Assembly (NCBI RefSeq): GCF_014137855.1
Contig: NZ_JACGWT010000002.1
Location: 620,001-684,000, forward strand
Origin: Microlunatus kandeliicorticis
GTDB taxonomy: Bacteria; Actinomycetota; Actinomycetes; Propionibacteriales; Propionibacteriaceae
Direction: 5' to 3'
DNA length: 64,000 nt
Under the pieces are notes generated by a model. It was not told the DNA's origin. It searched no databases and saw nothing but the letters and a program-made list of their open reading frames with translations. Made by a program: the position numbers and the translations under genes. Shown here piece after piece: positions 1 through 64,000 of this stretch (positions within the stretch are counted from its first letter, which is position 1; each line of letters begins with the position of its first letter).

Positions 1-81
1 TGGCGGGGATCCCGAGCGTCCGCCCGCAGCCGCCCACCGCGGCGCGGTCGAGGGGCGCCGACCAGCGGAGGTAGGAGAGCG
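1..81. other. Upstream edge, possible 3' end of a preceding gene
   Basis: Two plus-strand frames stay open across these bases. One stops at 72-74 and another ends in a TGA at 83-85 that would overlap the ybaB start as ATGA. In actinobacteria dnaX usually precedes ybaB, so this may be the end of dnaX, but the visible residues are too few and too low in complexity to identify it. AGGAG at 73-77 is the ribosome binding site for ybaB. Confidence 0.3.
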
Positions 82-492
82 ATGACCAGCCAGCACCCGG
101 ACGACCGCCCCGAGCAGAACACCGGTTCGCCGGCCGTTCCGGGCCCGGAGTCCTACGGTCTGCCGGGGATGCCGACCGGCGGGATGCCCGACATGTCGGG
201 GATGCTCGCGCAGGTGCAGGCGATGCAGAGCCAGCTCGTCCAGGCCCAGCAGGAGCTGGCCGAGACCGAGCTCACCGGCTCCGCGGGCGGCGGACTGGTC
301 ACCGCCACCATCTCGGGCACCGGCGAGCTGCTCAACGTCACCATCGCGCCGCAGGCCTGCGACCCCGAGGACACCGAGTCGCTCGCCGACCTGGTGGTCG
401 CGGCCGTCCGGGACGCCAACACCAAGCAGCAGGCGGTCGCCGCCGCCAAGATGGGCCCGCTGGCCGGCGGGCTCGGCGGCCTGGGCTTCTGA
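82..492 (+). CDS. ybaB: YbaB/EbfC family nucleoid-associated protein
   Basis: 136 aa. The family forms small dimers that bind DNA and associate with the nucleoid; the gene commonly sits between dnaX and recR and is co-transcribed with recR, as here (34 bp gap). The first 35 residues are Pro/Gly-rich and probably disordered. A helical stretch around residues 41-63 rich in M, Q and L is followed by the beta core ([18 protein letters not shown]) and a second helix ([15 protein letters not shown]), the standard YbaB fold. It ends in a glycine-rich tail ([10 protein letters not shown]) typical of the family. The ATG start is preceded by AGGAG four bases upstream. Its role in recombination or gene regulation here is inferred only from the family. 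Confidence 0.93.
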
Positions 493-526
493 GCCCGACG
501 GCCCCCAATCCGACGAGGACGACGCG

Positions 527-1126
527 ATGTACGAAGGGCCGGTTCAGGACCTGATCGACGAGCTCGGGCGGCTGCCCGGGGTCGGGCCGAAGAGCGCCCA
601 GCGGATCGCCTTCCACATCCTCGCCACCGACGCGGCCGACATCACCCGGCTGTCCGACCTGCTCCGCGAGGTCAAGGAGCGGGTCAAGTTCTGCGAGGTC
701 TGCTTCAACGTCAGCGAGGACACCCGCTGCCGGATCTGCCGGGACCCGCGGCGCGACCCGACCGCCATCTGCGTGGTCGAGGAGTCCAAGGACGTGGTGG
801 CCATCGAGCGGACGCGCGAGTTCCGCGGCCGCTACCACGTGCTGGGCGGGGCGATCAGCCCGATCGACGGCATCGGCCCTGCCGACCTCAAGATCCGCGA
901 GCTCTGCGAGCGGCTCGCCGACGGCACGGTCACCGAGGTCATCCTGGCCACCGACCCCAACCTCGAGGGCGAGGCGACCGCCACCTATCTCAGCCGGTTG
1001 CTGCTCCCGATGGGCGTCCGGGTCAGCCGGCTGGCCAGCGGGCTGCCGGTCGGCGGCGACCTCGAGTACGCCGACGAGGTGACCCTGGGCCGGGCCTTCG
1101 AGGGACGGCGGTTCGTCGAGGCCTGA
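527..1126 (+). CDS. recR: Recombination mediator protein RecR
   Basis: 199 aa, normal family length. RecR works with RecO/RecF to load RecA onto gapped single-stranded DNA in the cytoplasm. In order: a helix-hairpin-helix ([17 protein letters not shown], residues 16-32), a zinc finger with Cys56, Cys59, Cys68 and Cys71, then a Toprim domain starting with [13 protein letters not shown] and containing the typical [16 protein letters not shown] segment. GAGGAC lies just upstream of the ATG. It is directly downstream of ybaB on the same strand, the classic ybaB-recR pair. Nothing unusual is visible. Confidence 0.97.
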
Positions 1127-1156
1127 CGGCGACGGAGGTTGGGCTCCGGCCGGTGG

Positions 1157-1693
1157 TCAGCGGCTGACCAGCAGCTGGTGGTCCTCGTCCGCGTAGGCCT
1201 CGGCGACCATCCGCGAGCGCCGCGCCTGCAGCCAGACGCCGAGCACCCCGCCGTCGATGAGGAAGATCAGCATCGGCACCGCGAACAGCCGGGTCGACTG
1301 ACCCAGTGGCTCGTGCAGACCGACCACCGCGAGCAGCCCGCGGAGCAGCATCACGATCACGAACCCGGCCACCGTGCCGAAGACCCAGCCGAGCGCCGGG
1401 CTCGAGCTCCGGGTGGTCCGGCCGAGCAGCCAGCCCACCACCAGACCGAGCAGCGCACCGAGCACCGCCGACGACGGCAGCCCGTAGGCGGTGAAGTACA
1501 TCACCGAGGTGACCCACTCGGCCGGCTGCGGCATCAGCCCGATCGCCGCGGTGCCGCGGATCCCGTCGACGTTGACCTGCCAGACGATCAGGGCCAGCAG
1601 GTAGGTGAAGGTGCCGCAGAACCCGATCGCCGCTCCCGGGAGCGCGGCGAAGGTGCCGAAACCGACCACCCGCGGCGGCGTGGCGCTGCTCAT
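1157..1693 (-). CDS. Four-TM membrane protein, unknown function
   Basis: 178 aa from the ATG at 1693, which overlaps the TGA of the upstream oxidoreductase by four bases (ATGA) and so suggests translational coupling. An upstream in-frame start exists, but it would lie inside the oxidoreductase. Four hydrophobic stretches are visible (about residues 9-40, 64-91, 100-122 and 134-153), followed by a short cytoplasmic tail rich in charged residues (ARRSRMVAEAYADEDHQ). I do not recognise the family. It lies convergent to recR with a 30-bp gap. Confidence 0.7.
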   Translation of the reverse strand: MSSATPPRVVGFGTFAALPGAAIGFCGTFTYLLALIVWQVNVDGIRGTAAIGLMPQPAEWVTSVMYFTAYGLPSSAVLGALLGLVVGWLLGRTTRSSSPALGWVFGTVAGFVIVMLLRGLLAVVGLHEPLGQSTRLFAVPMLIFLIDGGVLGVWLQARRSRMVAEAYADEDHQLLVSR

Positions 1694-2691
1694 GCGAGCG
1701 GTGTGGGGTCTTCGCGGTGCTGCACCCCCAATTTCTCGCACGCCTCGTTGAGAACTTCCTGAACCACGACGGTGTCGTCCAGCGGCATCACGGCGCTCTC
1801 GGTCCGTCCGGCGGCCAGGCACGCCCCGACCTCGAGGAACTCGTGGCTGTAGCCGGTGCCGAGCGGCGGAGCCTCGATGGTCTCGGGGTCGTGGCCACGG
1901 CGGTGCAGCACGATCGCCCGCGGGTGGTGGAACCGGGGCAGGACGTCGATCCAGCCGGCGGTGCCCTGGATCCGCGCCGCCCCGGGCGTCTGGCCGCGGA
2001 GCGAGATCAGCAGCGACGCGGCCCGGCCGTCCGCGTACCCCAGCAGCAGCCCGGCCTCGGCGTCGACACCCGTCGGGGCCAGCGAGCCGGTCACCGCCAC
2101 GGTGTCGGGGTCGCCGAGGACGTGCTGGGCCAGCGACACCACGTAGACCCCGAGGTCGAGCATCGCGCCACCGCCCTGGGCTGGGTCGAACAGCCGGTCG
2201 TCGGGGTCGTAGGGACGGTCCACGCCGAGATCGGCCTGCACCTGCCGGACCTCACCGATCGCTCCGTCCGCGATCAGCTCGCGAGCCCGGACGACGGCCG
2301 GCTGGAACCGGGTCCACATCGCCTCCATCGCGAACACCCCGAGCGAGCGGGACAGGTCGCGGATCCGCCGGGCGCCGGCGACGGTGGCGGTGAAGGTCTT
2401 CTCGACCAGGATCGCCTTGCCGGCGCGCAACGCGGCCTCGGCGACGACCAGGTGCTGGGGGTGCGGGGTCGCCAGATAGAGCGCGTCGACGACGTCGGAC
2501 TCGACCAGCTCGCGGTAGGAGCCGAAGGCGTGCGGGACGTCGTGCTCGGCGGCGAAGGCCCGCGCCCGGTCGATCGACCGCGAGGCCACCGCAGCCAGCT
2601 CGGCGTCGGGGAGCAGCGGGAAGTCGCCCACCACCTTGGCCGCGATCCGGCCCGGCCCGACGATGCCCCAGCGGACGGTCTGCGCGCTCAC
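1690..2691 (-). CDS. Gfo/Idh/MocA family NAD(P)-dependent oxidoreductase
   Basis: 333 aa, typical for the family. The N-terminal Rossmann fold begins VRWGIVGPGRIAAKVV. Further on are the ATPHPQH segment after strand 4 and LVEKTFTAT, the equivalent of the conserved EKP lysine motif that contributes to catalysis in this family. The C-terminal half (MLDLGVYVVSLAQHVLG onward) is the usual alpha/beta substrate domain. The overall pattern resembles trans-1,2-dihydrobenzene-1,2-diol dehydrogenase-like members, but the substrate cannot be inferred. Its stop overlaps the start of the downstream membrane protein, so the two probably form an operon. Confidence 0.9.
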   Translation of the reverse strand: MSAQTVRWGIVGPGRIAAKVVGDFPLLPDAELAAVASRSIDRARAFAAEHDVPHAFGSYRELVESDVVDALYLATPHPQHLVVAEAALRAGKAILVEKTFTATVAGARRIRDLSRSLGVFAMEAMWTRFQPAVVRARELIADGAIGEVRQVQADLGVDRPYDPDDRLFDPAQGGGAMLDLGVYVVSLAQHVLGDPDTVAVTGSLAPTGVDAEAGLLLGYADGRAASLLISLRGQTPGAARIQGTAGWIDVLPRFHHPRAIVLHRRGHDPETIEAPPLGTGYSHEFLEVGACLAAGRTESAVMPLDDTVVVQEVLNEACEKLGVQHREDPTPLA

Positions 2692-2734
2692 CGGCTCAGC
2701 GTAGGGCGGGACGGTCGGGCCCGGGGCCGTCCGG

Positions 2735-3178
2735 TCAGCGGCGGCGGCCCTGCCGGTAGCGGCCGAACCCGCCGGTGATGAACATCGGGATGAAGATCAG
2801 CCACCACAGGTTCCACTGGTTGGTGGCGAACAGGATGATCAAGGTCGCGGGCCAGGCGACGGCGGCGATGGTGGCCAGCACCGCCTCGTAGCCACGTCCC
2901 GGAGCTGCGGGGACGGCGTTCGGACGGACCGCGGGGGTCGCGGCCCAGGTCGGTGCCGGCGGCGGCGTCGCGGGCTGGGGCCGGGACGGCCGGGGTTCGG
3001 GCAGGTCGACGAACAACGGATCGAGGTCGGCCTGCACCTTGGCGGCCAGCGCGGCGGTGATCCGCTCGTCGAACTCGTCCTGGGTCAGCCTGCCCTGGGC
3101 CATGTGCTCCTGCAGGCACTCGACGGCGCGGTCTCGCTCGGCGTCGCCGATCCGTTGCGGAACAGGCTGGTCGGTCAC
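2735..3178 (-). CDS. DUF1707 domain membrane protein
   Basis: 147 aa using the GTG at 3178. The DUF1707 signature begins a few residues later ([19 protein letters not shown], then [16 protein letters not shown]), close to the N terminus as is normal for the family. A Pro/Ala-rich linker (about residues 55-90) leads to two hydrophobic segments near the C terminus and a basic tail ([10 protein letters not shown]). DUF1707 proteins are common small actinobacterial membrane-linked proteins of unknown role. A longer reading from 3220 is possible but would add unconserved residues. It is divergent from aspartate kinase across about 200 bp. Confidence 0.82.
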
Positions 3179-3380
3179 GATTTCAGTATGGCGCGGTGCC
3201 GGGCCGGTCCCAGGTGGCATCTGTCACGTCCTGTGCCCCAGCCGTGCGCGCGACCCGGCTGCCCCTGAAGCGGCTAAGACGTTCGGCTCGCGCGCCGCGC
3301 TGCGCCGTAGAGTTGCCCCGCCGGTGCCGTCCGCGGCCCGGGTCCAGCCAGTGGCGATGCGGAGGGGTGTGGCAGACGAC

Positions 3381-4646
3381 GTGAGTCGCGTGGTCCAGAA
3401 GTACGGAGGGTCCTCGGTCGCCGACGCGGACAGCATCAAGCGGGTCGCCAAGCGGATCGCCGCCACCAGGGCCGAGGGCCACGAGGTGGTGGTGGTGATC
3501 TCGGCGATGGGGGACACCACCGACGACCTGATGGACCTGGCTCTCCGGGTCTCCCCGCAGCCGCCACCGCGCGAGCTCGACATGCTGCTCACGGCCGGCG
3601 AGCGGATGAGCGCCGCGCTGCTGGCCATGGCCATCGCCGACCAGGGGATGACCGCCCGGTCGTTCACCGGGTCGCAGGCCGGGGTGATCACCACCGGCAC
3701 CCACGGCAACGCGCGGATCATCGACATCACCCCGGGCCGGATCGTCTCCGCGCTGGAGGCGGGCGACATCGTCATCGTGGCCGGTTTCCAGGGCGTCGCG
3801 CAGGACACCAAGGACATCACCACGCTCGGCCGCGGCGCCTCCGACACCACCGCGGTGGCGCTCGCCGCCGCGATGGACGCCGACTACTGCGAGATCTACA
3901 CCGACGTCGACGGGGTGTTCACCGCCGACCCGCGGATCGCGCCGAACGCCCGCCGGATCCCGAGCATCAGCTACGAGGAGATGCTCGAGATGGCGGCCTG
4001 CGGGGCCAAGATCCTGCACCTGCGCTGCGTCGAGTACGCGCGCCGCGAGAACGTGGCCGTCCACGTCCGCTCGTCGTTCTCCACCAAGGACGGCACCTGG
4101 GTCAAGGAACTCGAGAAAGGGACCGCGATGGAACAGGCGATCATCTCCGGGGTCGCGCACGACCGCGGCGAGGCCAAGATCACGATCGTCGGCGTCCCCG
4201 ACCGGATCGGCGAGGCGGCCCGGATCTTCGAGGCGATCGCCGCGATCGACGTCAACATCGACATGATCGTCCAGAACGTCTCCGCGGTGTCCACCGGCCG
4301 CACCGACATCTCCTTCACCCTGCCCAAGACCGACGGCCAGAAGGCGATCGACAAGCTGCGCGCGCTCAAGGACTCGGTGGGCTTCGACACCCTGCTCTAC
4401 GACGACCAGATCGGCAAGGTGTCGGTGATCGGGGTCGGGATGCGCTCCCACCCCGGCGTCACCGCCAAGTTCTTCTCCGCGCTGGCCGAGGCCGAGGTCA
4501 ACCTCGAGATGATCTCCACCTCGGAGATCCGGATCTCGGTGGTGGTCGACGAGGCCGACGTGGACCGTGCCGTGCGGGCTGCGCACACCGCGTTCGGGCT
4601 GGACAGCTCCGAGCAGGCCGTGGTCTACGCCGGCACCGGCCGCTGA
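3381..4646 (+). CDS. lysC: Aspartate kinase (alpha subunit reading)
   Basis: 421 aa. It phosphorylates L-aspartate as the first step to lysine, threonine, methionine and diaminopimelate. The N-terminal kinase domain opens with [17 protein letters not shown] and contains the [15 protein letters not shown] and [15 protein letters not shown] motifs. The C-terminal third holds two ACT domains ([18 protein letters not shown] and [20 protein letters not shown]) that bind lysine/threonine for feedback control. I chose the GTG at 3381, preceded by GGAGGGG at 3361-3367; GTG 3369 and ATG 3357 are alternatives. Unlike many actinobacteria, asd does not follow; a small membrane protein does. Confidence 0.97.
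4116..4130 (+). promoter_or_regulatory. Internal ribosome binding site and start for aspartokinase beta subunit
   Basis: Inside lysC, AAAGGGA at 4116-4122 is followed by an ATG at 4128-4130 that opens [17 protein letters not shown]. Translation from here gives 172 aa containing only the ACT domains. In Corynebacterium glutamicum the aspartokinase beta subunit is made the same way from an internal in-frame start of the same size. The site is seen in the sequence; its use is inferred. Confidence 0.7.
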
Positions 4647-4647
4647 C

Positions 4648-4998
4648 GTGCTGTCGTCGCTGCTGACGGCGCTGGTGGCCCTGGCCGGTCCTGTCGTGGT
4701 GCTGGTGCTGGTGATCACCCGGGCCCACGGTCGCGCCCGCAGTCTGGGCATCACCGGCGCCGTCCTGCTGCTGGTCAGTGGCCTCGTGCAAGTGACCGTG
4801 AGCCGGCTGCTCCCGTTCATCACCCAGCAGCTGAACCTCCCGATCAGCACCTACGGCCTGCTGCTGGTGCCCGGGTCGCTGCTCTCGGTGGCCGGCGTCA
4901 TCCTGCTCGGCGCGGCGATCGCGGCGGCCTTCCCGCGCCGCGGCCCGTCCCAGGGCTACCCCGGCGGTCCCGGCGGACCGGCCGGCTTCACTCGCTGA
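4648..4998 (+). CDS. Small three-TM membrane protein
   Basis: 116 aa from the GTG at 4648, one base after the lysC stop, so it is probably translated from the lysC message. There are three hydrophobic segments (about residues 1-23, 31-52 and 68-92) and a Pro/Gly-rich cytoplasmic tail ([15 protein letters not shown]). No family is recognised. The last 11 bases overlap the 3' end of the convergent scoB gene. Confidence 0.65.
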
Positions 4999-5620
4999 GC
5001 AGTTCGGGCTCGGTCTTCGCGCGCACCTCGTCGGGCTCGACCCCGGGCGCGCACTCGACCAACCGCAGGCCGTCCGGCGTCACGTCGATCACTGCCAGAT
5101 CGGTGATCACCCGCTGCACCACACCGCGCCCGGTATAGGGCAGCGAGCACGTGCGGACCAGCTTGTACGAGCCGTCCTTGGCGACGTGCTCCATCAGCAC
5201 GATCACCCGGCGGGCGCCGTGCACTAGGTCCATCGCCCCGCCCATCCCCTTGATCATCTTGCCGGGGATGGTCCAGTTGGCGATGTCGCCGTGCTCGGAC
5301 ACCTGCATCGCGCCGAGGATCGCCGCGTCGATCTTGCCGCCGCGGATCATCCCGAACGAGGTGGCCGAGTCGAAGAACGAGGCCCCGGGGCGGACGGTCA
5401 CCGTCTCCTTGCCGGCGTTGATCAGATCGGGGTCCTGGTCGCCCTCCCAGGGATAGGGGCCCACGCCCAGCAACCCGTTCTCGGACTGCAGCACCAGCTC
5501 GACGTCCTCGGCGACGTAGTTGGGCACCAGCGTCGGAAGTCCGATGCCCAGGTTGACGTAGCTCCCGTCGGTCAGCTCGGCGGCCGCGCGAGCGGCCATC
5601 TGCTCGCGGCTCCAGCTCAT
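4988..5620 (-). CDS. scoB: 3-oxoacid CoA-transferase subunit B
   Basis: 210 aa, normal length. With subunit A it moves CoA from succinyl-CoA (or a related donor) to acetoacetate or 3-oxoadipate. The motif [14 protein letters not shown] carries the catalytic glutamate that forms the acyl-glutamyl intermediate in class I CoA transferases. [15 protein letters not shown] and [13 protein letters not shown] are further family signatures. The ATG overlaps the subunit A stop by four bases. The sequence cannot separate ketone-body use (Sco) from 3-oxoadipate use (PcaJ), since no aromatic-degradation genes are nearby. Confidence 0.93.
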
Positions 5621-6435
5621 CGGTCCCCTCCGGACTGCTGCGCGCTCCCGGTGTCCGGACGCGGGCGGACGGTGGTCCGCTCGATCCGCTTGTCGGCGGC
5701 CTGCTCGGGCGTCAGCGGCACCACCCGGTGGACGAAGACCCCAGGGGTGTGGACGTGCTCGGGATCGAGCTCACCGGGTTCGACCAGCTCCTCGACCTCG
5801 GCGACCGTGATCCGCCCGGCCATCGCAGCCAGGGGGTTGAAGTTCTGCGCCGACCGTCGGTAGACCAGGTTGCCGTGCCGGTCGCCCCGCCAGGCCCGGA
5901 CCAGCCCGTAGTCGGCGACGATCGCCCGCTCCAGCACGAAGGTCTGCTCGCCCTCGGCGGTGGCGAAGGTGCGGGTCTCCTTGGCCGGCGAGGCGACCAG
6001 CACGGCGCCGTCGGGCCCGTAGCGCCAGGGCAGGCCGCCGTCGGCGACCTGGGTGCCGACGCCGGTGGCGGTGTAGAAAGCCGGGATGCCTGCTCCGCCG
6101 GCCCGGAGCCGTTCGGCCAGCGTGCCCTGCGGGGTGAGCTCGACCTCGAGCTCGCCCTCGAGATAGCGGCGCGCGAACTCCTTGTTCTCCCCGACGTAGG
6201 AAGCGACGACCCGGCGGATCCGGCCGGCCTCGAGCAGCCGGCCGAGGCCCCAGCCGTCGATCCCGCAGTTGTTCGACACCACCTCGAGGTCGCGGGCCTC
6301 CTGACCGATCAGCGCCTCGATGAGCACGCTGGGGATCCCGCACAACCCGAAGCCGCCGACCGCGAGCGAGGCCCCGTCGGGGACGTCGGCGAGGGCCGCG
6401 GCGGCGTCGCTGACCACTTTGTCCACGTCGCGCAC
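5617..6435 (-). CDS. scoA: 3-oxoacid CoA-transferase subunit A
   Basis: 272 aa, somewhat longer than the usual 230-250 because of a basic, probably disordered C-terminal extension of about 25 residues ([18 protein letters not shown]). The CoA-binding motif [16 protein letters not shown] lies near residue 28, and [16 protein letters not shown] and SYVGENKEF follow as in other A subunits. The GTG at 6433-6435 begins [15 protein letters not shown]. It is the first gene of a two-gene operon with scoB. The 450 bp upstream is gene-free and contains a large inverted repeat. Confidence 0.93.
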
Positions 6436-6572
6436 TGTAATGCGGCAGGTCCGGTCGGGCGCCGCCGAGACCGCGGTCGCCGGTGGCGGGCGGGGAGCCT
6501 CAGGCGCCGTTTACAGCCCTTACCGAAATCCGTCGAAACCCGCCCGCCGACCGCGCATCTGTGCCACGATGG

Positions 6573-6670
6573 CGGACGAGCAGGTGATCGGGGGCTCACA
6601 CCACCGGCGCAACCCGCTCGTGCGCGGTGCGCACGTGCGTCGGGGTCCTCAGCCTGCACCTGCTCGTCCG
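6573..6670. ncRNA. Candidate structured RNA with a 14-bp closing stem
   Basis: Bases 6573-6586 (CGGACGAGCAGGTG) pair perfectly with 6657-6670. Inside, GGCT (6593-6596) pairs with AGCC (6651-6654), and 6602-6611 pairs with 6621-6629 around a nine-base loop with one bulged G. This nested arrangement is unlikely by chance even at this GC content. I do not recognise a known family: it lacks the SRP RNA apical motif and I see no 6C, tmRNA or c-di-AMP riboswitch signature. The strand is undecided. On plus it would be an independent RNA followed by two hairpins; on minus it would lie in the scoA leader. Confidence 0.4.
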
Positions 6671-6720
6671 GAGGTTCGCGTCCGGTGGCGATCACGCCCC
6701 CCGGATCTCCCGACCCGGGT

Positions 6721-6768
6721 CCGGCACCGCCGTCCAGCGACGGTGCCGGACCCTCGGGCCGAGCCCGA
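6721..6768. terminator. Two adjacent perfect hairpins
   Basis: CCGGCACCG (6721-6729) pairs with CGGTGCCGG (6741-6749), and TCGGGC (6754-6759) pairs with GCCCGA (6763-6768) across a three-base loop. They lie 50-100 bases past the candidate RNA on the plus strand and could end it. They lack a T-run, which is common in high-GC actinobacterial terminators. Confidence 0.35.
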
Positions 6769-6886
6769 CCGACTGGCTCCGACCGGGGTTGTCGACCGGG
6801 GGACGGTCGCATCGGAGCCACGGGATGGTGGGTGTCACCCCGCGGTCAAGACCTGGCGGACGCTCCGGCGAGCGTTCCGGGTGTCC

Positions 6887-7714
6887 TCAGCGGTGGTAGT
6901 GCGCCGCCCAGGCGATCTGGACCTCGCTGCTGGCCGGCGTGAGCGCGTTGGGGACGCCACCGGGCACCGTCTCGTACTGCCGGGCGCTCCCGTTCGGGTC
7001 GAACGCGCCGGTCTGGAAGCCGAGCCACATCTTCTTGGTGGTGACCGGCACGTCGGTCAGCACGCCGGAGACCCGGTTGCCGTCGATCGTGAAGATCATC
7101 TGGTTGTCACCGAAGATCACGCCGTACGTGTGCCACTGGTGGGTGTCCACGTACTGCTTGCTCATCTTCTGGTTGTTGTTCGCGCCGTAGTGGTAGAAGC
7201 TGCCGACCGTGCCGTTGACCCGCCCCTCGGCGATGTCGACCTCGGGAGGCCAGCTGCCGTCGGCGGGGTAGAGCAGGAAGGCGTAGCCGATCCCGGTGGC
7301 GCGCGGCATCTTCGCCCGCACCTCCCACTTGCCGCCCGAGGCGGCGAAGCTGCGGCCGCTGCTGATGCCGGCCGCCGACCAGGCCCCGTTCGTGTAGCGG
7401 GTCCGCAGGGCGAGGACGCCGTCGTGGGTGTAGGCGTTCTCCGGCTTGTAGACACCCATCGCGCCGTGGCCGACGGGCTGGTAGCCGAACCCGTAGCGGC
7501 CCCACTGGGCGCTGCTGAGCGGGCCGTTGAAGTCGGCGTGCCAGTCGCGCTTCCAGGTGGCGTTGGCCAGGGCGGTGGCGGAGGAGGGGATGACGGCGGC
7601 GTTGCTGTCCGTGACCGCCTGGGAGGGGACGGCCGTGGTGAGGGTGATCGCTGCGGCTGAGGTCACCGCAGCCAGGCTGTAAGCCTTGACTGAGGATTTC
7701 TTAGGGAGGAGCAC
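6887..7714 (-). CDS. Secreted glycoside hydrolase family 16 protein
   Basis: 275 aa from a GTG at 7714. The start is uncertain: I chose it because KK followed by the hydrophobic stretch AYSLAAVTSAAAITLTTAV and a PSQA cleavage region forms a signal peptide at the N terminus; an in-frame ATG at 7807 would add about 30 unlikely residues. The GH16 active-site pattern E-x-D-x-x-E is present as EVDIAEGR within WPPEVDIAEGRVNGTVGSF, and HTYGVIFGDNQMIFTIDGN is the usual following strand. The enzyme should cut beta-1,3 or beta-1,3/1,4 glucans or related polymers outside the cell. It is divergent from the hut-linked amidohydrolase. Confidence 0.88.
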   Translation of the reverse strand: MLLPKKSSVKAYSLAAVTSAAAITLTTAVPSQAVTDSNAAVIPSSATALANATWKRDWHADFNGPLSSAQWGRYGFGYQPVGHGAMGVYKPENAYTHDGVLALRTRYTNGAWSAAGISSGRSFAASGGKWEVRAKMPRATGIGYAFLLYPADGSWPPEVDIAEGRVNGTVGSFYHYGANNNQKMSKQYVDTHQWHTYGVIFGDNQMIFTIDGNRVSGVLTDVPVTTKKMWLGFQTGAFDPNGSARQYETVPGGVPNALTPASSEVQIAWAAHYHR

Positions 7715-7848
7715 GGGAGGAGCATGGCATAGACCATCTACACGCGTGAAATCCCCGGGATCGATCGTTGAGCAATGAATCAGCTGAGAATCCCTCAACC
7801 GCCGCACGGCCGGGACCGACGACCGCCGGTGCGTGCCAGACTCTCGAC

Positions 7849-9048
7849 GTGCCGTTCGACCCGCTCTGGCAGTCCCTCGAGGAGATCGGACGGGCGTCGG
7901 CCGGCGGCTACCGGCGGTTCGCCTGGACCCCCGAGGACGCGGCGCTCCGCGAGTGGTTCACCGCGCAGGCGACCGACCGCGGGCTGGCGGTCGAGCCCGA
8001 CCGGGCCGGCAACCTCTGGGCCTGGTGGGGTGACCCGGACGACGCGCTCCGCCACGGACGGCCCGGCGTGGCCGTCGGCTCGCACCTGGACTCGGTGCCC
8101 GACGGCGGTGCCTTCGACGGACCGCTCGGGGTGGTGTCGGCGTTCGCCGCGCTCGACCTGCTGCAGGGGCGCGGGTTCCGGCCCGCCCGTCCGGTCGCGG
8201 TGGCCTGTTTCGGTGACGAGGAGGGCGCCCGGTTCGGTGTCGCCTGCGCCGGGTCGCGCGTGCTCACCGGGGTGCTCACCGCCGACCGGGCCCTCGCGCT
8301 GACCGACGCCGACGGGGTCACCCTGGCCGACGCGCTGACCCGGGCCGGGCAGGACCCGGCCGGCTGGGGGCCGGACCCGGTCGCGCTGGGCCGGATCTCC
8401 TGTCTGGTGGAGCTGCACGTCGAGCAGGGTCGCGGTCTGGTCGATCTGGGACGGCCGCTGGGGCTCGGGTCGCGGATCTGGCCGCACGGCCGGTGGCGGT
8501 TCGACCTGCACGGTCGCGCGGACCACGCCGGAACCACCCGGTTGGTCGACCGGCGGGACCCGATGCTCACGCTGGCCGTGGTCGTGCAGCGGATCCGGGC
8601 GCTGGCCGAGCGGCACGCGGTGCTGGCCACCTGCGGCAAGGTGCGCGTCGAGCCCAACGGCGTCAACGCCATCCCTTCCCGGGTCACCGGGTGGCTGGAC
8701 TGCCGCGGCGACGACCCCGAGGCCGTCCGGACGCTGGTGGCCGAGCTCGGCGCCGAGGTCGCCGAGCTGGGGGGCGAGCTGTGCGAGGAGTCCTGGACGC
8801 CACCGACGCCGTTCGACCCGGGGCTGACCGCCCGGCTCGCCCGGGTGCTCGACGACCCGCCGGTGCTGCCGACCGGGGCCGGTCACGACTCCGGGATCCT
8901 CGCCCAGGCAGGGATCCCGACCGCGATGATCTTCGTCCGCAACCCGACCGGCGTCTCGCACGCTCCCGACGAGCGGGCCGAGCCCGACGACTGCCGGACC
9001 GGGGTGGCCGCGCTGGCCGACGTCCTGGCCGAGCTGGCCGGCACGTGA
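7849..9048 (+). CDS. M20 family amidohydrolase (allantoate/N-carbamoyl amino acid hydrolase-like)
   Basis: 399 aa from the GTG at 7849; an in-frame TTG at 7768 would add a 27-residue unconserved leader. The M20 metal-binding pattern is intact: VGSHLDSVPDGGAFDG (His79, Asp90), CFGDEEGARFG, ELHVEQGRGL, the dimer-domain motif RADHAGTT, and GVSHAPDE near the C terminus. By sequence it resembles allantoate amidohydrolase or N-carbamoyl-L-amino acid hydrolase. It is the first gene of a tight operon with hutF and hutI (GTGA overlap with hutF). It may therefore hydrolyse N-formylglutamate, the product of HutF, in place of HutG; that role is inferred from context only. Confidence 0.9.
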   Translation: MPFDPLWQSLEEIGRASAGGYRRFAWTPEDAALREWFTAQATDRGLAVEPDRAGNLWAWWGDPDDALRHGRPGVAVGSHLDSVPDGGAFDGPLGVVSAFAALDLLQGRGFRPARPVAVACFGDEEGARFGVACAGSRVLTGVLTADRALALTDADGVTLADALTRAGQDPAGWGPDPVALGRISCLVELHVEQGRGLVDLGRPLGLGSRIWPHGRWRFDLHGRADHAGTTRLVDRRDPMLTLAVVVQRIRALAERHAVLATCGKVRVEPNGVNAIPSRVTGWLDCRGDDPEAVRTLVAELGAEVAELGGELCEESWTPPTPFDPGLTARLARVLDDPPVLPTGAGHDSGILAQAGIPTAMIFVRNPTGVSHAPDERAEPDDCRTGVAALADVLAELAGT

Positions 9049-10406
9049 TCACCGCGGTCTTCGCAGCCGACGCGCTGCTGCCGGACGGCCCCGCGCGCGA
9101 CGTGCGGATCGAGATCGACGCGGGCCGGATCAGCACGGTGACCACCGACACCGAGCCGGGCGACGCGCTCCGGCTGCCCGGGGTGTTGCTGCCCGGCTTC
9201 GCCGACGTCCACAGCCATGCGTTCCACCGGGCGCTGCGCGGCCGCACCCACGACGACGGCGGCACCTTCTGGACCTGGCGCCGGCTGATGTACGCCGTGG
9301 CCGCACGGCTCGACCCCGACCTGATGCTCCGGCTGGCCCGCGCGGTGTACGCCGAGGCCGCGCTGGCCGGGGTGAGCGCGGTCGGCGAGTTCCACTATCT
9401 GCACCACGCGCCCGGCGGCGTCCGCTACGCCGACCCGAACGCCATGGCCGAGGCGCTCCGGCAGGCCGCCGCCGATGCGGGGGTCCGGCTCACCCTGCTC
9501 GACACCGCCTACCTCGCCGGCGGTCTGGACCCTTCGGGTCACCGGCCGCTCGACCCGGTGCAGCAGCGCTTCTCCGACGGTGACGTCGGGACCTGGGCGG
9601 CGCGGGTGGCCGCGTTGCCCGACTCGGCGGGGCTGCGGGTCGGGGTGGCGATCCACTCGGTCCGCGCGGTCCCGGCCGGCGACCTGTCCGCGGTCGGGTC
9701 GTTCGCCCGGAGCGGCCTCGGCCGGGGCGCCGACGACCCGCGTCCGCTGCACGTCCACCTGTCCGAGCAGCCGGCCGAGAACGCCGCCGCGCTCGGCTTC
9801 TACGGCCGGACGCCCACCGCGCTGCTCGAGCGGGCTGGTGTGCTCGGCCCGGGGACGACCGCGGTGCACGCGACCCACCTGACCGAGGCCGACGTCGCGA
9901 CGCTGGGCGCGCACCGGACCGGCGTCTGCTTCTGCCCGACCACCGAACGCGACCTCGCCGACGGCATCGGTCCGGCCCGGTTGCTGGCCGACGCGGGCTG
10001 CATGCTCAGCCTGGGCAGCGACCAGCACGCCGTCCTCGACCTGGTGGAGGAGGCGCGGGCGCTCGAGCTGGGGGAGCGGGTCCGGTCCGGGCGTCGCGGC
10101 TGCTTCTCGCCGGCGGAGCTGCTCGCCGCGCTCACCCGGCACCAGGCCATCGGGTGGCCTGACGCCGGGCGGATCGCGGTCGGCGCGCGCGCCGACCTGG
10201 TGGCCGTGCGGACCGACACCGTGCGAACCGCGGGCGCCCGGCCCGAGCAGATCGTCTTCGCCGCCACCGCTGCCGACGTCGACACCGTGATCGTCGACGG
10301 GGAACCGGTCGTGCGCGACGGGCGGCACCGGCTCGGCGACGTCGGCGCCCTGCTCGCCGAGGTGATCGCCGCCTGTCAGGACGTCGCCGAGGGAGGTCCG
10401 CGATGA
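9045..10406 (+). CDS. hutF: Formimidoylglutamate deiminase
   Basis: 453 aa from the GTG at 9045, which overlaps the preceding TGA as GTGA. It converts N-formimidoyl-L-glutamate to N-formyl-L-glutamate and ammonia in histidine degradation. The amidohydrolase-superfamily metal site is visible as [16 protein letters not shown] (His56, His58), followed by [38 protein letters not shown] and [11 protein letters not shown]. These are HutF-specific patterns rather than those of generic cytosine or guanine deaminases. hutI follows with an ATGA overlap. Confidence 0.95.
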
Positions 10407-11560
10407 GTGCCGTGCTGGTCACCGGGATCGGTGAGCTGGTCACCAACGGCCCCGGGCAGGGCGACGGTCTGCTCGGGCTGCGGCACGGCGCCGCGGTGGT
10501 CTGCGAGGACGGCCGGGTGCGCTGGGTCGGGTCGGCCACCGAGGCCCCGGCGGCCGACCGGGTCGTCGACGTCGGTGGGCGCGCGGTGCTGCCGGGGTTC
10601 GTCGACGCGCACACCCACCTGGTCTTCGCCGGCGACCGGGCCGCCGAGTTCGCCGCCCGGATGGCCGGCGAGCGCTACGACGGCGGCGGGATCGCGAGCA
10701 CCGTGGCCGCGACCCGGGCGAGCGACGACGACACCCTGCGCGCCCTGCTGGCCGACCGGATCGCCGAGCTGCGGAGCCAGGGGACGACTACGGTGGAGAT
10801 CAAGTCCGGCTACGGGCTGACCACCGCCGACGAGCTGCGGGCGCTCCGGCTGGCCGCCGAGGTCACCACCGAGACCACCTTCCTCGGGGCGCACGTGGTG
10901 CCGCCCGACCATGATCACGACAGCTATCTGCGGCTGGTGCTCGGCGAGATGATCCCGGCCTGCGCGGGCGCGGCGCGGTGGCTCGACGTGTTCTGCGAGC
11001 CGGCCAGCGCGCACGCGTTCGACGGCGACCAGAGCCGGGCGGTGCTCGAGGCCGGCCGGGACGCCGGCTTCGCGCTCCGGGTGCACGGCAACCAGCTGGG
11101 TCCGGGCCCGGGCGTCCGGCTGGCCGTCGAGCTCGGCGCGGCCAGCGTCGACCACTGCACCTTCCTCGACGACGCGGACGTCGACGCGCTGGCCGCCGGC
11201 GACACGGTGGCCACGCTGCTGCCCGGCGTCGAGTTCGCCACCCGCTCGCCCTACCCGGACGCCCGACGGCTGCTCGACGCCGGCGTCACGGTCGCGCTCG
11301 CCACCGACTGCAACCCGGGAACCTGTTACACCACGTCGATGCCGCTGATCATCGCGCTGGCCGTCCGGGAGATGGGGATGACGCCGGCCGAGGCTGTCCG
11401 GGCCGCGACCGCCGGTGCGGCGCGGTCGTTGTGGCGCGACGACGTCGGGAGCATCACGGTCGGCTCGCGCGCCGACCTGGCGGTGCTCGACGCGCCCAGC
11501 CACCTGCACCTCGCCTACCGGCCCGGGGTCCCGCTGGCCCGCGCACTCGACGTCGGCTGA
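10403..11560 (+). CDS. hutI: Imidazolonepropionase
   Basis: 385 aa. It opens 4-imidazolone-5-propionate to formimidoylglutamate, the substrate of HutF. Metal ligands are in [15 protein letters not shown] (His70, His72), and [45 protein letters not shown] and [15 protein letters not shown] are the standard HutI signatures. The ATG overlaps the hutF stop by four bases. hutH and hutU are not in the window. The gene ends 27 bp before an unrelated cytoplasmic gene. Confidence 0.96.
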
Positions 11561-11587
11561 GCCCGTGCCGACGACCAAAATCATCCC

Positions 11588-12310
11588 GTGCTGACCGGCC
11601 GACCCCAGCCCGGCCTGTCGGTGGCGCGGCTGGTCGAGCACTACCCGCGGCTCTACCACGCCTCGGCGGCCGGGAGCTGGCCCAGCCTGCAGCGCCACGG
11701 TCTGCTGCCCACCACCCACCTGGTCGAGACCGCGGAGCTGCCCGCCGAGCGCCGGCACGAGCTGCTGACCCGACGCCGGACCGCGACGGTCGAGCTCGAC
11801 CACCCGCGCTACGGACGGGTCGTGCTGCGCGACCAGCTGCCGCTCCGGCCCGAGCTGCTGAGCCCCAAGCTCGTCGGGGTGACCTTCGAGCAGTGGCTGG
11901 GGCTGCTCAACGAACGGGTGTTCTTCTGGCTGCACCCGCGCCGGCTGGCCGGCCTGCTGTCGGCCCGGATCTGCCGTGACCGCCCGTTCGACGTGCTGAC
12001 CCTCGACACCGCCTCGCTGGTCGCCGCCCACCGGGAGCGGGTGCGGCTGTCGCCGATCAACTCGGGCTCGGCGCTGTACCCGAACGCCGCCGTCCGCGGC
12101 CCGGGGACCTTCGCCCGGATCGAGGACTATCCCTGGGCGGAACGCCGCCGGACCCGCCCGGTGGCCGACGCGGTCGCCGAGCTCGCGGTGATCGGGGGCG
12201 TCCCCGACCTGACCGAGCACGTGATCGCCGTCGACCGCTACCTCGGTCCGGCGCTGACCGGGCGGCTCTGGCCGGAGGGGTCCTTGCCCGCGGACCCGGC
12301 GATCGGTTGA
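11588..12310 (+). CDS. DUF7002-like protein, possible ADP-ribosyltransferase fold
   Basis: 240 aa from the GTG at 11588. The N-terminal block LYHASAAGSWPSLQRHGLL, the central FEQWLGLLNERVFFWLHPRR and FDVLTLDTASLVAAHRERV, and LSPINSGSALYPN match the pattern I associate with DUF7002 proteins. These resemble DarT/PARP-like enzymes, in which a Tyr-His near the N terminus, a central strand and a late acidic residue line the NAD pocket. Catalysis is not demonstrated. It is cytoplasmic, with no signal peptide. Its stop overlaps the next gene as TTGA, so the two are probably co-translated. Confidence 0.65.
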   Translation: MLTGRPQPGLSVARLVEHYPRLYHASAAGSWPSLQRHGLLPTTHLVETAELPAERRHELLTRRRTATVELDHPRYGRVVLRDQLPLRPELLSPKLVGVTFEQWLGLLNERVFFWLHPRRLAGLLSARICRDRPFDVLTLDTASLVAAHRERVRLSPINSGSALYPNAAVRGPGTFARIEDYPWAERRRTRPVADAVAELAVIGGVPDLTEHVIAVDRYLGPALTGRLWPEGSLPADPAIG

Positions 12311-13227
12311 CTGCACGGGTGTCGAGCCCCGTCCCGCCGCCCGCGATCGACGTCCCCGAGTCGTTCCGGGCGATGCCGCGCTGGTGGCACGACACCCGCG
12401 GCCGGGCCTGGCTGGACGAGCTGCCGGCGTTGGTCGCCCGGCAGTGTGCGAGCTGGCGCCTCACCGTCGACGGTCCGGTGCTGCACGGCTCGAACGCGTT
12501 GGTGGTGCCGGTCCGGCGGGACGACGAGGTCTGCGTGCTGCGGCTGTCGCCGCCGGGTGACCGGGTCGACCGCGAGGCGGCGGCGCTGCGGTGGTGGGAC
12601 GGCCGGGGCGCGGTCCGGCTGCTCGACGCCGACGAAGAGCGCCGGACGCTGCTGCTCGAACGACTCGACGTCACCCGCACCCTGCACGACGCCCCGCTCG
12701 ACGAGGCGATGTCGGTGGTGGCGCAGCTGGTCAGCACGCTCGCCGTCCCGGCGCCGGTGGGGGCCCCGACCACGGCCGAGCTGGCCGCCGAGCAGCAGCA
12801 CGCCATGGGCCGCGACTGGCTGGCGCTCGGCGCACCGACGTCGCGGGACCAGCTCGCGGTGGCCCAGCGGCTGGCCGGCGAGCGTGCCGCGGCACCGGTC
12901 GAGGACGTCTGCGTCGACGGTGATCTGCACTGTCGGCAGGTGTTGGCGGGGCAGCGGGCGCCCTGGCTGGTGGTCGATCCGGTGCTGCTCCGCGGCGACC
13001 GCGAGTACGACCTCGCCCGGGTGCTCTGGGAGCGGCTCGACGAGTTCGGCTCCGACGCCGCGGTGCGCGCCGCCTTCGACCGGTTCGTCCGCGAGGCCGA
13101 CGTGCCCGAGGACCGGGCGCGGAGCTGGGTGGTGCTCCGCGCGATGTCCTATCTGCTCTGGGGCCTGGCCCGCGGCCTCACCCTCGACCCGCCGAAGTGC
13201 CGACGGCTGCTCGACGTCTTCGTCTGA
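12307..13227 (+). CDS. Aminoglycoside phosphotransferase-like small-molecule kinase
   Basis: 306 aa from the TTG at 12307 (overlapping the previous TGA); a GTG at 12319 is the alternative start. The protein-kinase-like fold of the APH family is visible: LHGSNALVVPVRR and VCVLRLSPPGDRVDREAAAL for the nucleotide-binding lobe, CVDGDLHCRQVLAG as the Brenner-type catalytic loop with Asp, and WLVVDPVLLRGDREYDLARVLW with the metal-binding Asp. The order of motifs resembles the streptomycin 6-kinase/hydroxyurea-kinase (APH_6_hur) branch. The substrate is unknown; resistance is possible but not shown. Confidence 0.82.
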   Translation: MTARVSSPVPPPAIDVPESFRAMPRWWHDTRGRAWLDELPALVARQCASWRLTVDGPVLHGSNALVVPVRRDDEVCVLRLSPPGDRVDREAAALRWWDGRGAVRLLDADEERRTLLLERLDVTRTLHDAPLDEAMSVVAQLVSTLAVPAPVGAPTTAELAAEQQHAMGRDWLALGAPTSRDQLAVAQRLAGERAAAPVEDVCVDGDLHCRQVLAGQRAPWLVVDPVLLRGDREYDLARVLWERLDEFGSDAAVRAAFDRFVREADVPEDRARSWVVLRAMSYLLWGLARGLTLDPPKCRRLLDVFV

Positions 13228-13239
13228 GCTGCGTTCCTG

Positions 13240-13635
13240 TCAGTCCTCGTAGCCGACGAGCCAGCGCAGCCCGTACCGGTCGGTGACCTGGCCGTCGTGA
13301 GCGCCCCAGGGGCGCTGCTGGAGCGGGTCGACGTCCGTCCCGCCCTCGCAGAGCCGGTCGAACCAGGTCTGCAGGGTGGCCGGGTCGGCCGTGCCGAGCA
13401 GCGCGAACAGCACGCCCTCGACTCGTACCGTGGGTTCGTCCCCGGCGGCGTCGGACGCCGAGACGGCGACCGGGCCGCGCAGCTCACCGTGGGCGATCGC
13501 CTCGGCCGGTCCGTCCTCGCGGTTGAACTGGGCGTAGGTGAACAGGGCCAGCTCGCCGCCGAAGACGTCGCGATAGAAGGTCAGCGCCTCGCGCGCGGTG
13601 CCGGGGAGCTGCAGGTAGGGCGTGGGTCCGGGCAT
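13240..13635 (-). CDS. PhnB-like VOC family protein
   Basis: 131 aa. TPYLQLPGTAREALTFYRDVFGGELALFTYAQF is the start of a PhnB/3-demethylubiquinone methyltransferase-like VOC domain (quoted residues 4-36), and the C terminus RPWGAHDGQVTDRYGLRW is the classic final strand of that group. VOC proteins fold as paired beta-alpha-beta-beta-beta units and may bind metals, but the substrate is unknown. It is convergent with the upstream kinase gene (12 bp apart) and 43 bp from the next VOC gene on the same strand. Confidence 0.85.
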   Translation of the reverse strand: MPGPTPYLQLPGTAREALTFYRDVFGGELALFTYAQFNREDGPAEAIAHGELRGPVAVSASDAAGDEPTVRVEGVLFALLGTADPATLQTWFDRLCEGGTDVDPLQQRPWGAHDGQVTDRYGLRWLVGYED

Positions 13636-13678
13636 GCGGTTCAGGGTAGGGACACGCGCGTGACCTCGCGCACCCGGC

Positions 13679-14032
13679 TCAGTCGCGGTGCCGGACGATG
13701 TTGATCACGTTCCCGTCCGGTGCCCGGACGAAGAACCGACGGACACCCCAGTCCTCGTCCTGCGGTGGGTGCACGATCTCGTAGCCGCGGCGCTGCGCCT
13801 CGGCGTAGGCGGCGTCGACGTCGTCGACCTTGATCGACACCGCCGGCGCGACCGGGGCGCTCGCGTCGTGGGTGACGACCTGCACGCTCCGACCGGTCTC
13901 CGGCGAGGTGAACCGGGCCACCCAGCCGAGATTGAACTCCTCGGTCGCGAGGCCGAGGTAGGCGGCGTAGAAGGACCGTGCCGCGTCGATGTCGGGCACC
14001 GTCAGGTCGGTGATGATCTCGGTGATCCGCAC
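13679..14032 (-). CDS. VOC family protein (glyoxalase/bleomycin-resistance fold)
   Basis: 117 aa. It starts MRITEIITDLTVPDIDAARSF followed by a typical YLGLATEEFNLGWVARF segment, and ends FFVRAPDGNVINIV, the standard last beta strand with the metal-binding acid region. One complete VOC domain is present. It lies in the same orientation as the PhnB-like gene and the P-loop kinase upstream, with short gaps. The substrate is unknown. Confidence 0.85.
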   Translation of the reverse strand: MRITEIITDLTVPDIDAARSFYAAYLGLATEEFNLGWVARFTSPETGRSVQVVTHDASAPVAPAVSIKVDDVDAAYAEAQRRGYEIVHPPQDEDWGVRRFFVRAPDGNVINIVRHRD

Positions 14033-14080
14033 CTGGACTCCTCTCCGTCGTCGGTGGCACGGGACCCAGCATCGCCGTTC

Positions 14081-14611
14081 TCAGGGTGTCCCGCCAGCGT
14101 CCCGGCCGGGTACCCGGAGCGGGAGTCCCGCGTGCCGGAGGATCGCGTCGACGACCTCGGTCACCGGCACCGAGGTGTCGATCACCACGCCGGTGCGCGG
14201 GGTGTCCTCACCGGTGCGGTGCAGACGGAGCACCAGCTCCCGGTCCTCGGGTTCGGCGCCGAACTCGCCGGCCGGCCGGCGTTCGAGCCGGCTCAGCAGC
14301 GCGGCATCGTCGACGTCGAGCACGAAGACGCCGTCGAACCGGTCGACGAAACGGTGGACGTTGCGCGACCCGCCGCAGAGGAAGGTGGCCTCGACGGTGC
14401 GGTCACGCAGCAGGGCCTCGACGAGGTCGAGCCGCCAGAGGTGGTTCTCGTGCCGCGCGGTGTCGGTCGGCTCGCCGGTGACCGGATCGCCCTGGTAGGC
14501 GAGGACGCGGTCGCCGTGGACGCCCTGATGGCCGCGCCGGAGCAGCTCGTCGCAGACGGTGGTCTTGCCGCTGCCCGAGACGCCCTCGACCAGGAAGTTG
14601 CGCCGCCCCAT
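14081..14611 (-). CDS. P-loop nucleotide kinase-like protein
   Basis: 176 aa. It begins with an intact Walker A motif, NFLVEGVSGSGKTTVCDELL (Lys16 region), and has LVEALLRDRTVEATFLCGG and VFVLDVDDAALLSRLERRP as the later P-loop kinase strands and lid. The whole length is one AAA_18/gluconate-kinase-like domain. The phosphate acceptor is unknown. ATG at 14609-14611; the GNAT gene lies 13 bp upstream on the same strand. Confidence 0.8.
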   Translation of the reverse strand: MGRRNFLVEGVSGSGKTTVCDELLRRGHQGVHGDRVLAYQGDPVTGEPTDTARHENHLWRLDLVEALLRDRTVEATFLCGGSRNVHRFVDRFDGVFVLDVDDAALLSRLERRPAGEFGAEPEDRELVLRLHRTGEDTPRTGVVIDTSVPVTEVVDAILRHAGLPLRVPGRDAGGTP

Positions 14612-14624
14612 CAGCCGGACCCCG

Positions 14625-15500
14625 TCAGCTGCCCCGGACGCGGTCGAAGCGCTCGGGCTGGGCCACGAACCCGGCCGAACGGTAGGTGGCGACCGCGCCG
14701 GTCAGCCCGCTCGGCGTGCAGACCTCGGCGACCGTGCAGCCGCGACGACGCAACGCCTCCGCCGCGGCCAGGCAGAGGGCGCGGCCGTAGCCGTGGTGGC
14801 GGTGGTCGGCGTGCACGCCCAGCGGTTCGATCAGTCCGGTGCGGCCCGGTCCGGCCGACCAGGCGGTGATGGCCCCGACCACCGTGCATGCCGCGTCGTA
14901 GCCGATCAGGTGGTCGGCGGTGGTCGACGGCGACCCCGCGGCCAGGTCGCGCCAGCGCTCGAGGGTGAAGCGGGTCGAGCCGAAGGCGGACCGGATCACC
15001 TCCACGTAGCCGGCGGCGCCGACCTCGTCCACCGCGGCGATCCGCAGCCCCAGGCCCTCCTCGGTCACGACCTCCGGGCCCAGGTCGCGCCGCAGCGGCG
15101 TCCAGCCGTCGCCCGGAGACCAGCCGCGCCCGTCGAGCGCTGCCTGCAGCCGGATGCCGTTGGGGGTCTCGACGGTCACCGGGCCCGCGGGCAGGACCCC
15201 GCGGGCGGTCTCGGTGAGGTCGTCCGCGAGCCGATCGGCCAGGCCGGGGTCGTCGCGGAGCTCGGGCGCGACGGTGAGCCGCAGGACGTCGGGGCCGTCG
15301 AGGAGAGCGACCGCGCAGACCTTCTGCCCGTCACGCCAGACCCGGACCGCCGCGGCGGTCGCCTCGGCGCCGTTCCGGGCGAACCAGCCGAGGTCCCCGG
15401 GATGGAGCTGGAGGGTCAGGTCACCCGACTGCCAGCCGGCGAGCGTCTCGACGACCTCGCCCAGCCCGATCGCGTCCGGCGTGGTCACGGTGACGGTCAC
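14625..15500 (-). CDS. GNAT family N-acetyltransferase, probably two-domain
   Basis: 291 aa from the GTG at 15500, 67 bp from the divergent NUDIX start. An earlier in-frame start at 15635 would overlap that gene. The C-terminal half is a clear GNAT domain: LIEPLGVHADHRHHGYGRAL is the acetyl-CoA binding motif A, followed by LCLAAAEALRRRGCTVAEV and TYRSAGFVAQPERF. The N-terminal half (DLTLQLHPGDLGWFARNG, GQKVCAVALLDGPDVLRL) looks like a degenerate second GNAT fold. The acceptor substrate is unknown. Confidence 0.82.
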   Translation of the reverse strand: MTVTVTTPDAIGLGEVVETLAGWQSGDLTLQLHPGDLGWFARNGAEATAAAVRVWRDGQKVCAVALLDGPDVLRLTVAPELRDDPGLADRLADDLTETARGVLPAGPVTVETPNGIRLQAALDGRGWSPGDGWTPLRRDLGPEVVTEEGLGLRIAAVDEVGAAGYVEVIRSAFGSTRFTLERWRDLAAGSPSTTADHLIGYDAACTVVGAITAWSAGPGRTGLIEPLGVHADHRHHGYGRALCLAAAEALRRRGCTVAEVCTPSGLTGAVATYRSAGFVAQPERFDRVRGS

Positions 15501-15567
15501 AGCGCGATCCAACCCCACCCGGTCGGCGCGTGCAGCCGCTTTTCCGCGAACCGCTAGCGTGCCGGGC

Positions 15568-16044
15568 GTGCCCGACGACCCGAACCAGCCCCGGACGGCC
15601 CTCGACCGGCGGGCGGCGCGTGTGCTGCCGGTCAACCACCGCGACGAGGTGCTGCTGCTCCGCGGGTTCGAGCCGGCCCATCCGGACGACCTGTTCTGGT
15701 TCAGCGTCGGCGGGGGTCTGGACGAGGGCGAGGACGACCGGCAGGCGGCGGTCCGCGAGCTGTGGGAGGAGACCCGGATCCGGGCGACGACCGCCGCGCT
15801 GGTCGGCCCGCTGCTCAGCGAGACGGTCGGATTCAGCTGGGGCCGTTACGACATCACCCAGCAGCAGACCTGGTGGGCGGTCCGGGTCGGGGACGTGCCG
15901 GTGAGCTTCGAGGGTCTCGACGAGGTGGAGCGGGCGACGACGGTCGAGCACCGTTGGTGGTCGGCGACCGACCTCGACGCCTCCGACCAGACCGCGGCGC
16001 CGGGACTGGTCGAGCAGATCCGGATGGCCGTCGCCGCCTGCTGA
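15568..16044 (+). CDS. NUDIX hydrolase
   Basis: 158 aa from the GTG at 15568. The NUDIX box runs from GGGLDEGEDDRQAAVRELW through EETRI, matching Gx5Ex7REUxEExGU except Ile in place of the final Gly-hydrophobic pair. LPVNHRDEVLLLRGFEP is the first strand of the fold. It should hydrolyse a nucleoside diphosphate linked to some group X; the substrate is unknown. It is divergent from the GNAT gene and convergent with a phosphotransferase across a repeat-containing gap. Confidence 0.88.
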   Translation: MPDDPNQPRTALDRRAARVLPVNHRDEVLLLRGFEPAHPDDLFWFSVGGGLDEGEDDRQAAVRELWEETRIRATTAALVGPLLSETVGFSWGRYDITQQQTWWAVRVGDVPVSFEGLDEVERATTVEHRWWSATDLDASDQTAAPGLVEQIRMAVAAC

Positions 16045-16079
16045 CCGGTGAGCGCGGTCGGTCACCCACCGCTCGCACG

Positions 16080-16190
16080 GGAGACAAGCTCAGCGCACGG
16101 AAACCCCGACCAGCGCACAGGGCCCCACCACGGTGCCCTGAGCCTGTCGAAGGGCCGCAGCGCGCTTCGACAGACTCAGCGCACGATCTC
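16080..16190. repeat. REP-like inverted repeats (CTGAGCCTGTCGAAG family)
   Basis: CTGAGCCTGTCGAAG at 16138-16152 is mirrored by CTTCGACAGACTCAG at 16165-16179 with GCGCACG after it, and a third partial copy (ACAAGCTCAGCGCACG) lies near 16083. The inverted pair can form a hairpin between the convergent NUDIX and phosphotransferase genes. The same family forms a tandem cluster at 54.0-54.2 kb. The TGA stop of the phosphotransferase gene lies inside the right-hand copy. Confidence 0.8.
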
Positions 16191-17138
16191 GGCGTGCACC
16201 GCCGCGGTGGTCCTCAGGTGCCGGTCGAGCAGCTGGGAGCTCTCCGGATCGTCGCCGTCGGCCGCCAGGCTGACCAACCAGGGCACGGTCTCCAGCACCC
16301 CGACGAAACGGGTGACCCGGAGCTCGGCCTCCGCCTGAGGTGTCGTTCCCGGGTCGACGCCGAGCCGGTGCAGGCGGCCGAGGTAGTCGTCCAGCAGCGT
16401 CTGCTCGGACCGACCGGCGAGATCGGCGAGCACGCCGATGATCGCGGCGAGGTCGAAGAACCGCGGCCGCCGGCCGACGGTGGCCAGATCGAACACCACG
16501 AGTCTTCCCTGGTCGGTGCGGCCGAACTGGTGCGCGGCGAGCTCGCCGTGGCTGAGTGCGGTCGGCAGCGCCCGGTACTCGGGGAGCAGTCTCCGGTAGG
16601 TCGCCAGCCACCGGGTCGTCCCCGACCCCGGCTGTTCGCGGTCGATCCGAGCGAGCGCTGCGGCGAGCGAAACCTCGAACGTCGCCTGGTCGCTGCCGGC
16701 GGGCGGAGGTGCGAGCTCGGCCGGGGCGTCCTGCCGGGAGGCCAGCCGGGCGAGCAGCCCGAGCGCGGGATCGACGTCGTCGCGCTCGAGGCCGACCACC
16801 GGCAGCTCGTCGAGCACCAGCACCTCAGCACCGCCGCGGTCGACGGCGGCGTGAAGACGCGGGACCGGGACGCCCGCCTCAGCGAGCAGCCGATAGCGCG
16901 GCGCCTCCGGGCGGTCCGCGTTCTGCTTGACGAACAGCCTGACCTCGGCGACGCCAGACGCCGTCGGACAGCGCACCCGCACGCTGGCCGACGGGTGCCC
17001 GCCGTGGTGCCTGCCCTGGGGGCGGTGGATCACCTCGGCCGTGACGGGACCGCTCGTCCCGGGCAGGGCAGGGGCGAGGTCGGCCCAGGCGAGACCGAAC
17101 GGAAGCGACGCCGAACCGGCGGCGACGGCTCGGCTCAT
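16176..17138 (-). CDS. APH-family phosphotransferase-like protein
   Basis: 320 aa from the ATG at 17138, which overlaps the TGA of the upstream VOC gene (ATGA). A kinase-like fold is indicated by VRLFVKQNADRPEAPRYRLLAEAGVPVPRL in the N lobe (quoted in part), LSHGELAAHQFGRT as the catalytic loop where the usual HGD/HxD Asp is Glu, and LVVFDLATVGRRPRFFDLAA with the DxA metal motif. The HGE change could reduce activity. The final codons and stop read through a REP-like repeat, so the C terminus was set by that element. Substrate unknown. Confidence 0.75.
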   Translation of the reverse strand: MSRAVAAGSASLPFGLAWADLAPALPGTSGPVTAEVIHRPQGRHHGGHPSASVRVRCPTASGVAEVRLFVKQNADRPEAPRYRLLAEAGVPVPRLHAAVDRGGAEVLVLDELPVVGLERDDVDPALGLLARLASRQDAPAELAPPPAGSDQATFEVSLAAALARIDREQPGSGTTRWLATYRRLLPEYRALPTALSHGELAAHQFGRTDQGRLVVFDLATVGRRPRFFDLAAIIGVLADLAGRSEQTLLDDYLGRLHRLGVDPGTTPQAEAELRVTRFVGVLETVPWLVSLAADGDDPESSQLLDRHLRTTAAVHAEIVR

Positions 17139-17518
17139 CCGACGTCCGTGGTCGGCGGCTCGAGCACGCAGAGCTCGTTGCCGTCGGGGTCGGCGAGGAC
17201 GTGCCAGCGCCAGCCGTCCTCGATCACCGGCTCGGCGGTCAGCAGCGTGGCGCCGAGGTCGACCAGCCGGGCCGTCTCCGTCTCGAGGTCGGGCGTGCGG
17301 AGATCGAGGTGCATCCAGTTCTTCTCGTGCTTGACGTCGGTCGTCCGCTGCAGCAGCACGTCCAGTCCGCCGTGCGCCCCAGGGACGAGCTGCAGATAGG
17401 GGTCCACGGCCGGGACCGGGGTGCGGTAGCCGAGCGCCGCACACCAGAACGCGGCGGCCCGCTCCAGATCCGCACAGTCGAGCACGAGGACGACGCTGCC
17501 GTGGTCGTAGGTCTGCAC
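17135..17518 (-). CDS. VOC family protein
   Basis: 127 aa. SVVLVLDCADLERAAAFWCA and LGYRTPVPAVDPYLQL open the VOC domain, and WHVLADPDGNELCVLEP is the last conserved strand with the Glu ligand position. A complete single-domain member of the group often annotated as glyoxalase or bleomycin-resistance-like. The stop overlaps the start of the downstream phosphotransferase, so the two may be coupled. The substrate is unknown. Confidence 0.85.
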   Translation of the reverse strand: MQTYDHGSVVLVLDCADLERAAAFWCAALGYRTPVPAVDPYLQLVPGAHGGLDVLLQRTTDVKHEKNWMHLDLRTPDLETETARLVDLGATLLTAEPVIEDGWRWHVLADPDGNELCVLEPPTTDVG

Positions 17519-17549
17519 GCGACGAGCGTGCCACCTACCGTTCCCGTCG

Positions 17550-18416
17550 TCAGCCGGTCCCCGACCGCTCGAGGTGGTCGAGGTGATCGCGCAGCCGGTC
17601 GTAGGCCTGGTCGAAGTCGTCGACGCTGCGGTGTTCGGCCCACCAGGCGAGGTTGTTGTAGCCGACGGCGACCAGACAGGTGAGGAAGACCGCCGGGCCG
17701 GCGACCTCGACGGCGGCCCGGCGGAGCAGGTCGAGCGCGACGGGATCGGTGCCGGGCTGGACGACGCCCTGGCGGTGGAGGTCGGCGAGGTCGCGGACCC
17801 GCGTCCCGCGCCCGACGGTCTCGCAGTCGACGAAGGCGATCCCGGTGTCGGTGATGATCATGTTCGCGCTGCTGTAGTCGCCGTGCACCAGGTCGGTGAC
17901 GGGTAACGCGACCGGTCCGAGCGTCCTGATCATCGCGCTGCCGCGTTCGACCAGCGCCGCACCTCGTGGCGACCGTGACGCCACGACCTCCCGCCAGGGA
18001 TGATCGCCGCGGGTCACCGCGACGAGCTGGGCGGAGTCGTCGAACGCGTCCGGGTGGCCGAGCCCGGCCTGGGTGGCGTTGGCGGTGATCACCGCTCTCA
18101 CGGTCCCCACGTTCAACCGCTCGACCGGAGAGCCCACCAGGTGCTGCTGCAGCACGAACGCGGTGCCGTCGTCGAGCACACCCCAGTGCCGCCAGGCGGC
18201 GGTCGGCCAACCGCCGCTCACCGCAGCCGTGATCACCGGACCGGCGCGCAGTACGGCCTGGGCCTTGACGGGGTCCGGTTGGACCTTGAGGACGAGGAAC
18301 TCCCCGTCGGTGGACTGCACCAGCCAGGCGCCGCCCTGCTCGCCACCGGTGAGCGGGGCGACCCACGACAGCGCGATTCCGGTGCGCTCGGCCACCTCGG
18401 CGACGCAGGGATCCAC
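17550..18416 (-). CDS. APH-family phosphotransferase
   Basis: 288 aa. TGGEQGGAWLVQSTDGEFLVL is the glycine-rich N lobe with the ATP-binding Lys in VLKVQPDP. LVHGDYSSANMIITDTGIAF is an intact catalytic loop (HGDYxxxN), and FVDCETVGRGTRVRDLADL carries the second metal-binding Asp. This is a standard aminoglycoside/choline-kinase-like fold whose natural substrate is unknown. It is the third protein of this superfamily within 6 kb, and 31 bp upstream of the VOC gene on the same strand. Confidence 0.86.
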   Translation of the reverse strand: MDPCVAEVAERTGIALSWVAPLTGGEQGGAWLVQSTDGEFLVLKVQPDPVKAQAVLRAGPVITAAVSGGWPTAAWRHWGVLDDGTAFVLQQHLVGSPVERLNVGTVRAVITANATQAGLGHPDAFDDSAQLVAVTRGDHPWREVVASRSPRGAALVERGSAMIRTLGPVALPVTDLVHGDYSSANMIITDTGIAFVDCETVGRGTRVRDLADLHRQGVVQPGTDPVALDLLRRAAVEVAGPAVFLTCLVAVGYNNLAWWAEHRSVDDFDQAYDRLRDHLDHLERSGTG

Positions 18417-18447
18417 GTGGGGGACTCTAGTGGCGCCGTCGCGCGGA

Positions 18448-19164
18448 TCAGGAGTGGTCGGTCCCGAACCGGGCGCGGAGTTCGGCGAGCTCGGCGCGGA
18501 GGCGTTCGACTTCGCCGGGACGCTCGTCCTGGCTGGCGGTCTCCGCGCCGAGGCGGACGCGCTGCACCAGCCACGAGGCGAGCGAGGCGGTGACCACGCC
18601 GAGCAGGGCCACGCCGGCGATCATCAGGGCAGCAGCGACCAGTCGACCCTGAGTGGTGACCGGGTAGTGATCGCCGTAGCCGACGGTGGTGATCGTGGTG
18701 ATCGCCCACCACAACGACGTCCCGAAGGTGTGGATGTTCGATCCGTGCGCGTGGCGTTCGGCCTCCAGCTCGGCCAGCGAGCCGGTGTAGAGCACGAGGG
18801 CGGTGGACAGGGCGACGTAGACCGCGACCCGGCCCTGCAACGAGTGCGCGACGCGGCGCTCGATGAAGCGCAGCAGCGTGATCAGCCGCAGCACCCGCAG
18901 CGGTCGCAGCAGCGGGAGCACGACGATGAGCAGGTCGACGAGGTGGTGCCGGACGTAGGACCAGCGGCGCTCGGCCAGCACGACCCGACCGACGTAGTCG
19001 ACGGTGAAGACCAGCCAGGTGGCGTAGTCCACGAGCTCGAGGGCGAAGCGCAGCTCACGCGGCAGGTCGGGGACGAGGACGGTCCAGGAATAGCTGATCA
19101 GGAAGACGACGGCGGCAATGGCGAGCGGCAGCTCGGCACGTCGTTGCCAGGTGGCCAGGGTCAT
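18448..19164 (-). CDS. Voltage-gated-like potassium channel
   Basis: 238 aa. The selectivity filter is visible as TTITTVGYGDHYPVT preceded by the pore helix (GTSLWWAITTI) and followed by a last TM helix (LVAAALMIAGVALLGVVTASL). N-terminal hydrophobic segments and an arginine-rich stretch (RPLRVLRLITLLRFIERR) resemble S1-S4 with an S4-type sensor, giving a six-TM Kv architecture. The C terminus is a charged coiled-coil (RPGEVERLRAELAELRARF) likely to aid tetramer assembly. It should conduct K+ across the inner membrane. Confidence 0.9.
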   Translation of the reverse strand: MTLATWQRRAELPLAIAAVVFLISYSWTVLVPDLPRELRFALELVDYATWLVFTVDYVGRVVLAERRWSYVRHHLVDLLIVVLPLLRPLRVLRLITLLRFIERRVAHSLQGRVAVYVALSTALVLYTGSLAELEAERHAHGSNIHTFGTSLWWAITTITTVGYGDHYPVTTQGRLVAAALMIAGVALLGVVTASLASWLVQRVRLGAETASQDERPGEVERLRAELAELRARFGTDHS

Positions 19165-19280
19165 GCGGACACTATGGCTGCTGCCGTCGTCGCGCCTGGC
19201 GATCCCGCAGCGGCAGCGTAGATCGCGAGGCCAGCAATTCGTAAGATCTTCGCGCGCCGATCACCGCGAGACTGGGAGCC

Positions 19281-20489
19281 ATGCGCCTCCCTTCCGCGGC
19301 CACGCGACCACGCCGGTGGCCGCACTTCGACAGCCCGGTGCGGTCGACCGCGCTGACCGCCCGGCTGGGTGCGGCGCTCGGGATCGCCATCGTGGTGCTG
19401 TTCGTCACCGGGCTGCTCAGTCATTACCAGTACCAACCGTGGCGCTGGCTGCCCGAACCGGCCTCGCCGGTCTGGGGCTACCGGGTGACCCAGGGGGTGC
19501 ACGTGCTGACCGGGACCGCCTGCATCCCGCTGACCATGATCAAACTCTGGTCGGTCTATCCCAACCTGTTCCGCTGGCCACCGGCCCGGACGGTGCGCAA
19601 GGCGCTCGAGCGGTTGTCGATCTTCGTGCTGGTCGCCGCGACGCTGGTGCAGCTGGCCACCGGCTTCATGAACGTGCTCAACTGGTACGCCTTCCCCTGG
19701 TTCTTCACGAAGATGCACTACCGGCTGGCCTGGGTGGTGATCGGTGCCGTGCTGCTGCACGTCGCCGTCAAGCTCCCCGACATCGCCTACGGGCTCCGTG
19801 CCCGGCTGCGGACCGCGGACGTCCTGACCGAGGTGCCCTGGGAGGACAACCCGGACGCGCACAGCAACGCCGGCGAGGTGGAACCGCCGACGCCGGAGGC
19901 GATCGGCCGCCGCGGGGTGCTGGCGGCCGCCTCGGTGGGGATCGGCGTGGTCGTGCTGACCGCCGCGGGCCAGACCGTCACCGCCCTCGAACCGATCGGG
20001 CTGCTGGCCACCCGCCGCTACCCGGACGGCCCGCAGCGCGTCCCGGTCAATCGGACGGCCGAACAGGCCGACGTCAGGGCGCTGGCCACCGACCCCGACT
20101 GGACGCTCCGGGTGGACGGCCCACGACCCTTCACGGTCCCGTTGGACGCGCTCGAGGACGCCGGGCAGCTCCGGATCAGCGAGGCCCGGCTCCCGATCGC
20201 CTGCGTCGAGGGTTGGAGCGTCGGGGCGCTCTGGCGCGGGCCGACGCTGCTCGATCTCGTGCTCCGCGCCGGTGGGGCCGCCTCCTCGACCGTGCGGCTG
20301 CACTCGCTGGAGAAGGTGGGCTACAACGTGTCCGAGATCTTCGGGCCGCAGCTGTCCGCGGCGCTGCTGGCCACCCACCTGAACGGTGCCCGGCTCGACC
20401 TTGACCACGGCTACCCGTTGCGGTTGATCTCCCCGAACCGGGCCGGGGTGCTCAACACCAAGTGGTTGAGCCGGATCGAGGTGCTGTGA
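19281..20489 (+). CDS. Membrane-anchored molybdopterin-dependent oxidoreductase with cytochrome b-like domain
   Basis: 402 aa. The N-terminal 190 residues hold four TM helices (LGIAIVVLFVTGLLSHYQY, GVHVLTGTACIPLTM, ATLVQLATGFMNVL and LAWVVIGAVLLHVAVKL) with several His placed to bind haem, like a di-haem cytochrome b. A fifth helix (GVLAAASVGIGVVVLTAAG) precedes an extracytoplasmic sulfite-oxidase-type molybdopterin domain with PIACVEGWSVGALWRGP, where Cys is the expected Mo ligand. Substrate unknown. The next gene overlaps as GTGA. The 19.3-28.6 kb neighbourhood links it to glycosyltransferases and a two-component system. Confidence 0.88.
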   Translation: MRLPSAATRPRRWPHFDSPVRSTALTARLGAALGIAIVVLFVTGLLSHYQYQPWRWLPEPASPVWGYRVTQGVHVLTGTACIPLTMIKLWSVYPNLFRWPPARTVRKALERLSIFVLVAATLVQLATGFMNVLNWYAFPWFFTKMHYRLAWVVIGAVLLHVAVKLPDIAYGLRARLRTADVLTEVPWEDNPDAHSNAGEVEPPTPEAIGRRGVLAAASVGIGVVVLTAAGQTVTALEPIGLLATRRYPDGPQRVPVNRTAEQADVRALATDPDWTLRVDGPRPFTVPLDALEDAGQLRISEARLPIACVEGWSVGALWRGPTLLDLVLRAGGAASSTVRLHSLEKVGYNVSEIFGPQLSAALLATHLNGARLDLDHGYPLRLISPNRAGVLNTKWLSRIEVL

Positions 20490-20971
20490 GCGCGGGGCCG
20501 CGAGGGCGGGTGGACCGGATGAGGCTGGCCAGGATCACCTCCGCGGTGATCGGCATCGCGCTCCTGGTCTGGGGCGTCCGGCTGCTGCTGAACTATCCGT
20601 GGCCGGTGCTGATCTCGCTGGGGACCTGGCTGGTCGCCGCGGTCCTCATCCAGGACGGGCTGCTCTCGCCCCTCGTGCTGCTGATCGCCGCCGGTCTGCG
20701 CCGACTGCCTGCCCGGCCCCGCCGGTTCGTGCAGTTCGGGCTGGTCGCCGCGTTCCCGGCGGTGGTGATCACGGTGCCGATGGCGCTGGTGCCGCACCTC
20801 GCCGACCCCCGGGACTTCCCGCGGGTCAAGGCGCTGCTGGTGCAGCCCTATCCGTGGCACCTGGTGCTGATCATCGGGCTGCTCGCCCTCGGCTGCCTGG
20901 TCGGTTGGGCCGTCCGGGTCGCGCGCGACCGGTCGACCGGACGCGAGCCGGTCGGTCCGCCGACGTCCTGA
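20486..20971 (+). CDS. Four-TM membrane protein next to the molybdoenzyme
   Basis: 161 aa from the GTG at 20486 overlapping the preceding stop; an ATG at 20519 would give a shorter form beginning MRLARITSAVIG. Four hydrophobic helices are visible (IGIALLVWGVRLLL, WLVAAVLIQDGLLSPLVLLI, FGLVAAFPAVVITVPMAL and LVLIIGLLALGCLVGWAV). No family is recognised. Coupling to the oxidoreductase suggests it supports or accompanies that enzyme in the membrane. It is convergent with the methyltransferase gene, 4 bp apart. Confidence 0.75.
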   Translation: MSAGPRGRVDRMRLARITSAVIGIALLVWGVRLLLNYPWPVLISLGTWLVAAVLIQDGLLSPLVLLIAAGLRRLPARPRRFVQFGLVAAFPAVVITVPMALVPHLADPRDFPRVKALLVQPYPWHLVLIIGLLALGCLVGWAVRVARDRSTGREPVGPPTS

Positions 20972-20975
20972 CCGG

Positions 20976-21632
20976 CTATCGGCACGGCCAGCGGTCGGAC
21001 GGTTCGAGCTCGGCCTGCCAGCGCGGGCCGGACGCCCCGGTGACCTGCCACAGCGCCCGCACCCCGAGACCGGCCGCGGCCGCCACGGAGGTCAGGGCGT
21101 CGGCCCCGAGCCAGGCCCAGGCGAACCAGGCGCTCGTCCGCTCCCCGTCGACCAACCGGACGCTTCCCGCACGCAGCCCGGTGCCCGGCGGTTCGACGTC
21201 GAGCAGGACCGACCCGCCCGGATCCAGCAGGTCGCGGCAGCGCCACAGCATCCGGATCGGGTCCCCGCCGATCCCGACGTTGCCGTCGGCGAGCAGCACG
21301 TGCCGCCAGCGGTGCTCGCCGAGCATCCGTCCGAAGACGTCACGCCGCAACGCCGTCCCTCCTCGGGCGCGGGTCAGCGCCACCGCGACCGCGGAGATGT
21401 CGACCCCGAGGGCCGGAGTCCCGCGGCGACCGAGATCGGCGGTCAGCCGGCCCGGGCCGCACCCGACGTCGAGGGTCGGGCCCAAGCAGCGGTCGAGCAG
21501 TCCCCGGTCACCGTCGTCGGGTTCCGAGCTCCACGCGCGGATCGGGAGGGCCCAGCGCGCTCCGGTCGCGGTCTCCATCGCCCCGGACCCGGTGCAGAGC
21601 CCGGTCTCGTAGAGCTCCAGCGGGTCGATCAC
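20976..21632 (-). CDS. Class I SAM-dependent methyltransferase
   Basis: 218 aa. Motif I is clear (TLDVGCGPGRLTADL, around residue 55), followed by GVDISAVAVALTRARGG as motif II and HVLLADGNVGIGGDP as the later acidic loop. The remaining half (LLDPGGSVLLDVEPP) completes the Rossmann fold. It is the last gene of a three-gene minus-strand operon with the DUF2064 transferase and GT2 (4-bp overlaps). Its substrate is unknown; context suggests a lipid-linked or sugar product. Confidence 0.86.
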   Translation of the reverse strand: MIDPLELYETGLCTGSGAMETATGARWALPIRAWSSEPDDGDRGLLDRCLGPTLDVGCGPGRLTADLGRRGTPALGVDISAVAVALTRARGGTALRRDVFGRMLGEHRWRHVLLADGNVGIGGDPIRMLWRCRDLLDPGGSVLLDVEPPGTGLRAGSVRLVDGERTSAWFAWAWLGADALTSVAAAAGLGVRALWQVTGASGPRWQAELEPSDRWPCR

Positions 21633-22342
21633 GCCGGGGTCCCGCCGTCCGGGGCCACGAGCGGGTCGAGCACCCGGACGAGCTCGGCGAACCGGGTGGC
21701 GGGTGCGGTGGCGGCGACCGGGGCAAGATCGGTGACCTCGTCGACGTCGGTGAGCGTCTCGGTGAGCTCGATCCGCAGGCCGGCGCTCCGGAGCGCGGCC
21801 AGGGTCCGCGCACCGGTGTCGTCACGGGACATCGGCACCCCCACCAGGTGCTGCGCGTCGCGGGCCCGCCGCAGCCCGAGCAGCCACCAACCGCCGTCGA
21901 CCGCCGGCCCGAGGACGGCGTCCGGTCCGAGGGGGTCGCTGAGCCGGAGGGCGACCGACCGCAGCACCGCCGGATCGACCTGCGGCGTGTCCATCCCGAT
22001 CTGCACCACCGCGCCCTCGGGACCGGCCGCGTCGAGGTGCGCGTTCGCCAGCCGTTCTGCGAACTGGTCACCGCGCTGAGCGATGATCACCGTCGTCGCC
22101 AGCGCCGCGCGCAGCGCACCCGGGGCCGCCGCGCCGTCGACGTCGCCCGTCAACGCGATCACTGGCGCGGGGCCGCCCTCGGCGGCCGCCCGGACGGCAT
22201 CCAGCGTGTCGAGCAGCGCCGCTGCCGCCAGGGCCGCGGCCTGGTGGTCACTGAGGGTCGGCGTCAGCCGGGTCTTCACCTGGCCCGGCACCGGCGCCTT
22301 GGCCACGACCAGGTGGACGACGTCGGGTGCGGGTCCGGTCAC
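21629..22342 (-). CDS. DUF2064 / TIGR04282 family glycosyltransferase-like protein
   Basis: 237 aa. LVVAKAPVPGQVKTRLTPTLS at the N terminus (quoted 20 or fewer in the core KAPVPGQVKTRLTP) is the nucleotide-binding signature of this CofC-like family. VVQIGMDTPQVDPAVLRS is the usual DxD-like strand, and LGPAVDGGWWLLGL is the classic GGYxLxGL segment. The family is a nucleotidyl/glycosyltransferase-A fold group of uncertain substrate. It overlaps both neighbours by 4 bp and probably acts in the same pathway as the GT2 and methyltransferase. Confidence 0.85.
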   Translation of the reverse strand: MTGPAPDVVHLVVAKAPVPGQVKTRLTPTLSDHQAAALAAAALLDTLDAVRAAAEGGPAPVIALTGDVDGAAAPGALRAALATTVIIAQRGDQFAERLANAHLDAAGPEGAVVQIGMDTPQVDPAVLRSVALRLSDPLGPDAVLGPAVDGGWWLLGLRRARDAQHLVGVPMSRDDTGARTLAALRSAGLRIELTETLTDVDEVTDLAPVAATAPATRFAELVRVLDPLVAPDGGTPA

Positions 22343-23127
22343 GGCCGCTCCGTCTGCTGCGCGGGCGGGCCGCTGGTGGCGGGACCGCGCCGGCGTGGTC
22401 GGCGCGCGGCGACCAGCACGGCGGCGAAGTCGCGCGCGACGGTCACGGTGCCCCGGACGGTCCCGCTGATCTTCGACCGGCTGCCGACCGCGCGAGCCCG
22501 GTAGCTGACGTCGACCTCAACGATCCGCCACCCGGCACGGGCGGCGGCCAGGATCGTCTCCAGCGGATAGCCGCAGCGCCGGTCGCGCAGGTCGAGGGCG
22601 AGCAGCGCCTCGCGGCGGGCGACCCGGACCGGGGCGATGTCGTGCACGGGAACGCCCGAACCGACCCGGATCAGCCCGGCCAGGAAGAGCGTGCCGAGCC
22701 GGGCGTGCCAGGGCCAGACGCGACGGGCGACGGGTCGCCGCCGTCCGCAGACCAGGTCCGCGCGGCCGTCGACGATCATCCGCACCGGCTCGACCAGCTC
22801 GGCCGGATCGAGCGAGCCGTCACCGTCGATCACGGCGACGATGTCGGCGGTGGCCGAGGCGATGCCCGCGTGGACCGCCGCGCCGTACCCCGCGCGGCCC
22901 TCGGCGATCACCCGCGCCCCGCCCCCGCGCGCCACCGCGGCGGTGTCGTCGGTCGAGTTGTTGTCGACCACCAGCACCCGCCAACCGGCCGGCACGTCCG
23001 CCAGCAGGCCGGGCAACGCGAGAGCCTCGTCCAGACAGGGCAGCACGACCTCGACCGAGCGGGCGGCGGGGTCGTCGACCACGGAGCGCGGGGACGGTGC
23101 CGGAGGGGGAGCGCCTGTGTCGGTCAC
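22339..23127 (-). CDS. Family 2 glycosyltransferase
   Basis: 262 aa. VEVVLPCLDEALALPGLL and VLVVDNNSTDDTAAVARGG are the GT2 nucleotide-binding motifs. GRAGYGAAVHAGIASA and VAVIDGDGSLDPAEL give the acceptor loop and the metal-binding DGDGS (DxD). No TM helices follow, so it is a cytoplasmic, polyprenyl-phosphate-type GT2 (DPM1-like) rather than a processive synthase. First gene of a minus-strand operon, divergent from the membrane glycosyltransferase-like gene at 23296. Confidence 0.9.
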   Translation of the reverse strand: MTDTGAPPPAPSPRSVVDDPAARSVEVVLPCLDEALALPGLLADVPAGWRVLVVDNNSTDDTAAVARGGGARVIAEGRAGYGAAVHAGIASATADIVAVIDGDGSLDPAELVEPVRMIVDGRADLVCGRRRPVARRVWPWHARLGTLFLAGLIRVGSGVPVHDIAPVRVARREALLALDLRDRRCGYPLETILAAARAGWRIVEVDVSYRARAVGSRSKISGTVRGTVTVARDFAAVLVAARRPRRRGPATSGPPAQQTERP

Positions 23128-23295
23128 TCCCCGAGCCTAGAGAGCCCGCGGACGTCCGGGCCCCATCGAGATCTTGCGAAACTCTTGCGGTTCGCCGCCG
23201 CGGGCTCCCCGGAACGGGATCCCGGCGCCGGATCGGCGATGCTCTACGGATCCGACGGCGACCGCCGATCGGGTCCCTGCCGCCGGGAGGTGTCG

Positions 23296-24786
23296 ATGCC
23301 AGTCCGTGAGCCGTCCGCCACGGGAACCGACGAGCTCGCGCGGCCACCCGGCCGGCCCCCGGCCGATCACGGTCGACGCTGGTCGCCGTTCGGTCGCGCG
23401 GACCACATCGCCCTGGCGTCCGCGCTGGTTCTGATCGCGCTCGCCTCCGGGGTCGGCTTCTGGCTCGATGATCACGGCTTCGACCTGGTGCTGCCGACGC
23501 CGCCGCTGCTCGCGTTCTGGTCCCCCCACGTCGGCTGGGGCACGCCGCTGGCCCTGCTCGCGCTGCTGCTCGGTCTGCAGCTGCAACGGCGGGCGGCTGA
23601 GATCCGGTGGGGCCGACTGCTGCTGCTGGGATGGCTGCTCAACCTCGGCTGGTTGGTGTCCCTGACCCTGGTCGACGGGTTCCGCCGCGGCTGGGTCGAC
23701 GTCCTGCTCGACCCCAACGAGTACCTGCACGACCTGCCCCGGATCACCGACGTGCACACATTCCTGTCCACGTTCAGCGAGCACATCCGCTACGGCGACC
23801 AACCGGCGCAGGCCTGGACCACCCATGTCGCCGGGCACCCGCCGCTGGCCACCCTGGCCTTCTGGGCCCTCGACCGGCTCGGGCTGTCCGGCGGCTTCTG
23901 GGCCGGCGCCCTCTGCATCCTGGTCGGCTCGGCGGCGGCGACCGCGCTGGTCGTGCTGGTCCGCGAGCTCGCCGGTGAGGAGCCGGCCCGTCGGCTGCTG
24001 CCGCTGGCGGCCCTGTTCCCCGGCGCGGTCTGGATCGGGGTGTCCGCCGACGGGCTGTTCGCTGGCGTGGCGCTGTCCGGGCTGGCCCTGACCGCAGTGG
24101 CCCTGACCCGGGGCGACGGTGAGCTGACCCGGCGCCCGCGGACCGCGCGGGCGTCGGCCGGCCTGGCCGGCGGCCTGCTGCTCGGCGCCACCGCCTACCT
24201 CTCCTACGGTCTGGTCCTGCTCGGCGTGGTGGTGCTGCTGATCGTGGCCTGTGGCTGGCGTCGCCGGGGAACGATCGCGCTGCGGGATCTCGGGGTGGTG
24301 ACCGGTGGCGCGCTGCTGGTCGCCGCCGCCTTCACCCTGGCCGGGTTCGACTGGTTCACCGGGCTGGCCGAGCTGAGCGTCCGCTACCGGACGAGCGTCG
24401 CCAGCCAGCGGCCCTACGGCTACTTCGTCTGGGCGAACCTGGCCGCCTTCCTGATCAGCTGCTCCCCGCTGCTCGCCGTGGCGGTCGTGCGGTCGGTAGC
24501 TGTGCTTCGGAGCCGAGCGGACTCCACCCGAGCGGGCCGGCGGTGGTCAGCGGCACCGGAGGGTGACGTCGCGGTGGCGCTGCTCTGCCTGTCGGGCGTG
24601 ACGGCCGCGCTGATCGCCGACATCTCGGGGATGAGCAAGGCGGAGACGGAACGCATCTGGTTGAGCTTCGGGGTGGTGGCCTTCTCCGGGCTCGCCCTGC
24701 TGCGGGGCCGTGCCGCCCGCTGGGCCCTCATCGGGTCCGCGGGCACGGCCCTATTGGTCAACCACCTGCTGGACACCGGCTGGTGA
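23296..24786 (+). CDS. Polytopic membrane glycosyltransferase-like protein
   Basis: 496 aa from the ATG at 23296, with GGGAGG five bases upstream. About 11-12 hydrophobic helices begin at residue 35 (IALASALVLIALASGVGFWL). A large extracytoplasmic loop after the second or third helix holds acidic and His residues (ITDVHTFLSTFSEHIRYGDQ, HVAGHPPLATL), the pattern of GT39/GT87-like polyprenyl-phosphate sugar transferases. The donor would be supplied by a GT2 such as the divergent neighbour. It overlaps the response regulator gene as GTGA, so the transporter-like enzyme and the two-component system are co-transcribed. Confidence 0.8.
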   Translation: MPVREPSATGTDELARPPGRPPADHGRRWSPFGRADHIALASALVLIALASGVGFWLDDHGFDLVLPTPPLLAFWSPHVGWGTPLALLALLLGLQLQRRAAEIRWGRLLLLGWLLNLGWLVSLTLVDGFRRGWVDVLLDPNEYLHDLPRITDVHTFLSTFSEHIRYGDQPAQAWTTHVAGHPPLATLAFWALDRLGLSGGFWAGALCILVGSAAATALVVLVRELAGEEPARRLLPLAALFPGAVWIGVSADGLFAGVALSGLALTAVALTRGDGELTRRPRTARASAGLAGGLLLGATAYLSYGLVLLGVVVLLIVACGWRRRGTIALRDLGVVTGGALLVAAAFTLAGFDWFTGLAELSVRYRTSVASQRPYGYFVWANLAAFLISCSPLLAVAVVRSVAVLRSRADSTRAGRRWSAAPEGDVAVALLCLSGVTAALIADISGMSKAETERIWLSFGVVAFSGLALLRGRAARWALIGSAGTALLVNHLLDTGW

Positions 24787-25592
24787 GCGCGGTGCGCGAG
24801 GGAGTGTTCCAGGTGCTGGTGGTCGACGACGACGCCAACGTCCGGGACGTCCTGCGCCGCTATCTGATCAAGGCCGGCCACCGGGTCCGGGAGGCCGCCG
24901 ACGGACCGACCGCGATCGAGGTCCTCCGGACCGCCGACGTCGACCTGGTGGTCCTCGACCTGATGCTGCCGGGCCTCGGCGGTCTCGAGGTCTGCCGCAC
25001 GCTGCGGGCCGAGTCCGACGTCGGCATCGTCATGCTCACCGCGCTCGGCTCCGAGGACGACCGGATCGCCGGGCTCGAGCTGGGCGCCGACGACTACGTG
25101 ACCAAGCCGTTCTCCCCGCGCGAGGTCACCCTGCGGGTCGGCCGGCTGCTCGAACGGACGCGGTCGGCCGCCACCGGCCGCCGTGCCGACCCGGGGAGCG
25201 ACCCGACCGCGTCACCGCTGGTCGACGGCGACCTGGTGGTCAGCCCGGCGGCCCGGACGGCCACCCGGGCCGGTCGACCACTGGCGCTGACCGGTCGCGA
25301 GTTCGACCTGCTCTGCTATCTGCTCCGCCATCCCGACCAGGCCCTCACCCGCCAGCAGCTGATGAAGGACGTCTGGGAGTGGGACTTCGGGGACGAGTCG
25401 ACGGTCACCGTGCACGCGCGTCGGTTGCGGGAGAAGATCGAGAACGACCCGGCCCGTCCGGTCCGGCTGCTCACCGTGTGGGGGCGGGGCTACCGCTACC
25501 ACCCCGTCGACGCCGATCCGGCCGACGGCCCTGCTCGACCGATCGCGCCCGCCGCGAGCGACGACGATGATCAGGAGGGCGGCCGGCGGTGA
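24783..25592 (+). CDS. OmpR/PhoB family response regulator
   Basis: 269 aa from the GTG at 24783. The receiver domain ([18 protein letters not shown]) has the phosphoacceptor Asp in [18 protein letters not shown] and the conserved Lys in [15 protein letters not shown] linker of about 30 residues leads to a winged helix ([32 protein letters not shown] and WGRGYRY). A Pro/Asp-rich tail of about 25 residues follows. It overlaps the sensor kinase gene by 4 bp, forming a cognate pair; target genes are probably the surrounding surface-sugar and redox genes. Confidence 0.95.
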
Positions 25593-26599
25593 CCGAGTTC
25601 TGGCACATCCTGCCGTGGGCGGTGCTGGCCTGCGCGCTGACGCTCGGGATCGAGGTCGTCCTGCTCCGGCTGATCGAGCACCGGTCGCCGCTGGTCTCGA
25701 TCAGCGTGCTGGTCACCGTGCCGCTGGTCGCCGTGCTGCTCTTCGTGGTGGCGATCAGTGGTTTCATGTTCACCCCGCAGCTCCGCTGGACCTCGGTCAC
25801 CTGCGCCCTGATCGGGATCACCCTGCTGCCGTTCGCCCTGCTGCTCGGGCGGCGGATCACGGCCCGGCAGCTGGCCGCCGAGACCCGCCGGGCCGACGAG
25901 CAGGCCCGGGACGCGGCCCGGCGCGAGCTGGTCGCCTGGCTCAGCCACGACCTGCGGACGCCGCTGGCCGGGATCGGGGCGATGAGCGAGGCGCTGGAGG
26001 ACGGCCTGGTCGACGAACCGGCCGACGTGGTCGACTACGGCCGCCGGATCCGGGACGAGACCCGGCGGCTGACGGGGATGGTCGAGGACCTGTTCGAGCT
26101 GTCCCGGATCCACGCCGGCGCCCTCGACTTGCAGGTGCAGCGGATCCCGCTCGCCGAGCTGGTCCGCGACGTGGTCGAGAGCCTGACCCCGATCGCCGCC
26201 GGACGCGGGGTGCGGCTGACGGCCCCGGTCGGGAGCTGGCCGTCGGTCCGGGCTTCGGCGACCGAGCTGGACCGGGTGCTCCGCAACTTGGTGGGCAACG
26301 CCATCCGGCACACGCCGAGCGACGGCCAGGTCGAGGTGACCGCCGACGTCGTCGACGACCAGGTGCGGATCGGGGTCCGGGACGCCTGCGGAGGCATCCC
26401 CGACCACGACCTGCCACGGGTCTTCGAGGTGGCCTTCCGGGGGACCTCGTCACGCTCGCCGCAGGCCGGCGCGGACGGCGGCGCCGGGCTCGGACTGGCC
26501 ATCGTCCGCGGGCTGGTCGAGGCCCAGCAGGGCGACGTGTCGGTGCGCAACGTCGACCAGGGCTGCCGCTTCGAGGTCCGGCTGCCGCTGGCCGCCTGA
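25589..26599 (+). CDS. Sensor histidine kinase
   Basis: 336 aa. Two N-terminal TM helices (about residues 7-26 and 35-60, with a third at 68-90) are followed by a helical linker, the dimerisation box [20 protein letters not shown] with the phosphoacceptor His, and an HATPase domain with N box [26 protein letters not shown] (G1, with DACGG in place of DxGxG) and [15 protein letters not shown] (G2). There is almost no periplasmic loop, so it probably senses membrane state. It pairs with the upstream response regulator by a 4-bp overlap. Confidence 0.94.
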
Positions 26600-26630
26600 G
26601 CGCGCCTGCACGAGGACGGCGGGCAACGGT

Positions 26631-26658
26631 CGGCGCCTGTTCCTACGGTCAGGCGCCG
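26631..26658. terminator. Bidirectional terminator between convergent genes
   Basis: CGGCGCCTG (26631-26639) pairs perfectly with CAGGCGCCG (26650-26658) across a ten-base loop. It lies midway between the ends of the histidine kinase and epimerase genes. Confidence 0.7.
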
Positions 26659-26667
26659 TGCCGACGG

Positions 26668-27750
26668 TCAGGCGGTGGTCCGCCCGCCGGCGGCCGGTGC
26701 GCGCATCGGCGCCGCGACGAACGCAGCGACCCCGTCGTCGAAGCCCACCCGCGCGCTGAACCCCAGCTCGGTCCGGGCGCGCCCGGGGTCGGCGACGATG
26801 TGCCGGACGTCTCCGGGCCGTCCCCCGCCGACGACCTCGGGCCGTGGGCCGTCCATCACCTCGGCCATCCGGACCGCCAGGTCGAGGATGGACCGGGGCC
26901 GTCCGGACGCCACGTTGTAGGCCCGGTGGGGGCCTCCCGGCGCTGGCCCGTCGGCGTCGGTCAGCGCGTCCAGTGCGGCGAGGTTGGCCCGGGCCACGTC
27001 GGTCACCTCGACGAAGTCACGCTGCTGCGCGCCGTCCTCGAAGACCCGGGGCGGCCGGCCGGCCGCCAGCGACGACCGGAACATGCTGGCCACGCCGGCG
27101 TACGGGGTGTCGCGGGGCATCCGGGCGCCGTAGACGTTGTGGTAGCGCAGCGAGACCGCCCGACCACCGGTCTGCAGGCACCAGGCGGCGGCCAGGTGCT
27201 CCTGCGCCAGCTTGGTCGCCGCGTAGGTGGTGCGCGGGTCGAGCCCGGCGTCCTCGTCGATCGGGTGCCAGTCCACCGCGCGGCCGCAGTGCGGGCAGGG
27301 CGGGTCGAAGCGACCCGCGTCGAGGTCCTCCGGCCGCCGGGGAGCCGGGCGCACCTCGCCGTGCTCGGCACAGGTGTACCCGCCGTCGCCGTAGACGACC
27401 ATCGAGGATGCCTGCACCACGCCGCTGACTCCGGCCCGGGTCATCGCCGACAGCAGGGTGGCGGTGCCGAGCACGTTCTGGCTGACGAAGGCGGGCGCGT
27501 CGTGGGCGTCCAGCCCGAGACCGACCATGGCTGCCTGGTGGCAGACCAGGTCGACCCCGGTCAGCAGCGGGGCGAGGGCCTGCTCGTCGCGGACGTCGAC
27601 CTCGTGCAGCTCGCTCACCCAGTCGGGGCGGCCGGCGTGCGCGGCGGGCAAGAGGACGTCCACCGGCACCACCTCGTCGCCGCGCTCCCGCAGTTGGTCG
27701 ACGATCGTCGAGCCGATGAAGCCGGCCGCACCGGTCACGAGTACGCGCAT
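26668..27750 (-). CDS. NAD-dependent epimerase/dehydratase with internal zinc-ribbon-like insertion
   Basis: 360 aa. An extended SDR fold starts MRVLVTGAAGFIGSTIVDQL with the GxxGxxG motif; the active-site pair is YAATK (YxxxK). Between residues of about 130 and 165 there is an insertion with Cys in YTCAEHGEVRP and CPHCGRAVDW, which looks like a Cys/His metal-binding ribbon. LRYHNVYGARMPRDTPYAG and VASGRPRSILDLAVRMAE are standard nucleotide-sugar epimerase segments. It probably makes or modifies a sugar used by the nearby glycosyltransferases. Confidence 0.88.
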   Translation of the reverse strand: MRVLVTGAAGFIGSTIVDQLRERGDEVVPVDVLLPAAHAGRPDWVSELHEVDVRDEQALAPLLTGVDLVCHQAAMVGLGLDAHDAPAFVSQNVLGTATLLSAMTRAGVSGVVQASSMVVYGDGGYTCAEHGEVRPAPRRPEDLDAGRFDPPCPHCGRAVDWHPIDEDAGLDPRTTYAATKLAQEHLAAAWCLQTGGRAVSLRYHNVYGARMPRDTPYAGVASMFRSSLAAGRPPRVFEDGAQQRDFVEVTDVARANLAALDALTDADGPAPGGPHRAYNVASGRPRSILDLAVRMAEVMDGPRPEVVGGGRPGDVRHIVADPGRARTELGFSARVGFDDGVAAFVAAPMRAPAAGGRTTA

Positions 27751-27781
27751 GCGCCCACTGCACCCGGTCCGGCGCCGGTGA

Positions 27782-28633
27782 TCAAGTCGGCAGCGGGGTC
27801 GGCAGGGTGAGGCCGTCCAGCGAACGGCGGCAGCCGCAGACGGCCTCGTCGTCGGTCTCGGGTTCGGGGAGCTGAGCGACGACCCGCTCGAGCAGGCTCC
27901 GCAGCCGGCTGAGGTTCTGCTCGAACACGGCGAGCACGGCGGCGTGGGTGACCTCCTCGCCGGCCTCGACGCCGGCGTCGTGGTCGGTCACCATCGCCAC
28001 CGCCGTGCAGCACATCGCCAGCTCGCGGGCGATCGAGGCCTCCGGCATCCCGGTCATCCCGACCACGGTGCCACCGGCCGCCGCGTGCCACTGCGACTCC
28101 GCCCGGGTGGAGAACCGGGGCCCGTTGATCACCACCAGCGTGCCGCCGTCGACCAGCGCCGGTGCGTCCGGCCCGTCGGCGGCCGCCTTCTGGGCGCTGG
28201 CCAGCACCGCCGCCCGCCCGCGGGGGCAGTACGGATCGGCGAAGGCGGTGTGCACGACCGGTCCGACGGCGTCCCAGACGGTGTGCTCGCGACCCCAGGT
28301 GCGGTCGATGATCTGGTCGGGCAGGACGAACGTCCCCGGGCCGAGGTCGGCCCGCAGCGATCCCACCGCGCACGGTGCGAGCACCTGCCGCACGCCGACC
28401 GCCCGCAGGGCCCAGAGGTTGGCCCGGTAGTTGACCCGGTGCGGGGGGTACTCGTGCCGCAACCCGTGACGGGGGAGAAAGGCGACCAGGCGGCCTCCGA
28501 GCCGGCCGACGGTCACCGGCGCGCTGGGGGCTCCGAAGGGGGTCTCGACCTCGTGCTTTTCGGCGTCCTCGAAGAGGCTGTAGAACCCGGAACCACCGAT
28601 GATCCCGATGTCGGGCCGGGACAGTGTCGCCAT
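27782..28633 (-). CDS. mtnP: S-methyl-5'-thioadenosine phosphorylase
   Basis: 283 aa from the ATG at 28633. It splits methylthioadenosine to adenine and 5-methylthioribose-1-phosphate in methionine salvage. DIGIIGGSGFYSLF, FLPRHGLRHEYPPHRVNYRA, INGPRFSTRAESQWHA, VGMTGMPEASIARELAMCC and VTDHDAG are the MTAP/PNP family phosphate- and purine-binding signatures. Asp in VTDHDAG fits an adenine-specific MTAP. The C terminus carries a CGCR pair. The gene marks the last core gene before the accessory island. Confidence 0.9.
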   Translation of the reverse strand: MATLSRPDIGIIGGSGFYSLFEDAEKHEVETPFGAPSAPVTVGRLGGRLVAFLPRHGLRHEYPPHRVNYRANLWALRAVGVRQVLAPCAVGSLRADLGPGTFVLPDQIIDRTWGREHTVWDAVGPVVHTAFADPYCPRGRAAVLASAQKAAADGPDAPALVDGGTLVVINGPRFSTRAESQWHAAAGGTVVGMTGMPEASIARELAMCCTAVAMVTDHDAGVEAGEEVTHAAVLAVFEQNLSRLRSLLERVVAQLPEPETDDEAVCGCRRSLDGLTLPTPLPT

Positions 28634-28660
28634 GACGCGACAGTCAACCAGGCACAGTCG

Positions 28661-28921
28661 GACAGGCGCGCCGGCTTCGTGGCCGCGGACACCCCCGAGG
28701 TCGTGATGGCGGTGGAGGCCGAACGGCGCGGTCAGGGGGTGGGGAAGCGATTGTTGACCGCACTCCTCGACGTCGCGCGTGCCCAGGGTCACCGGGCGTT
28801 GAGTCTCCATGTCAGCAACGAGAACACGGCAGCGTCCGGCTTGTACGAGTCGATGGGCTTTCGACGGGTCGGAGAGGACGAGGGGCGAGGCGCGGTCATG
28901 CTCAGACAGCTCCGCCTGTGA
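28661..28921 (+). pseudogene. 5'-truncated GNAT acetyltransferase
   Basis: Only the C-terminal half of a GNAT domain is present: VVMAVEAERRGQGVGKRLLT is motif A (acetyl-CoA binding), then ALSLHVSNENTAASGLYES and MGFRRVGEDEG are motif B. The first 60-70 residues expected for the family are missing; the frame upstream runs antisense through the mtnP start and has no GNAT features. It could only be expressed from an internal GTG near 28693. It therefore looks like a gene cut at its 5' end by an insertion or deletion at the left edge of the island. Confidence 0.7.
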
Positions 28922-28995
28922 CGTCCCCAGCGATCGAAGGCTCCGGGCCTCGAAGCGAGCAATGGTCCAGCTCTGAAGAGGCGAGCCAGCCGACA

Positions 28996-29045
28996 TTCGT
29001 ACCGGTCACGCGGACGCGTGCGGTGGTCGGTGGTCACGCGTAGCC
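28996..29045 (+). repeat. Island repeat, copy group E
   Basis: One 3' part of a unit (ACCGGTCACGCGGACGCGTG, 29001-29020) followed by a truncated second unit (CGGTGGTCGGTGGTCACGCG). It is about 70 bp past the stop of the full-length reading of the SDR gene. Orientation is the same as all other copies in the island. Confidence 0.85.
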
Positions 29046-29114
29046 CGCGAGGAGGGTGCGGTCGAGCGGGCCTTGTGCCGGCCGGCGCCCGGACCTTCAC
29101 CTTCTCCGCCCGAG

Positions 29115-30040
29115 TCAGGTGCGCCGCTGGCCATGATCGCGGTAACCGCTGTCACCGGCCTCACCACCGACCTCCACGACCTCGCGGTAGTACCGCGGCC
29201 AGTCTGGTCGGGTGCCGTCGCGGTCACTCAGGCCGTAGATGCCGGCGAGGTCGAAGCTGGACAGTGACCGACCGGCGAACCGGCCGGCAGCAGGATCAGC
29301 GGCCAGCGCAGCCACCCCCCCCCGCCCAGGAAATACGGCGACTCGGAGCAACAGAAGTGGGGTTCCCTCGCGGTCGCCTCTCGCCAGGTCGCCTCGGTGA
29401 CGCCGTACCGGTCGAGCATCCGCTCCGACCTCAGCCATCCAGGACTCACCGACACCGCGGTCGACCCGAACCGAGCCAACTCGGCTGCCTGGGCCACCGC
29501 CAGCCTGATCACCGACGCCTTCACGAGGTCGTAGAAGAACGAGCCGCGGTACGCGCCTCCACCGTCGTGAGCGCCATCGGTCACCTCGACGACCAACCCA
29601 CCCCGGCGGCGAGACAACAGACGAAGCGCCGCATGGCTCGTCACCAGATGCGTCTCCACGCCACGGCGCACCATCAACAGCCCGTCATCGAGGGACTGCT
29701 CCCACAACGGTCGCTCCCAATCGGTCAACCCATCGCCGCCCCAGACGTCGTTCACCAAGATGTCGAGTCGACCGACCTCGTCCTCGATCCGGGCGACCAG
29801 ACGCGCGACCGCCACTGGGTCGCTGTGGTCCACCCGCACGGGCACACCGCGACCACCCACCGCGTCGACGAGATCGGCGGTCTCCTCGATCGTCTCCGGC
29901 CGATCGAGATCGGAACGTCCCAGGCGCGAACTGCGCCCGGTCGCGTACACCGTCGCACCGAGAGCCCCCAGCTCAACCGCGATGGCACGACCAGCGCTGC
30001 GGGTGGCGCCAGCGACGAGCGCGACCCGACCGGTGAGCAC
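29115..30040 (-). pseudogene. Short-chain dehydrogenase/reductase with a poly-G frameshift
   Basis: From the ATG at 30040 the protein has the SDR motif VALVAGATRSAGRAIAVEL, the NDVWGGD strand-4 motif and a YDLVKASVIRLA variant of the YxxxK active site. At 29315-29323 nine consecutive C on the plus strand (G9 in the coding strand) shift the frame: as read, the protein ends at 29228 in an unrelated tail, whereas the other frame continues VAALAADPAAGRFAGRSLSS to a stop at 29115 and matches the expected C terminus. Seven or ten G would restore one frame of about 308 aa. This may be a sequencing error, a phase-variable tract or a real mutation. Confidence 0.8.
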
Positions 30041-30073
30041 CCGTCGATGCTAGAGAGATGGGCCTCCTCGGTC

Positions 30074-30107
30074 CACCGGTGGGCGAGCGCGGTTCGCAAT
30101 AGCCGGT
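30074..30107 (+). repeat. Island repeat, degenerate copy D
   Basis: ACCGGT at 30075 and AGCCGGT at 30101 are 27 bp apart, the same period as other units, and the interior GCGA...TCGC can pair, as the CAC...GTG arms do in other copies. The sequence between differs from the consensus. It lies between the SDR start and the stop of the next gene. This assignment rests on spacing and ends rather than strong identity. Confidence 0.45.
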
Positions 30108-30140
30108 CCTCCAGTGCGACAGGCTGTGACGCTCGCTGGA

Positions 30141-31244
30141 CTACAACCGCAGACGGGTCACCGACCAGCCACTTCGTTGCGACGGCATGTCGATGAAGGG
30201 TCCCTCGTCGTCGAAGTCGACGTCTTGGGCGATCAGCCCCGCCGTTGCGGTCGGGCCGGCCGGAGCCCAAGCCGACGTCACGATGGACTCGTTTCCCCGC
30301 CGCGCCTCAAGCCGGACCCGACCGACCCCGTCCCACGTCTGTCGATACACTCGCCGCACCTGCCCCGACCCAACGGGATCGACCTCCCAATCCGACGGCA
30401 TGACCAGATCCGCCGGGTCGGCGTCCAGACGGTCCGCGAGTTCTGCGATCACCGGGTCCACGTCGAAACCGTCCACCTCGGCACGCAAGCGCACGCTGCG
30501 CATCACGTCGTCGCACACCTGCCGACGCTGTTCGTTCTCCACGAGGCGGTCGAATCCTGCGCCGACCGTGACCACAGCCTCGGTCCCGTCATCGCTGAGC
30601 TCGACAGCCGGCTGCTCACCAAGCCGTGCCGTCACCAGCAGCTCAGGACTGATGCGAGACGTCAGGGCTGCTTCGGTGAGGATCTGGACCAGGTGGTCAC
30701 ACAAGAACCGGGCCTTGTGCAGCCATCGGTCAACCGCCGGATCGGCGTGCCATGTGGCGTGCTCCTGCCGGGCATAGCTGCCAACAGCATCGATCCGCAG
30801 AAACGGATAGCTCGCGGCGGTGACCTCGAACGCTGGCACGGCAGCAAGCTTGTGCCTGGTGGCGAAGTCCGCGAGTCCGCGATTCGCTAGGGACCGCAGC
30901 CAGGCCGTGGTCTGAGCCTGGTCCGATCGGTCGGCCACCCAGGTCTCACGCCAGGTCGTCAGCAGCAATTCCGGGAAGCCCTTCGTGATGCGCCGGCTCC
31001 GCCACGTCTTCCGCGCCCACGAATCGAACTCGAAGACCACCGTGAACCGCTCAACCTGAAGGTTCGGTCGCCACGACTCCAGCCAGACTGAGCGCCATCC
31101 GTCCCCGGACAGTTCTTGCGCCATGCCATCGACTGACTGAAACAGACGACGCTGGCTGGCCGCCGAACCGAACGGTGACGGCTCCAACAAAACCTGCCAA
31201 GCCCAGTCCGGCGGGATGGCCGACATCCCGGAATGGCCACTCAT
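30141..31244 (-). CDS. Orphan 367-aa cytoplasmic protein
   Basis: I do not recognise a family. The product has no signal peptide or TM helix and is rich in Trp in its first 110 residues (DWAWQVLLEPSPFG, GWRSVWLESWRPN, FDSWARKTWRSRR, TTWRETWVADR). The middle has WHADPAVDRWLHKARFLCDH, and the C-terminal 90 residues carry more aromatic and acidic residues (QTWDGVGRVRLEARRG). The composition is that of a real gene, less GC-biased at third positions than the core genes. ATG 31244 is the start used; ATG 31226 (MSAIPPDWAW) is an alternative. It lies between repeat groups D and A. Confidence 0.7.
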   Translation of the reverse strand: MSGHSGMSAIPPDWAWQVLLEPSPFGSAASQRRLFQSVDGMAQELSGDGWRSVWLESWRPNLQVERFTVVFEFDSWARKTWRSRRITKGFPELLLTTWRETWVADRSDQAQTTAWLRSLANRGLADFATRHKLAAVPAFEVTAASYPFLRIDAVGSYARQEHATWHADPAVDRWLHKARFLCDHLVQILTEAALTSRISPELLVTARLGEQPAVELSDDGTEAVVTVGAGFDRLVENEQRRQVCDDVMRSVRLRAEVDGFDVDPVIAELADRLDADPADLVMPSDWEVDPVGSGQVRRVYRQTWDGVGRVRLEARRGNESIVTSAWAPAGPTATAGLIAQDVDFDDEGPFIDMPSQRSGWSVTRLRL

Positions 31245-31282
31245 CTCGCGATCATGACATCGCCGAGGGCGAATCGTGCTTG

Positions 31283-31906
31283 CAGTAGCCGGTGGTCACG
31301 CGGACGCGTGCAGTTGCCGGTGGTCACGCGGACGCGTGCAGTTGCCGGTGGTCACGCGGACGCGTGCAGTTGCCGGTGGTCACGCGGACGCGTGCAGTTG
31401 CCGGTGGTCACGCGGACGCGTGCAGTTGCCGGTGGTCACGCGGACGCGTGCAGTTGCCGGTGGTCACGCGGACGCGTGCAGTTGTCGGTGGTCACGCGGA
31501 CGCGTGCAGTTGTCGGTGGTCACGCGGACGCGTGCAGTTGCCGGTGGTCACGCGGACGCGTGCAGTTGCCGGTGGTCACGCGGACGCGTGCAGTTGCCGG
31601 TGGTCACGCGGACGCGTGCAGTTGCCGGTGGTCACGCGGACGCGTGCAGTTGCCGGTGGTCACGCGGACGCGTGCAGTTGCCGGTGGTCACGCGGACGCG
31701 TGCAGTTGCCGGTGGTCACGCGGACGCGTGCAGTTGCCGGTGGTCACGCGGACGCGTGCAGTTGCCGGTGGTCACGCGGACGCGTGCAGTTGCCGGTGGT
31801 CACGCGGACGCGTGCAGTTGCCGGTGGTCACGCGGACGCGTGCGGTGGTCGGTGGTCACGCGGATGCGTGCGGTGGTCGGTGGTCACGCGGATGCGTGCG
31901 GTAGCC
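31283..31906 (+). repeat. Island repeat array A: 22 tandem 28-bp units
   Basis: Each unit is CAGTTGCCGGTGGT followed by CACGCGGACGCGTG; the second half is an inverted repeat (CACGCG/CGCGTG). There are exactly 22 full units from 31283 to 31898, then a broken unit (CGGTAGCC). The first unit reads CAGTAGCC, units 8 and 9 read CAGTTGTC, and the last two read CGGTGGTC and have GGATGCGTG. The rest are identical, so the array has expanded recently. Because 28 is not a multiple of three, all three plus frames are open across it without encoding a real protein. It separates the HIT gene from the orphan gene. Confidence 0.97.
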
Positions 31907-31929
31907 ACCGACCGACACATCCATGCAGA

Positions 31930-32391
31930 TCAAACCCGCGCGAACACCGCGCGAGCGGTTTCGCAGAAATCGACAATATCGGCTCGATCCGCGACGACCC
32001 CACCTTCGAGCATCAGGGCCTGCAGCTGTTCTGAGCGAGCGCCGCCATACTCGCGCACCGTCTCGGCTGTCACAGGCTGCACCACGATGTGAAGGTGCTT
32101 GCGCCCATCGCTGCCATGAGCCCAAAGCGCCACGTAGGTCTGCTCAGGCTGCAGAATCTGCTCCACCGTCAGAGCAGACCGGCGCAGTAGCAGACCAAGC
32201 TCGAGTGAGGCGTCTTGCGAGAGGTCGGCTAGGGCGTCGATGTGTTCGGTTGGGCTGAGCACCAGAGTGCCGAGATTCATGGAGCCCACGACGTGGTTGA
32301 TCACCCAAGTGTCCGACCTGAAGATGAAGCCGCCGGGGAGGTCTCGACGGCCCTGAATCAAATCACAGCCCAAACACCCCGGAACATCCAC
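31930..32391 (-). CDS. HIT-family-like protein
   Basis: 153 aa from a GTG at 32391 with AGGA about ten bases upstream; a GTG at 32460 inside the repeat would add 23 residues. It starts with a CLGCD cysteine pair, then GGFIFRSDTWVINHVVGSMN, LVLSPTEHIDALADLSQDA and KHLHIVVQPV. The HIT motif normally reads HxHxH; here it is H-L-H-I-V, lacking the third His, as in a HIT subgroup I know with HIHFVVQPV. The middle nucleophile His is kept. It should act on nucleotide substrates, which are unknown. It lies between repeat groups A and C. Confidence 0.8.
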   Translation of the reverse strand: MDVPGCLGCDLIQGRRDLPGGFIFRSDTWVINHVVGSMNLGTLVLSPTEHIDALADLSQDASLELGLLLRRSALTVEQILQPEQTYVALWAHGSDGRKHLHIVVQPVTAETVREYGGARSEQLQALMLEGGVVADRADIVDFCETARAVFARV

Positions 32392-32443
32392 ACCACAGAT
32401 CCTGCCATTGCGGTTCCAGGCATCCCGGTAGAACAGCCGCTCG

Positions 32444-32512
32444 CAGTGGTCGGTGGTCACGCGGACGCGTGCAGTTGCCGGTGTCCACGCGGACGCCTGC
32501 AGTAGCCGCTGG
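32444..32512 (+). repeat. Island repeat, copy group C
   Basis: Two full 28-bp units (32444-32471 with CAGTGGTC; 32472-32499 with altered GTCCACGCGGACGCC) and a partial third starting CAGTAGCCGCTGG at 32500. Same orientation as the other groups. It lies between the start of the HIT gene and the stop of the two-TM protein gene. Confidence 0.9.
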
Positions 32513-32545
32513 TTCAAGGATCTCCCGCGCTTCCATGTAGGGCAG

Positions 32546-32887
32546 CTAGCTCCGATCCCAGCGAGGCGACTCGGGACTCGCGTTTCGGCTGTTCTCGGGC
32601 GACCGATGGTCGCGCTTCGCGACCCGACGGCGCTTGGCCGCAGTCAAAGTATTGAGCAAGCCACTCAGGCCAAGCAGAACCCAAAGGACGACGATAATCT
32701 TGGGCACCTCCGCTGTCGATAAGAGTGCGTAGCTCAGGATCACGATGGCTAACGCCACCATCACAAGGCCAACGACGAGCTGGACACGGGCAACTGGCGT
32801 CAACCGGAGTCGCGCCTGCTCCTGCTGCCGCGGAACGCCGTCGTCGTTGCTCTCAAAAAGCTCATCAAGTCGATTGGGACTGGCCAC
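32546..32887 (-). CDS. Small two-TM membrane protein
   Basis: 113 aa from the GTG at 32887, with ACAGGA about eight bases upstream. A longer frame extends into the repeat array at 33013 but that part only encodes repeat and spacer. After a polar N terminus (SPNRLDELFESNDDG) there are two helices (VQLVVGLVMVALAIVILSYA and IIVVLWVLLGLSGLLNTL) and a very basic tail (AAKRRRVAKRDHRSP). No family is recognised. It occupies its own module between repeat groups C and B. Confidence 0.65.
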   Translation of the reverse strand: MASPNRLDELFESNDDGVPRQQEQARLRLTPVARVQLVVGLVMVALAIVILSYALLSTAEVPKIIVVLWVLLGLSGLLNTLTAAKRRRVAKRDHRSPENSRNASPESPRWDRS

Positions 32888-32968
32888 GGCGCATCCTGTC
32901 GCTGAGGGAACGGCCCACGCTCTAACTGTCGCGCCTGAGGCGGCGCCATGCAGACTTCCCGGGTCCCG

Positions 32969-33177
32969 CGCTGCCGAGTGGTCACGCGGACGCGTGCAGT
33001 TGTCGGTGGTCACGCGGACGCGTGCAGTTGTCGGTGGTCACGCGGACGCGTGCAGTTGTCGGTGGTCACGCGGACGCGTGCAGTTGTCGGTGGTCACGCG
33101 GACGCGTGCAGTTGTCGGTGGTCACGCGGACGCGTGCAGTTGTCGGTGGTCACGCGGACGCGTACGTAGCCGGTGAC
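32969..33177 (+). repeat. Island repeat array B: six tandem 28-bp units
   Basis: A degenerate unit ends at 32996, then six units run from 32997 to 33164, all of the CAGTTGTC variety, the last ending CGTA instead of CGTG. A partial CGTAGCCGGTGAC follows up to the metallophosphoesterase stop at 33178. The uniform CAGTTGTC type contrasts with the CAGTTGCC type of array A, so each array has been homogenised on its own. Confidence 0.95.
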
Positions 33178-33939
33178 CTACTGTCCAGCGATGAACTTCG
33201 ACTTGAGCCAGTCCGCACCCGGGTAGCGAACGGCGTCGATCGCGTCATGGACAGCTGAGACGTCGTAGGGCTCGATGCGGTGCTCGAGGCTGTAGCCGGC
33301 GGTGTCCGCCGAGAGCAGGGTCCAGGTGGCTCCGCGGTCTTGGCCGTGGGGGAGGCTCACGCTGCCGACGTTGACGACACGCACACCGGGCGGGCGCCGC
33401 TCGCACGGCCAGTGAGTGTGTCCGGTGAAGACCAGCCTCGCGCCGCAGTCCTGGAGCCCGCGTTCTTCGAGCAGCTCTTGCTCGGTCTGGTCGGTGGTGA
33501 TGCCAGGGCCGTCGTCGCGGCCGGGCGAGGCGTGGACCAGCAGTACCGGTGTGTTGTCGGGCAGCACTGTTCGGGTCTCGAGCGGGAGCCCGGCCAGCCA
33601 CGCTGCGTGGCCGGTGGCAGCGATGGCACCTCGGGTCCAGGCATGGCTGGCCGTGGAGTCGACCAGCAGCTGCACCTGCTGGAGCGACATGCTTGCGCTG
33701 GCTCGTGGAACGAGGTCGGAGTGGCTCCCGTCGAGGACGTAACGGTCGGTGTTGCCCCGGACAGCCGACACGTTTGGTAATGATCTGATGCGAGTGAGCG
33801 TTTCGGCAGGCTGGGGTCCGTGGGCGACATGGTCGCCGATGATCCAGAACTCCTCGACATCGTCGGCCGCTGCCGCGCGCAAGACGGCGTCGAGGGCAAT
33901 GAGATTGCCGTGCACATCGGAGAAGACCGCCACCCGCAT
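33178..33939 (-). CDS. Metallophosphoesterase (YfcE/MJ0936-like)
   Basis: 253 aa from the ATG at 33939. The calcineurin-like metal motifs are complete: FSDVHGN near the N terminus, IGDHVAHGP, VRGNTDRY, LLVHASPG and FTGHTHWP. It ends with VVNVGSVSLPHGQ, typical of the YfcE/MJ0936 group, which hydrolyse phosphodiesters or 2',3'-cyclic nucleotides with two metal ions. GDHVAHG has His where GDxVDxGP has Asp. It is cytoplasmic, and its stop abuts array B. Confidence 0.9.
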   Translation of the reverse strand: MRVAVFSDVHGNLIALDAVLRAAAADDVEEFWIIGDHVAHGPQPAETLTRIRSLPNVSAVRGNTDRYVLDGSHSDLVPRASASMSLQQVQLLVDSTASHAWTRGAIAATGHAAWLAGLPLETRTVLPDNTPVLLVHASPGRDDGPGITTDQTEQELLEERGLQDCGARLVFTGHTHWPCERRPPGVRVVNVGSVSLPHGQDRGATWTLLSADTAGYSLEHRIEPYDVSAVHDAIDAVRYPGADWLKSKFIAGQ

Positions 33940-33953
33940 GTGACCGACACTAG

Positions 33954-33982
33954 GCCGATCGCCTCGCCAGACGAGCATCGGC
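33954..33982 (-). terminator. Hairpin after pyrH
   Basis: GCCGAT (33954-33959) pairs with ATCGGC (33977-33982), and CTCG (33963-33966) with CGAG (33972-33975) inside it. It lies between the pyrH stop and the metallophosphoesterase start and would end pyrH transcription. No island repeat is present here. Confidence 0.55.
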
Positions 33983-34012
33983 TGACCGACCGAGCGTGTG
34001 GGACGCCTCCAC

Positions 34013-34750
34013 TCAGTCGGATGCCGTGATCAGGGTGCCGATGTTCTCGCCGAGACAGATGCGGCGCATGAGCTGCTGTTGGGCAACGTCGAAGATGTGC
34101 ATCGTGAGGCCCTGCTCGCCGGCCAGGACGAAGGCGCTGGTATCCATCACCTTGATGCCGCGAGCGACAGCCTCTTGATAGGTGAGTCGGTCGAAACGCA
34201 CCGCATCGTCGTGCAAATTGGGGTCTTTGTCGTAGACGGCGTCGATGTCGCGTTTCGCGACGAGGAGTGCGTCAGCGTCCAGCTCGAGGGCGCGCTGGAC
34301 CGAGGGGTAGTCGGTGGTGACGTAGGGCTGGCCGATGCCGCCGGCCAGGATGACGATGCGTCCCTGCTCGAGGTGGGAGATGGCGCGGAGGCGGATGAAG
34401 GGCTCGGCGACCGACTGGATCGGGACGGCCGTCATCACCCGGACGTCGGCGCCCGTGCGGCCGGTGAGGGCTCCGCGGAGCATGAGGGCGTTCATCACGG
34501 TGCCGAGCATGCCGATGTTGTCGGCCTCAGCCCGGCCGATGCCCCAGCCCTCGGCCATCCGCCCGCGGAAGTAGTTGCCCCCACCGACCACCACCGCCAC
34601 CTGAATGCCGAGGTCGTGGACCGCGAGGACCTCCTCGCTGAGGTGCGCTAGCCGATCCGGTTCAACACCCCATCCGCTTGATCCCGCCAGCGCCTCGCCA
34701 CTGAGCTTCAAGACGACACGCTGATATCGGGACACGAGCGACTCCTTCAT
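34013..34750 (-). CDS. pyrH: UMP kinase (probable extra copy)
   Basis: 245 aa from the ATG at 34750; GTG 34735 is an alternative. It phosphorylates UMP to UDP. KLSGEALAG with the phosphate-binding Lys, VVVGGGNYFRGR, ADNIGMLGTVMNALMLRGAL, TDYPSVQRALELDADALLVA, DAVYDKDP and IKVMDTSAFVLA are all intact PyrH signatures. The usual actinobacterial pyrH lies between tsf and frr, which are not here, so this is probably a second copy carried by the island. It is divergent from a NUDIX gene 70 bp away with no repeat between them. Confidence 0.92.
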   Translation of the reverse strand: MKESLVSRYQRVVLKLSGEALAGSSGWGVEPDRLAHLSEEVLAVHDLGIQVAVVVGGGNYFRGRMAEGWGIGRAEADNIGMLGTVMNALMLRGALTGRTGADVRVMTAVPIQSVAEPFIRLRAISHLEQGRIVILAGGIGQPYVTTDYPSVQRALELDADALLVAKRDIDAVYDKDPNLHDDAVRFDRLTYQEAVARGIKVMDTSAFVLAGEQGLTMHIFDVAQQQLMRRICLGENIGTLITASD

Positions 34751-34819
34751 CCGGACGAGGTCATCGACCAGTACAGCAGCTCCGGTGATCGAGCGAGGGG
34801 CGGCTGGTAGAACGGCTCC

Positions 34820-35263
34820 GTGCCGCACCCACGCCACCTGGTCGCTGCCGGCGTCATCATTCGCGATCCACGTGATCGGATCCTCATGGTCCAGACCTTC
34901 AACCGGCTCGGACAAGGGTTGATCCTTCCGGGCGGACTGGTGGAGGAGGGCGAACCCCCTCACCAGGCCGCAGTGCGCGAAGCGGAAGAGGAACTCGGTC
35001 TCAGGGTCGAGGTTGACCGACTGCTGGCCATCGAACACCACTCCGCATTCAACGGCCGACCCTCGAGCCTCCAATTCGTCTTCGCCGCCGCAGATGTGAT
35101 CTCCAACGACTTCGCGCCGAGGTTGCAGCCCGACGAGATCGCCGAAGCGAGATGGGTGAAGGAGTCAGAAGCTGTCGAGCTCCACGGTGCCGCGGGCCGA
35201 GCGCGCATGGCGGCAGCTCTAGAGGCATCACGAACCGGAATACCTGCCTACTTGGCCACCTGA
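34820..35263 (+). CDS. NUDIX hydrolase in the island
   Basis: 147 aa from the GTG at 34820. The NUDIX box GGLVEEGEPPHQAAVREAEE followed by ELGL is complete, and LVAAGVIIRDPRDRILMVQT is the first strand. FNRLGQGLILPGG suggests the branch of the family that cleans or activates nucleotides. It is divergent from pyrH, sharing a 69-bp intergenic region, and is followed 27 bp downstream by repeat group F. The pair may handle the same nucleotide pool, which is an inference from position. Confidence 0.88.
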   Translation: MPHPRHLVAAGVIIRDPRDRILMVQTFNRLGQGLILPGGLVEEGEPPHQAAVREAEEELGLRVEVDRLLAIEHHSAFNGRPSSLQFVFAAADVISNDFAPRLQPDEIAEARWVKESEAVELHGAAGRARMAAALEASRTGIPAYLAT

Positions 35264-35289
35264 CGAATTGCGCAAGCTGGTCGCAGTTG

Positions 35290-35357
35290 CAGTAGCCGGT
35301 GATCACACGGAGTGTGCGATAGCCGGTGGTCACGCGGACGCGCGCGGTTGACCGGGA
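35290..35357 (+). repeat. Island repeat, copy group F
   Basis: Unit one (35290-35316, 27 bp) reads CAGTAGCCGGTGAT then CACACGGAGTGTG; unit two (35317-35344) reads CGATAGCCGGTGGT then CACGCGGACGCGCG; a partial CGGTTGACCGG follows. In unit one both arms differ from the consensus but still pair (CACAC with GTGTG), a compensatory change. Confidence 0.9.
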
Positions 35358-35411
35358 CCCGCTTAACACCACAACGGCCTAAAATTGCCCATGGCCAAGC
35401 GGAGACAACCC

Positions 35412-36086
35412 ATGAGCCCCGCTGACCAATACCTCTTCGACCTAGCAGACGAGATCAGCCCAAACCGACCCCAGCTCGTCCCTGATCTCGACTCAGCTGG
35501 CCCGGCGAATCTTCACTGGAACCCGGCCAGCAGCATCCAAGCGGCAGACGATGCCGATATGGAGGTCGACCTTCAACAGTTTGACCACGCCTGCCAGCAC
35601 GCCGACCCCGAACTCGTGGCACGTCTGGCCTGGACACCTGGCCTGCCCGAAGAGTTGCGTGGACGTCTGGCTCACCACGCCGCCGACGAGGTCCGCGCCT
35701 GGGTAGCCGCCGGCACCCGCAAGCCCGAGCTACACCAACTTCTCCGTGAGGATGAGTCCCCCCGAGTCCGAGCGTTCGCCCTATGGTCGGCCTTCACCAC
35801 CAGCGATCAGCTGGTCCAGGCGGCAGACGACCGGCGACTCGAAGTACGAGCAGTCGTCGCCGACCACGCTTTGACCCCCATCGACACGCTGCTGAAGTTG
35901 GCGCACGACTCCTCCGCGCGCGTCCGCTGGTCTCTGGCCACCGGGCCCCACGCAGCAGAACCACGCATCCTGCAGGTACTCCAATCAGACCCCGATAGGT
36001 CCGTCGCCATGCAGGCTCGATCGACACTGGAGAACATCGCGAGCGGCGACCGGGCAGAGCGAACGCTCGGTGAGCCCAGCCAATAG
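35412..36086 (+). CDS. LRV/HEAT-like repeat protein
   Basis: 224 aa from the ATG at 35412, chosen because GGAG at 35401-35404 is well placed; an ATG at 35391 would add seven residues. After an acidic N terminus, from about residue 65 there are roughly 22-25 residue helical repeats (ELVARLAWTPGLPEELRGRL, EVRAWVAAGTRKPELHQLL, VRAFALWSAFTTSDQLVQAA, VRAVVADHALTPIDTLLKLA and VRWSLATGPHAAEPRILQVL) with the D..xxVR signature of leucine-rich-variant/HEAT proteins. Such proteins bind other proteins or nucleic acid; the partner is unknown. It lies between repeat groups F and G. Confidence 0.75.
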   Translation: MSPADQYLFDLADEISPNRPQLVPDLDSAGPANLHWNPASSIQAADDADMEVDLQQFDHACQHADPELVARLAWTPGLPEELRGRLAHHAADEVRAWVAAGTRKPELHQLLREDESPRVRAFALWSAFTTSDQLVQAADDRRLEVRAVVADHALTPIDTLLKLAHDSSARVRWSLATGPHAAEPRILQVLQSDPDRSVAMQARSTLENIASGDRAERTLGEPSQ

Positions 36087-36118
36087 CGACACACCGGACC
36101 TACTGCGACTGAGCGGTG

Positions 36119-36184
36119 CAGTAGCCGGTGGTCACAAGGAGCGTGCGATAGCCGGTGGTCACGCGGACGCGTGCAGTTGGCCGG
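36119..36184 (+). repeat. Island repeat, copy group G
   Basis: Unit one (36119-36145, 27 bp) has GGTGGTCACAAGGAGCGTG; unit two (36146-36173) is CGATAGCCGGTGGT then CACGCGGACGCGTG; a partial CAGTTGGCCGG follows. Its two-unit layout (27 bp then 28 bp, with CGATAGCC opening the second) is the same as group F. It lies between the LRV-like gene and the integrase remnant. Confidence 0.9.
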
Positions 36185-36318
36185 TCCCCATCTGACATGG
36201 CCACCCTGACGACGCAGGTGGCCCGACTCCACTCAGTACCGAGCTTCGAGACGCAGGGATTGCGACTGTTGCGCCTGGTCAAGGTCGAGGTGTCGCATAT
36301 AGCCCGCCCGCCTGGATT
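36185..36318. other. Gap between repeat G and the integrase remnant
   Basis: No gene is supported here. A 94-aa frame (36155-36439) begins inside the repeat and crosses the integrase remnant out of frame; it has no recognisable features. Confidence 0.5.
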
Positions 36319-36531
36319 CTCAGTGAGGGGGCCTCAACTGGTACACTGCCTGGCCATCGTGAGGACCTCGCCACAGGTCCACCCCACAGCGGGACGACAG
36401 TCACCGAGATGGTCTACCGCCACCAGCCTCGGCCGGTGATCCAGACGGGTGCCCTCGTCATGGACCAGCTGTTCAGGCCGACCGATCCGAGCGGATTGAC
36501 GGCCAGTGGACAAGCGCTGGTCTGCCGGTGA
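36319..36531 (+). pseudogene. 3' remnant of a tyrosine recombinase (phage-type integrase)
   Basis: The last 70 codons of an integrase are readable: HSGTTVTEMVYRHQPRPVIQ followed by TGALVMDQLF. This matches the end of actinobacterial phage/ICE integrases, with the nucleophilic Tyr in VTEMVYRHQ and the conserved His of the GHSG motif in HSGTT. The preceding 20 codons (EDLATGPP) are only partly consistent with the expected helix, and the rest of the catalytic domain is gone. The gene points at, and ends 34 bp from, the 3' end of tRNA-Pro, the normal position of an integrase beside its tRNA attachment site. Confidence 0.72.
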
Positions 36532-36536
36532 GAAGC

Positions 36537-36558
36537 GACCAGGGCGAAAGCCCTGGTC
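36537..36558 (-). terminator. tRNA-Pro terminator
   Basis: GACCAGGGC (36537-36545) pairs perfectly with GCCCTGGTC (36550-36558) around a GAAA loop on the plus strand. It lies eight bases past the tRNA 3' end. Confidence 0.75.
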
Positions 36559-36565
36559 ACAGCGG

Positions 36566-36639
<74 letters not shown>

Positions 36640-36735
36640 TGGGCTCCGGAACGCCGTCCGGCGTCGAAGCCTCGGCGAGTTTAGCCCATCGGGGCCGTTG
36701 CGATCACATCCGTCCGTGACCGGCCGGCGAACCGC

Positions 36736-37653
36736 TCAGCCGCGCGGCACCAGCGTCATCAGGGTGGCCTCGGGCGGGCAGGCGAACCGGACCGGCGCGT
36801 ACGGCGAGGTGCCGAGACCGGCGGAGACGTGCAGCGCCGCGGTGTGCCCGTCGATCCGGTGGCTGCTCAGCCCCTTGACCCGCGCGGTGTCGAGGTCGCA
36901 GTTGGTGACCAGCGCCCCGTAGAAGGGCACGCAGACCTGTCCGCCGTGGGTGTGGCCGGCGACGATCAGGTCGAGCCCGTCGCGCGCCATCCCGTCGAGC
37001 ACCCGCAGGTAGGGGGCATGGGTGACCCCGATGCTCAGCGCGGCCTCGGGGTCGGGCGCCCCGGCGACCTTCGCGTAGCGGTCGCGGTTGAGGTGGGCGT
37101 CGTCGGTGCCGCGCAGCTCGACCCGGGTGCCGTTGAGCTCCAGCACCACCCGCCGCTCGGTCAGGTCGTGCCAGCCGGAGGCGGTGAACGCATCACCGAG
37201 CTCGCGCCAGGGCAGCTCCACCGGGTTGGGCGTCCCGCGCCGCGACGGCCGGGTCAGATAGCTGAACGGGTTCTTGAACCCCGGGCCGTAGTAGTCGTTC
37301 GAGCCCCAGACGAACACCCCGGGCTTGTCGAGCAGCCGGCCGAGGCTGCGGGTCACGAAGGGCACCGACCGCGGGTCGGCGAGGTTGTCGCCGGTGTCGA
37401 TCACCAGGTCCGGCTCCAGGCCGGACAGCCAGGTCAGCCACTCCTGCTTGGCGCGCTGGCCCGGCGTCAGGTGCAGGTCGGAGATCTGGAGCACCCGGAT
37501 CGGCCGCGCCCCCGCGGGGAGCACCGGCACCTCGACCCGGCGCAGCCGGAACGACCGCACCTCGATCCCGGCTCCCCACACCAGGCAGCCGAGGCCGACC
37601 CCGGTCAACGCACCCAGGGCGGTCAGCGTGCGGGACACCGCGGGCGACGACAT
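36736..37653 (-). CDS. Membrane-anchored metallophosphoesterase (Rv3683-like)
   Basis: 305 aa from the ATG at 37653. An N-terminal hydrophobic helix (LTALGALTGVGLGCLVWGAG) anchors the protein. It is followed by calcineurin-like motifs: LQISDLHLTPGQ, DLVIDTGDNLAD, VFVWGSNDYYGP, IGVTHAPYLRVLD and IVAGHTHGGQVCVPF. GSND in place of GNHD is usual for this branch. The gene is next to ponA2 in M. tuberculosis (Rv3683) and is separated here only by yqeY. The substrate is unknown; an envelope role is inferred from synteny. Confidence 0.9.
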   Translation of the reverse strand: MSSPAVSRTLTALGALTGVGLGCLVWGAGIEVRSFRLRRVEVPVLPAGARPIRVLQISDLHLTPGQRAKQEWLTWLSGLEPDLVIDTGDNLADPRSVPFVTRSLGRLLDKPGVFVWGSNDYYGPGFKNPFSYLTRPSRRGTPNPVELPWRELGDAFTASGWHDLTERRVVLELNGTRVELRGTDDAHLNRDRYAKVAGAPDPEAALSIGVTHAPYLRVLDGMARDGLDLIVAGHTHGGQVCVPFYGALVTNCDLDTARVKGLSSHRIDGHTAALHVSAGLGTSPYAPVRFACPPEATLMTLVPRG

Positions 37654-37741
37654 GGCGGCAAGGGTAACCGGCGGTCGCTGTGCTCCCGGCCGGTCGGGAA
37701 ACCCCGGTGCCCGCCCGCGGGGCGGCTGGGAGACTGGACCC

Positions 37742-38215
37742 ATGACGCAGACTCCGACCGGACTCAAGGACCGGCTGCGGACCGACCTCACCCAGGCGCT
37801 CCGCGACCGCGACAAGGTGCGCGCCGGCACCATCCGGATGGTGCTCTCGGCCATCACCGAGGCCGAGGTGGCCGGCCGGACGGCGATCGAGCTCACCGAG
37901 GAGCAGGTGACCGACGTCGTGGTCCGCGAGGCCAAGAAGCGCCGGGAGGCCACCGAGGCGTTCAGCGCCGCCGGTCGCGACGACCTCGCGCAGAAGGAGC
38001 AGGCCGAGGCCGCCGTGCTCGCCGACTACCTGCCCCAGCAGCTCAGCACCGAGGAGATCAGCGCGCTGGTCACCCAGGCGATCGCGGACAGCGGCGCCGC
38101 CGAGCTCGGCCCCCGCGGGATGGGCAAGGTGATGGGGCTGCTCACCCCGCAGACCAAGGGCCGTGCCGACGGCCGGGCGGTGGCCGACGAGGTGAAGCGC
38201 CAGCTCGCGGGTTGA
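37742..38215 (+). CDS. GatB/YqeY domain protein
   Basis: 157 aa. LKDRLRTDLTQALRDRDKVR, TIRMVLSAITEAEV and REAKKRREATEAF (the helical domain), then LADYLPQQLSTEEISALV and MGKVMGLLTPQTKGRADG (the tail resembling the GatB C-terminal domain) define a complete YqeY protein. The GatB-like domain binds tRNA in the amidotransferase, but the role of free-standing YqeY is not known. The ATG at 37742 is 88 bp from the divergent metallophosphoesterase start. A strong terminator follows. Confidence 0.93.
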   Translation: MTQTPTGLKDRLRTDLTQALRDRDKVRAGTIRMVLSAITEAEVAGRTAIELTEEQVTDVVVREAKKRREATEAFSAAGRDDLAQKEQAEAAVLADYLPQQLSTEEISALVTQAIADSGAAELGPRGMGKVMGLLTPQTKGRADGRAVADEVKRQLAG

Positions 38216-38257
38216 CCACCTCGCAGGCACGGCCACGAATCCGAGCCCCCCGAGACG

Positions 38258-38296
38258 ACGACGGCCGGCGACCCCTGAGGGGGCGCCGGCCGTCGT
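38258..38296. terminator. Bidirectional terminator between yqeY and ponA2
   Basis: ACGACGGCCGGCG (38258-38270) pairs perfectly with CGCCGGCCGTCGT (38284-38296), and the loop ends add CCCC/GGGG pairing. It is placed between two convergent genes. Confidence 0.85.
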
Positions 38297-38311
38297 GTGT
38301 GCCTCGCGGGA

Positions 38312-40753
38312 TCAGCCGCCGGGTTTGCCGGTCGGCGAGCTGCTCGGTGACGGGCTCGAGTTCTGCTGCTCCTGCTGCTTCTGCTTCTCCTCGGCCGCCT
38401 TCTTCTTGGCCGCCGCCGCCCGTTGCTCGGCCGCCACCTGCGACGGGCTCTTCCCGGCGCTGTAGACGGCGTAGACCGAACCGAACTGCGCCACGGTGCC
38501 GCTGCTCGGGGTGTAGTACATGAAGCTCCCGGCCGGGACCGAGCTGCTGTAGCTGTACGTCCGGGTCAGGTTGACCCCGATCGCGTCCAGCGCCGACTGG
38601 GCCTCAGAGAAGGACATCCCGCTCAGGTTCGGGATCGGGACCTGCTTGCCCTCGCGGATGTCCTTCGACGGGTTGACGAAGTCGGTGGCCGGCAGGTCCT
38701 GGAGCGCGGCGGTCATCGCCGGCTTCCAGATGTTGCGGCCCGCGTCACCACCACCGGTGCCGCCGAGCACCCCGCCGTTCTCGAGGTAGACCCCCTTGAC
38801 CCCGCGCGTCGGGTTGTTGCGGAACCGCTTGGCCTGCTTGTCCTTGGCGATCATCGCGACGCCGGTGAGGTTCGGGGTGTAGCCCGCGAACCAGACCGCC
38901 GCGTTGTCCTCGATGGTGCCGGTCTTGCCCGCCTGCGGGTGACCGTCGGGGACGAGCGCCGGCAGGCCGGTGCCGCGGGTGATGACGCTCTGCAGCAGGT
39001 CGTTGACGCCGTCGGCCACGTCCTGGTCGATCACCCGGCGGCAGTTGGCCGACGGGGCCGCGATGCTCTTGCCGTCGCCGCTGGTGATCTTGCTGATGAT
39101 GATCGGGTCGCAGCGGATGCCGCGGGCCGCGAACGTCGCGTAGGCGGTGGCCAGCGAGATCGGGGCGATCTCGGAGATGCCCAGGGTGAAGGCCAGCGAG
39201 TTCGAGTCGTCGGTGATCGGACGCCCGTCGGCCCGCTGGATGCCGAGCCGCTGAGCCATCTTCGTCACGTTGCAGACGCCGACGTCCTGCTCGAGCTGCA
39301 GGAAGTAGGTGTTGACCGAGTACTCGGCGGCGGTCCGCATGTCGATGTTGGTGCTGTGCCCGACGTCGTTGCTGGCCACGTACTTGCCGCTGTTGGCGTT
39401 CTGGCCCGAGCAGGTCTTGAAGCTGTAATTGCTGAAGTCCATCGGCGAGCGGGCGTTGTACCGCTTGCTGATCGGGATGCCCTGCTCGAGCGCGGCGGCC
39501 ATGGTGACCGCCTTCATCGTCGACCCGGACTGGTAGCCCTCGGCCCCGCCGTACTGGGCGGTCGCCGCGTAGTTGAAGTAGGTCTCGCCCTTCTTCGCGT
39601 CGTTGCCCATCACCGGCCGGTTCTGCGCCATCGCCTTGATCAGCCCGGTGCCCGGCTCGATCTCGACCATGGTCGAGATCAGCGGGTCCTTGGCGTTGAT
39701 GAACGCGCTGAGCGCCTTCTGCGCCTTGTCCTGGCTGTCCGGGTCGATCTTGGTCTGCACGGTCAGGCCGCCGCGGAGGATCGCGTTCTCGCGGTCCTGC
39801 TTGGTCTTGCCCAGCGCCGGGTCGTTCTCGAGCGCGGTGCGGACGTAGCTGCAGAGGAACGGGTAGCGGCTGTCGAGGCAGCCGTTCGGGGTGGTGCTGA
39901 TCTTGCTCTTGTCGAACTTGACCTTCTTGGCGCTGGTGGCCTGCGCGGTGGTGATGACCCCCAGCTCGGCCATCCGGTTGAGCACCACGTCGCGGCGGTT
40001 GATCGCCGCCTCGGTGTACTTGGCCGGGTTGGTGCCCTCCGGGTTCTGCACCAGGCCCGCGAGCATCGCCGCCTCCGGCAACGTGAGCTTGGCCGCACTG
40101 GTGTCGAAGTAGTGCCGGGCCGCCGCCTCGACGCCGTAGGCGCCGTCGCCGTAGTAGGCGATGTTGAGGTAGCGCTCGAGGATCTGCTCCTTGGTCAGCT
40201 GCTTCTCCAGCGCGATCGCGTAGCGCAGCTCCTGGATCTTGCGCGCGTAGGTCTCGTCGGTGGCCGCCTTGACGCCGGCGTCGTCACCGCTCAGCTGGGC
40301 CTGCTCGATCCGGACCATCTTCACGTACTGCTGGGTGATGCTCGAACCGCCCTGGGTGGAGCCGCCGGCGGTGTTGCGGACCAGCGCCCGCACCGTGCCC
40401 TTGACGTCCAGCGCGCCGTGCTCGAAGAACCGGTGGTCCTCGATCGCCACCTGGGCCTTCTGCATGATGGGGGCGATCTTGCTGAGCGGCTCGTAGACCC
40501 GGTCCTGCTCGTAGAAGGTCGCCAGCTTCTCGCCGTTGGCCATGTAGACGGTGCTGCGCTCCGGCTGCGGCGGGGTGGTGAACTCGGCGGGGATCTTCTC
40601 CATCTCGGCCGCGGTCGCCCGGCTGCCGACGCCGGCCAGACCGGCGAACGGCACCACCAGACCCGCCACGAGCAGCCCGGCGAGCATGCTCACGACCACG
40701 AACATGGTCAGTGAGTACGCCACGCTGCCGGCGCGTTTGGGACTCAGAGGCAT
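38312..40753 (-). CDS. ponA2: Bifunctional class A penicillin-binding protein with PASTA domain
   Basis: 813 aa from the ATG at 40753. One TM helix (FVVVSMLAGLLVAGLVVPF) precedes the GT51 glycosyltransferase domain with VAIEDHRFFEHGALDVKG and GGSSITQQYVK. The transpeptidase domain has SGSTMKA (SxxK serine), YSVNTYF (SxN) and AGKTGTIED (KTG). One PASTA domain follows (VPIPNLSGMSFSEAQSALDA onward), then an Ala/Lys coiled coil and a Ser/Pro tail. It polymerises and cross-links peptidoglycan outside the membrane. Position beside whiB4 and the metallophosphoesterase, and the PASTA domain, match M. tuberculosis PonA2. Confidence 0.95.
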   Translation of the reverse strand: MPLSPKRAGSVAYSLTMFVVVSMLAGLLVAGLVVPFAGLAGVGSRATAAEMEKIPAEFTTPPQPERSTVYMANGEKLATFYEQDRVYEPLSKIAPIMQKAQVAIEDHRFFEHGALDVKGTVRALVRNTAGGSTQGGSSITQQYVKMVRIEQAQLSGDDAGVKAATDETYARKIQELRYAIALEKQLTKEQILERYLNIAYYGDGAYGVEAAARHYFDTSAAKLTLPEAAMLAGLVQNPEGTNPAKYTEAAINRRDVVLNRMAELGVITTAQATSAKKVKFDKSKISTTPNGCLDSRYPFLCSYVRTALENDPALGKTKQDRENAILRGGLTVQTKIDPDSQDKAQKALSAFINAKDPLISTMVEIEPGTGLIKAMAQNRPVMGNDAKKGETYFNYAATAQYGGAEGYQSGSTMKAVTMAAALEQGIPISKRYNARSPMDFSNYSFKTCSGQNANSGKYVASNDVGHSTNIDMRTAAEYSVNTYFLQLEQDVGVCNVTKMAQRLGIQRADGRPITDDSNSLAFTLGISEIAPISLATAYATFAARGIRCDPIIISKITSGDGKSIAAPSANCRRVIDQDVADGVNDLLQSVITRGTGLPALVPDGHPQAGKTGTIEDNAAVWFAGYTPNLTGVAMIAKDKQAKRFRNNPTRGVKGVYLENGGVLGGTGGGDAGRNIWKPAMTAALQDLPATDFVNPSKDIREGKQVPIPNLSGMSFSEAQSALDAIGVNLTRTYSYSSSVPAGSFMYYTPSSGTVAQFGSVYAVYSAGKSPSQVAAEQRAAAAKKKAAEEKQKQQEQQNSSPSPSSSPTGKPGG

Positions 40754-40970
40754 TGCCTCAGGGTACGCGAGGCCCCCGACAGAGCCGGAATCCTCGCTGG
40801 GCGACACCTCAGGGGTCGCCCGGGGCTCATTTCGTAACGAAAAGGAGTCGTACGCAGAGAGGGCTGGTCAGGGTCGAGGTAAATCCCTAGGATCCTGCCA
40901 TCCGGCTCCGTGGGGACGAGATGTTGGGGGATATCTCGCCGGGCCGGTACGGGGATGAAAGGCCAATTGA

Positions 40971-41252
40971 ATGGCTATGCAATACAACGATGACTGGGCC
41001 CTGCGCGGAAAGTGCCGAGGGATGGCTGACGCCCTCTTCCCGGAGGCTTCGGAGCAGAAGCGGGCCCGCCTGCTGTGCTCGGGGTGCCCGGTGCAGCGCG
41101 AGTGCCTCGCCGAGGCCCTCGACAACCGGATCGAGTGGGGCGTCTGGGGTGGCATGACCGAGCGCGAGCGCCGGCAGCTGCTGCGGCAGCGCTCCGACGT
41201 CACTTCGTGGGCGTCAGTCCTGTTCGGCAAGAAGGTCGCCAAGCTCGCGTAG
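40971..41252 (+). CDS. whiB4: WhiB-family iron-sulfur transcription factor
   Basis: 93 aa. Four cysteines for a [4Fe-4S] cluster are at residues 15, 36, 39 and 45 (GKCRG, then LLCSGCPVQREC), followed by the GVWGGMTERERRQLL turn and a basic C terminus (FGKKVAKLA). The spacing and the neighbours (ponA2 divergent, two ArsA-like ATPases convergent) match whiB4 of M. tuberculosis and wblA of Streptomyces, which respond to redox state and, in Streptomyces, restrain development and antibiotic production. The last 39 bp overlap the 3' end of the convergent ATPase gene. Confidence 0.93.
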   Translation: MAMQYNDDWALRGKCRGMADALFPEASEQKRARLLCSGCPVQRECLAEALDNRIEWGVWGGMTERERRQLLRQRSDVTSWASVLFGKKVAKLA

Positions 41253-42341
41253 CGAGACCAGGTCGCACACGTCGCTGGGGAGCGCCTCGACCTGGGTCAG
41301 GCGCACCCCGCGACGCGACCGGGAGAACCGACGGAGCAACGTCTGCTCGCGCTCGATCAGCCGCATCCGACTGGCGTGGCGCTGCAGCGCGGCGACCTCC
41401 GCGCGGTGATCACCCGACCCGGACAGCTCCTCGGCCACGGTCAGCGACCGTTCCGCCGAGACCGCCAGCGCACTGCGGTGCACGCGGTTGACCACCACGC
41501 CGGCCAGCGGCATGCGTTCCTCGCTCAGCCGGTCGACGAAGAACGACGCCTCGCGGAGCGCGTCGCGCTCGGCGGTGGCCACCACGACGAAGGTGGTGTC
41601 GTCCGACGACAGGATCTCCAGCGTGCGCTGGGCCCGGTTGCGGAAGCCGCCGAACAGCGCCTCGAACGCGGTGACGAAGGTCTTGACGTCGGTGATGATC
41701 TGCGCGCCGAGCACCTTGTTCATCGCCGAGTACACCAGGTTGAAGCCGACGCTCATGATCTTGAACGGGCCGCGGGCCGGGGCCAGCAGCATCCGCAGGA
41801 ACCGGCCGTCGAGCAGCGAGCTCAGGTGCTCGGGCGCGTCGAGGAAGTCGAGCGCCGAGCGCGCCGGCGGGGTGTCGACGACGATCAGGTCCCACCGCCC
41901 GTCGGCCTGCGCCTGGGTGTGCAGCTGACCCAGCTTCTCCATCGCCATGTACTCCTGCGTCCCCGAGAAGGACGTGGAAAGGGCTTGGTAGAAGGGGTTG
42001 TTGAGGATCTGGTCGGCCTTGGCCGGCGGGGCGTTGCGGATCACCACGTCGTCGAAGGTCCGCTTCATGTCGAGCATCATCGCGTCGAGCGAGCCGCCGG
42101 CCGACCGGCCGACCTCGGCGACCGGGCGCGGGGTGTTGTCGAGCTCGCCGAGCCCGAGCGACTGGGCCAGTCGGCGCGCCGGGTCGATGGTGAGCACCAC
42201 GACCTTGCGCCCGGCCTCGGCGGCCCGGACGGCCAGCGCGGCCGAGGTGGTGGTCTTGCCGACCCCGCCCGAGCCGCAGCAGATGATGATCTTGCGGTCG
42301 CGGTCGGCGATCATCGCGTCGACGTCGAGCCAGGCGCTCAC
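41214..42341 (-). CDS. ArsA/GET3-like ATPase, second subunit (Rv3680-like)
   Basis: 375 aa. The deviant Walker A is in IIICCGSGGVGKTTTSAALAV, and VVVLTIDPARRLAQSLGL and DLIVVDTPPARSALDFLD provide the switch I and II regions of a SIMIBI ATPase. The family includes arsenite-pump and tail-anchored-protein-insertion ATPases, but the actinobacterial paired form has no arsenic genes nearby. It overlaps its partner by 4 bp and whiB4 by 39 bp at the 3' end. Likely forms a heterodimer with the next protein; inferred from pairing. Confidence 0.9.
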   Translation of the reverse strand: MSAWLDVDAMIADRDRKIIICCGSGGVGKTTTSAALAVRAAEAGRKVVVLTIDPARRLAQSLGLGELDNTPRPVAEVGRSAGGSLDAMMLDMKRTFDDVVIRNAPPAKADQILNNPFYQALSTSFSGTQEYMAMEKLGQLHTQAQADGRWDLIVVDTPPARSALDFLDAPEHLSSLLDGRFLRMLLAPARGPFKIMSVGFNLVYSAMNKVLGAQIITDVKTFVTAFEALFGGFRNRAQRTLEILSSDDTTFVVVATAERDALREASFFVDRLSEERMPLAGVVVNRVHRSALAVSAERSLTVAEELSGSGDHRAEVAALQRHASRMRLIEREQTLLRRFSRSRRGVRLTQVEALPSDVCDLVSLRELGDLLAEQD

Positions 42342-43330
42342 GCGGCCACCTCGTGCGGGAGCTGCTCGGCCAGTGCCTCGGCGATCCCGAGGAGGGCAGC
42401 GTCGTCCACCCCGGCCGGGTCGAGGGCGATGTCGACCACCGGCAGCCCGAGCTCGGTGAGCCGGCGGCGGCAGTCGGCCTCGGCCAGCACCCGCTCGGCG
42501 TCCAGCGCGAACTCGGCGGCCAGCGCCTTGTTCTCGGCGGGGTCGAAGCCCGGCACCTCGAGCGGCAGGTCGTGTCGGGCCGCCCGCCGGAGCTGGGTCA
42601 GCGGCAGCGGCCGCGGCGTGATCATGTTGGTGATGACGTCGGCCACCTCGATCTTGGTGGGCGCGAGCTCGCGGACCGCGTCACCGGTCTCGGTCACCGG
42701 CATGTCCTCGAGCAGGGTGACCAGGTGCACCACGGTCCGGTCGGAGCGGAGCACCCGCATGATCGAGTCCGCCTGGTTGCGGATCGGGCCGACCCGGGCC
42801 AGCCCGGCCACTGCCTCGTGGACGTTGAGGAACTGCGCGATCCGCCCGGTCGGCGGAGCGTCGAGCACCACGGCGTCGTAGGCGTTCGGCAGGTTCTTCA
42901 CCTCGCGCCGGACCGCTTCGTAGACCTTTCCGGTCAGCAGCACGTCGCGCAGTCCGGGGGCGATCGACGTGGCGAAATCGATGACGCCGAATCGGTCAAG
43001 CGCTTTCCCGGCAATTCCCAGGTGATAGAACGTCTCGAGGTATTCCAGTAATGCGTCCTCGGCGTCGATGGCCAGGCCATGGACGGTGCCGCCGGCGGGG
43101 GTCGACCGCAGCTTCTTCTCCTCCGCGCCCTCCCAGGCCGGGACGCCGAAGAGCTCGCTGAGCGCGTGCCGCCCCTCGACCTCACAGACCAGCACCCGGC
43201 GGCCGGCGGTCGCCAACGCGCAGGCCAGCGCCCCGGCGATCGTGGTCTTGCCGGTGCCGCCCTTGCCGCTGACGATGTGCAGGTTGTGCGGCGGAGCGCC
43301 CGGCCGGACCGGGCCGGACTCAGTCGACAT
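42338..43330 (-). CDS. ArsA/GET3-like ATPase, first subunit (Rv3679-like)
   Basis: 330 aa. NLHIVSGKGGTGKTTIAGAL is a canonical deviant Walker A with the signature Lys (KGGTGKT). VLVCEVEGRHALSELFG replaces the DPA-type switch seen in the partner, and AVVLDAPPTGRIAQFL is switch II. The two subunits thus differ at switch I, as in the M. tuberculosis Rv3679/Rv3680 pair. The stop overlaps the partner start by 4 bp, and the start overlaps the npdG 3' end by 11 bp. Confidence 0.9.
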   Translation of the reverse strand: MSTESGPVRPGAPPHNLHIVSGKGGTGKTTIAGALACALATAGRRVLVCEVEGRHALSELFGVPAWEGAEEKKLRSTPAGGTVHGLAIDAEDALLEYLETFYHLGIAGKALDRFGVIDFATSIAPGLRDVLLTGKVYEAVRREVKNLPNAYDAVVLDAPPTGRIAQFLNVHEAVAGLARVGPIRNQADSIMRVLRSDRTVVHLVTLLEDMPVTETGDAVRELAPTKIEVADVITNMITPRPLPLTQLRRAARHDLPLEVPGFDPAENKALAAEFALDAERVLAEADCRRRLTELGLPVVDIALDPAGVDDAALLGIAEALAEQLPHEVAA

Positions 43331-44003
43331 CGGTGATGCGCAGCCCCGCGTGCGCCTTGTAGCGACGGTTGACGGCGATCAGGTTGGCGGTGAACGCCTC
43401 CACCTGGCCGGCGTTGCGGAGCCGTCCGCCGTAGATGCCGCGGGCGCCGGGGATCGTGGCGGCCAGCTCGCAGACCGTGCCGATCGCGTCGCGGTCCTCG
43501 CCGAGCACCAGCACGTCGAGGTCGATCCGGTCGACCTCCGGGTCGTCGAGCAGGGCCGAGCTGACGTGGTGGAACGCGGCGACGACGGTCGAGTCGGGCA
43601 GCAGCTCCGCTGCCTCCTGCGCTGCGGAGCCGGCCTCGACCCGCACCGGGAAGGGCCCGTGCTGGTCGAACCCGAGCGGGTTGACGCAGTCGACCACGAT
43701 CTTCCCGGCCAGGGCGTCGCGGTGCCGGGTCAGCAGCTCGGCGTGACCGTCGTAGGGGACGGCGACGACCACCAGGTCGCAGCCCGCAGCCTCGGCGTTG
43801 TCGCCACCGCTGACCCCGTCGGGGTACTCGGCGGCGACCGCCTGCGCCCGGGACGCGTCCCGCGACCCGAGGGTCACCGGGTGCCCGGCGGCGGCGAACC
43901 GGCGGGCCAGGCCACGGCCCTGCGGGCCGGTGCCGCCCAGGATGCCGATCGACAGCACGGTGTCCGGCCGGGAGCCCTCGTCAGCCGGGGCGGTCGCAGT
44001 CAC
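43320..44003 (-). CDS. npdG: NADPH:F420 oxidoreductase
   Basis: 227 aa from the GTG at 44003. SIGILGGTGPQGRGLARRFA is the NADP-binding Rossmann motif characteristic of NpdG, with TLGSRDASRAQ as the NADPH-phosphate-binding strand. IVVDCVNPLGFDQHGPFPVR and VVAAFHHVSSALLDDPE are the F420-binding family segments. It exchanges hydride between F420 and NADPH in the cytoplasm, so the organism should make F420. It is at the head of a run with the ArsA-like genes. Confidence 0.92.
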   Translation of the reverse strand: MTATAPADEGSRPDTVLSIGILGGTGPQGRGLARRFAAAGHPVTLGSRDASRAQAVAAEYPDGVSGGDNAEAAGCDLVVVAVPYDGHAELLTRHRDALAGKIVVDCVNPLGFDQHGPFPVRVEAGSAAQEAAELLPDSTVVAAFHHVSSALLDDPEVDRIDLDVLVLGEDRDAIGTVCELAATIPGARGIYGGRLRNAGQVEAFTANLIAVNRRYKAHAGLRITDVD

Positions 44004-44067
44004 GGTTTCGATGGTAGTGGCGGCTCCGCAGCGGCCGGCGCCCGCGCGGACCTGCCAGGCTGACCGG

Positions 44068-44478
44068 GTGGACGACTCCGGACCGTTGACCCTGACCCGG
44101 GCGCTGGTGGTGCTCGACGTGCCCGACCTGCAGGTGGCGGCCGACTTCTGGTGCCGACTGCTCGCGACCACCGTGGTCGACACCGACCACGACTGGATCG
44201 CCCTGGCGCCGGTGGCCGGTCTGCGACTGGCCTTCCAGTGGGCTCCCGACGTCCCGGCCCCGACCTGGCCGGACCCGGCCGTCCCGCAGCAGGCGCACCT
44301 GGACCTGCACGTCGCCGACCTCGACGCCGCCGAGGCGACGGTGCTGGCCGCCGGCGGCCGCCCGGTCGAGGGACCGGGGGACGACCCGAGCTTTCGGGTC
44401 TACCGCGACCCGTCCGGGCACCCGTTCTGTCTGTGTCGAGAATCAGGTCCAGGACCTGGCCAGGAAGCCGGTCGGTGA
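44068..44478 (+). CDS. VOC family protein
   Basis: 136 aa from the GTG at 44068. LTRALVVLDVPDLQVAADFW opens the VOC domain, AHLDLHVADLDAAEATVLAA the second half, and FRVYRDPSGHPFCLC the final strand. It resembles the glyoxalase-like group with a DPSGHPFCL ending. Divergent from npdG (64 bp apart) and upstream of the DUF4177 and RidA genes on the same strand. The substrate is unknown. Confidence 0.85.
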   Translation: MDDSGPLTLTRALVVLDVPDLQVAADFWCRLLATTVVDTDHDWIALAPVAGLRLAFQWAPDVPAPTWPDPAVPQQAHLDLHVADLDAAEATVLAAGGRPVEGPGDDPSFRVYRDPSGHPFCLCRESGPGPGQEAGR

Positions 44479-44559
44479 CCCGACCGGGGTCTCGGCCTGC
44501 GGCGTCCCGCCGGCGACCGGGGCGGACCGGACCGGCCGGCCCGCTCAGTAGGGTGAGGC

Positions 44560-44733
44560 ATGACCAAGTGGGAGTACGTCACCGTTCCCGTGCTGGTGCA
44601 CGCGACCAAGCAGATCCTCGACAACTGGGGCAGCGACGGCTGGGAGCTGGTCCAGGTGGTCCCGGGGATGAACCCGGAGAACCTGGTGGCCTATCTCAAG
44701 CGGCCGATCCCGGCCACCGGGACCGAGGGCTGA
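44560..44733 (+). CDS. DUF4177 small protein (Rv3678A-like)
   Basis: 57 aa. It begins MTKWEYVTVPVLVHATKQIL and contains GSDGWELVQVV and LVAYLKRP, the DUF4177 pattern in which WEY and DGWELV frame a small alpha/beta fold. A GGTGAGG ribosome binding site lies just before the ATG at 44560. It is seven bases from ridA and probably co-translated with it. A protein of this size occupies the same place in M. tuberculosis (between ridA and the ATPases). Function unknown. Confidence 0.85.
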   Translation: MTKWEYVTVPVLVHATKQILDNWGSDGWELVQVVPGMNPENLVAYLKRPIPATGTEG

Positions 44734-44740
44734 CCGGCCG

Positions 44741-45226
44741 ATGAGCACCCCCAGCGAACGTCTGGCCGAGCTCGGGATCGAGCTGCCGCCGGTGCCGCCG
44801 CCCGCCGCGATCTACGTGCCCGCGGTCCGGACCGGCAACCTCGTCTACTCCTCGGGCCAGATCCCCAGCGTCGACGGTGCCCCCGCCTACACCGGCAAGG
44901 TCGGCGCGGGGGTCTCCCTCGAGGACGCCCAGCGCGCGGCCCGGATCTGTGCGCTGAACGCCGTCGCCGCCGTGGCCGCGGAGGCCGGCGGGGTCGACGA
45001 GATCGAGCAGATCGTCAAGGTGCTGGTGTTCGTGGCCAGCGACCCCGGGTTCACCGCCCAGGCCCAGGTCGGCAACGGAGCGAGCGAGGTGCTGGGCGAC
45101 ATCTTCGGCGCGGCCGGGGCGCACGCCCGGAGCGCGGTCGGGATGGCCGTGCTGCCGCTCGACGTCCCGGTCGAGGTCGAGCTGATTGCGCGGGTCCGCA
45201 CCCGGCCGTCGGTCCAGCCGGTCTGA
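44741..45226 (+). CDS. ridA: RidA family protein
   Basis: 161 aa. RidA proteins are trimers that hydrolyse reactive enamine/imine intermediates from PLP enzymes. YVPAVRTGNLVYSSGQIPS is the N-terminal strand pair, RAARICALNAVAAVAAEAGG the helix, and IVKVLVFVASDPGFT the following strand. The C-terminal segment RSAVGMAVLPLDVPVEVELI carries the region where the catalytic Arg of archetypal RidA would be; here it reads SAVGM, suggesting one of the Rid subfamilies that may not have imine hydrolase activity. Syntenic with Rv3678c. Confidence 0.9.
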   Translation: MSTPSERLAELGIELPPVPPPAAIYVPAVRTGNLVYSSGQIPSVDGAPAYTGKVGAGVSLEDAQRAARICALNAVAAVAAEAGGVDEIEQIVKVLVFVASDPGFTAQAQVGNGASEVLGDIFGAAGAHARSAVGMAVLPLDVPVEVELIARVRTRPSVQPV

Positions 45227-45243
45227 CGAAGGCCCTCCCACCG

Positions 45244-45960
45244 GTGGTCGGCCGCAGCTCGCGCGACGTCCTGCGCCGGCTGCCCACCCGGGTGCCCGAC
45301 GCGCTCGCCGCCCGGCTGGCCGAGGGCGGGGTGACCGTCCCGGCGGCCGACTCGGTCCCCGCGGCGACCGTGGTGCTGCTGCGCGACCACGCCGGCCGGT
45401 TGGAGACCTACCTGCTCCACCGCCACTCCCGGATGCCGTTCGCCGCCGGGATGGTGGTCTTCCCCGGCGGCCGGGTCGACCCGACCGATCCCGTCGACCC
45501 TGAGGCGTTCGACGGCCGCGGGGACCACGGCTGGCGGTCAGGTGCGGTCCGCGAGACGTTCGAGGAGACGGGCGTCCGGCTGGACCCGGCCGCCCTCGTC
45601 GACTGGGCCCACTGGATCACCCCGGTCTGCGAGCCGCGCCGTTACGACACCCGCTTCTATCTCGCGGCGCTGCCGGCCGGCCAGACCGCGGCCGACGTCT
45701 CCGGCGAGACCGTCTCGGCCGGGTGGCAGACGCCTGCCGAGGCCCTCGCCGACGCCGAGGCCGCTCGCGCCCGGCTGATGCCGCCCACCCGGTCGGTGCT
45801 GCTCGAGCTGGCCGAGGAGCTGTCGGTGGCCGGCGCGCTGGCGGCCGGCTCCGACCGCCGGATCGAGGTGGTGCTCCCCGAGCCGGTGCTCCGCGAGGAC
45901 GGCTGGCACTTCGCCTATCCCCTTGCCTCTGCGGCCCCGGCCGGGGAGGGCTCCGCATGA
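45244..45960 (+). CDS. NUDIX hydrolase (large, NUDT19-like)
   Basis: 238 aa from the GTG at 45244. AATVVLLRDHAGRLETYLLH and MVVFPGGRVDPTD open the fold, and the box continues RSGAVRETFEETGVRL with a longer-than-normal insertion between GG and RE, as in the NUDT7/NUDT19 CoA-type group. ARRYDTRFYLAALPAGQ-like segments (PRRYDTRFYLAALP) follow, which are common in that group. CoA or acyl-CoA is a plausible substrate. It overlaps the next gene as ATGA. Confidence 0.86.
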   Translation: MVGRSSRDVLRRLPTRVPDALAARLAEGGVTVPAADSVPAATVVLLRDHAGRLETYLLHRHSRMPFAAGMVVFPGGRVDPTDPVDPEAFDGRGDHGWRSGAVRETFEETGVRLDPAALVDWAHWITPVCEPRRYDTRFYLAALPAGQTAADVSGETVSAGWQTPAEALADAEAARARLMPPTRSVLLELAEELSVAGALAAGSDRRIEVVLPEPVLREDGWHFAYPLASAAPAGEGSA

Positions 45961-46787
45961 GCGCCACCCGGCTCGCGTCCGACGTCGTCCGGCTGCTGGC
46001 ACCCAATCCCGGTCCGATGACCCTCGACGGGACCAACACCTGGGTGATCGGTGATCCCCACGGAGGCGACGGGCGGGTGGTCGTCGACCCGGGCCCCGAC
46101 GACGCGGGCCATCTCGATCGGGTCGCGGAGGTCGTCGGGACGGACGGGCCGGGCGTCGAGATCTGGGTCAGCCACCGCCACCACGACCACACCGACGGTG
46201 CGCAGCGGCTGGCCCGGCGACTCGGCTGCCCGGTCCGCGCCGCCGACCCGGCGCACCGGTGGTCGCCCCGCGGCGCCGCCGTGGAGACTGCCGGGCTCGA
46301 CCTCGCGCCCGGACACCGGCACGCCCTCGGCGCGCTCGGACTCACCGTGGTCGGCAGCCCCGGCCACACCAGCGACTCCGTCTCCTTCCTGCTCGACCGT
46401 CCGGACGACTCGGCGTGGCTGCTCACCGGCGACACCGTGCTGGGCCGCGGCACCACCGTGATCACCCACCCGGACGGTGACCTCGGTGCCTACCTCGACA
46501 CCCTCGACCGGCTCCGCCGGCTGGTCGACGAGCGTCGGGTCGGCCGGATCCTCCCCGGACACGGTCCGGTGGTGGACGACCCGGCGGCCGTTCTGGACCA
46601 GTACGCCCGGCACCGACGGGAGCGGCTCGACCAGGTGCGGGCGGCGCTCGCAGCGGGCGACCGCGACGCCGCCGACGTGGTCCGCCGGGTGTACGCCGAC
46701 GTCGACCCGGCGGTGGCCGCGGCCGCCGAGCAGTCCGTCCGCGCGCAGCTGGACTACCTGGTGCGGACCGGCGACGGCCCGACCTGA
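45957..46787 (+). CDS. Metallo-beta-lactamase fold hydrolase (Rv3677c-like)
   Basis: 276 aa. The dinuclear metal motif is VSHRHHDHTDGAQRLA (HxHxDH), with GSPGHTSDSVSFLL as the later His, LLTGDTVLGRG as the bridging Asp and GHGPVVDDP as the last His. NPGPMTLDGTNTWVIG at the N terminus is typical of the LACTB2-like group, whose human member is an RNA endonuclease. A helical C terminus (RRERLDQVRAAL) completes it. It overlaps the upstream NUDIX gene and is in the conserved position next to crp, with the protease inserted. Confidence 0.9.
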   Translation: MSATRLASDVVRLLAPNPGPMTLDGTNTWVIGDPHGGDGRVVVDPGPDDAGHLDRVAEVVGTDGPGVEIWVSHRHHDHTDGAQRLARRLGCPVRAADPAHRWSPRGAAVETAGLDLAPGHRHALGALGLTVVGSPGHTSDSVSFLLDRPDDSAWLLTGDTVLGRGTTVITHPDGDLGAYLDTLDRLRRLVDERRVGRILPGHGPVVDDPAAVLDQYARHRRERLDQVRAALAAGDRDAADVVRRVYADVDPAVAAAAEQSVRAQLDYLVRTGDGPT

Positions 46788-46885
46788 GCGTTCCCTGGCA
46801 GTGCCCCGTGCCCTGCTCGTGAGTCACGGGGACGACCCAGCGCGTCCATAGCGAACGCACAGCGTCCGTGGGGATGGTGGTGGAC

Positions 46886-48427
46886 ATGACCAACCAGGAC
46901 CCGCAGGACCAGGACCGCACCCGCGCCGACCAGGCCGGGTCGGCGGACCGCGCCGACGACTGGTTCTGGGCGCAGCGCCACCAGGAGCGCACCCCCGACG
47001 CTGAGCCCGGCCAGGCACCCGCCGAGCAGCCGGAGACCACCCAGGCCCCGGCCTCGAGCACCTCGGCCACCCCGGCCGACCCCTACCCCCGCGACCCCGG
47101 CTACGCGCACGACGCCGGCCAGGGCGGTGGCTACTGGACCGGCCCGCACGACAGCTGGACCGGCGCCGGAACCGGACCGGGCGCGGGCGGATCGGGCGGG
47201 TACGGCGGCTGGGGCGGCTCCGCCGGGTACGGCGGGGCGCAGCCGACCGGCCAGCCCTACGGCACCGGCTTGGCCACCCAGCAGCTGTCGGCCCCGACGC
47301 GGACCAAGCGCCGCGGGCGTGGGGGTCTGCTGGTCGCCTCGCTCGCCCTCGCCGCCCTGGTGGGAGCCGGCGCCGGCGTCGGGTCCTACGCCTACGTGGC
47401 CGACCGCAACGGCGTCACCGCCGGCGGGTCCCCGATCTCCACCAGCTCGTCCACCGCGCCGCAGGCGCCCGCGCTCAACGGCAGCATCGAGGCCGCGGCG
47501 GCCAAGATCCAGCCGTCGGTGGTGACCATCACCGTCCAGAGCGGGCAGAGCGGGGACATCGGCAGCGGGGTGGTGCTCAACAAGCAGGGTTACATCCTGA
47601 CCAACAACCACGTGGTCGCCGCGCAGACCGCGCAGGGCTACGGCCGCGCCACCACCGGGTCGCCCAAGATCACCGTGACCTTCAACAACGGTCGGACCGC
47701 GAGCGCGACGGTGGTGGGCACCGCCGAGACCGAGGACCTCGCGGTGATCAAGGTCGACGGGGTCGACGACCTCACCCCGGCCACCTTCGCCAGCTCCGGC
47801 TCGCTCCGGGTGGGGCAGAGCGTGATCGCGGCGGGCGCCCCGCTGGGCCTGTCGGAGACGATCACCAGCGGCATCGTGTCGAGCACGGCCCGGCCGGTCC
47901 GCTCCGGCGACAACAACGATGCCGTCTACCTCGCGGTGCAGACCGACGCGGCGATCAACCCGGGCAACTCTGGTGGCGCGCTGGTCGACCTGAACGGGGC
48001 AGTGGTCGGGATCAACTCCTCGATCGCCACCACCGGCAGCGACAGCGCCGACGGCGGCCAGTCCGGCAACATCGGTATCGGGTTCGCGATCCCGTCCGAC
48101 GTGGCCACCCGGGTGGCCCAGCAGCTGATCGAGAGCGGGAAGTCCCCCGACGCGGCGCTGGGTGTGACCGTCTCGAACACCCAGGACTCGGCGCTCGGCA
48201 CCACCAGCACCGGCGTCGCGCTCGACTCGGTCAACACCGGCGGAGCGGCGGCCAAGGCGGGGCTGCGGGCCGGCGACAAGGTCACCAAGATCAACGACTT
48301 CGAGACCACCACGCCCGACGGGCTGATCGCCGCCACCCGCTACTACGCGCCGGGCACCACGGTGACCGTCACGTACGTGCGGGACGGGCAGACCCAGACC
48401 GCACGGGTCACCCTCGGCTCGCTCTGA
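46886..48427 (+). CDS. HtrA-like S1C serine protease with PDZ domain
   Basis: 513 aa from the ATG at 46886; starts at 46868 and 46874 are possible. A 140-residue cytoplasmic Gln/Pro/Gly-rich tail precedes one TM helix (LLVASLALAALVGAGAGVGS). The trypsin-like domain has the triad in YILTNNHVVAAQ (His), EDLAVIKVDGVDD (Asp) and INPGNSGGALVD (Ser). A C-terminal PDZ domain begins about ALGVTVSNTQDSA and ends YVRDGQTQTARVTL. It should degrade or refold misfolded proteins outside the membrane. It sits where M. tuberculosis has no gene between Rv3677c and crp. Confidence 0.93.
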   Translation: MTNQDPQDQDRTRADQAGSADRADDWFWAQRHQERTPDAEPGQAPAEQPETTQAPASSTSATPADPYPRDPGYAHDAGQGGGYWTGPHDSWTGAGTGPGAGGSGGYGGWGGSAGYGGAQPTGQPYGTGLATQQLSAPTRTKRRGRGGLLVASLALAALVGAGAGVGSYAYVADRNGVTAGGSPISTSSSTAPQAPALNGSIEAAAAKIQPSVVTITVQSGQSGDIGSGVVLNKQGYILTNNHVVAAQTAQGYGRATTGSPKITVTFNNGRTASATVVGTAETEDLAVIKVDGVDDLTPATFASSGSLRVGQSVIAAGAPLGLSETITSGIVSSTARPVRSGDNNDAVYLAVQTDAAINPGNSGGALVDLNGAVVGINSSIATTGSDSADGGQSGNIGIGFAIPSDVATRVAQQLIESGKSPDAALGVTVSNTQDSALGTTSTGVALDSVNTGGAAAKAGLRAGDKVTKINDFETTTPDGLIAATRYYAPGTTVTVTYVRDGQTQTARVTLGSL

Positions 48428-48434
48428 GCCGGGA

Positions 48435-48460
48435 CCGGGCCGCCCGACGGGCAGGCCCGG
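48435..48460. terminator. Bidirectional terminator between htrA-like gene and crp
   Basis: CCGGGCC (48435-48441) pairs with GGCCCGG (48454-48460); inside, GCCC (48442-48445) pairs with GGGC (48449-48452) with one bulged A. The hairpin is between convergent genes. Confidence 0.7.
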
Positions 48461-48493
48461 CGGCAGAACCTCTCGACGGGTCGGGAGCCGGGC

Positions 48494-49171
48494 CTAGCGG
48501 GCCCGGCGCTCGACCCGTTCGACGTCGAGCAGGGTGACCGAACGGGGCTCCAGCCGGATCCAGCCGCGGGCGGCGAAGTCGGCGAGCGCCTTGTTGACGG
48601 TCTCGCGGGAGGCGCCGACCAGCTGGGCCAGCTCCTCCTGGGTCAGGTCGTGGTGGACGTGCACGCCGTCGTCGCGCCGGTCGCCGAACCGGCTGGCCAG
48701 GTCGAGCAGGGCCTTGGCCACACGGCCGGGGACGTCGGAGAAGACCAGGTCGGCGACCACGTCGTTCGCCCGGCGGAGCCGGCCGGCGAGCTGGCCGAGC
48801 AGACCCTGGGCGACCTCGGGGTTCCCGGTCAGCCAGCCGTTGAGCTCGTCGTGCTCGAGCACCCGCAGCTCGCTCGGGGTGACCGCCGTGGCGGTGGTCG
48901 ACCGCGGGCCGGGATCGAAGACCGAGAGCTCGCCGAACATCTGGCCGGGGCCGAGCACGGCGAGCAAATTCTCGCGACCGGCCGACCCGCTGCGGCCGAG
49001 CTTGATCTTGCCGCTGACCACCACGTACAGCCGGTCCTCGGAGTCACCCTCGTGGAACAGCACCTCGCCGCGGGCCAGCTTGACCGTGCCCATCGCGGCG
49101 GACAACGCGGCGACGGCGTCGTCCTCGAGCCCTCGGAAGAGAGGAGCCTGCTTCAAGACCTCGGGGTCCAC
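48494..49171 (-). CDS. crp: Crp/Fnr family transcriptional regulator
   Basis: 225 aa. The N-terminal cNMP-binding domain includes [40 protein letters not shown] with the GELS-xxxxxPRSTT phosphate-binding cassette for cAMP, and a long C helix. The winged helix-turn-helix is [20 protein letters not shown], the same recognition pattern as M. tuberculosis Crp (Rv3676) and Corynebacterium GlxR. It should act as a cAMP-dependent global regulator of carbon and energy genes. Neighbouring nth is divergent, as in M. tuberculosis. Confidence 0.95.
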
Positions 49172-49364
49172 ACGTCCTCCATCCAGGTCGTCACGTCCTG
49201 CACCGCACCGGCAGGCCCGTCGCCGCGGACCAGGCTACCCTCCGCGTGTCGGGATCGCCGTGGTCCGCCCGCGCCTCCGGTCGCGATCGCCACCCTCGAC
49301 GTCACCGGACCGGCCCTGCGAACGACTCCGGGCGGTCCCAGCCCGGGCTCCTATGCTGAGCCCC

Positions 49365-50156
49365 ATGAGTCCGGCCCGACGGCGCGCAGCCGCGATCATC
49401 GCGCCCGAGGGGTCCAGCGGGCAAGCCGACGGGGTCGAGCCGAACCCCGCGACGCCCGCCCCGGACGTCTCGCGGACCGCTCTGGTCCGCCGGGCCCGGA
49501 CGATCAACCGCACGCTGGCCGCGACCTATCCCGACGCGCACTGCGAGCTCGACTTCACCACGCCGCTCGAGCTGCTGGTGGCCACCATCCTGTCCGCGCA
49601 GAGCACCGACAAGCGGGTCAACCTGGTCACCCCCGAGTTGTTCCGGCGCTACCCGGACGCGGCCGCCTACGCCGCCGCCGACCGGGCCGAGCTCGAGACG
49701 CTGATCACGCCGACCGGCTTCTTCCGGGCCAAGACCAACACCCTGCTCCAGCTCGGCGCGCAGCTGGTCGAACGGTTCGAGGGCCGGGTGCCCGGCACGC
49801 TCGACGAGCTGATCACCCTGCCCGGGGTCGGGCGCAAGACCGCCAACGTGGTGCTCGGGAACGCGTTCGACGTCCCCGGGATCACCGTGGACACCCACTT
49901 CGGACGGCTGGTCCGAAGGTTCGGCTGGACCACGGCCACCGACCCGGACACCGTCGAGGCCGAGGTGGGCGCGCTGTTCCCGCGCAAGGACTGGACGATG
50001 CTGTCCCACCACGTCATCTGGCACGGCCGACGGCGCTGTCATGCGCGCAACCCGGCTTGCGGGGCCTGCCCGGTGGCGCGCTGGTGCCCGGCGTTCGGCG
50101 AGGGCGAGACCGACGCGACCAAGGCGGCGAAGCTGGTCCGCGAGCCGCGCGGATGA
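49365..50156 (+). CDS. nth: Endonuclease III
   Basis: 263 aa from the ATG at 49365; an ATG at 49353 is the alternative. It excises oxidised pyrimidines and cuts the DNA backbone by beta-elimination. The helix-hairpin-helix [17 protein letters not shown] carries the catalytic Lys and [13 protein letters not shown] the catalytic Asp. The [4Fe-4S] loop is C-x6-C-x2-C-x5-C in [18 protein letters not shown] 45-residue N-terminal extension is unconserved. Overlaps the TlpA gene by ATGA, starting a five-gene run. Confidence 0.95.
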
Positions 50157-50782
50157 GCCGGGCCACCGGGCCCGGGCGGTGGCGCGCGCTGGTCGCCGCG
50201 GTCGCCCTGGTGCTGCTCGCCGGCTGCTCGGGACCGTCGGACACCTACAGCCCGCCGACCGCGCCGCCCACCGGCGAGCCGTCGATCGACCTGCCGAGTG
50301 CCAAGGCCGCGGCCGGGATCGCCGACTGCCCGGTCTCGGGCGACCAGCCGGTGGTGGCGGGCGGGCTGCCCGACCTCACCCTGCCCTGTCTCGGCGGCGG
50401 ACGCCCGGTCCGGCTGGCCGGGCTGCGCGGCACCCCGATGGTGATCAACATCTGGGCGCAGTGGTGCGGACCCTGCCGGGGCGAGGCGCCGCACCTGGCC
50501 GAGGTGCAGAAGCTGGCCGGGAACCGGATCCGGATGATCGGCATCGACTTCGCCGACCCGCAGCCGGGCTACGCGATCGAGTTCGCCCAGCTGGCCGGTT
50601 GGCGCTATCCGCAGCTGGTCGACGAGGACCGCCGGATCAACGCGTCGATCCCGTTCGCCGGGCCGCCGCAGACCCTGCTGGTCGACGCCGAGGGCAAGAT
50701 CGTCTACCGGCAGAACGGCGAGCTCGCCTCGACCGCGCAGCTCACCGGGCTGATCCGCGACCACCTCGGCGTCCGGCTGTGA
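50153..50782 (+). CDS. TlpA-like thioredoxin-fold lipoprotein
   Basis: 209 aa. A lipoprotein signal peptide ([17 protein letters not shown]) has its lipobox Cys at residue 25 or so. After a Pro-rich linker, the thioredoxin fold has [20 protein letters not shown] with the redox pair CGPC, and [20 protein letters not shown] containing the region of the cis-proline. It should reduce disulfides outside the membrane, perhaps in cytochrome c maturation. Syntenic with M. tuberculosis Rv3673c; it overlaps both neighbours by 4 bp. Confidence 0.92.
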
Positions 50783-51561
50783 ACGGCTTCGCCGAGGACG
50801 GCGCGGACCAGGCCGCGTCCGGGCCGCTGCCCGGCTGGCTGCGTCCGCTGGCCGACGCGGTCGCCGACCGCGCCGGGGCCGAGCGGGCCGCCGTCGAGGC
50901 GAACCGTCCGGACCGTCGCTCGACCGGGGCCGGCCGGGCCGCCGCGGTGCTGGTGGCCATCGGCAGCGACGTCCACGGCCCCGAGCTGATCCTGATCGAG
51001 CGCGCGGCCACCCTCCGCTCGCACCCCGGCCAGGTCGCCTTCCCTGGCGGCAGCCGCGACCCGGGCGACGACTTCCCGGCCGGCACCGCGGTCCGCGAGG
51101 CCACCGAGGAGGTCGGGCTCGACCCAGCGTCGGTCCGGGTGTTCGGGACGCTGCCGGCCAACTACGTCGCGGTCAGCGGGTTCGACGTCACCCCGGTGCT
51201 GGCCTGGTGGCACACCCCCGGACTGGTCCGGGTCGTCGACCGCGCCGAGGTGGCCGCCGTGCACCGGGTCCCGGTCGCCTGGCTGACCGATCCGGCCCGC
51301 CGCGGCCGGGTGCGGCACCCGTCCGGTTACGTCGGACCGGCGTTCGAGATCGGTCCGGCCGACCGCCCCGCGGAGCCGCTGGTCTGGGGCCTGACCGCCC
51401 ACATGGTCGACGCGGTCCTCGACCTGGCCGGGTGGACGCGGCCGTGGGACCGGGACAGGATGCTCCCGATCCCCGACCGGCACCTCTCCGACGGACGAGC
51501 CGCCGCAGCACGCGGGACCGGGACAGTGAGCGCGGCGCCGCCGCGGGAGGAGCGTCGATGA
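50779..51561 (+). CDS. NUDIX hydrolase, CoA pyrophosphatase-like (Rv3672c-like)
   Basis: 260 aa from the GTG at 50779 (GTGA overlap). The NUDIX box begins AFPGGSRDPGDDFPAGTAVR and ends EATEEVGLDP. LIERAATLRSHPGQVAFPGG is the CoA-pyrophosphatase (NudL/NUDT7) signature, LxRxxxxLRxHxGQVxFPGG. A C-terminal Ala/Arg-rich extension of about 35 residues is unconserved. It probably cleaves CoA and its derivatives in the cytoplasm. Conserved position after the TlpA gene. Confidence 0.92.
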   Translation: MNGFAEDGADQAASGPLPGWLRPLADAVADRAGAERAAVEANRPDRRSTGAGRAAAVLVAIGSDVHGPELILIERAATLRSHPGQVAFPGGSRDPGDDFPAGTAVREATEEVGLDPASVRVFGTLPANYVAVSGFDVTPVLAWWHTPGLVRVVDRAEVAAVHRVPVAWLTDPARRGRVRHPSGYVGPAFEIGPADRPAEPLVWGLTAHMVDAVLDLAGWTRPWDRDRMLPIPDRHLSDGRAAAARGTGTVSAAPPREERR

Positions 51562-52244
51562 CCGAGCGGGCCGAGCTGGTGGCCGCCTTCGCGCAGGTGC
51601 TGCCGGGTCACGACGACCTGGCCGAGGACCTGCTCGACCGGTACGCCGAGCCGCACCGGAGCTACCACACCGCCGAGCACCTGGCCGCGGTGCTGACCCG
51701 GATCGACGAGTTCGCGGTCCGGGACAACGACCTCTACACGGTGCGGTTGGCCGCCTGGTTCCACGACGCCGTCTACCAGCTCAAGGGGCTGGAGATCAGC
51801 AACGAGGAGGCCTCGGCCCGGCTGGCCACCCGCGAGCTCGGCCGGCGCGGGTTCGACCAGGAGGACATCAACGAGGTCGGCCGGCTGGTCCGGCTGACCG
51901 AGACCCACCAGCCCGGTCCGTCGGACCGGGACGGCACGCTGCTCTGCGACGCCGACCTGGCCGTCCTCGGCAGTGACCCCGACGGCTACGCCCGCTACCG
52001 CGAGGCGGTCCGCGCCGAGTACCCGCAGCTCGACGACGCCACCTTCGCCGCCGGCCGGCTCGCCGTGCTGCAGCGGTTCGGCGGACGCCAGGTGTTCCGC
52101 ACCACCGCGGGGCGGCGGCTCGAGCGGGCCGCCCAAACCAACCTCGAGGCCGAGGCCCGAGAGCTGATCGACCGCTTCGGGCTGCAGACCGACGGCTGGC
52201 CGCTCGACCAGGATCCCGACCACCCGTCCCCGAGCGAGGAGTGA
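51558..52244 (+). CDS. HD-domain predicted metal-dependent phosphohydrolase
   Basis: 228 aa. RSYHTAEHLAAVLTRIDEF and AAWFHDAVYQLKGLEISNEE carry the HD-type metal ligands (His in SYHTxEH, then FHD), and LLCDADLAVLGSDPDGYA holds the final Asp. This is the predicted metal-dependent HD phosphohydrolase family found across bacteria; the substrate is unknown. It starts in an ATGA overlap with the NUDIX gene after GGGAGGAG, and its stop overlaps the ribosome binding region of the alpha-glucosidase gene. Confidence 0.9.
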   Translation: MTERAELVAAFAQVLPGHDDLAEDLLDRYAEPHRSYHTAEHLAAVLTRIDEFAVRDNDLYTVRLAAWFHDAVYQLKGLEISNEEASARLATRELGRRGFDQEDINEVGRLVRLTETHQPGPSDRDGTLLCDADLAVLGSDPDGYARYREAVRAEYPQLDDATFAAGRLAVLQRFGGRQVFRTTAGRRLERAAQTNLEAEARELIDRFGLQTDGWPLDQDPDHPSPSEE

Positions 52245-52246
52245 TC

Positions 52247-53995
52247 ATGACCGAGAGCGCCACCCGTGCCGACCGTCCTGCCGACGCACCGGACAGCAGT
52301 CCCTGGTGGCGTTCGGCGGTGGTCTACCAGGTGTACCCGCGGTCGTTCTGCGACTCCAACACCGACGGGATGGGCGACATCCCCGGGATCACCAGCAAGC
52401 TCGACTACCTGCACCGGCTCGGCGTCGACGTGGTCTGGCTGTCGCCGGTCTACCGGTCGCCGCAGGACGACAACGGCTACGACATCAGCGACTACACCGA
52501 CATCGAGCCGGCCTTCGGCACCCTGGCCGACCTGGACGCGCTGATCGCCGGGCTGCACGACCGCGGGATGAAGCTGGTGATGGACCTGGTGGTCAACCAC
52601 ACCTCCGACGAGCACCCGTGGTTCGTGGAGTCGCGGTCGAGCACCGACAACCCGAAGCGCGACTGGTACGTCTGGCGGCCGCCGCGGGAGGGGTTCACCG
52701 GCGGGGAACCGGGCGCCGAGCCGACCAACTGGGAGTCGGCGTTCTCCACGTCGGCCTGGGAGTGGGACGAGACCACCGGCGCCTACTACCTGCACCTGTT
52801 CACCCGGAAGCAGCCCGACCTCAACTGGGAGAACCCGGAGGTCCGGCAGGAGGTCTACCGGATGATGAACTGGTGGGTCGACCGCGGGATCGATGGGTTC
52901 CGGATGGACGTGATCAACCTGATCTCCAAGCCCGGGGAGCTGACCGACCTGCCGGTGCCGCCCGGCCGTCGTCGGGCGCCGTCGCTCGGGGTGGTGGCCA
53001 ACGGCCACCGGATGCACGAGTTCCTGGCCGAGATGCACGAGGCGGTGCTGAGCCGGCGACCGATGATCACCGTCGGGGAGATGCCCGGCGCCACGGTGGA
53101 GGACGCCCGGCTGGTCACCGACCCGCGCCGGCGCGAGCTCGACATGGTCTTCACCTTCGAGCACGTCAATCTCGACTCGGCGCCCGGCGGCACCAAGTTC
53201 GACCTGCAGGACCTGCCGCTGCCGGTGCTCAAGCAGAACCTGGCGCACTGGCAGGAGGGCCTGGCCGGCGTGGGCTGGAACAGCCTCTACTGGGACAACC
53301 ACGACCAGCCTCGGGCGGTCAGCCGGTTCGGTGACGACAGCGCCGAGCACCGGGTGGCCTCGGCGAAGACGTTGGCCAGCGTGCTGCACCTGCACCAGGG
53401 GACGCCGTACGTCTACCAGGGCGAGGAGCTCGGGATGACGAACGCCAACTTCAGCGAGATCGCCCAGTACCAGGACGTCGAGACGCTCAACTACCACGCC
53501 GACGCGCTCAGCCTCGGGCTCGAGGCCGAGCGGGTGATGGCCTCGCTGGCCGCCCGCAGCCGCGACAACGCCCGCACCCCGATGCAGTGGGACGACAGCT
53601 CGCAGGCCGGGTTCACCGGCGGGGTGCCGTGGCTCACCGTCAACCCGAACTACACCGAGATCAACGCCGCCGCGCAGGTCGACGACCCGCACTCGGTGTT
53701 CAGCCACTACCGGGCGCTGATCGCGCTCCGGCACGAGAACCCGGTGCTGGTCGACGGCACCTTCGCGTTGCTGCTGCCCGACCACGCGCAGCTGTGGGCC
53801 TTCACCCGGACGCTGGCGACCGACGGCGGCACCCGGACGGTGCTGCTGCTGGCCAACTGCTCGTCGGCGCCCGTCGAGCTGCCCTCCGACGGTCTTCCCG
53901 ACCTCGCCGGCGCGACGCTGCTGCTCGGCACCCACGGCGACGGCGGCGGTCAGACCCTGGCCGCCTGGGAGTCCCGGATCCTCGCGCTCGCCTGA
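52247..53995 (+). CDS. GH13 alpha-glucosidase (oligo-1,6-glucosidase/sucrose hydrolase-like)
   Basis: 582 aa from the ATG at 52247 with GAGGAG 6 bp upstream. The GH13 regions are: VMDLVVNHTSDEHPWF (region I), GIDGFRMDVINLISK with the nucleophile Asp (region II), MITVGEMPGATVEDARL with the acid/base Glu (region III) and WDNHDQPRAVSRFG (region IV). VVYQVYPRSFCDSN and DNGYDISDYTDI are the alpha-glucosidase/oligo-1,6-glucosidase pattern. There is no signal peptide, so it acts on imported oligosaccharides in the cytoplasm. The sugar specificity is not decided. Confidence 0.94.
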   Translation: MTESATRADRPADAPDSSPWWRSAVVYQVYPRSFCDSNTDGMGDIPGITSKLDYLHRLGVDVVWLSPVYRSPQDDNGYDISDYTDIEPAFGTLADLDALIAGLHDRGMKLVMDLVVNHTSDEHPWFVESRSSTDNPKRDWYVWRPPREGFTGGEPGAEPTNWESAFSTSAWEWDETTGAYYLHLFTRKQPDLNWENPEVRQEVYRMMNWWVDRGIDGFRMDVINLISKPGELTDLPVPPGRRRAPSLGVVANGHRMHEFLAEMHEAVLSRRPMITVGEMPGATVEDARLVTDPRRRELDMVFTFEHVNLDSAPGGTKFDLQDLPLPVLKQNLAHWQEGLAGVGWNSLYWDNHDQPRAVSRFGDDSAEHRVASAKTLASVLHLHQGTPYVYQGEELGMTNANFSEIAQYQDVETLNYHADALSLGLEAERVMASLAARSRDNARTPMQWDDSSQAGFTGGVPWLTVNPNYTEINAAAQVDDPHSVFSHYRALIALRHENPVLVDGTFALLLPDHAQLWAFTRTLATDGGTRTVLLLANCSSAPVELPSDGLPDLAGATLLLGTHGDGGGQTLAAWESRILALA

Positions 53996-53999
53996 GCCG

Positions 54000-54181
54000 G
54001 ACCTGCGCTAAGCCCGTTCGAACGTGCGCTGAGCCTGTCGAAGCGCCGAGTCAGAACGTGCGCTGAGCCTGTCGAGGCGCTGGGGGAGTTCGTGTGCTGA
54101 GTCTGTCGAAGCGCTGGGGGAGTTCGTGTGCTGAGCTTGTCGAAGCGCCGGGGAGTTCGTGCGCTGAGCTTGTCGAAGCGC
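54000..54181 (+). repeat. Tandem cluster of REP-like GTGCGCTGAGCCTGTCGAAG repeats
   Basis: Copies of the core GTGCGCTGAGCCTGTCGAAG begin at about 54024, 54058, 54092, 54126 and 54159, spaced 33-34 bp with TGGGGGAGTTC-type spacers between several of them; a degenerate copy (GCGCTAAGCCCGTTCGAACG) lies at 54005. The same family is at 16.1 kb as an inverted pair. Both clusters sit at gene 3' ends. Similar palindromic elements are common in other bacterial genomes. Confidence 0.9.
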
Positions 54182-54182
54182 G

Positions 54183-54692
54183 TCAGCGGAGCCGCTCGGC
54201 CGACCCGTCCGGGCGGTGCCGCCAGGCCTCGTCCACGGCGTCGAGCTCGGCGTCGGTCGGTGGCTCGAAGACCGATCGCGCGCTATCGAGGTCGGCGCGG
54301 GTCAGCGGGTAGGCCCCGCTCGCGGCGGTGGCGTTCCGCTGCTCGAGCCGGTGCCACAGGGTGTCCGGGTCGGTGTCGAGCAGGTGCCACGCCAGCCGGG
54401 CGCCGTGCTCGCGCCCGGCGGCGAACATCGCGGTGCGCTCGGCGGCCAGCCACAGCCCGTCCTCGAGGATCACGTCGACACCACTGTCGAGCAGCGCGAA
54501 GGCGTGCTCGCGGAGCACGACCTGGAGCCGTTCGTGCCCGTCCGGGTCGTCCCAGCCGATGCCGATCGCGTGCTGCCAGTCGTCGGTGCAGAGCCGCAGC
54601 CCCGCCCCGTCCGCCTCGAGCCGCCGGGCCAGCGTGGTCTTGCCCGAGCCGGGCAGGCCGCAGAACAGGGTCAGGGTCGGTCGTCCGGGCAT
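54183..54692 (-). CDS. AAA/P-loop small-molecule kinase-like protein
   Basis: 169 aa from the ATG at 54692. LTLFCGLPGSGKTTLARRLE is the Walker A motif near the N terminus, LCTDDWQHAIGIGWDDPD a following acidic loop, and VILEDGLWLAAERTAMFAA the Walker B-like strand. HLLDTDPDTLWHRLEQRN is a lid region seen in the AAA_33 kinase group. It is a single-domain P-loop kinase of unknown substrate. Its stop abuts the REP-like tandem cluster. Confidence 0.82.
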   Translation of the reverse strand: MPGRPTLTLFCGLPGSGKTTLARRLEADGAGLRLCTDDWQHAIGIGWDDPDGHERLQVVLREHAFALLDSGVDVILEDGLWLAAERTAMFAAGREHGARLAWHLLDTDPDTLWHRLEQRNATAASGAYPLTRADLDSARSVFEPPTDAELDAVDEAWRHRPDGSAERLR

Positions 54693-54714
54693 CGGACCGC
54701 CGACGGGACCGTGA

Positions 54715-55209
54715 TCAGCGGGCGCGACGAGCCGGCGTGGTCCGACCGCCGAGCGCACGCGGGCCCGAGCCCTCCGGCAGCGGGCCCTTGGCCGCCGCGG
54801 TGCCGGACTTGATCGCGGTCGTCACCGTCTCGACCGACGCCTTGGCCTGCGCGATGGTCCGGGCCGGACCCTTGACCTTCTTGATCGAGACGAAGCCGAT
54901 CCCGCCGAGGATCGCGGCCACCACCAGCAGCACGGCGGCCATGATCACGAAGCCGAGCGCCACCGGGAGGTTCAGCCAGGCGCCGATGGCCAGCGCCCCG
55001 GCGATGAAGAGCAGAGCGGCTGCGCAGAGCCCGAAGTAGCCGGCCCCGCCGAGCAGCCCGGCGCCGACCCCGGCCTTCTTGGCCGACGGCACGAGCTCGG
55101 CCTTGGCGAGGGCGACCTCGTTCTGGACGAGCTGCTTGATGTCGGCCTGGATGTCCTTGACCAGCTCACCCACACCGGGGGTCTGATCGCTCGATCGCGT
55201 AGTGGCCAT
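54715..55209 (-). CDS. Phage holin family (holin-X superfamily III-like) membrane protein
   Basis: 164 aa. It begins with a polar, helical segment (VGELVKDIQADIKQLVQNEV followed by ALAKAELVPSAKKAGVG), then two helices (GYFGLCAAALLFIAGALAIG and LGFVIMAAVLLVVAAILGGI). This is the pattern of the actinobacterial putative holin-X (PF07332) proteins, which are core genes and not phage lysis genes. The C-terminal tail is basic. It stands between acs-side genes as in other actinobacteria, where it is often next to acs. The role is not established. Confidence 0.88.
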   Translation of the reverse strand: MATTRSSDQTPGVGELVKDIQADIKQLVQNEVALAKAELVPSAKKAGVGAGLLGGAGYFGLCAAALLFIAGALAIGAWLNLPVALGFVIMAAVLLVVAAILGGIGFVSIKKVKGPARTIAQAKASVETVTTAIKSGTAAAKGPLPEGSGPRALGGRTTPARRAR

Positions 55210-55390
55210 CGGTGCGGTCTCCTCTCGTGCCGCCCACGGGGGCGACGGGGCTCCGGTGCCGGTCCGGTCCGGGTGCGTCCGATGCTAGTGGTTGCCACCG
55301 GCTCCCGGGTCGGCCCGGGTCGCGGTGATCACCGGACGTGCGGTGGCGTTTCGGCGCGGCCGGTCCGCACGGATGCGGACCACGCCCCGC

Positions 55391-56515
55391 TCAGCGGTCC
55401 GCCGTCCGGCCCGGGAGCGCCGCGGGCGGCACCTCCCCGCTGCCGCGCGCGATCAACGACACCGGTTCGATCTCGCGGCGGTACGGCTCGCGCGAGCCGG
55501 CGATGCGTTCGAGCAGCAGCCGGATCGACCGGCGGCCGAGTTGCTCGCTGTCGGCGGCGACCACCGAGACCGGGGTCGGGAGCAGGCCGGCGAAGCTGAA
55601 GTCGTCGAAGCCGATCAGGGCCGTCCGCCCGTAGTCCGGCCCGAGCGCGGACAGCACTCCCTCGGTGAGGAAGTTCGTGGTGGCGAAGATCGCGGTGGGC
55701 GGGTCGGGGAGCGCGGCGAGCCGGCGGGCGGCGTCGGCGGCCTCGGCCACCGAACCGTGCGGCAACCGGATCTCCAGCGCCTCGTCGACCGGGAGCCCCG
55801 CGGCGCGGAGAGCGCGCCGGTAACCGCGCAGCCGCAGCCCGGTCGTGTAGTAGGACGCGGCGACCACGATGGCGATCCGTCGGTGGCCGTGGGCGATCAG
55901 GTGCGCGGTGGCCAGCCGACCGCCCCGTTCGTTGTCGACCGCGACCACGTCGGCCTCGAGCCCGCGGGCCGGCCGGTCGACGAAGACCACCGGCGTCCGC
56001 GGACCGTGCCGCTCGGGCGCCAGGTAACGGTGGTCGCCCGGACCGGGCGCGACGATCAGGCCCGCCACCCGTCGGCTCACCAGGTCCTCGATGGTCCGCC
56101 GCTCGCCGGCCGGGTCCTCGTCAGCGGTACCGACCAGCACGGCGTAGCCGGCGCTCCTCGCCTCCTCCACCGCGCCCTTGGCCAGGTGCGACCAGAACGG
56201 GTTGGTGAGGTCGCCCAGGGTCAGCCCGAGGGTCAGCGAGTTCTGTCCGGGACGCAGCGAGCGGGCGATCTCGTCGCGTCGGAAGCCGAGCCGGGCGATC
56301 GCCTGGCGCACCTGGGTCGCGGTGTCCTCGCGCACCGGACCGCCGTTCACCACCCGGGAGACCGTGGCCAGCCCCACGCCCGCCGCGTCGGCCACGTCGC
56401 GCATGGTCGGTCGCCGGCCCAGCGGTCCGCGCCCGTCCGGTTCCTCCGGGGAGCCGTCGGCCGCGGCGGTCAGGTCGGGCGGCCCGGGCGGGGCCGGCGT
56501 CGGCGGACGCGGCAT
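55391..56515 (-). CDS. LacI family transcriptional regulator
   Basis: 374 aa. After a 36-residue disordered Pro-rich N terminus, MRDVADAAGVGLATVSRVVN is the LacI helix-turn-helix and hinge start. The periplasmic-binding-protein-like effector domain follows (TLGLTLGDLTNPFWSHLA, GLIVAPGPGDHRYL, TALIGFDDFSFAGLL). It is divergent from the GH76 gene across 178 bp that contain a GGAAACGTTTCC palindrome, so it probably represses that gene and itself. The inducer is likely a mannan-derived sugar. Confidence 0.94.
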   Translation of the reverse strand: MPRPPTPAPPGPPDLTAAADGSPEEPDGRGPLGRRPTMRDVADAAGVGLATVSRVVNGGPVREDTATQVRQAIARLGFRRDEIARSLRPGQNSLTLGLTLGDLTNPFWSHLAKGAVEEARSAGYAVLVGTADEDPAGERRTIEDLVSRRVAGLIVAPGPGDHRYLAPERHGPRTPVVFVDRPARGLEADVVAVDNERGGRLATAHLIAHGHRRIAIVVAASYYTTGLRLRGYRRALRAAGLPVDEALEIRLPHGSVAEAADAARRLAALPDPPTAIFATTNFLTEGVLSALGPDYGRTALIGFDDFSFAGLLPTPVSVVAADSEQLGRRSIRLLLERIAGSREPYRREIEPVSLIARGSGEVPPAALPGRTADR

Positions 56516-56645
56516 CCGGACCTCCCTTCCGACCGTTCGATCGTCCGATTATCGGGGACCGGGCTCTGACGGCCGCGGACGTCCGTCCGCCGGGTGGGCC
56601 TTGACGTCGTCGGGCCGCCGGTGCCTAGGGTGATCGAGGCGTTCG

Positions 56646-56657
56646 GGAAACGTTTCC
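56646..56657. promoter_or_regulatory. LacI-type operator
   Basis: GGAAACGTTTCC is a perfect 12-bp palindrome with the central CG and the AAACG/CGTTT half-sites typical of LacI-GalR operators. It lies 37-48 bp upstream of the GH76 start, within the divergent promoter region shared with the lacI-type gene. Confidence 0.85.
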
Positions 56658-56693
56658 ACGGGCGCCGGTCGACGAGGACCACGACGAGGAGCG

Positions 56694-57911
56694 GTGATGA
56701 CGGAAGAACAGCGACGACTGGGACGACGGGGCTTCTGCGGCCTGATGGGCGGTGCGGCGGCGGTGGTCGGCGGAGTCGGCGGGGTCGGGCTGGGGGCCGG
56801 GTCGGCGGCGGCCGCCCCGTCGGACGGCGGCACGGGATCGCGCTGGGTGCGGCGCGCGGAGGCCACCTGGGAGGCCCTGCAGCGGTGGTTCGCCACCCAC
56901 GACGGGTCCGACCTCTACCGCGAGCAGTACCCGGTGGCCGCGGGCGACAACGCCTACAGCTACGAGTGGCCGTTCTCCCAGGCGCACGCCGCCGCGCTCG
57001 ATCTGACCGGGATCCCCGCGGTCGGTCGCCGCTACCGGGCCGAGCTCGACCGGCACGACCGGGCCCAGCAGCACTACTGGAGCGCGAAGGGCAGCACCGG
57101 GCTGCCCGGCTTCGCCTCCTACCCGACGGCGCCGTGGGGCGGGGGCGGTGACTTCTTCTACGACGACAACGAGTGGGTCGGGTTGATCGACCTGCAGCGC
57201 TACCTGCGGTTCGGCGACCGGTCGGTGGTCGCCCAGGCCGAGCAGATCTTCGACCTGGTCGTCTCCGGTTGGGACGACGACGCCTCGCACGCCGCCCCGG
57301 GCGGGGTGTTCTGGACCCAGGCGTCCTGGAGCCAGGACCGCAACACGGTCTCGAACATGCCCGGTGCGCTGGTCGGGCTGTCGCTCTACCAGCTGGACCG
57401 CAACCGGCGCCGGTTCGACTGGTCGATGCGGATGTACGACTGGACCAACCAGCACCTGGTCGACCCGAAGGACGGGCTCTACTGGGACCACCTCGGGCTC
57501 GACGGCAAGCCGGAGAAGACCAAGTGGAGCTACAACCAGGGCGTGCCGGTGGGGGTGAACGTGCTGCTGCACCGGATCACCGGCCGGCGCCACTACCTCG
57601 ACGAGGCGGTCCGGATCGCCGACGCGGCCACGTCGTTCTACGGCACGGACGCGCTCGACGGCCAGCCGGTGTTCTTCAACTCGATCTGGTTCCGCAACCT
57701 GCTGCTGCTCCAGTCGGTGACCGGCGGCAGCGAGCGGCGCCGCCAGCTCGAGAGCTACGCCGAGCGGCTGTGGACCGACAAGCGCGACCCGGACACCGGG
57801 CTGTTCCACTTCGCCGACGACGGTAGCACGCAGATGATCGAGCAGGCGGGCGCCACCCAGGTCTTCGCGCTGGCCGCCCTGCCGCCCTCGGCCTACCGCA
57901 CGCTGCTCTGA
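56694..57911 (+). CDS. Secreted GH76 glycosidase (alpha-1,6-mannanase-like)
   Basis: 405 aa, start ATG at 56694 with GAGGAGCGG just upstream. The N terminus (LGRRGFCGLMGGAAAVVGGV) is a Tat-type signal peptide with RR followed by a hydrophobic stretch and AAAAPSD as the cleavage area. The GH76 fold is shown by FYDDNEWVGLIDLQRYLRFG, with the adjacent catalytic Asp pair, plus GGVFWTQ, NMPGALVGLSLYQL and WSYNQGVPVGVNVLL. GH76 enzymes cut alpha-1,6-mannan. It probably breaks down fungal or actinobacterial mannans, under LacI control. Confidence 0.92.
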   Translation: MMTEEQRRLGRRGFCGLMGGAAAVVGGVGGVGLGAGSAAAAPSDGGTGSRWVRRAEATWEALQRWFATHDGSDLYREQYPVAAGDNAYSYEWPFSQAHAAALDLTGIPAVGRRYRAELDRHDRAQQHYWSAKGSTGLPGFASYPTAPWGGGGDFFYDDNEWVGLIDLQRYLRFGDRSVVAQAEQIFDLVVSGWDDDASHAAPGGVFWTQASWSQDRNTVSNMPGALVGLSLYQLDRNRRRFDWSMRMYDWTNQHLVDPKDGLYWDHLGLDGKPEKTKWSYNQGVPVGVNVLLHRITGRRHYLDEAVRIADAATSFYGTDALDGQPVFFNSIWFRNLLLLQSVTGGSERRRQLESYAERLWTDKRDPDTGLFHFADDGSTQMIEQAGATQVFALAALPPSAYRTLL

Positions 57912-57930
57912 GCGGACGGCTCCGGCAGTA

Positions 57931-57960
57931 GGCCCGGGCACCCTGGTCGGTGCCCGGGCC
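57931..57960. terminator. Bidirectional terminator between GH76 gene and acs
   Basis: GGCCCGGGCACC (57931-57942) pairs perfectly with GGTGCCCGGGCC (57949-57960) across a six-base loop, between two convergent genes. Confidence 0.9.
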
Positions 57961-57970
57961 CACTCCGGGG

Positions 57971-59929
57971 TCAGTCCTCGCTCTTGGCGCCCGCCATGTT
58001 GTCCTTGATCAGCTCCATCACGGTCGAGTCGGTGAGCGTCGTGACGTCGCCGAGCTCGCGGTTTTCGGCGATGTCGCGGAGCAGCCGCCGCATGATCTTG
58101 CCCGAGCGAGTCTTCGGGAGCTCCTCGACCACCATGATCTGACGCGGCCGGGCGATCGCCCCGATCTCCTTGGCGACGTGCTGGCGCAGCTCCTGCACCA
58201 CGTCGGGCCCGCCGTCGCCGGCCTCGCTGCGCAGGATCACGAAAGCGACGATCGCCTGACCGGTGGTCGCGTCGGTGGCGCCGACCACCGCCGCCTCGGC
58301 CACCTTCGGGTGCGAGACCAGGGCCGACTCGATCTCGGTGGTCGACATCCGGTGCCCGGACACGTTCATCACGTCGTCGACCCGGCCGAGGAACCAGATG
58401 TCGCCGTCCTCGTCCTTCTTCGCGCCGTCGCCGGCGAAGTACATCCCCGGGAAGCGCGACCAGTAGGTCTCGACGAACCGCTCGTCGTCGCCCCACAGCG
58501 TCCGCAGCATCGACGGCCACGGCTTGGTGATCGTCAGGTAGCCGCCTTCGCCGTTGCCGACCGGCTGCGCCTCGTCGTTGACCACCTCGACGCTGATCCC
58601 GGGCACCGGGGTCATCGCCGCGCCCGGCTTGCCTGCGGTGACGCCCGGCATCGGGGTGATCATGTGCATCCCGGTCTCGGTCTGCCACCAGGTGTCGACC
58701 ACCGGCGTCCGGTCGCCGCCGATGTGCGTGCGGTACCAGACGTAGGCCTCGGGGTTGATCGGCTCGCCGACCGACCCGAGGATCCGCAGCGAGGAGAGGT
58801 CGAACTTCGCCGGGATCTCCGCGCCCCACTTCATGAAGGTGCGGATCGCGGTCGGCGCGCAGTACAGGATGCTGATCTTGTACTTCTCGATGATCTCCCA
58901 CCACCGGCCCTGGTGCGGCGTCTCCGGCGTGCCCTCGTACATCACCGAGGTGGTGCCGTTGGTCAGCGGGCCGTAGACCAGGTAGGAGTGGCCGGTCACC
59001 CAGCCGATGTCGGCGGCGGTCCAGAAGACGTCGGTCTCCGGCTTGAGGTCGAAGGTCGCCCAGTGGGTCCAGGAGGTGCCGACCAGGTAGCCGCCGGTGG
59101 TGTGCAGGATGCCCTTCGGCTTCCCGGTGCTGCCCGAGGTGTACATGATGTAGAGCGGGTGCTCGGCGTTGAACATCTGTGCCTCGTGCTCGCTGCTCTG
59201 CCGCCCGACGAACTCGTGCCACCACAGGTCGCGGCCCTCGGTCATCGCCGTCTCCTGCTCGGTCCGGCGGACCACCAGCACGTTGCGGACGCCGGGGCAG
59301 CGGGTCAGGGCCTCGTCGACGGCCGGCTTGAGCGCCGACGGCTTGCCCTTGCGGTAGCCGCCGTCGGCGGTGATCACCACCTGGCAGTCGCAGTCGGCGA
59401 TCCGGCTGGCCAGCGCGTCGGCCGAGAACCCGCCGAAGACCACGGTGTGCGGGGCGCCGATCCGGGCGCAGGCGAGCATCGCCACCGCGGCCTCGGGGAT
59501 CATCGGCATGTAGATGGCCACCCGGTCGCCGGCCCGGACCCCGAGCTCGGTGAGGGCGTTGGCGGCCCGGCAGACCTCGTCGGTCAGCTCGGCGTAGGTG
59601 ATGGTCCGGGTGTCGCCCGGCTCGCCCTCCCAGTGGAAGGCCACCCGGTCGCCGTGGCCGGCCTCGACGTGACGGTCGCAGCAGTTGACCGCGGCGTTGA
59701 GCTCGCCGTCGGCGAACCACTTCGCGAACGGCGGGTTGCTCCAGTCCAGGGTCTGGGTCGGCGTGGTCCCCCAGGTGAGCCGCTCGGCCTGCTTCGCCCA
59801 GAACGCCTCGGGGTCGGCGGCCGCCTCGGCGTAGGTGTCGGTGGTGACGTTCGCCTGGGCGCTCAGCTCGGGCGGCGGCGGGAACCGACGCTCCTCGTGG
59901 CTCAGGTTGGACAGCGTCTCTTCGCTCAC
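57971..59929 (-). CDS. acs: Acetyl-CoA synthetase
   Basis: 652 aa, full length. It activates acetate to acetyl-CoA via acetyl-[23 protein letters not shown] is the AMP-binding P-loop, [20 protein letters not shown] and [18 protein letters not shown] are ACS-specific, and [15 protein letters not shown] holds the Lys that is acetylated to switch the enzyme off. [14 protein letters not shown] N-terminal segments ([12 protein letters not shown]) match bacterial ACS. The gene is divergent from the RND transporter. Its position after the holin-X protein matches the conserved actinobacterial order (M. tuberculosis Rv3667). Confidence 0.98.
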
Positions 59930-60093
59930 CGCAGCGCCTCCTCGTCGTCGACGGATCTCCGCCGGCAGGTCCAGACCACAGCCGACGGCGGGGTCAGCCT
60001 AACGACGCGGCGACCGGTCCGGCAGCTTGGGTGCATCCGTCAGACTGTGTCGGGCGCGCGGAGAAGCGGCGGCCGGGACGGAGCAGGAGCGGT

Positions 60094-63000
60094 ATGGGCA
60101 GGCTGGCTCAGCTGAGCATGCGGAACAGGGCGCTGATCGCCCTGATCACCGTGTTCGTGATGATCTTCGGGGTCATCACGACGACCCAGCTCAAGCAGGA
60201 GCTCATCCCGTCGATCGACATCCCGACGGCGTTCATCTCGACCAGCTATCCGGGCGCCTCGCCCGAGGTGGTCGAGCAGACCGTGACCATCCCGATCGAG
60301 CAGGCCGTGCTGGGGGTCCAGGGCCTGGATTCGACCAGCTCGACCTCGAGCACCGGCCAGTCCCAGGTCACCGTCAACCTCACCTACGGTACGAACATCA
60401 CCACCGCCCAGCAGGACCTGCAGGCGGCGGTCAGCCGGATCAAGTCCGCGCTCCCCGACGACGTCGACCCGCAGGTGATCACCGGCAGCGTCGACGACCT
60501 CCCGGTGCTCCAGCTGAGCGTCACCGGTGGCAGGAACCGGGTCGACCTGGCGCAGCGGCTCAACGACATCGCCGTCCCCGACCTGCAGAAGCTCGACGGC
60601 GTCCGCGCGGTCACGGTGGCGGGCGCGCCCGAGCGACGGGTCGAGATCGACCTCGACACCACCAAGCTCGAGGACCGCGGCTATTCGGTCAGCGCCGTCA
60701 CCGCGGCGCTCCAGGCCAACGGCGCGGTCAGCTCGGCCGGCTCGATCACCGACGGCCAGCAGTCGTTGTCGGTCAACGTCGGCGAGCGGCTGACCAGCGC
60801 CAAGCAGATCGCCGCGCTGTCGCTGGTGCCGCCGACCACCACGGTGTCGCAGCAGGCCTCGTCCGGCGCCCAGTCCGGTGCCGGATCGGCCGGCGCGGGG
60901 TCGGGTGCCTCGGCCGGCGGGGCATCGAGTGGAGCCGCCTCGGGTGGCACCGCCGCGGGGAGCCAGACCGGGACTCAGACCGGGACTCAGACCGGGACTC
61001 AGACCGGGACTCAGACCGGGACTCAGACCGGGACTCAGACCGGGACTCAGACCGGGACTCAGACCGGGACTCAGACGGGGACCCAGACGGGGCAAGCGGG
61101 GCAGGCCGGCGCTCAGGCCGGCCAGGCCGGCGCGCAGGTGCAGACCGTCCCGCCGACCCCGACCGGCGCGCTGCCCGCGCAGGTGCGGACCAAGCGGGCG
61201 CGTCCGACGACGATCGGCGACGTGGCGACCGTCCGCGACACCACCGCGCCGGCGACCTCGATCTCGCGGACCAACGGCAAGGACAGCCTGTCGCTGTCGA
61301 TCACGAAGACCCCCGACGGCAACACCGTCGCGGTGAGCAAGGCGGTCACCGCGGCGCTGCCCGCGCTCTCGCAGAAGCTCGGCGGCGACGTCGCCTTCAC
61401 CACGGTCTTCGACCAGGCGCCGTTCATCACCCAGTCGATCGACGACCTGCTCAGCGAGGGCGGGCTCGGCCTGGCCATGGCCATCGTGGTGATCCTGATC
61501 TTCCTGCTGTCGGTCCGCTCGACGCTGGTCACCGCGATCTCGATCCCGGTCTCGGTCCTGGTGACCATGATCGGCCTGCGCGCCGCCGACTACTCGCTCA
61601 ACGTGCTCACCCTGGGCGCCCTGACCATCGCCATCGGTCGGGTGGTCGACGACTCGATCGTGGTGATCGAGAACATCAAACGCCACCTCTCCTACGGCGA
61701 GGACAAGCGCATCGCGATCCTCACCGCGGTGCGTGAGGTCGCCACCGCGATCACCGCCGCCACGCTGACCACGGTCGCGGTGTTCGCCCCGATCGCGCTG
61801 GTCGGTGGCCAGACCGGGCAGCTGTTCCGGCCGTTCGCGATCACCGCCACCCTGGCCCTGCTCAGCTCGCTGATCGTGGCGCTGACCATCGTCCCGGTGC
61901 TGGCCTACTGGTTCCTGCGGTCGCCGCGCGGCCAGGTCGACCCCGAGCAGGTCCGCGCGGAGGCCGAGCAGAAGGAACGGCGCAGCATCCTGCAGCGCGT
62001 CTACGTCCCGCTCGTCACTCGGGCTGTCCGGCACCCGGTGATCGTGCTGCTGATCGCGGTGGCGATCATGGGCGGGACGGCCGCGCTGGCCCCGCAGCTC
62101 AAGTTCGACTATCTCGGCAACAGCGGCCAGAACACCCTCAGCGTCACCGAGCAGTTCGCCCCGTCGCTCAGCCTCGACACCAAGTCGGCGCAGGCGGCCA
62201 GGGTGGAGAAGGCGATCCGCGGCGTCGAGGGCGTCCAGACCGTGCAGACCACCGTCGGCGGGTCGGGCGGGGCGCAGGCAGCGTTCACCGGGTCGGGCGC
62301 CGACAACGCGACCTTCTCGGTCACCACCGACGCCCAGGCCGACCAGGCCGCGATCGAGGGCCGGCTGCGGTCGGCGGTCAGCGCGCTCGACGGCGTCGGC
62401 GAGATCACGGTCAGTGCGCAGAACTCCGGGTTCGGCAGCCAGGCGGTCGAGGTGATCGTCAACGCGCCCGACGCCGGCTCGCTGCAGCGGGGGGCCGACC
62501 TGGTGCTGGCCCGGATGAAGCAGGTGCCCGGGGTCTCCGACGTCACCTCCTCGCTCGCCGCCGACCAGCCGCTGGTGCAGATCACCGTCGACCAGGAGAA
62601 GGCGGCCGAGAAGGCGGTCACGGACACCCAGATCAACCAGGCGCTCACCGGCATCCTCGCGCCCGCCAAGGTCGGCACCGTGGAGATCGACGGGCAGGAC
62701 CGCGACATCGTGCTCAAGACCAAGAGCGCACCCGACGGCCTGACCGCGCTGCGCAACGTCAAGATCACCAGCCAGACGGGCAAGGAGGTCAAGCTCTCCG
62801 ACGTCGCGGAGGTGAAGCTGACCAAGGTGGCCACCCAGATCTCGCGCCAGGACAGCCAGCGCAGCGCGACGATCTCACTGACCCCGGACGGCGACAACCT
62901 CCGCGCGGTCAACGCCGACGTGACCGCCGGGCTGGCCGAGCTCAAGCTGCCGACCGGGGTGGAGACCTCACTGGGCGGGGTCAGCTCCGACCAGTCGGAC

Positions 63001-63621
63001 GCGTTCCGCCAGCTCGGCCTGGCCCTCCTGGTGGCCATCGCCATCGTCTACGTGGTCATGGTGGCGACGTTCAAGAGCCTGATCCAGCCGCTGATCCTGC
63101 TGGTCTCGATCCCGTTCGCCGCGGTCGGCGCCCTGATCGCGCTGGTGATCACCGGCACCGCGCTGAGCGTGCCCTCGCTGATCGGTGTGCTGATGCTGGT
63201 CGGCATCGTGGTCACCAACGCGATCGTGCTGATCGACCTGGTCAACAAGTACCGGGAACGCGGGGAATCGGTGAACGACGCCCTGATCGACGGGTCCCGA
63301 CAGCGGCTCCGGCCCATCCTGATGACCGCGCTGGCCACGATCTTCGCGCTGATCCCGATGGCGGCGGGGCTGACCGGGGGAGGGGTGTTCATCTCCCAAC
63401 CGCTCGCGGTGGTGGTGATCGGCGGCCTGCTCTCGTCCACCGTCCTCACCCTGGTCCTGGTGCCGGTGCTCTACCGGTTGGTGGAGGGACGCAAGGAGCG
63501 GCGGGCGCTGCGCCGGGCCGAGCGGGACGGCGAGCCCGGCGGCGGCACCCCGACCCCGACGACGACCGACGAGGGGCCGGACGGACCACAGGCGCGGCAC
63601 GCCGCGCCGGCCGGCTCCTGA
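60094..63621 (+). CDS. RND-family efflux transporter permease
   Basis: 1175 aa from the ATG at 60094, preceded by AGGAG. Twelve TM helices are expected: one at the N terminus ([17 protein letters not shown]), six around residues 470-610, one near 650 and the rest after 970. [18 protein letters not shown] contains the proton-relay Asp pair of TM4. Two large extracytoplasmic loops hold the porter domains ([34 protein letters not shown]). It should be a proton-driven HAE1-type exporter. There is no adaptor or outer-membrane gene beside it, as expected for an actinobacterium. A 12-bp tandem repeat (60970-61089) lies in the first loop. Confidence 0.93.
60970..61089 (+). repeat. 12-bp in-frame tandem repeat inside the RND transporter gene
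   Basis: Nine units of GGGACTCAGACC (the last ending G) plus one GGGACCCAGACG, ten in all, encode ten repeats of G-T-Q-T in the first extracytoplasmic loop at about residues 293-332, flanked by Gly/Ala/Ser-rich and Gln/Ala-rich linkers. Units are near-identical in DNA, so the number is likely to vary between strains. Because the unit is 12 bp the reading frame is kept. Confidence 0.97.
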
Positions 63622-63623
63622 GC

Positions 63624-64000
63624 TCAGAAACCGAGCCGGATCTCCAGCGCCTCGTCGGCGCCGTGGTCGAGCCTGAGCTCGCGGTGGTCGACCTCCGCCC
63701 GCCAGCACGAGGTCTGGAACGGCAGCAACAGCGGCTCGGGCGGTCGCGCGACCCCGGCGTAGAGATCGGCGACGTCGGCCAGCAGATCCTCGCGCTGGGC
63801 CTGCGACAGCGTGGCGGTGGCCGGGCGGCGCTCGACCATGGCCAGCAGGCCGGCGCGGTCGATCGGGACCCAGTTGCGGAAGTTGCGCCGGCTGACCTGG
63901 CGGAAGTAGACGCTGTCCTCGAGGTGGTCGACCGCGGCGACGCCGTAGTCCCCGGCCATCGCGGTGGGGTCTACCTGCTGCAGCCGGGCGGCCAGCCGGC
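63624..64000 (-). CDS. SAM-dependent methyltransferase-like protein, 5' end outside the window
   Basis: Only the C-terminal 125 or so residues are inside the window; the frame stays open past 64000. FRNWVPIDRAGLLAMVERRP and LLADVADLYAGV, then LLLPFQTSCWRAEVDH, resemble the C terminus of class I methyltransferases of the trans-aconitate type. The SAM-binding motifs are outside, so the assignment is tentative. The stop lies two bases from the stop of the convergent RND transporter gene. Confidence 0.6.
   Translation of the reverse strand, partial: RLAARLQQVDPTAMAGDYGVAAVDHLEDSVYFRQVSRRNFRNWVPIDRAGLLAMVERRPATATLSQAQREDLLADVADLYAGVARPPEPLLLPFQTSCWRAEVDHRELRLDHGADEALEIRLGF

Follow-up and report, generated by a model that had tools for sequence, protein, structure and literature searches.

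Two arrays of gene modules bounded by a common 12-nt core in Microlunatus kandeliicorticis: a possible cassette system distinct from integrons

Introduction

The attC sites of integrons carry boxes of consensus RYYYAAC...GTTRRRY, and a real array would show about one such pair per junction. The dif sites are units of about 28 bp with A+T-rich arms. For Actinobacteria, the report of IntegronFinder 2.0 gives no complete integron, one In0, and a few CALIN (PMC9024848). Other systems bear on the locus presented here. In Acinetobacter plasmids, small modules of genes lie between short pdif recombination sites (PMC6449649). REPs, with their RAYT, are short extragenic palindromes of 20-40 bp in many copies, often in opposite orientation (PMC3733652). 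Finally, pSAM2-type AICEs encode Int, an HTH_17 protein, RepSA, and FtsK, and occupy a tRNA site (PMC3218068).

Here we describe two arrays of gene modules in the actinobacterium Microlunatus kandeliicorticis, one of which lies in a window of 64,000 nt (positions 620001-684000 of contig C2). Like integron arrays and CALIN, they consist of tandem, mostly single-ORF modules of unrelated functions joined by one family of junction repeats, share a common array end, and can be carried by a mobile element. In contrast to integrons, they lack attC boxes and IntI, their genes point in both directions, and their repeat units form runs of up to 30. We found no description of such an array in actinobacteria in the literature searched.

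Results

A repeat with a single orientation, confined to two loci

The initial annotation had proposed that the window holds an array of modules separated by a uniformly oriented repeat. This array is indeed present, at positions 28999-36174, and a second one lies 73 kb downstream (Table 1). Shuffles exclude chance: the 12-nt core described below, GCRRTWGCCGGT, occurs 24 times in the window, always on the + strand and from 30096 to 36156, compared with 0.11 matches on average in shuffled sequence. The repeat unit is 27 or 28 bp long, with consensus CCGGTGGTCACGCGGA(C)GCGTGC[AG]NTNG, and has two forms, CCGGTGGTCACGCGGAGCGTGC or CCGGTGGTCACGCGGACGCGTGC, each completed by five variable bases. The base that follows the 28-bp form is mostly A (53 vs 10 G) and the one that follows the 27-bp form is mostly G (42 vs 9 A).

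We searched the whole genome (4,302,690 bases in 9 contigs) with GGTCACGCGGACGCGTGC, allowing up to 2 mismatches. Of the 80 matches, 77 form two clusters on contig C2, where every one is on the + strand; other contigs account for the remaining 3 (one +, two -), each with 2 mismatches. Hence, the repeat core is not scattered between core genes across the genome. With a 45-nt grouping rule, and five weak single matches dropped, the repeats form 29 groups, 6 in the window (array 1) and 23 in array 2. The initial annotation had seven groups in the window; our rule gives six, plus an additional core that has no hairpin. The longest tandem run in either array has 30 units. At up to 3 mismatches, a stretch of 170 kb of the contig contains 137 forward units in the arrays, none forward elsewhere, and none in reverse. 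At up to 5 mismatches, there are 150 forward units in the arrays (37 in array 1 and 113 in array 2), 3 forward elsewhere, 1 reverse in the arrays, and 2 reverse elsewhere. Runs of the same subtype (e.g. AGTTG x19, GGTTG x9) show that units were amplified locally.

The 5-bp stem of the unit, CACGC/GCGTG, is almost invariant, and a compensated change occurs once, at 35296 (CACAC/GTGTG). The unit is thus an extragenic palindrome of 27/28 bp, within the size range described for REPs. The hairpin is real as a sequence and unproven as a functional fold, since neither the covariation of the stem among units nor the folding of the units exceeds that of shuffles. Only 1 of the 29 right junctions folds better than shuffles at z < -3, the comparison of the right ends of modules with their interior gives P 0.046 for stems and P 0.20 for energy, and inverse copies of CCACCGGC in the flanks are not above shuffles. 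We discarded as evidence the count of stems after the last CCGGT (9/29 vs 10.2%), because some of the nine are the hairpin of the unit itself. Overall, the folding evidence for hairpins as folded recombination sites is neutral or weak.

Table 1. Features of array 1, with array 2 and the repeats that flank its element (positions in the window, or on contig C2 where indicated)
Feature	Position	Strand	Remarks
Repeat group 1	28999..29048	+	left edge of array 1; 2 units, both degenerate
SDR module gene	29228..30040	-	PF00106/PF13561
Hairpin-less 12-nt core GCAATAGCCGGT	30096..30107	+	exact; gap between SDR gene and 367-aa gene
367-aa module gene	30141..31244	-	neither Pfam nor PADLOC gives a match at E 0.01
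Repeat group 2	31289..31899	+	22 units of 28 bp
153-aa module ORF	31930..32391	-	no Pfam match at E 0.01
Repeat group 3	32450..32500	+	2 units
113-aa module ORF	32546..32887	-	hydrophobic stretches; Pfam matches below cut-off only
Repeat group 4	32975..33165	+	7 units
Metallophosphoesterase module gene	33178..33978	-	PF12850
Amino acid kinase family, PyrH-like module gene	34013..34915	-	PF00696; start codon uncertain
NUDIX module gene	34820..35263	+	PF00293
Repeat group 5	35296..35345	+	2 units; stem of first changed to CACAC/GTGTG
224-aa module gene	35412..36086	+	weak HEAT repeats, below cut-off
Repeat group 6	36125..36174	+	2 units
Array-end region common to array 2	36180..36386		76% over 207 bp
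Tyrosine integrase C-terminus-like remnant, 40 aa	36409..36531	+	likeness judged by eye
tRNA-Pro (CGG)	36564..36639	-	conserved edge of site
Array 2	C2:728862-749021		20 kb, outside window; 23 groups
44-bp tRNA-Thr-end repeats	C2:721189 and C2:753362		flank array 2 element

Small modules of low G+C with unrelated functions

The two arrays comprise 27 modules between neighbouring groups, ranging from 314 to 2240 bp. A single ORF was called in 20 of them (our custom ORF caller is crude and favours long ORFs; two of these ORFs are doubtful), and ORFs cover 83% of the module length. The other 7 have more than one called ORF; in one of them, no core could be recognised between its three genes. The G+C content is 66.5% in array 1 and 64.3% in array 2, compared with 73.5% for the stretch that separates the arrays and 73.6% for the window's first 28 kb. 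Counting flanking and doubtful ORFs, 40 were called, 25 on the minus and 15 on the plus strand. In the window, six genes on the minus strand are followed by two on the plus strand. This agrees with the earlier observation that repeats point one way and genes both ways.

A Pfam family was found above cut-off for 14 of the 32 module ORFs scanned, and their functions are unrelated: SDR, metallophosphoesterase, amino acid kinase, and NUDIX in array 1; MFS, beta-lactamase-type hydrolase, nucleotidyltransferase, HIT, APH, redoxin, HAD, NUDIX, MazG, and AAA_33 in array 2. Pfam gave families in line with the metallophosphoesterase, pyrH, and NUDIX genes of the initial annotation, and confirmed a GNAT fragment where it had a truncated GNAT gene. 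The label HIT for the 153-aa ORF was not supported by Pfam, and the gene called LRV-like has HEAT matches only, all below cut-off. No convincing defence gene was found among 10 proteins checked, and Rfam gave no match besides the tRNA.

A 12-nt core at both ends of the modules

The ends of the modules fall within one 12-nt core, the GCRRTWGCCGGT introduced above. Exact copies number 71 in 170 kb of the contig, all of them forward and inside the arrays. We aligned the junctions of the modules, using 29 on the left and 23 of the 29 on the right (6 were dropped, having no terminal half unit). To the left of the modules, conservation passes through GCCGGT and then decays, while the right end keeps GC-RGTWG ahead of the CCGGTGG of the first unit. 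The core is thus conserved at both module ends, with background levels on either side.

One exact copy of the core, at 30096, lies between two genes and has no hairpin, which suggests that the core rather than the hairpin is the joint. A core with 2 mismatches lies between two ORFs at C2:747773. Intergenic cores of this kind inside modules number 3 forward, against 1 reverse and 1 reversed as controls, and the genic ones are 3 forward, 3 reverse, and 3 reversed. With totals of 6 forward, 4 reverse, and 4 reversed, only the exact copy is strong among the hairpin-less cores.

Array ends, an AICE, and two tRNA sites

The two arrays have in common an end of about 207 bp, 76% identical, found at these two places of the genome only. 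It includes two identical blocks of 26 nt (36286-36311 and 36315-36340) and the 3' end of a gene encoding 117 aa; the gene is complete next to array 2 and truncated next to array 1. Mismatches between the array ends are distributed as 12/17/20 over the codon positions; beyond the end of the cut-off gene, the two have no open frame in common, and no promoter-like site was found in the 207 bp. As viewed from the tRNA, gene and array follow each other in opposite orders at the two loci. Counting M. kandeliicorticis, 10 of the 394 genomes of the class have the 117-aa gene, and no runs of units were found near it in 10 stretches from 8 of the 9 other genomes (G290 was left out).

Array 2 has a tRNA-Thr gene (C2:721159) on one side and, on the other, a 44-bp repeat of the 3' end of this gene. 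The element so delimited encodes Int (PF00589), an HTH_17 protein, RepSA (PF20199, E 6e-88), and an FtsK-type translocase (PF01580). With Int, RepSA, the FtsK translocase, and the tRNA attachment repeats, all the AICE markers looked for are present. The carrier of array 2 is an AICE of 32.2 kb, of which 20.2 kb are array. Relatives of its FtsK were found in 27 of the 391 genomes of the order, M. kandeliicorticis among them, and we compared ten related AICEs, nine of them with the integrase beside a tRNA and the tenth only partly covered. None has a repeat array, as judged by tandem-repeat finding in the 10 elements and by unit counts in 9 of them. Only one module protein, NUDIX, has homologues there, in three elements. 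Related AICEs measure 11.7-17.6 kb in the 5 of 9 where end repeats were found, and 4 stretches had no end repeats. Unlike these relatives and pSAM2-type AICEs, the element of M. kandeliicorticis bears a 20 kb cassette-like array, which looks like added cargo given that the related AICEs lack it.

Array 1 ends 390 bp from a tRNA-Pro gene, beside an integrase-like remnant. The remnant had been recognised in the initial annotation; by eye only, it resembles the C-terminal end of the intact L022 integrase. The window array is probably the leftover of an element similar to the AICE. The gene next to this tRNA-Pro is also its neighbour in 15 of the 17 other loci compared in the genus. Genes of array 1 were absent from the approximately 16 kb beyond tRNA-Pro in 10 of 10 regions, at thresholds chosen here, and so were the genes to the left of array 1. 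The site is variable, yet it is not a clean empty site, because the left neighbours are absent too.

Candidate recombinases

As stated in the initial annotation, there is no integron integrase: among the 9 tyrosine recombinases scanned (the tenth gene, a fragment, was left out), the best score against TIGR02249 is 102.8 bits, compared with a cut-off of 265. The genome has no match to the Y1 (RAYT) transposase (PF01797), for which the control search was positive in 5 of 14 genomes, and no serine recombinase was found in it. It does encode a XerD-like recombinase. Apart from the AICE integrase, 6.4 kb away, no recombinase adjoins either array. The acting enzyme may be this integrase, a Xer protein, a further integrase encoded in the genome, or an enzyme since lost, and may work from elsewhere or from another element.

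Searches in other genomes

The unit core was found in 9 of 57 relatives, and this genome alone has more than two matches. There was no second case of the array in 20 genomes of the genus searched with the unit core. A double pattern matched 64 stretches of genome contigs, one match of each being viewed in context, and no second array was found; whole-genome counts in 8 genomes gave at most 7 copies. Viral contigs, plasmids, and phages gave no match. A covariance model of the unit, with 17 candidates scored per genome in the 391 genomes of the order, gave 19 matches in this genome and one weak match in each of three others, around which there is no unit array. A repeat search in 6 of the 64 stretches gave tandem hairpins of 29 bp that resemble the unit in sequence, in a Nocardioides (L056) and in L077. 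The array is thus a single case among all that we searched, in collections that may omit records very close to this genome.

Discussion

The explanation that we consider on balance probable is that of two arrays of small, mostly single-gene cassettes, whose modules would move at the core. We go this far because the anatomy is good and no further because no dynamics were observed. Each module is bounded on both sides by the core, in one orientation, and the hairpin unit of 27/28 bp, made of hairpin and core, would be the smallest possible module, amplified into runs. Strand exchange at the core would be the work of a site-specific recombinase, most likely of the tyrosine family, and would let a circular module made of a gene and one core enter or leave the array whatever the direction of the gene. 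We infer excision and insertion at the core from this layout. The common array end would be the fixed edge of the platform, and array 2 would have reached the chromosome on the AICE, in the tRNA-Thr gene. Overall, the arrays resemble an integron-type system that would collect genes by means of different parts.

A stronger claim, which we hold as possible and somewhat short of probable, is that this is a cassette-collecting system unrelated to integrons, where the 12-nt core would be a one-way crossover site, the hairpin-plus-core unit an empty cassette or landing site, and genes of either direction would be inserted at the core of an AICE-borne platform, in a phylum with hardly any complete integron known. 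Cassettes are favoured by the clustering of 77 of the 80 core matches at two loci on one strand, by the 137 forward units without a reverse one at 3 mismatches, by a core conserved at module ends with its 71 exact copies confined to the arrays, and by modules that have a single ORF in 20 of 27 cases, a low G+C content, and unrelated functions. They are also favoured by the common array end (207 bp), by an AICE whose array is absent from ten related ones, and by the variable tRNA-Pro site, with array genes absent from 10 of 10 regions. Against them speak the lack of a second genome with the array and of any observed gain or loss of a module, the absence of a recombinase adjoining the arrays (with the AICE integrase 6.4 kb away), the 7 of 27 multi-ORF modules, and the weak evidence on hairpins.

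The initial annotation had hesitated between a cassette-like and a REP-like family, and our results favour the former. A family of REP-like hairpins spread between the genes of two ordinary islands, whose genes would not be cassettes, is rather unlikely. It would account for an extragenic and palindromic unit of 27-28 bp with GTGG ahead of the stem, and for the similar 29-bp tandem hairpins of Nocardioides and L077. However, two defining features of REP/RAYT fail, dispersal in opposite orientations and the Y1 transposase, as the repeats occupy only two loci without reverse units at 3 mismatches; moreover, an exact core devoid of hairpin lies at a gene boundary and array 2 is inside an integrated mobile element. 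It is unlikely, too, that there is no dedicated system at all and that genes accumulated by homologous or illegitimate recombination in a tract of tandem repeats grown by slippage. The runs of one subtype, which show local amplification, and the lack of a recombinase beside the arrays are in line with this, but one short core common to both module ends is too regular for random breakpoints, and the hairpin-less core between two genes also argues against it.

We regard as very unlikely that the arrays are Xer-dependent modules like those of Acinetobacter plasmids. The 28-bp length of the unit and genes in both directions do recall pdif modules and the genome has a XerD-like recombinase, whereas the sequence of the site is different, lacking (as judged by eye) the A+T-rich arms of dif, the units are all in one orientation, and the location is a chromosomal AICE. 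Clusters of true attC sites that lost the integrase are extremely unlikely in spite of a cassette-like content, of the array form, and of the few CALIN reported in Actinobacteria (PMC9024848): as the initial annotation had it, there are no attC boxes. Pairs R''...R' at 30-150 nt (RYYYAAC...GTTRRRY) number 0 in both arrays and on both strands, where shuffles give 0.25-0.96. An integron was rejected for the same lack of box pairs and because no recombinase comes near the integron-integrase cut-off.

If core-specific recombination is true, as the cassette explanation supposes, then actinobacteria would stockpile single genes in a way of their own, on conjugative elements, and the collecting of cassettes would have evolved more than once.

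Tandem and hairpin repeats in the window and in other bacteria

Tandem-repeat finding identified two further repeats in the window, one with GCTGAGCCTGTCGAAG (period 34 bp, 4.7 copies) and one with a period of 12 bp (10.8 copies). The former is resembled by CCTGAGCCTGTCGAAGG repeats in a genome of the same genus. Repeats resembling the 27/28-bp one-way hairpin unit of the arrays were found in other bacteria. Nocardioides aequoreus has 29-bp tandem hairpin repeats (GGTCACGCTCCGCGTGAC...) at two sites on one contig, and its genome contains 7 copies, in both orientations. In a single bin of an uncultured Treponema, contigs L068, L080, L086, L092, L102, and L104 contain numerous GTCACACGGATT-like repeats in tandem, with a shorter period.

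Surroundings and modules of the two arrays

Near the end of array 2, the AICE-borne array outside the window, a 240-aa protein has several helix-turn-helix matches, the best being resolvase HTH_7; its gene and the 117-aa gene of the array end are transcribed divergently. In genome G009, a related AICE region (L182/L183) carries a 126-bp tandem repeat in 14 copies. One module from each array has a left end with around 60 bp in common, at 78% identity, beyond which the two are unlike.

Coordinates of the features (C2, contig NZ_JACGWT010000002.1)
Feature	Position
34-bp repeat	window 54004-54181
12-bp repeat	window 60964-61092
CCTGAGCCTGTCGAAGG repeats	L151:2266-2376
N. aequoreus repeats	L056:7-122, 2879-2936
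240-aa protein	C2:749612-750334 (L012:14612-15334)
Left end, array 1	C2:652501
Left end, array 2	C2:743286
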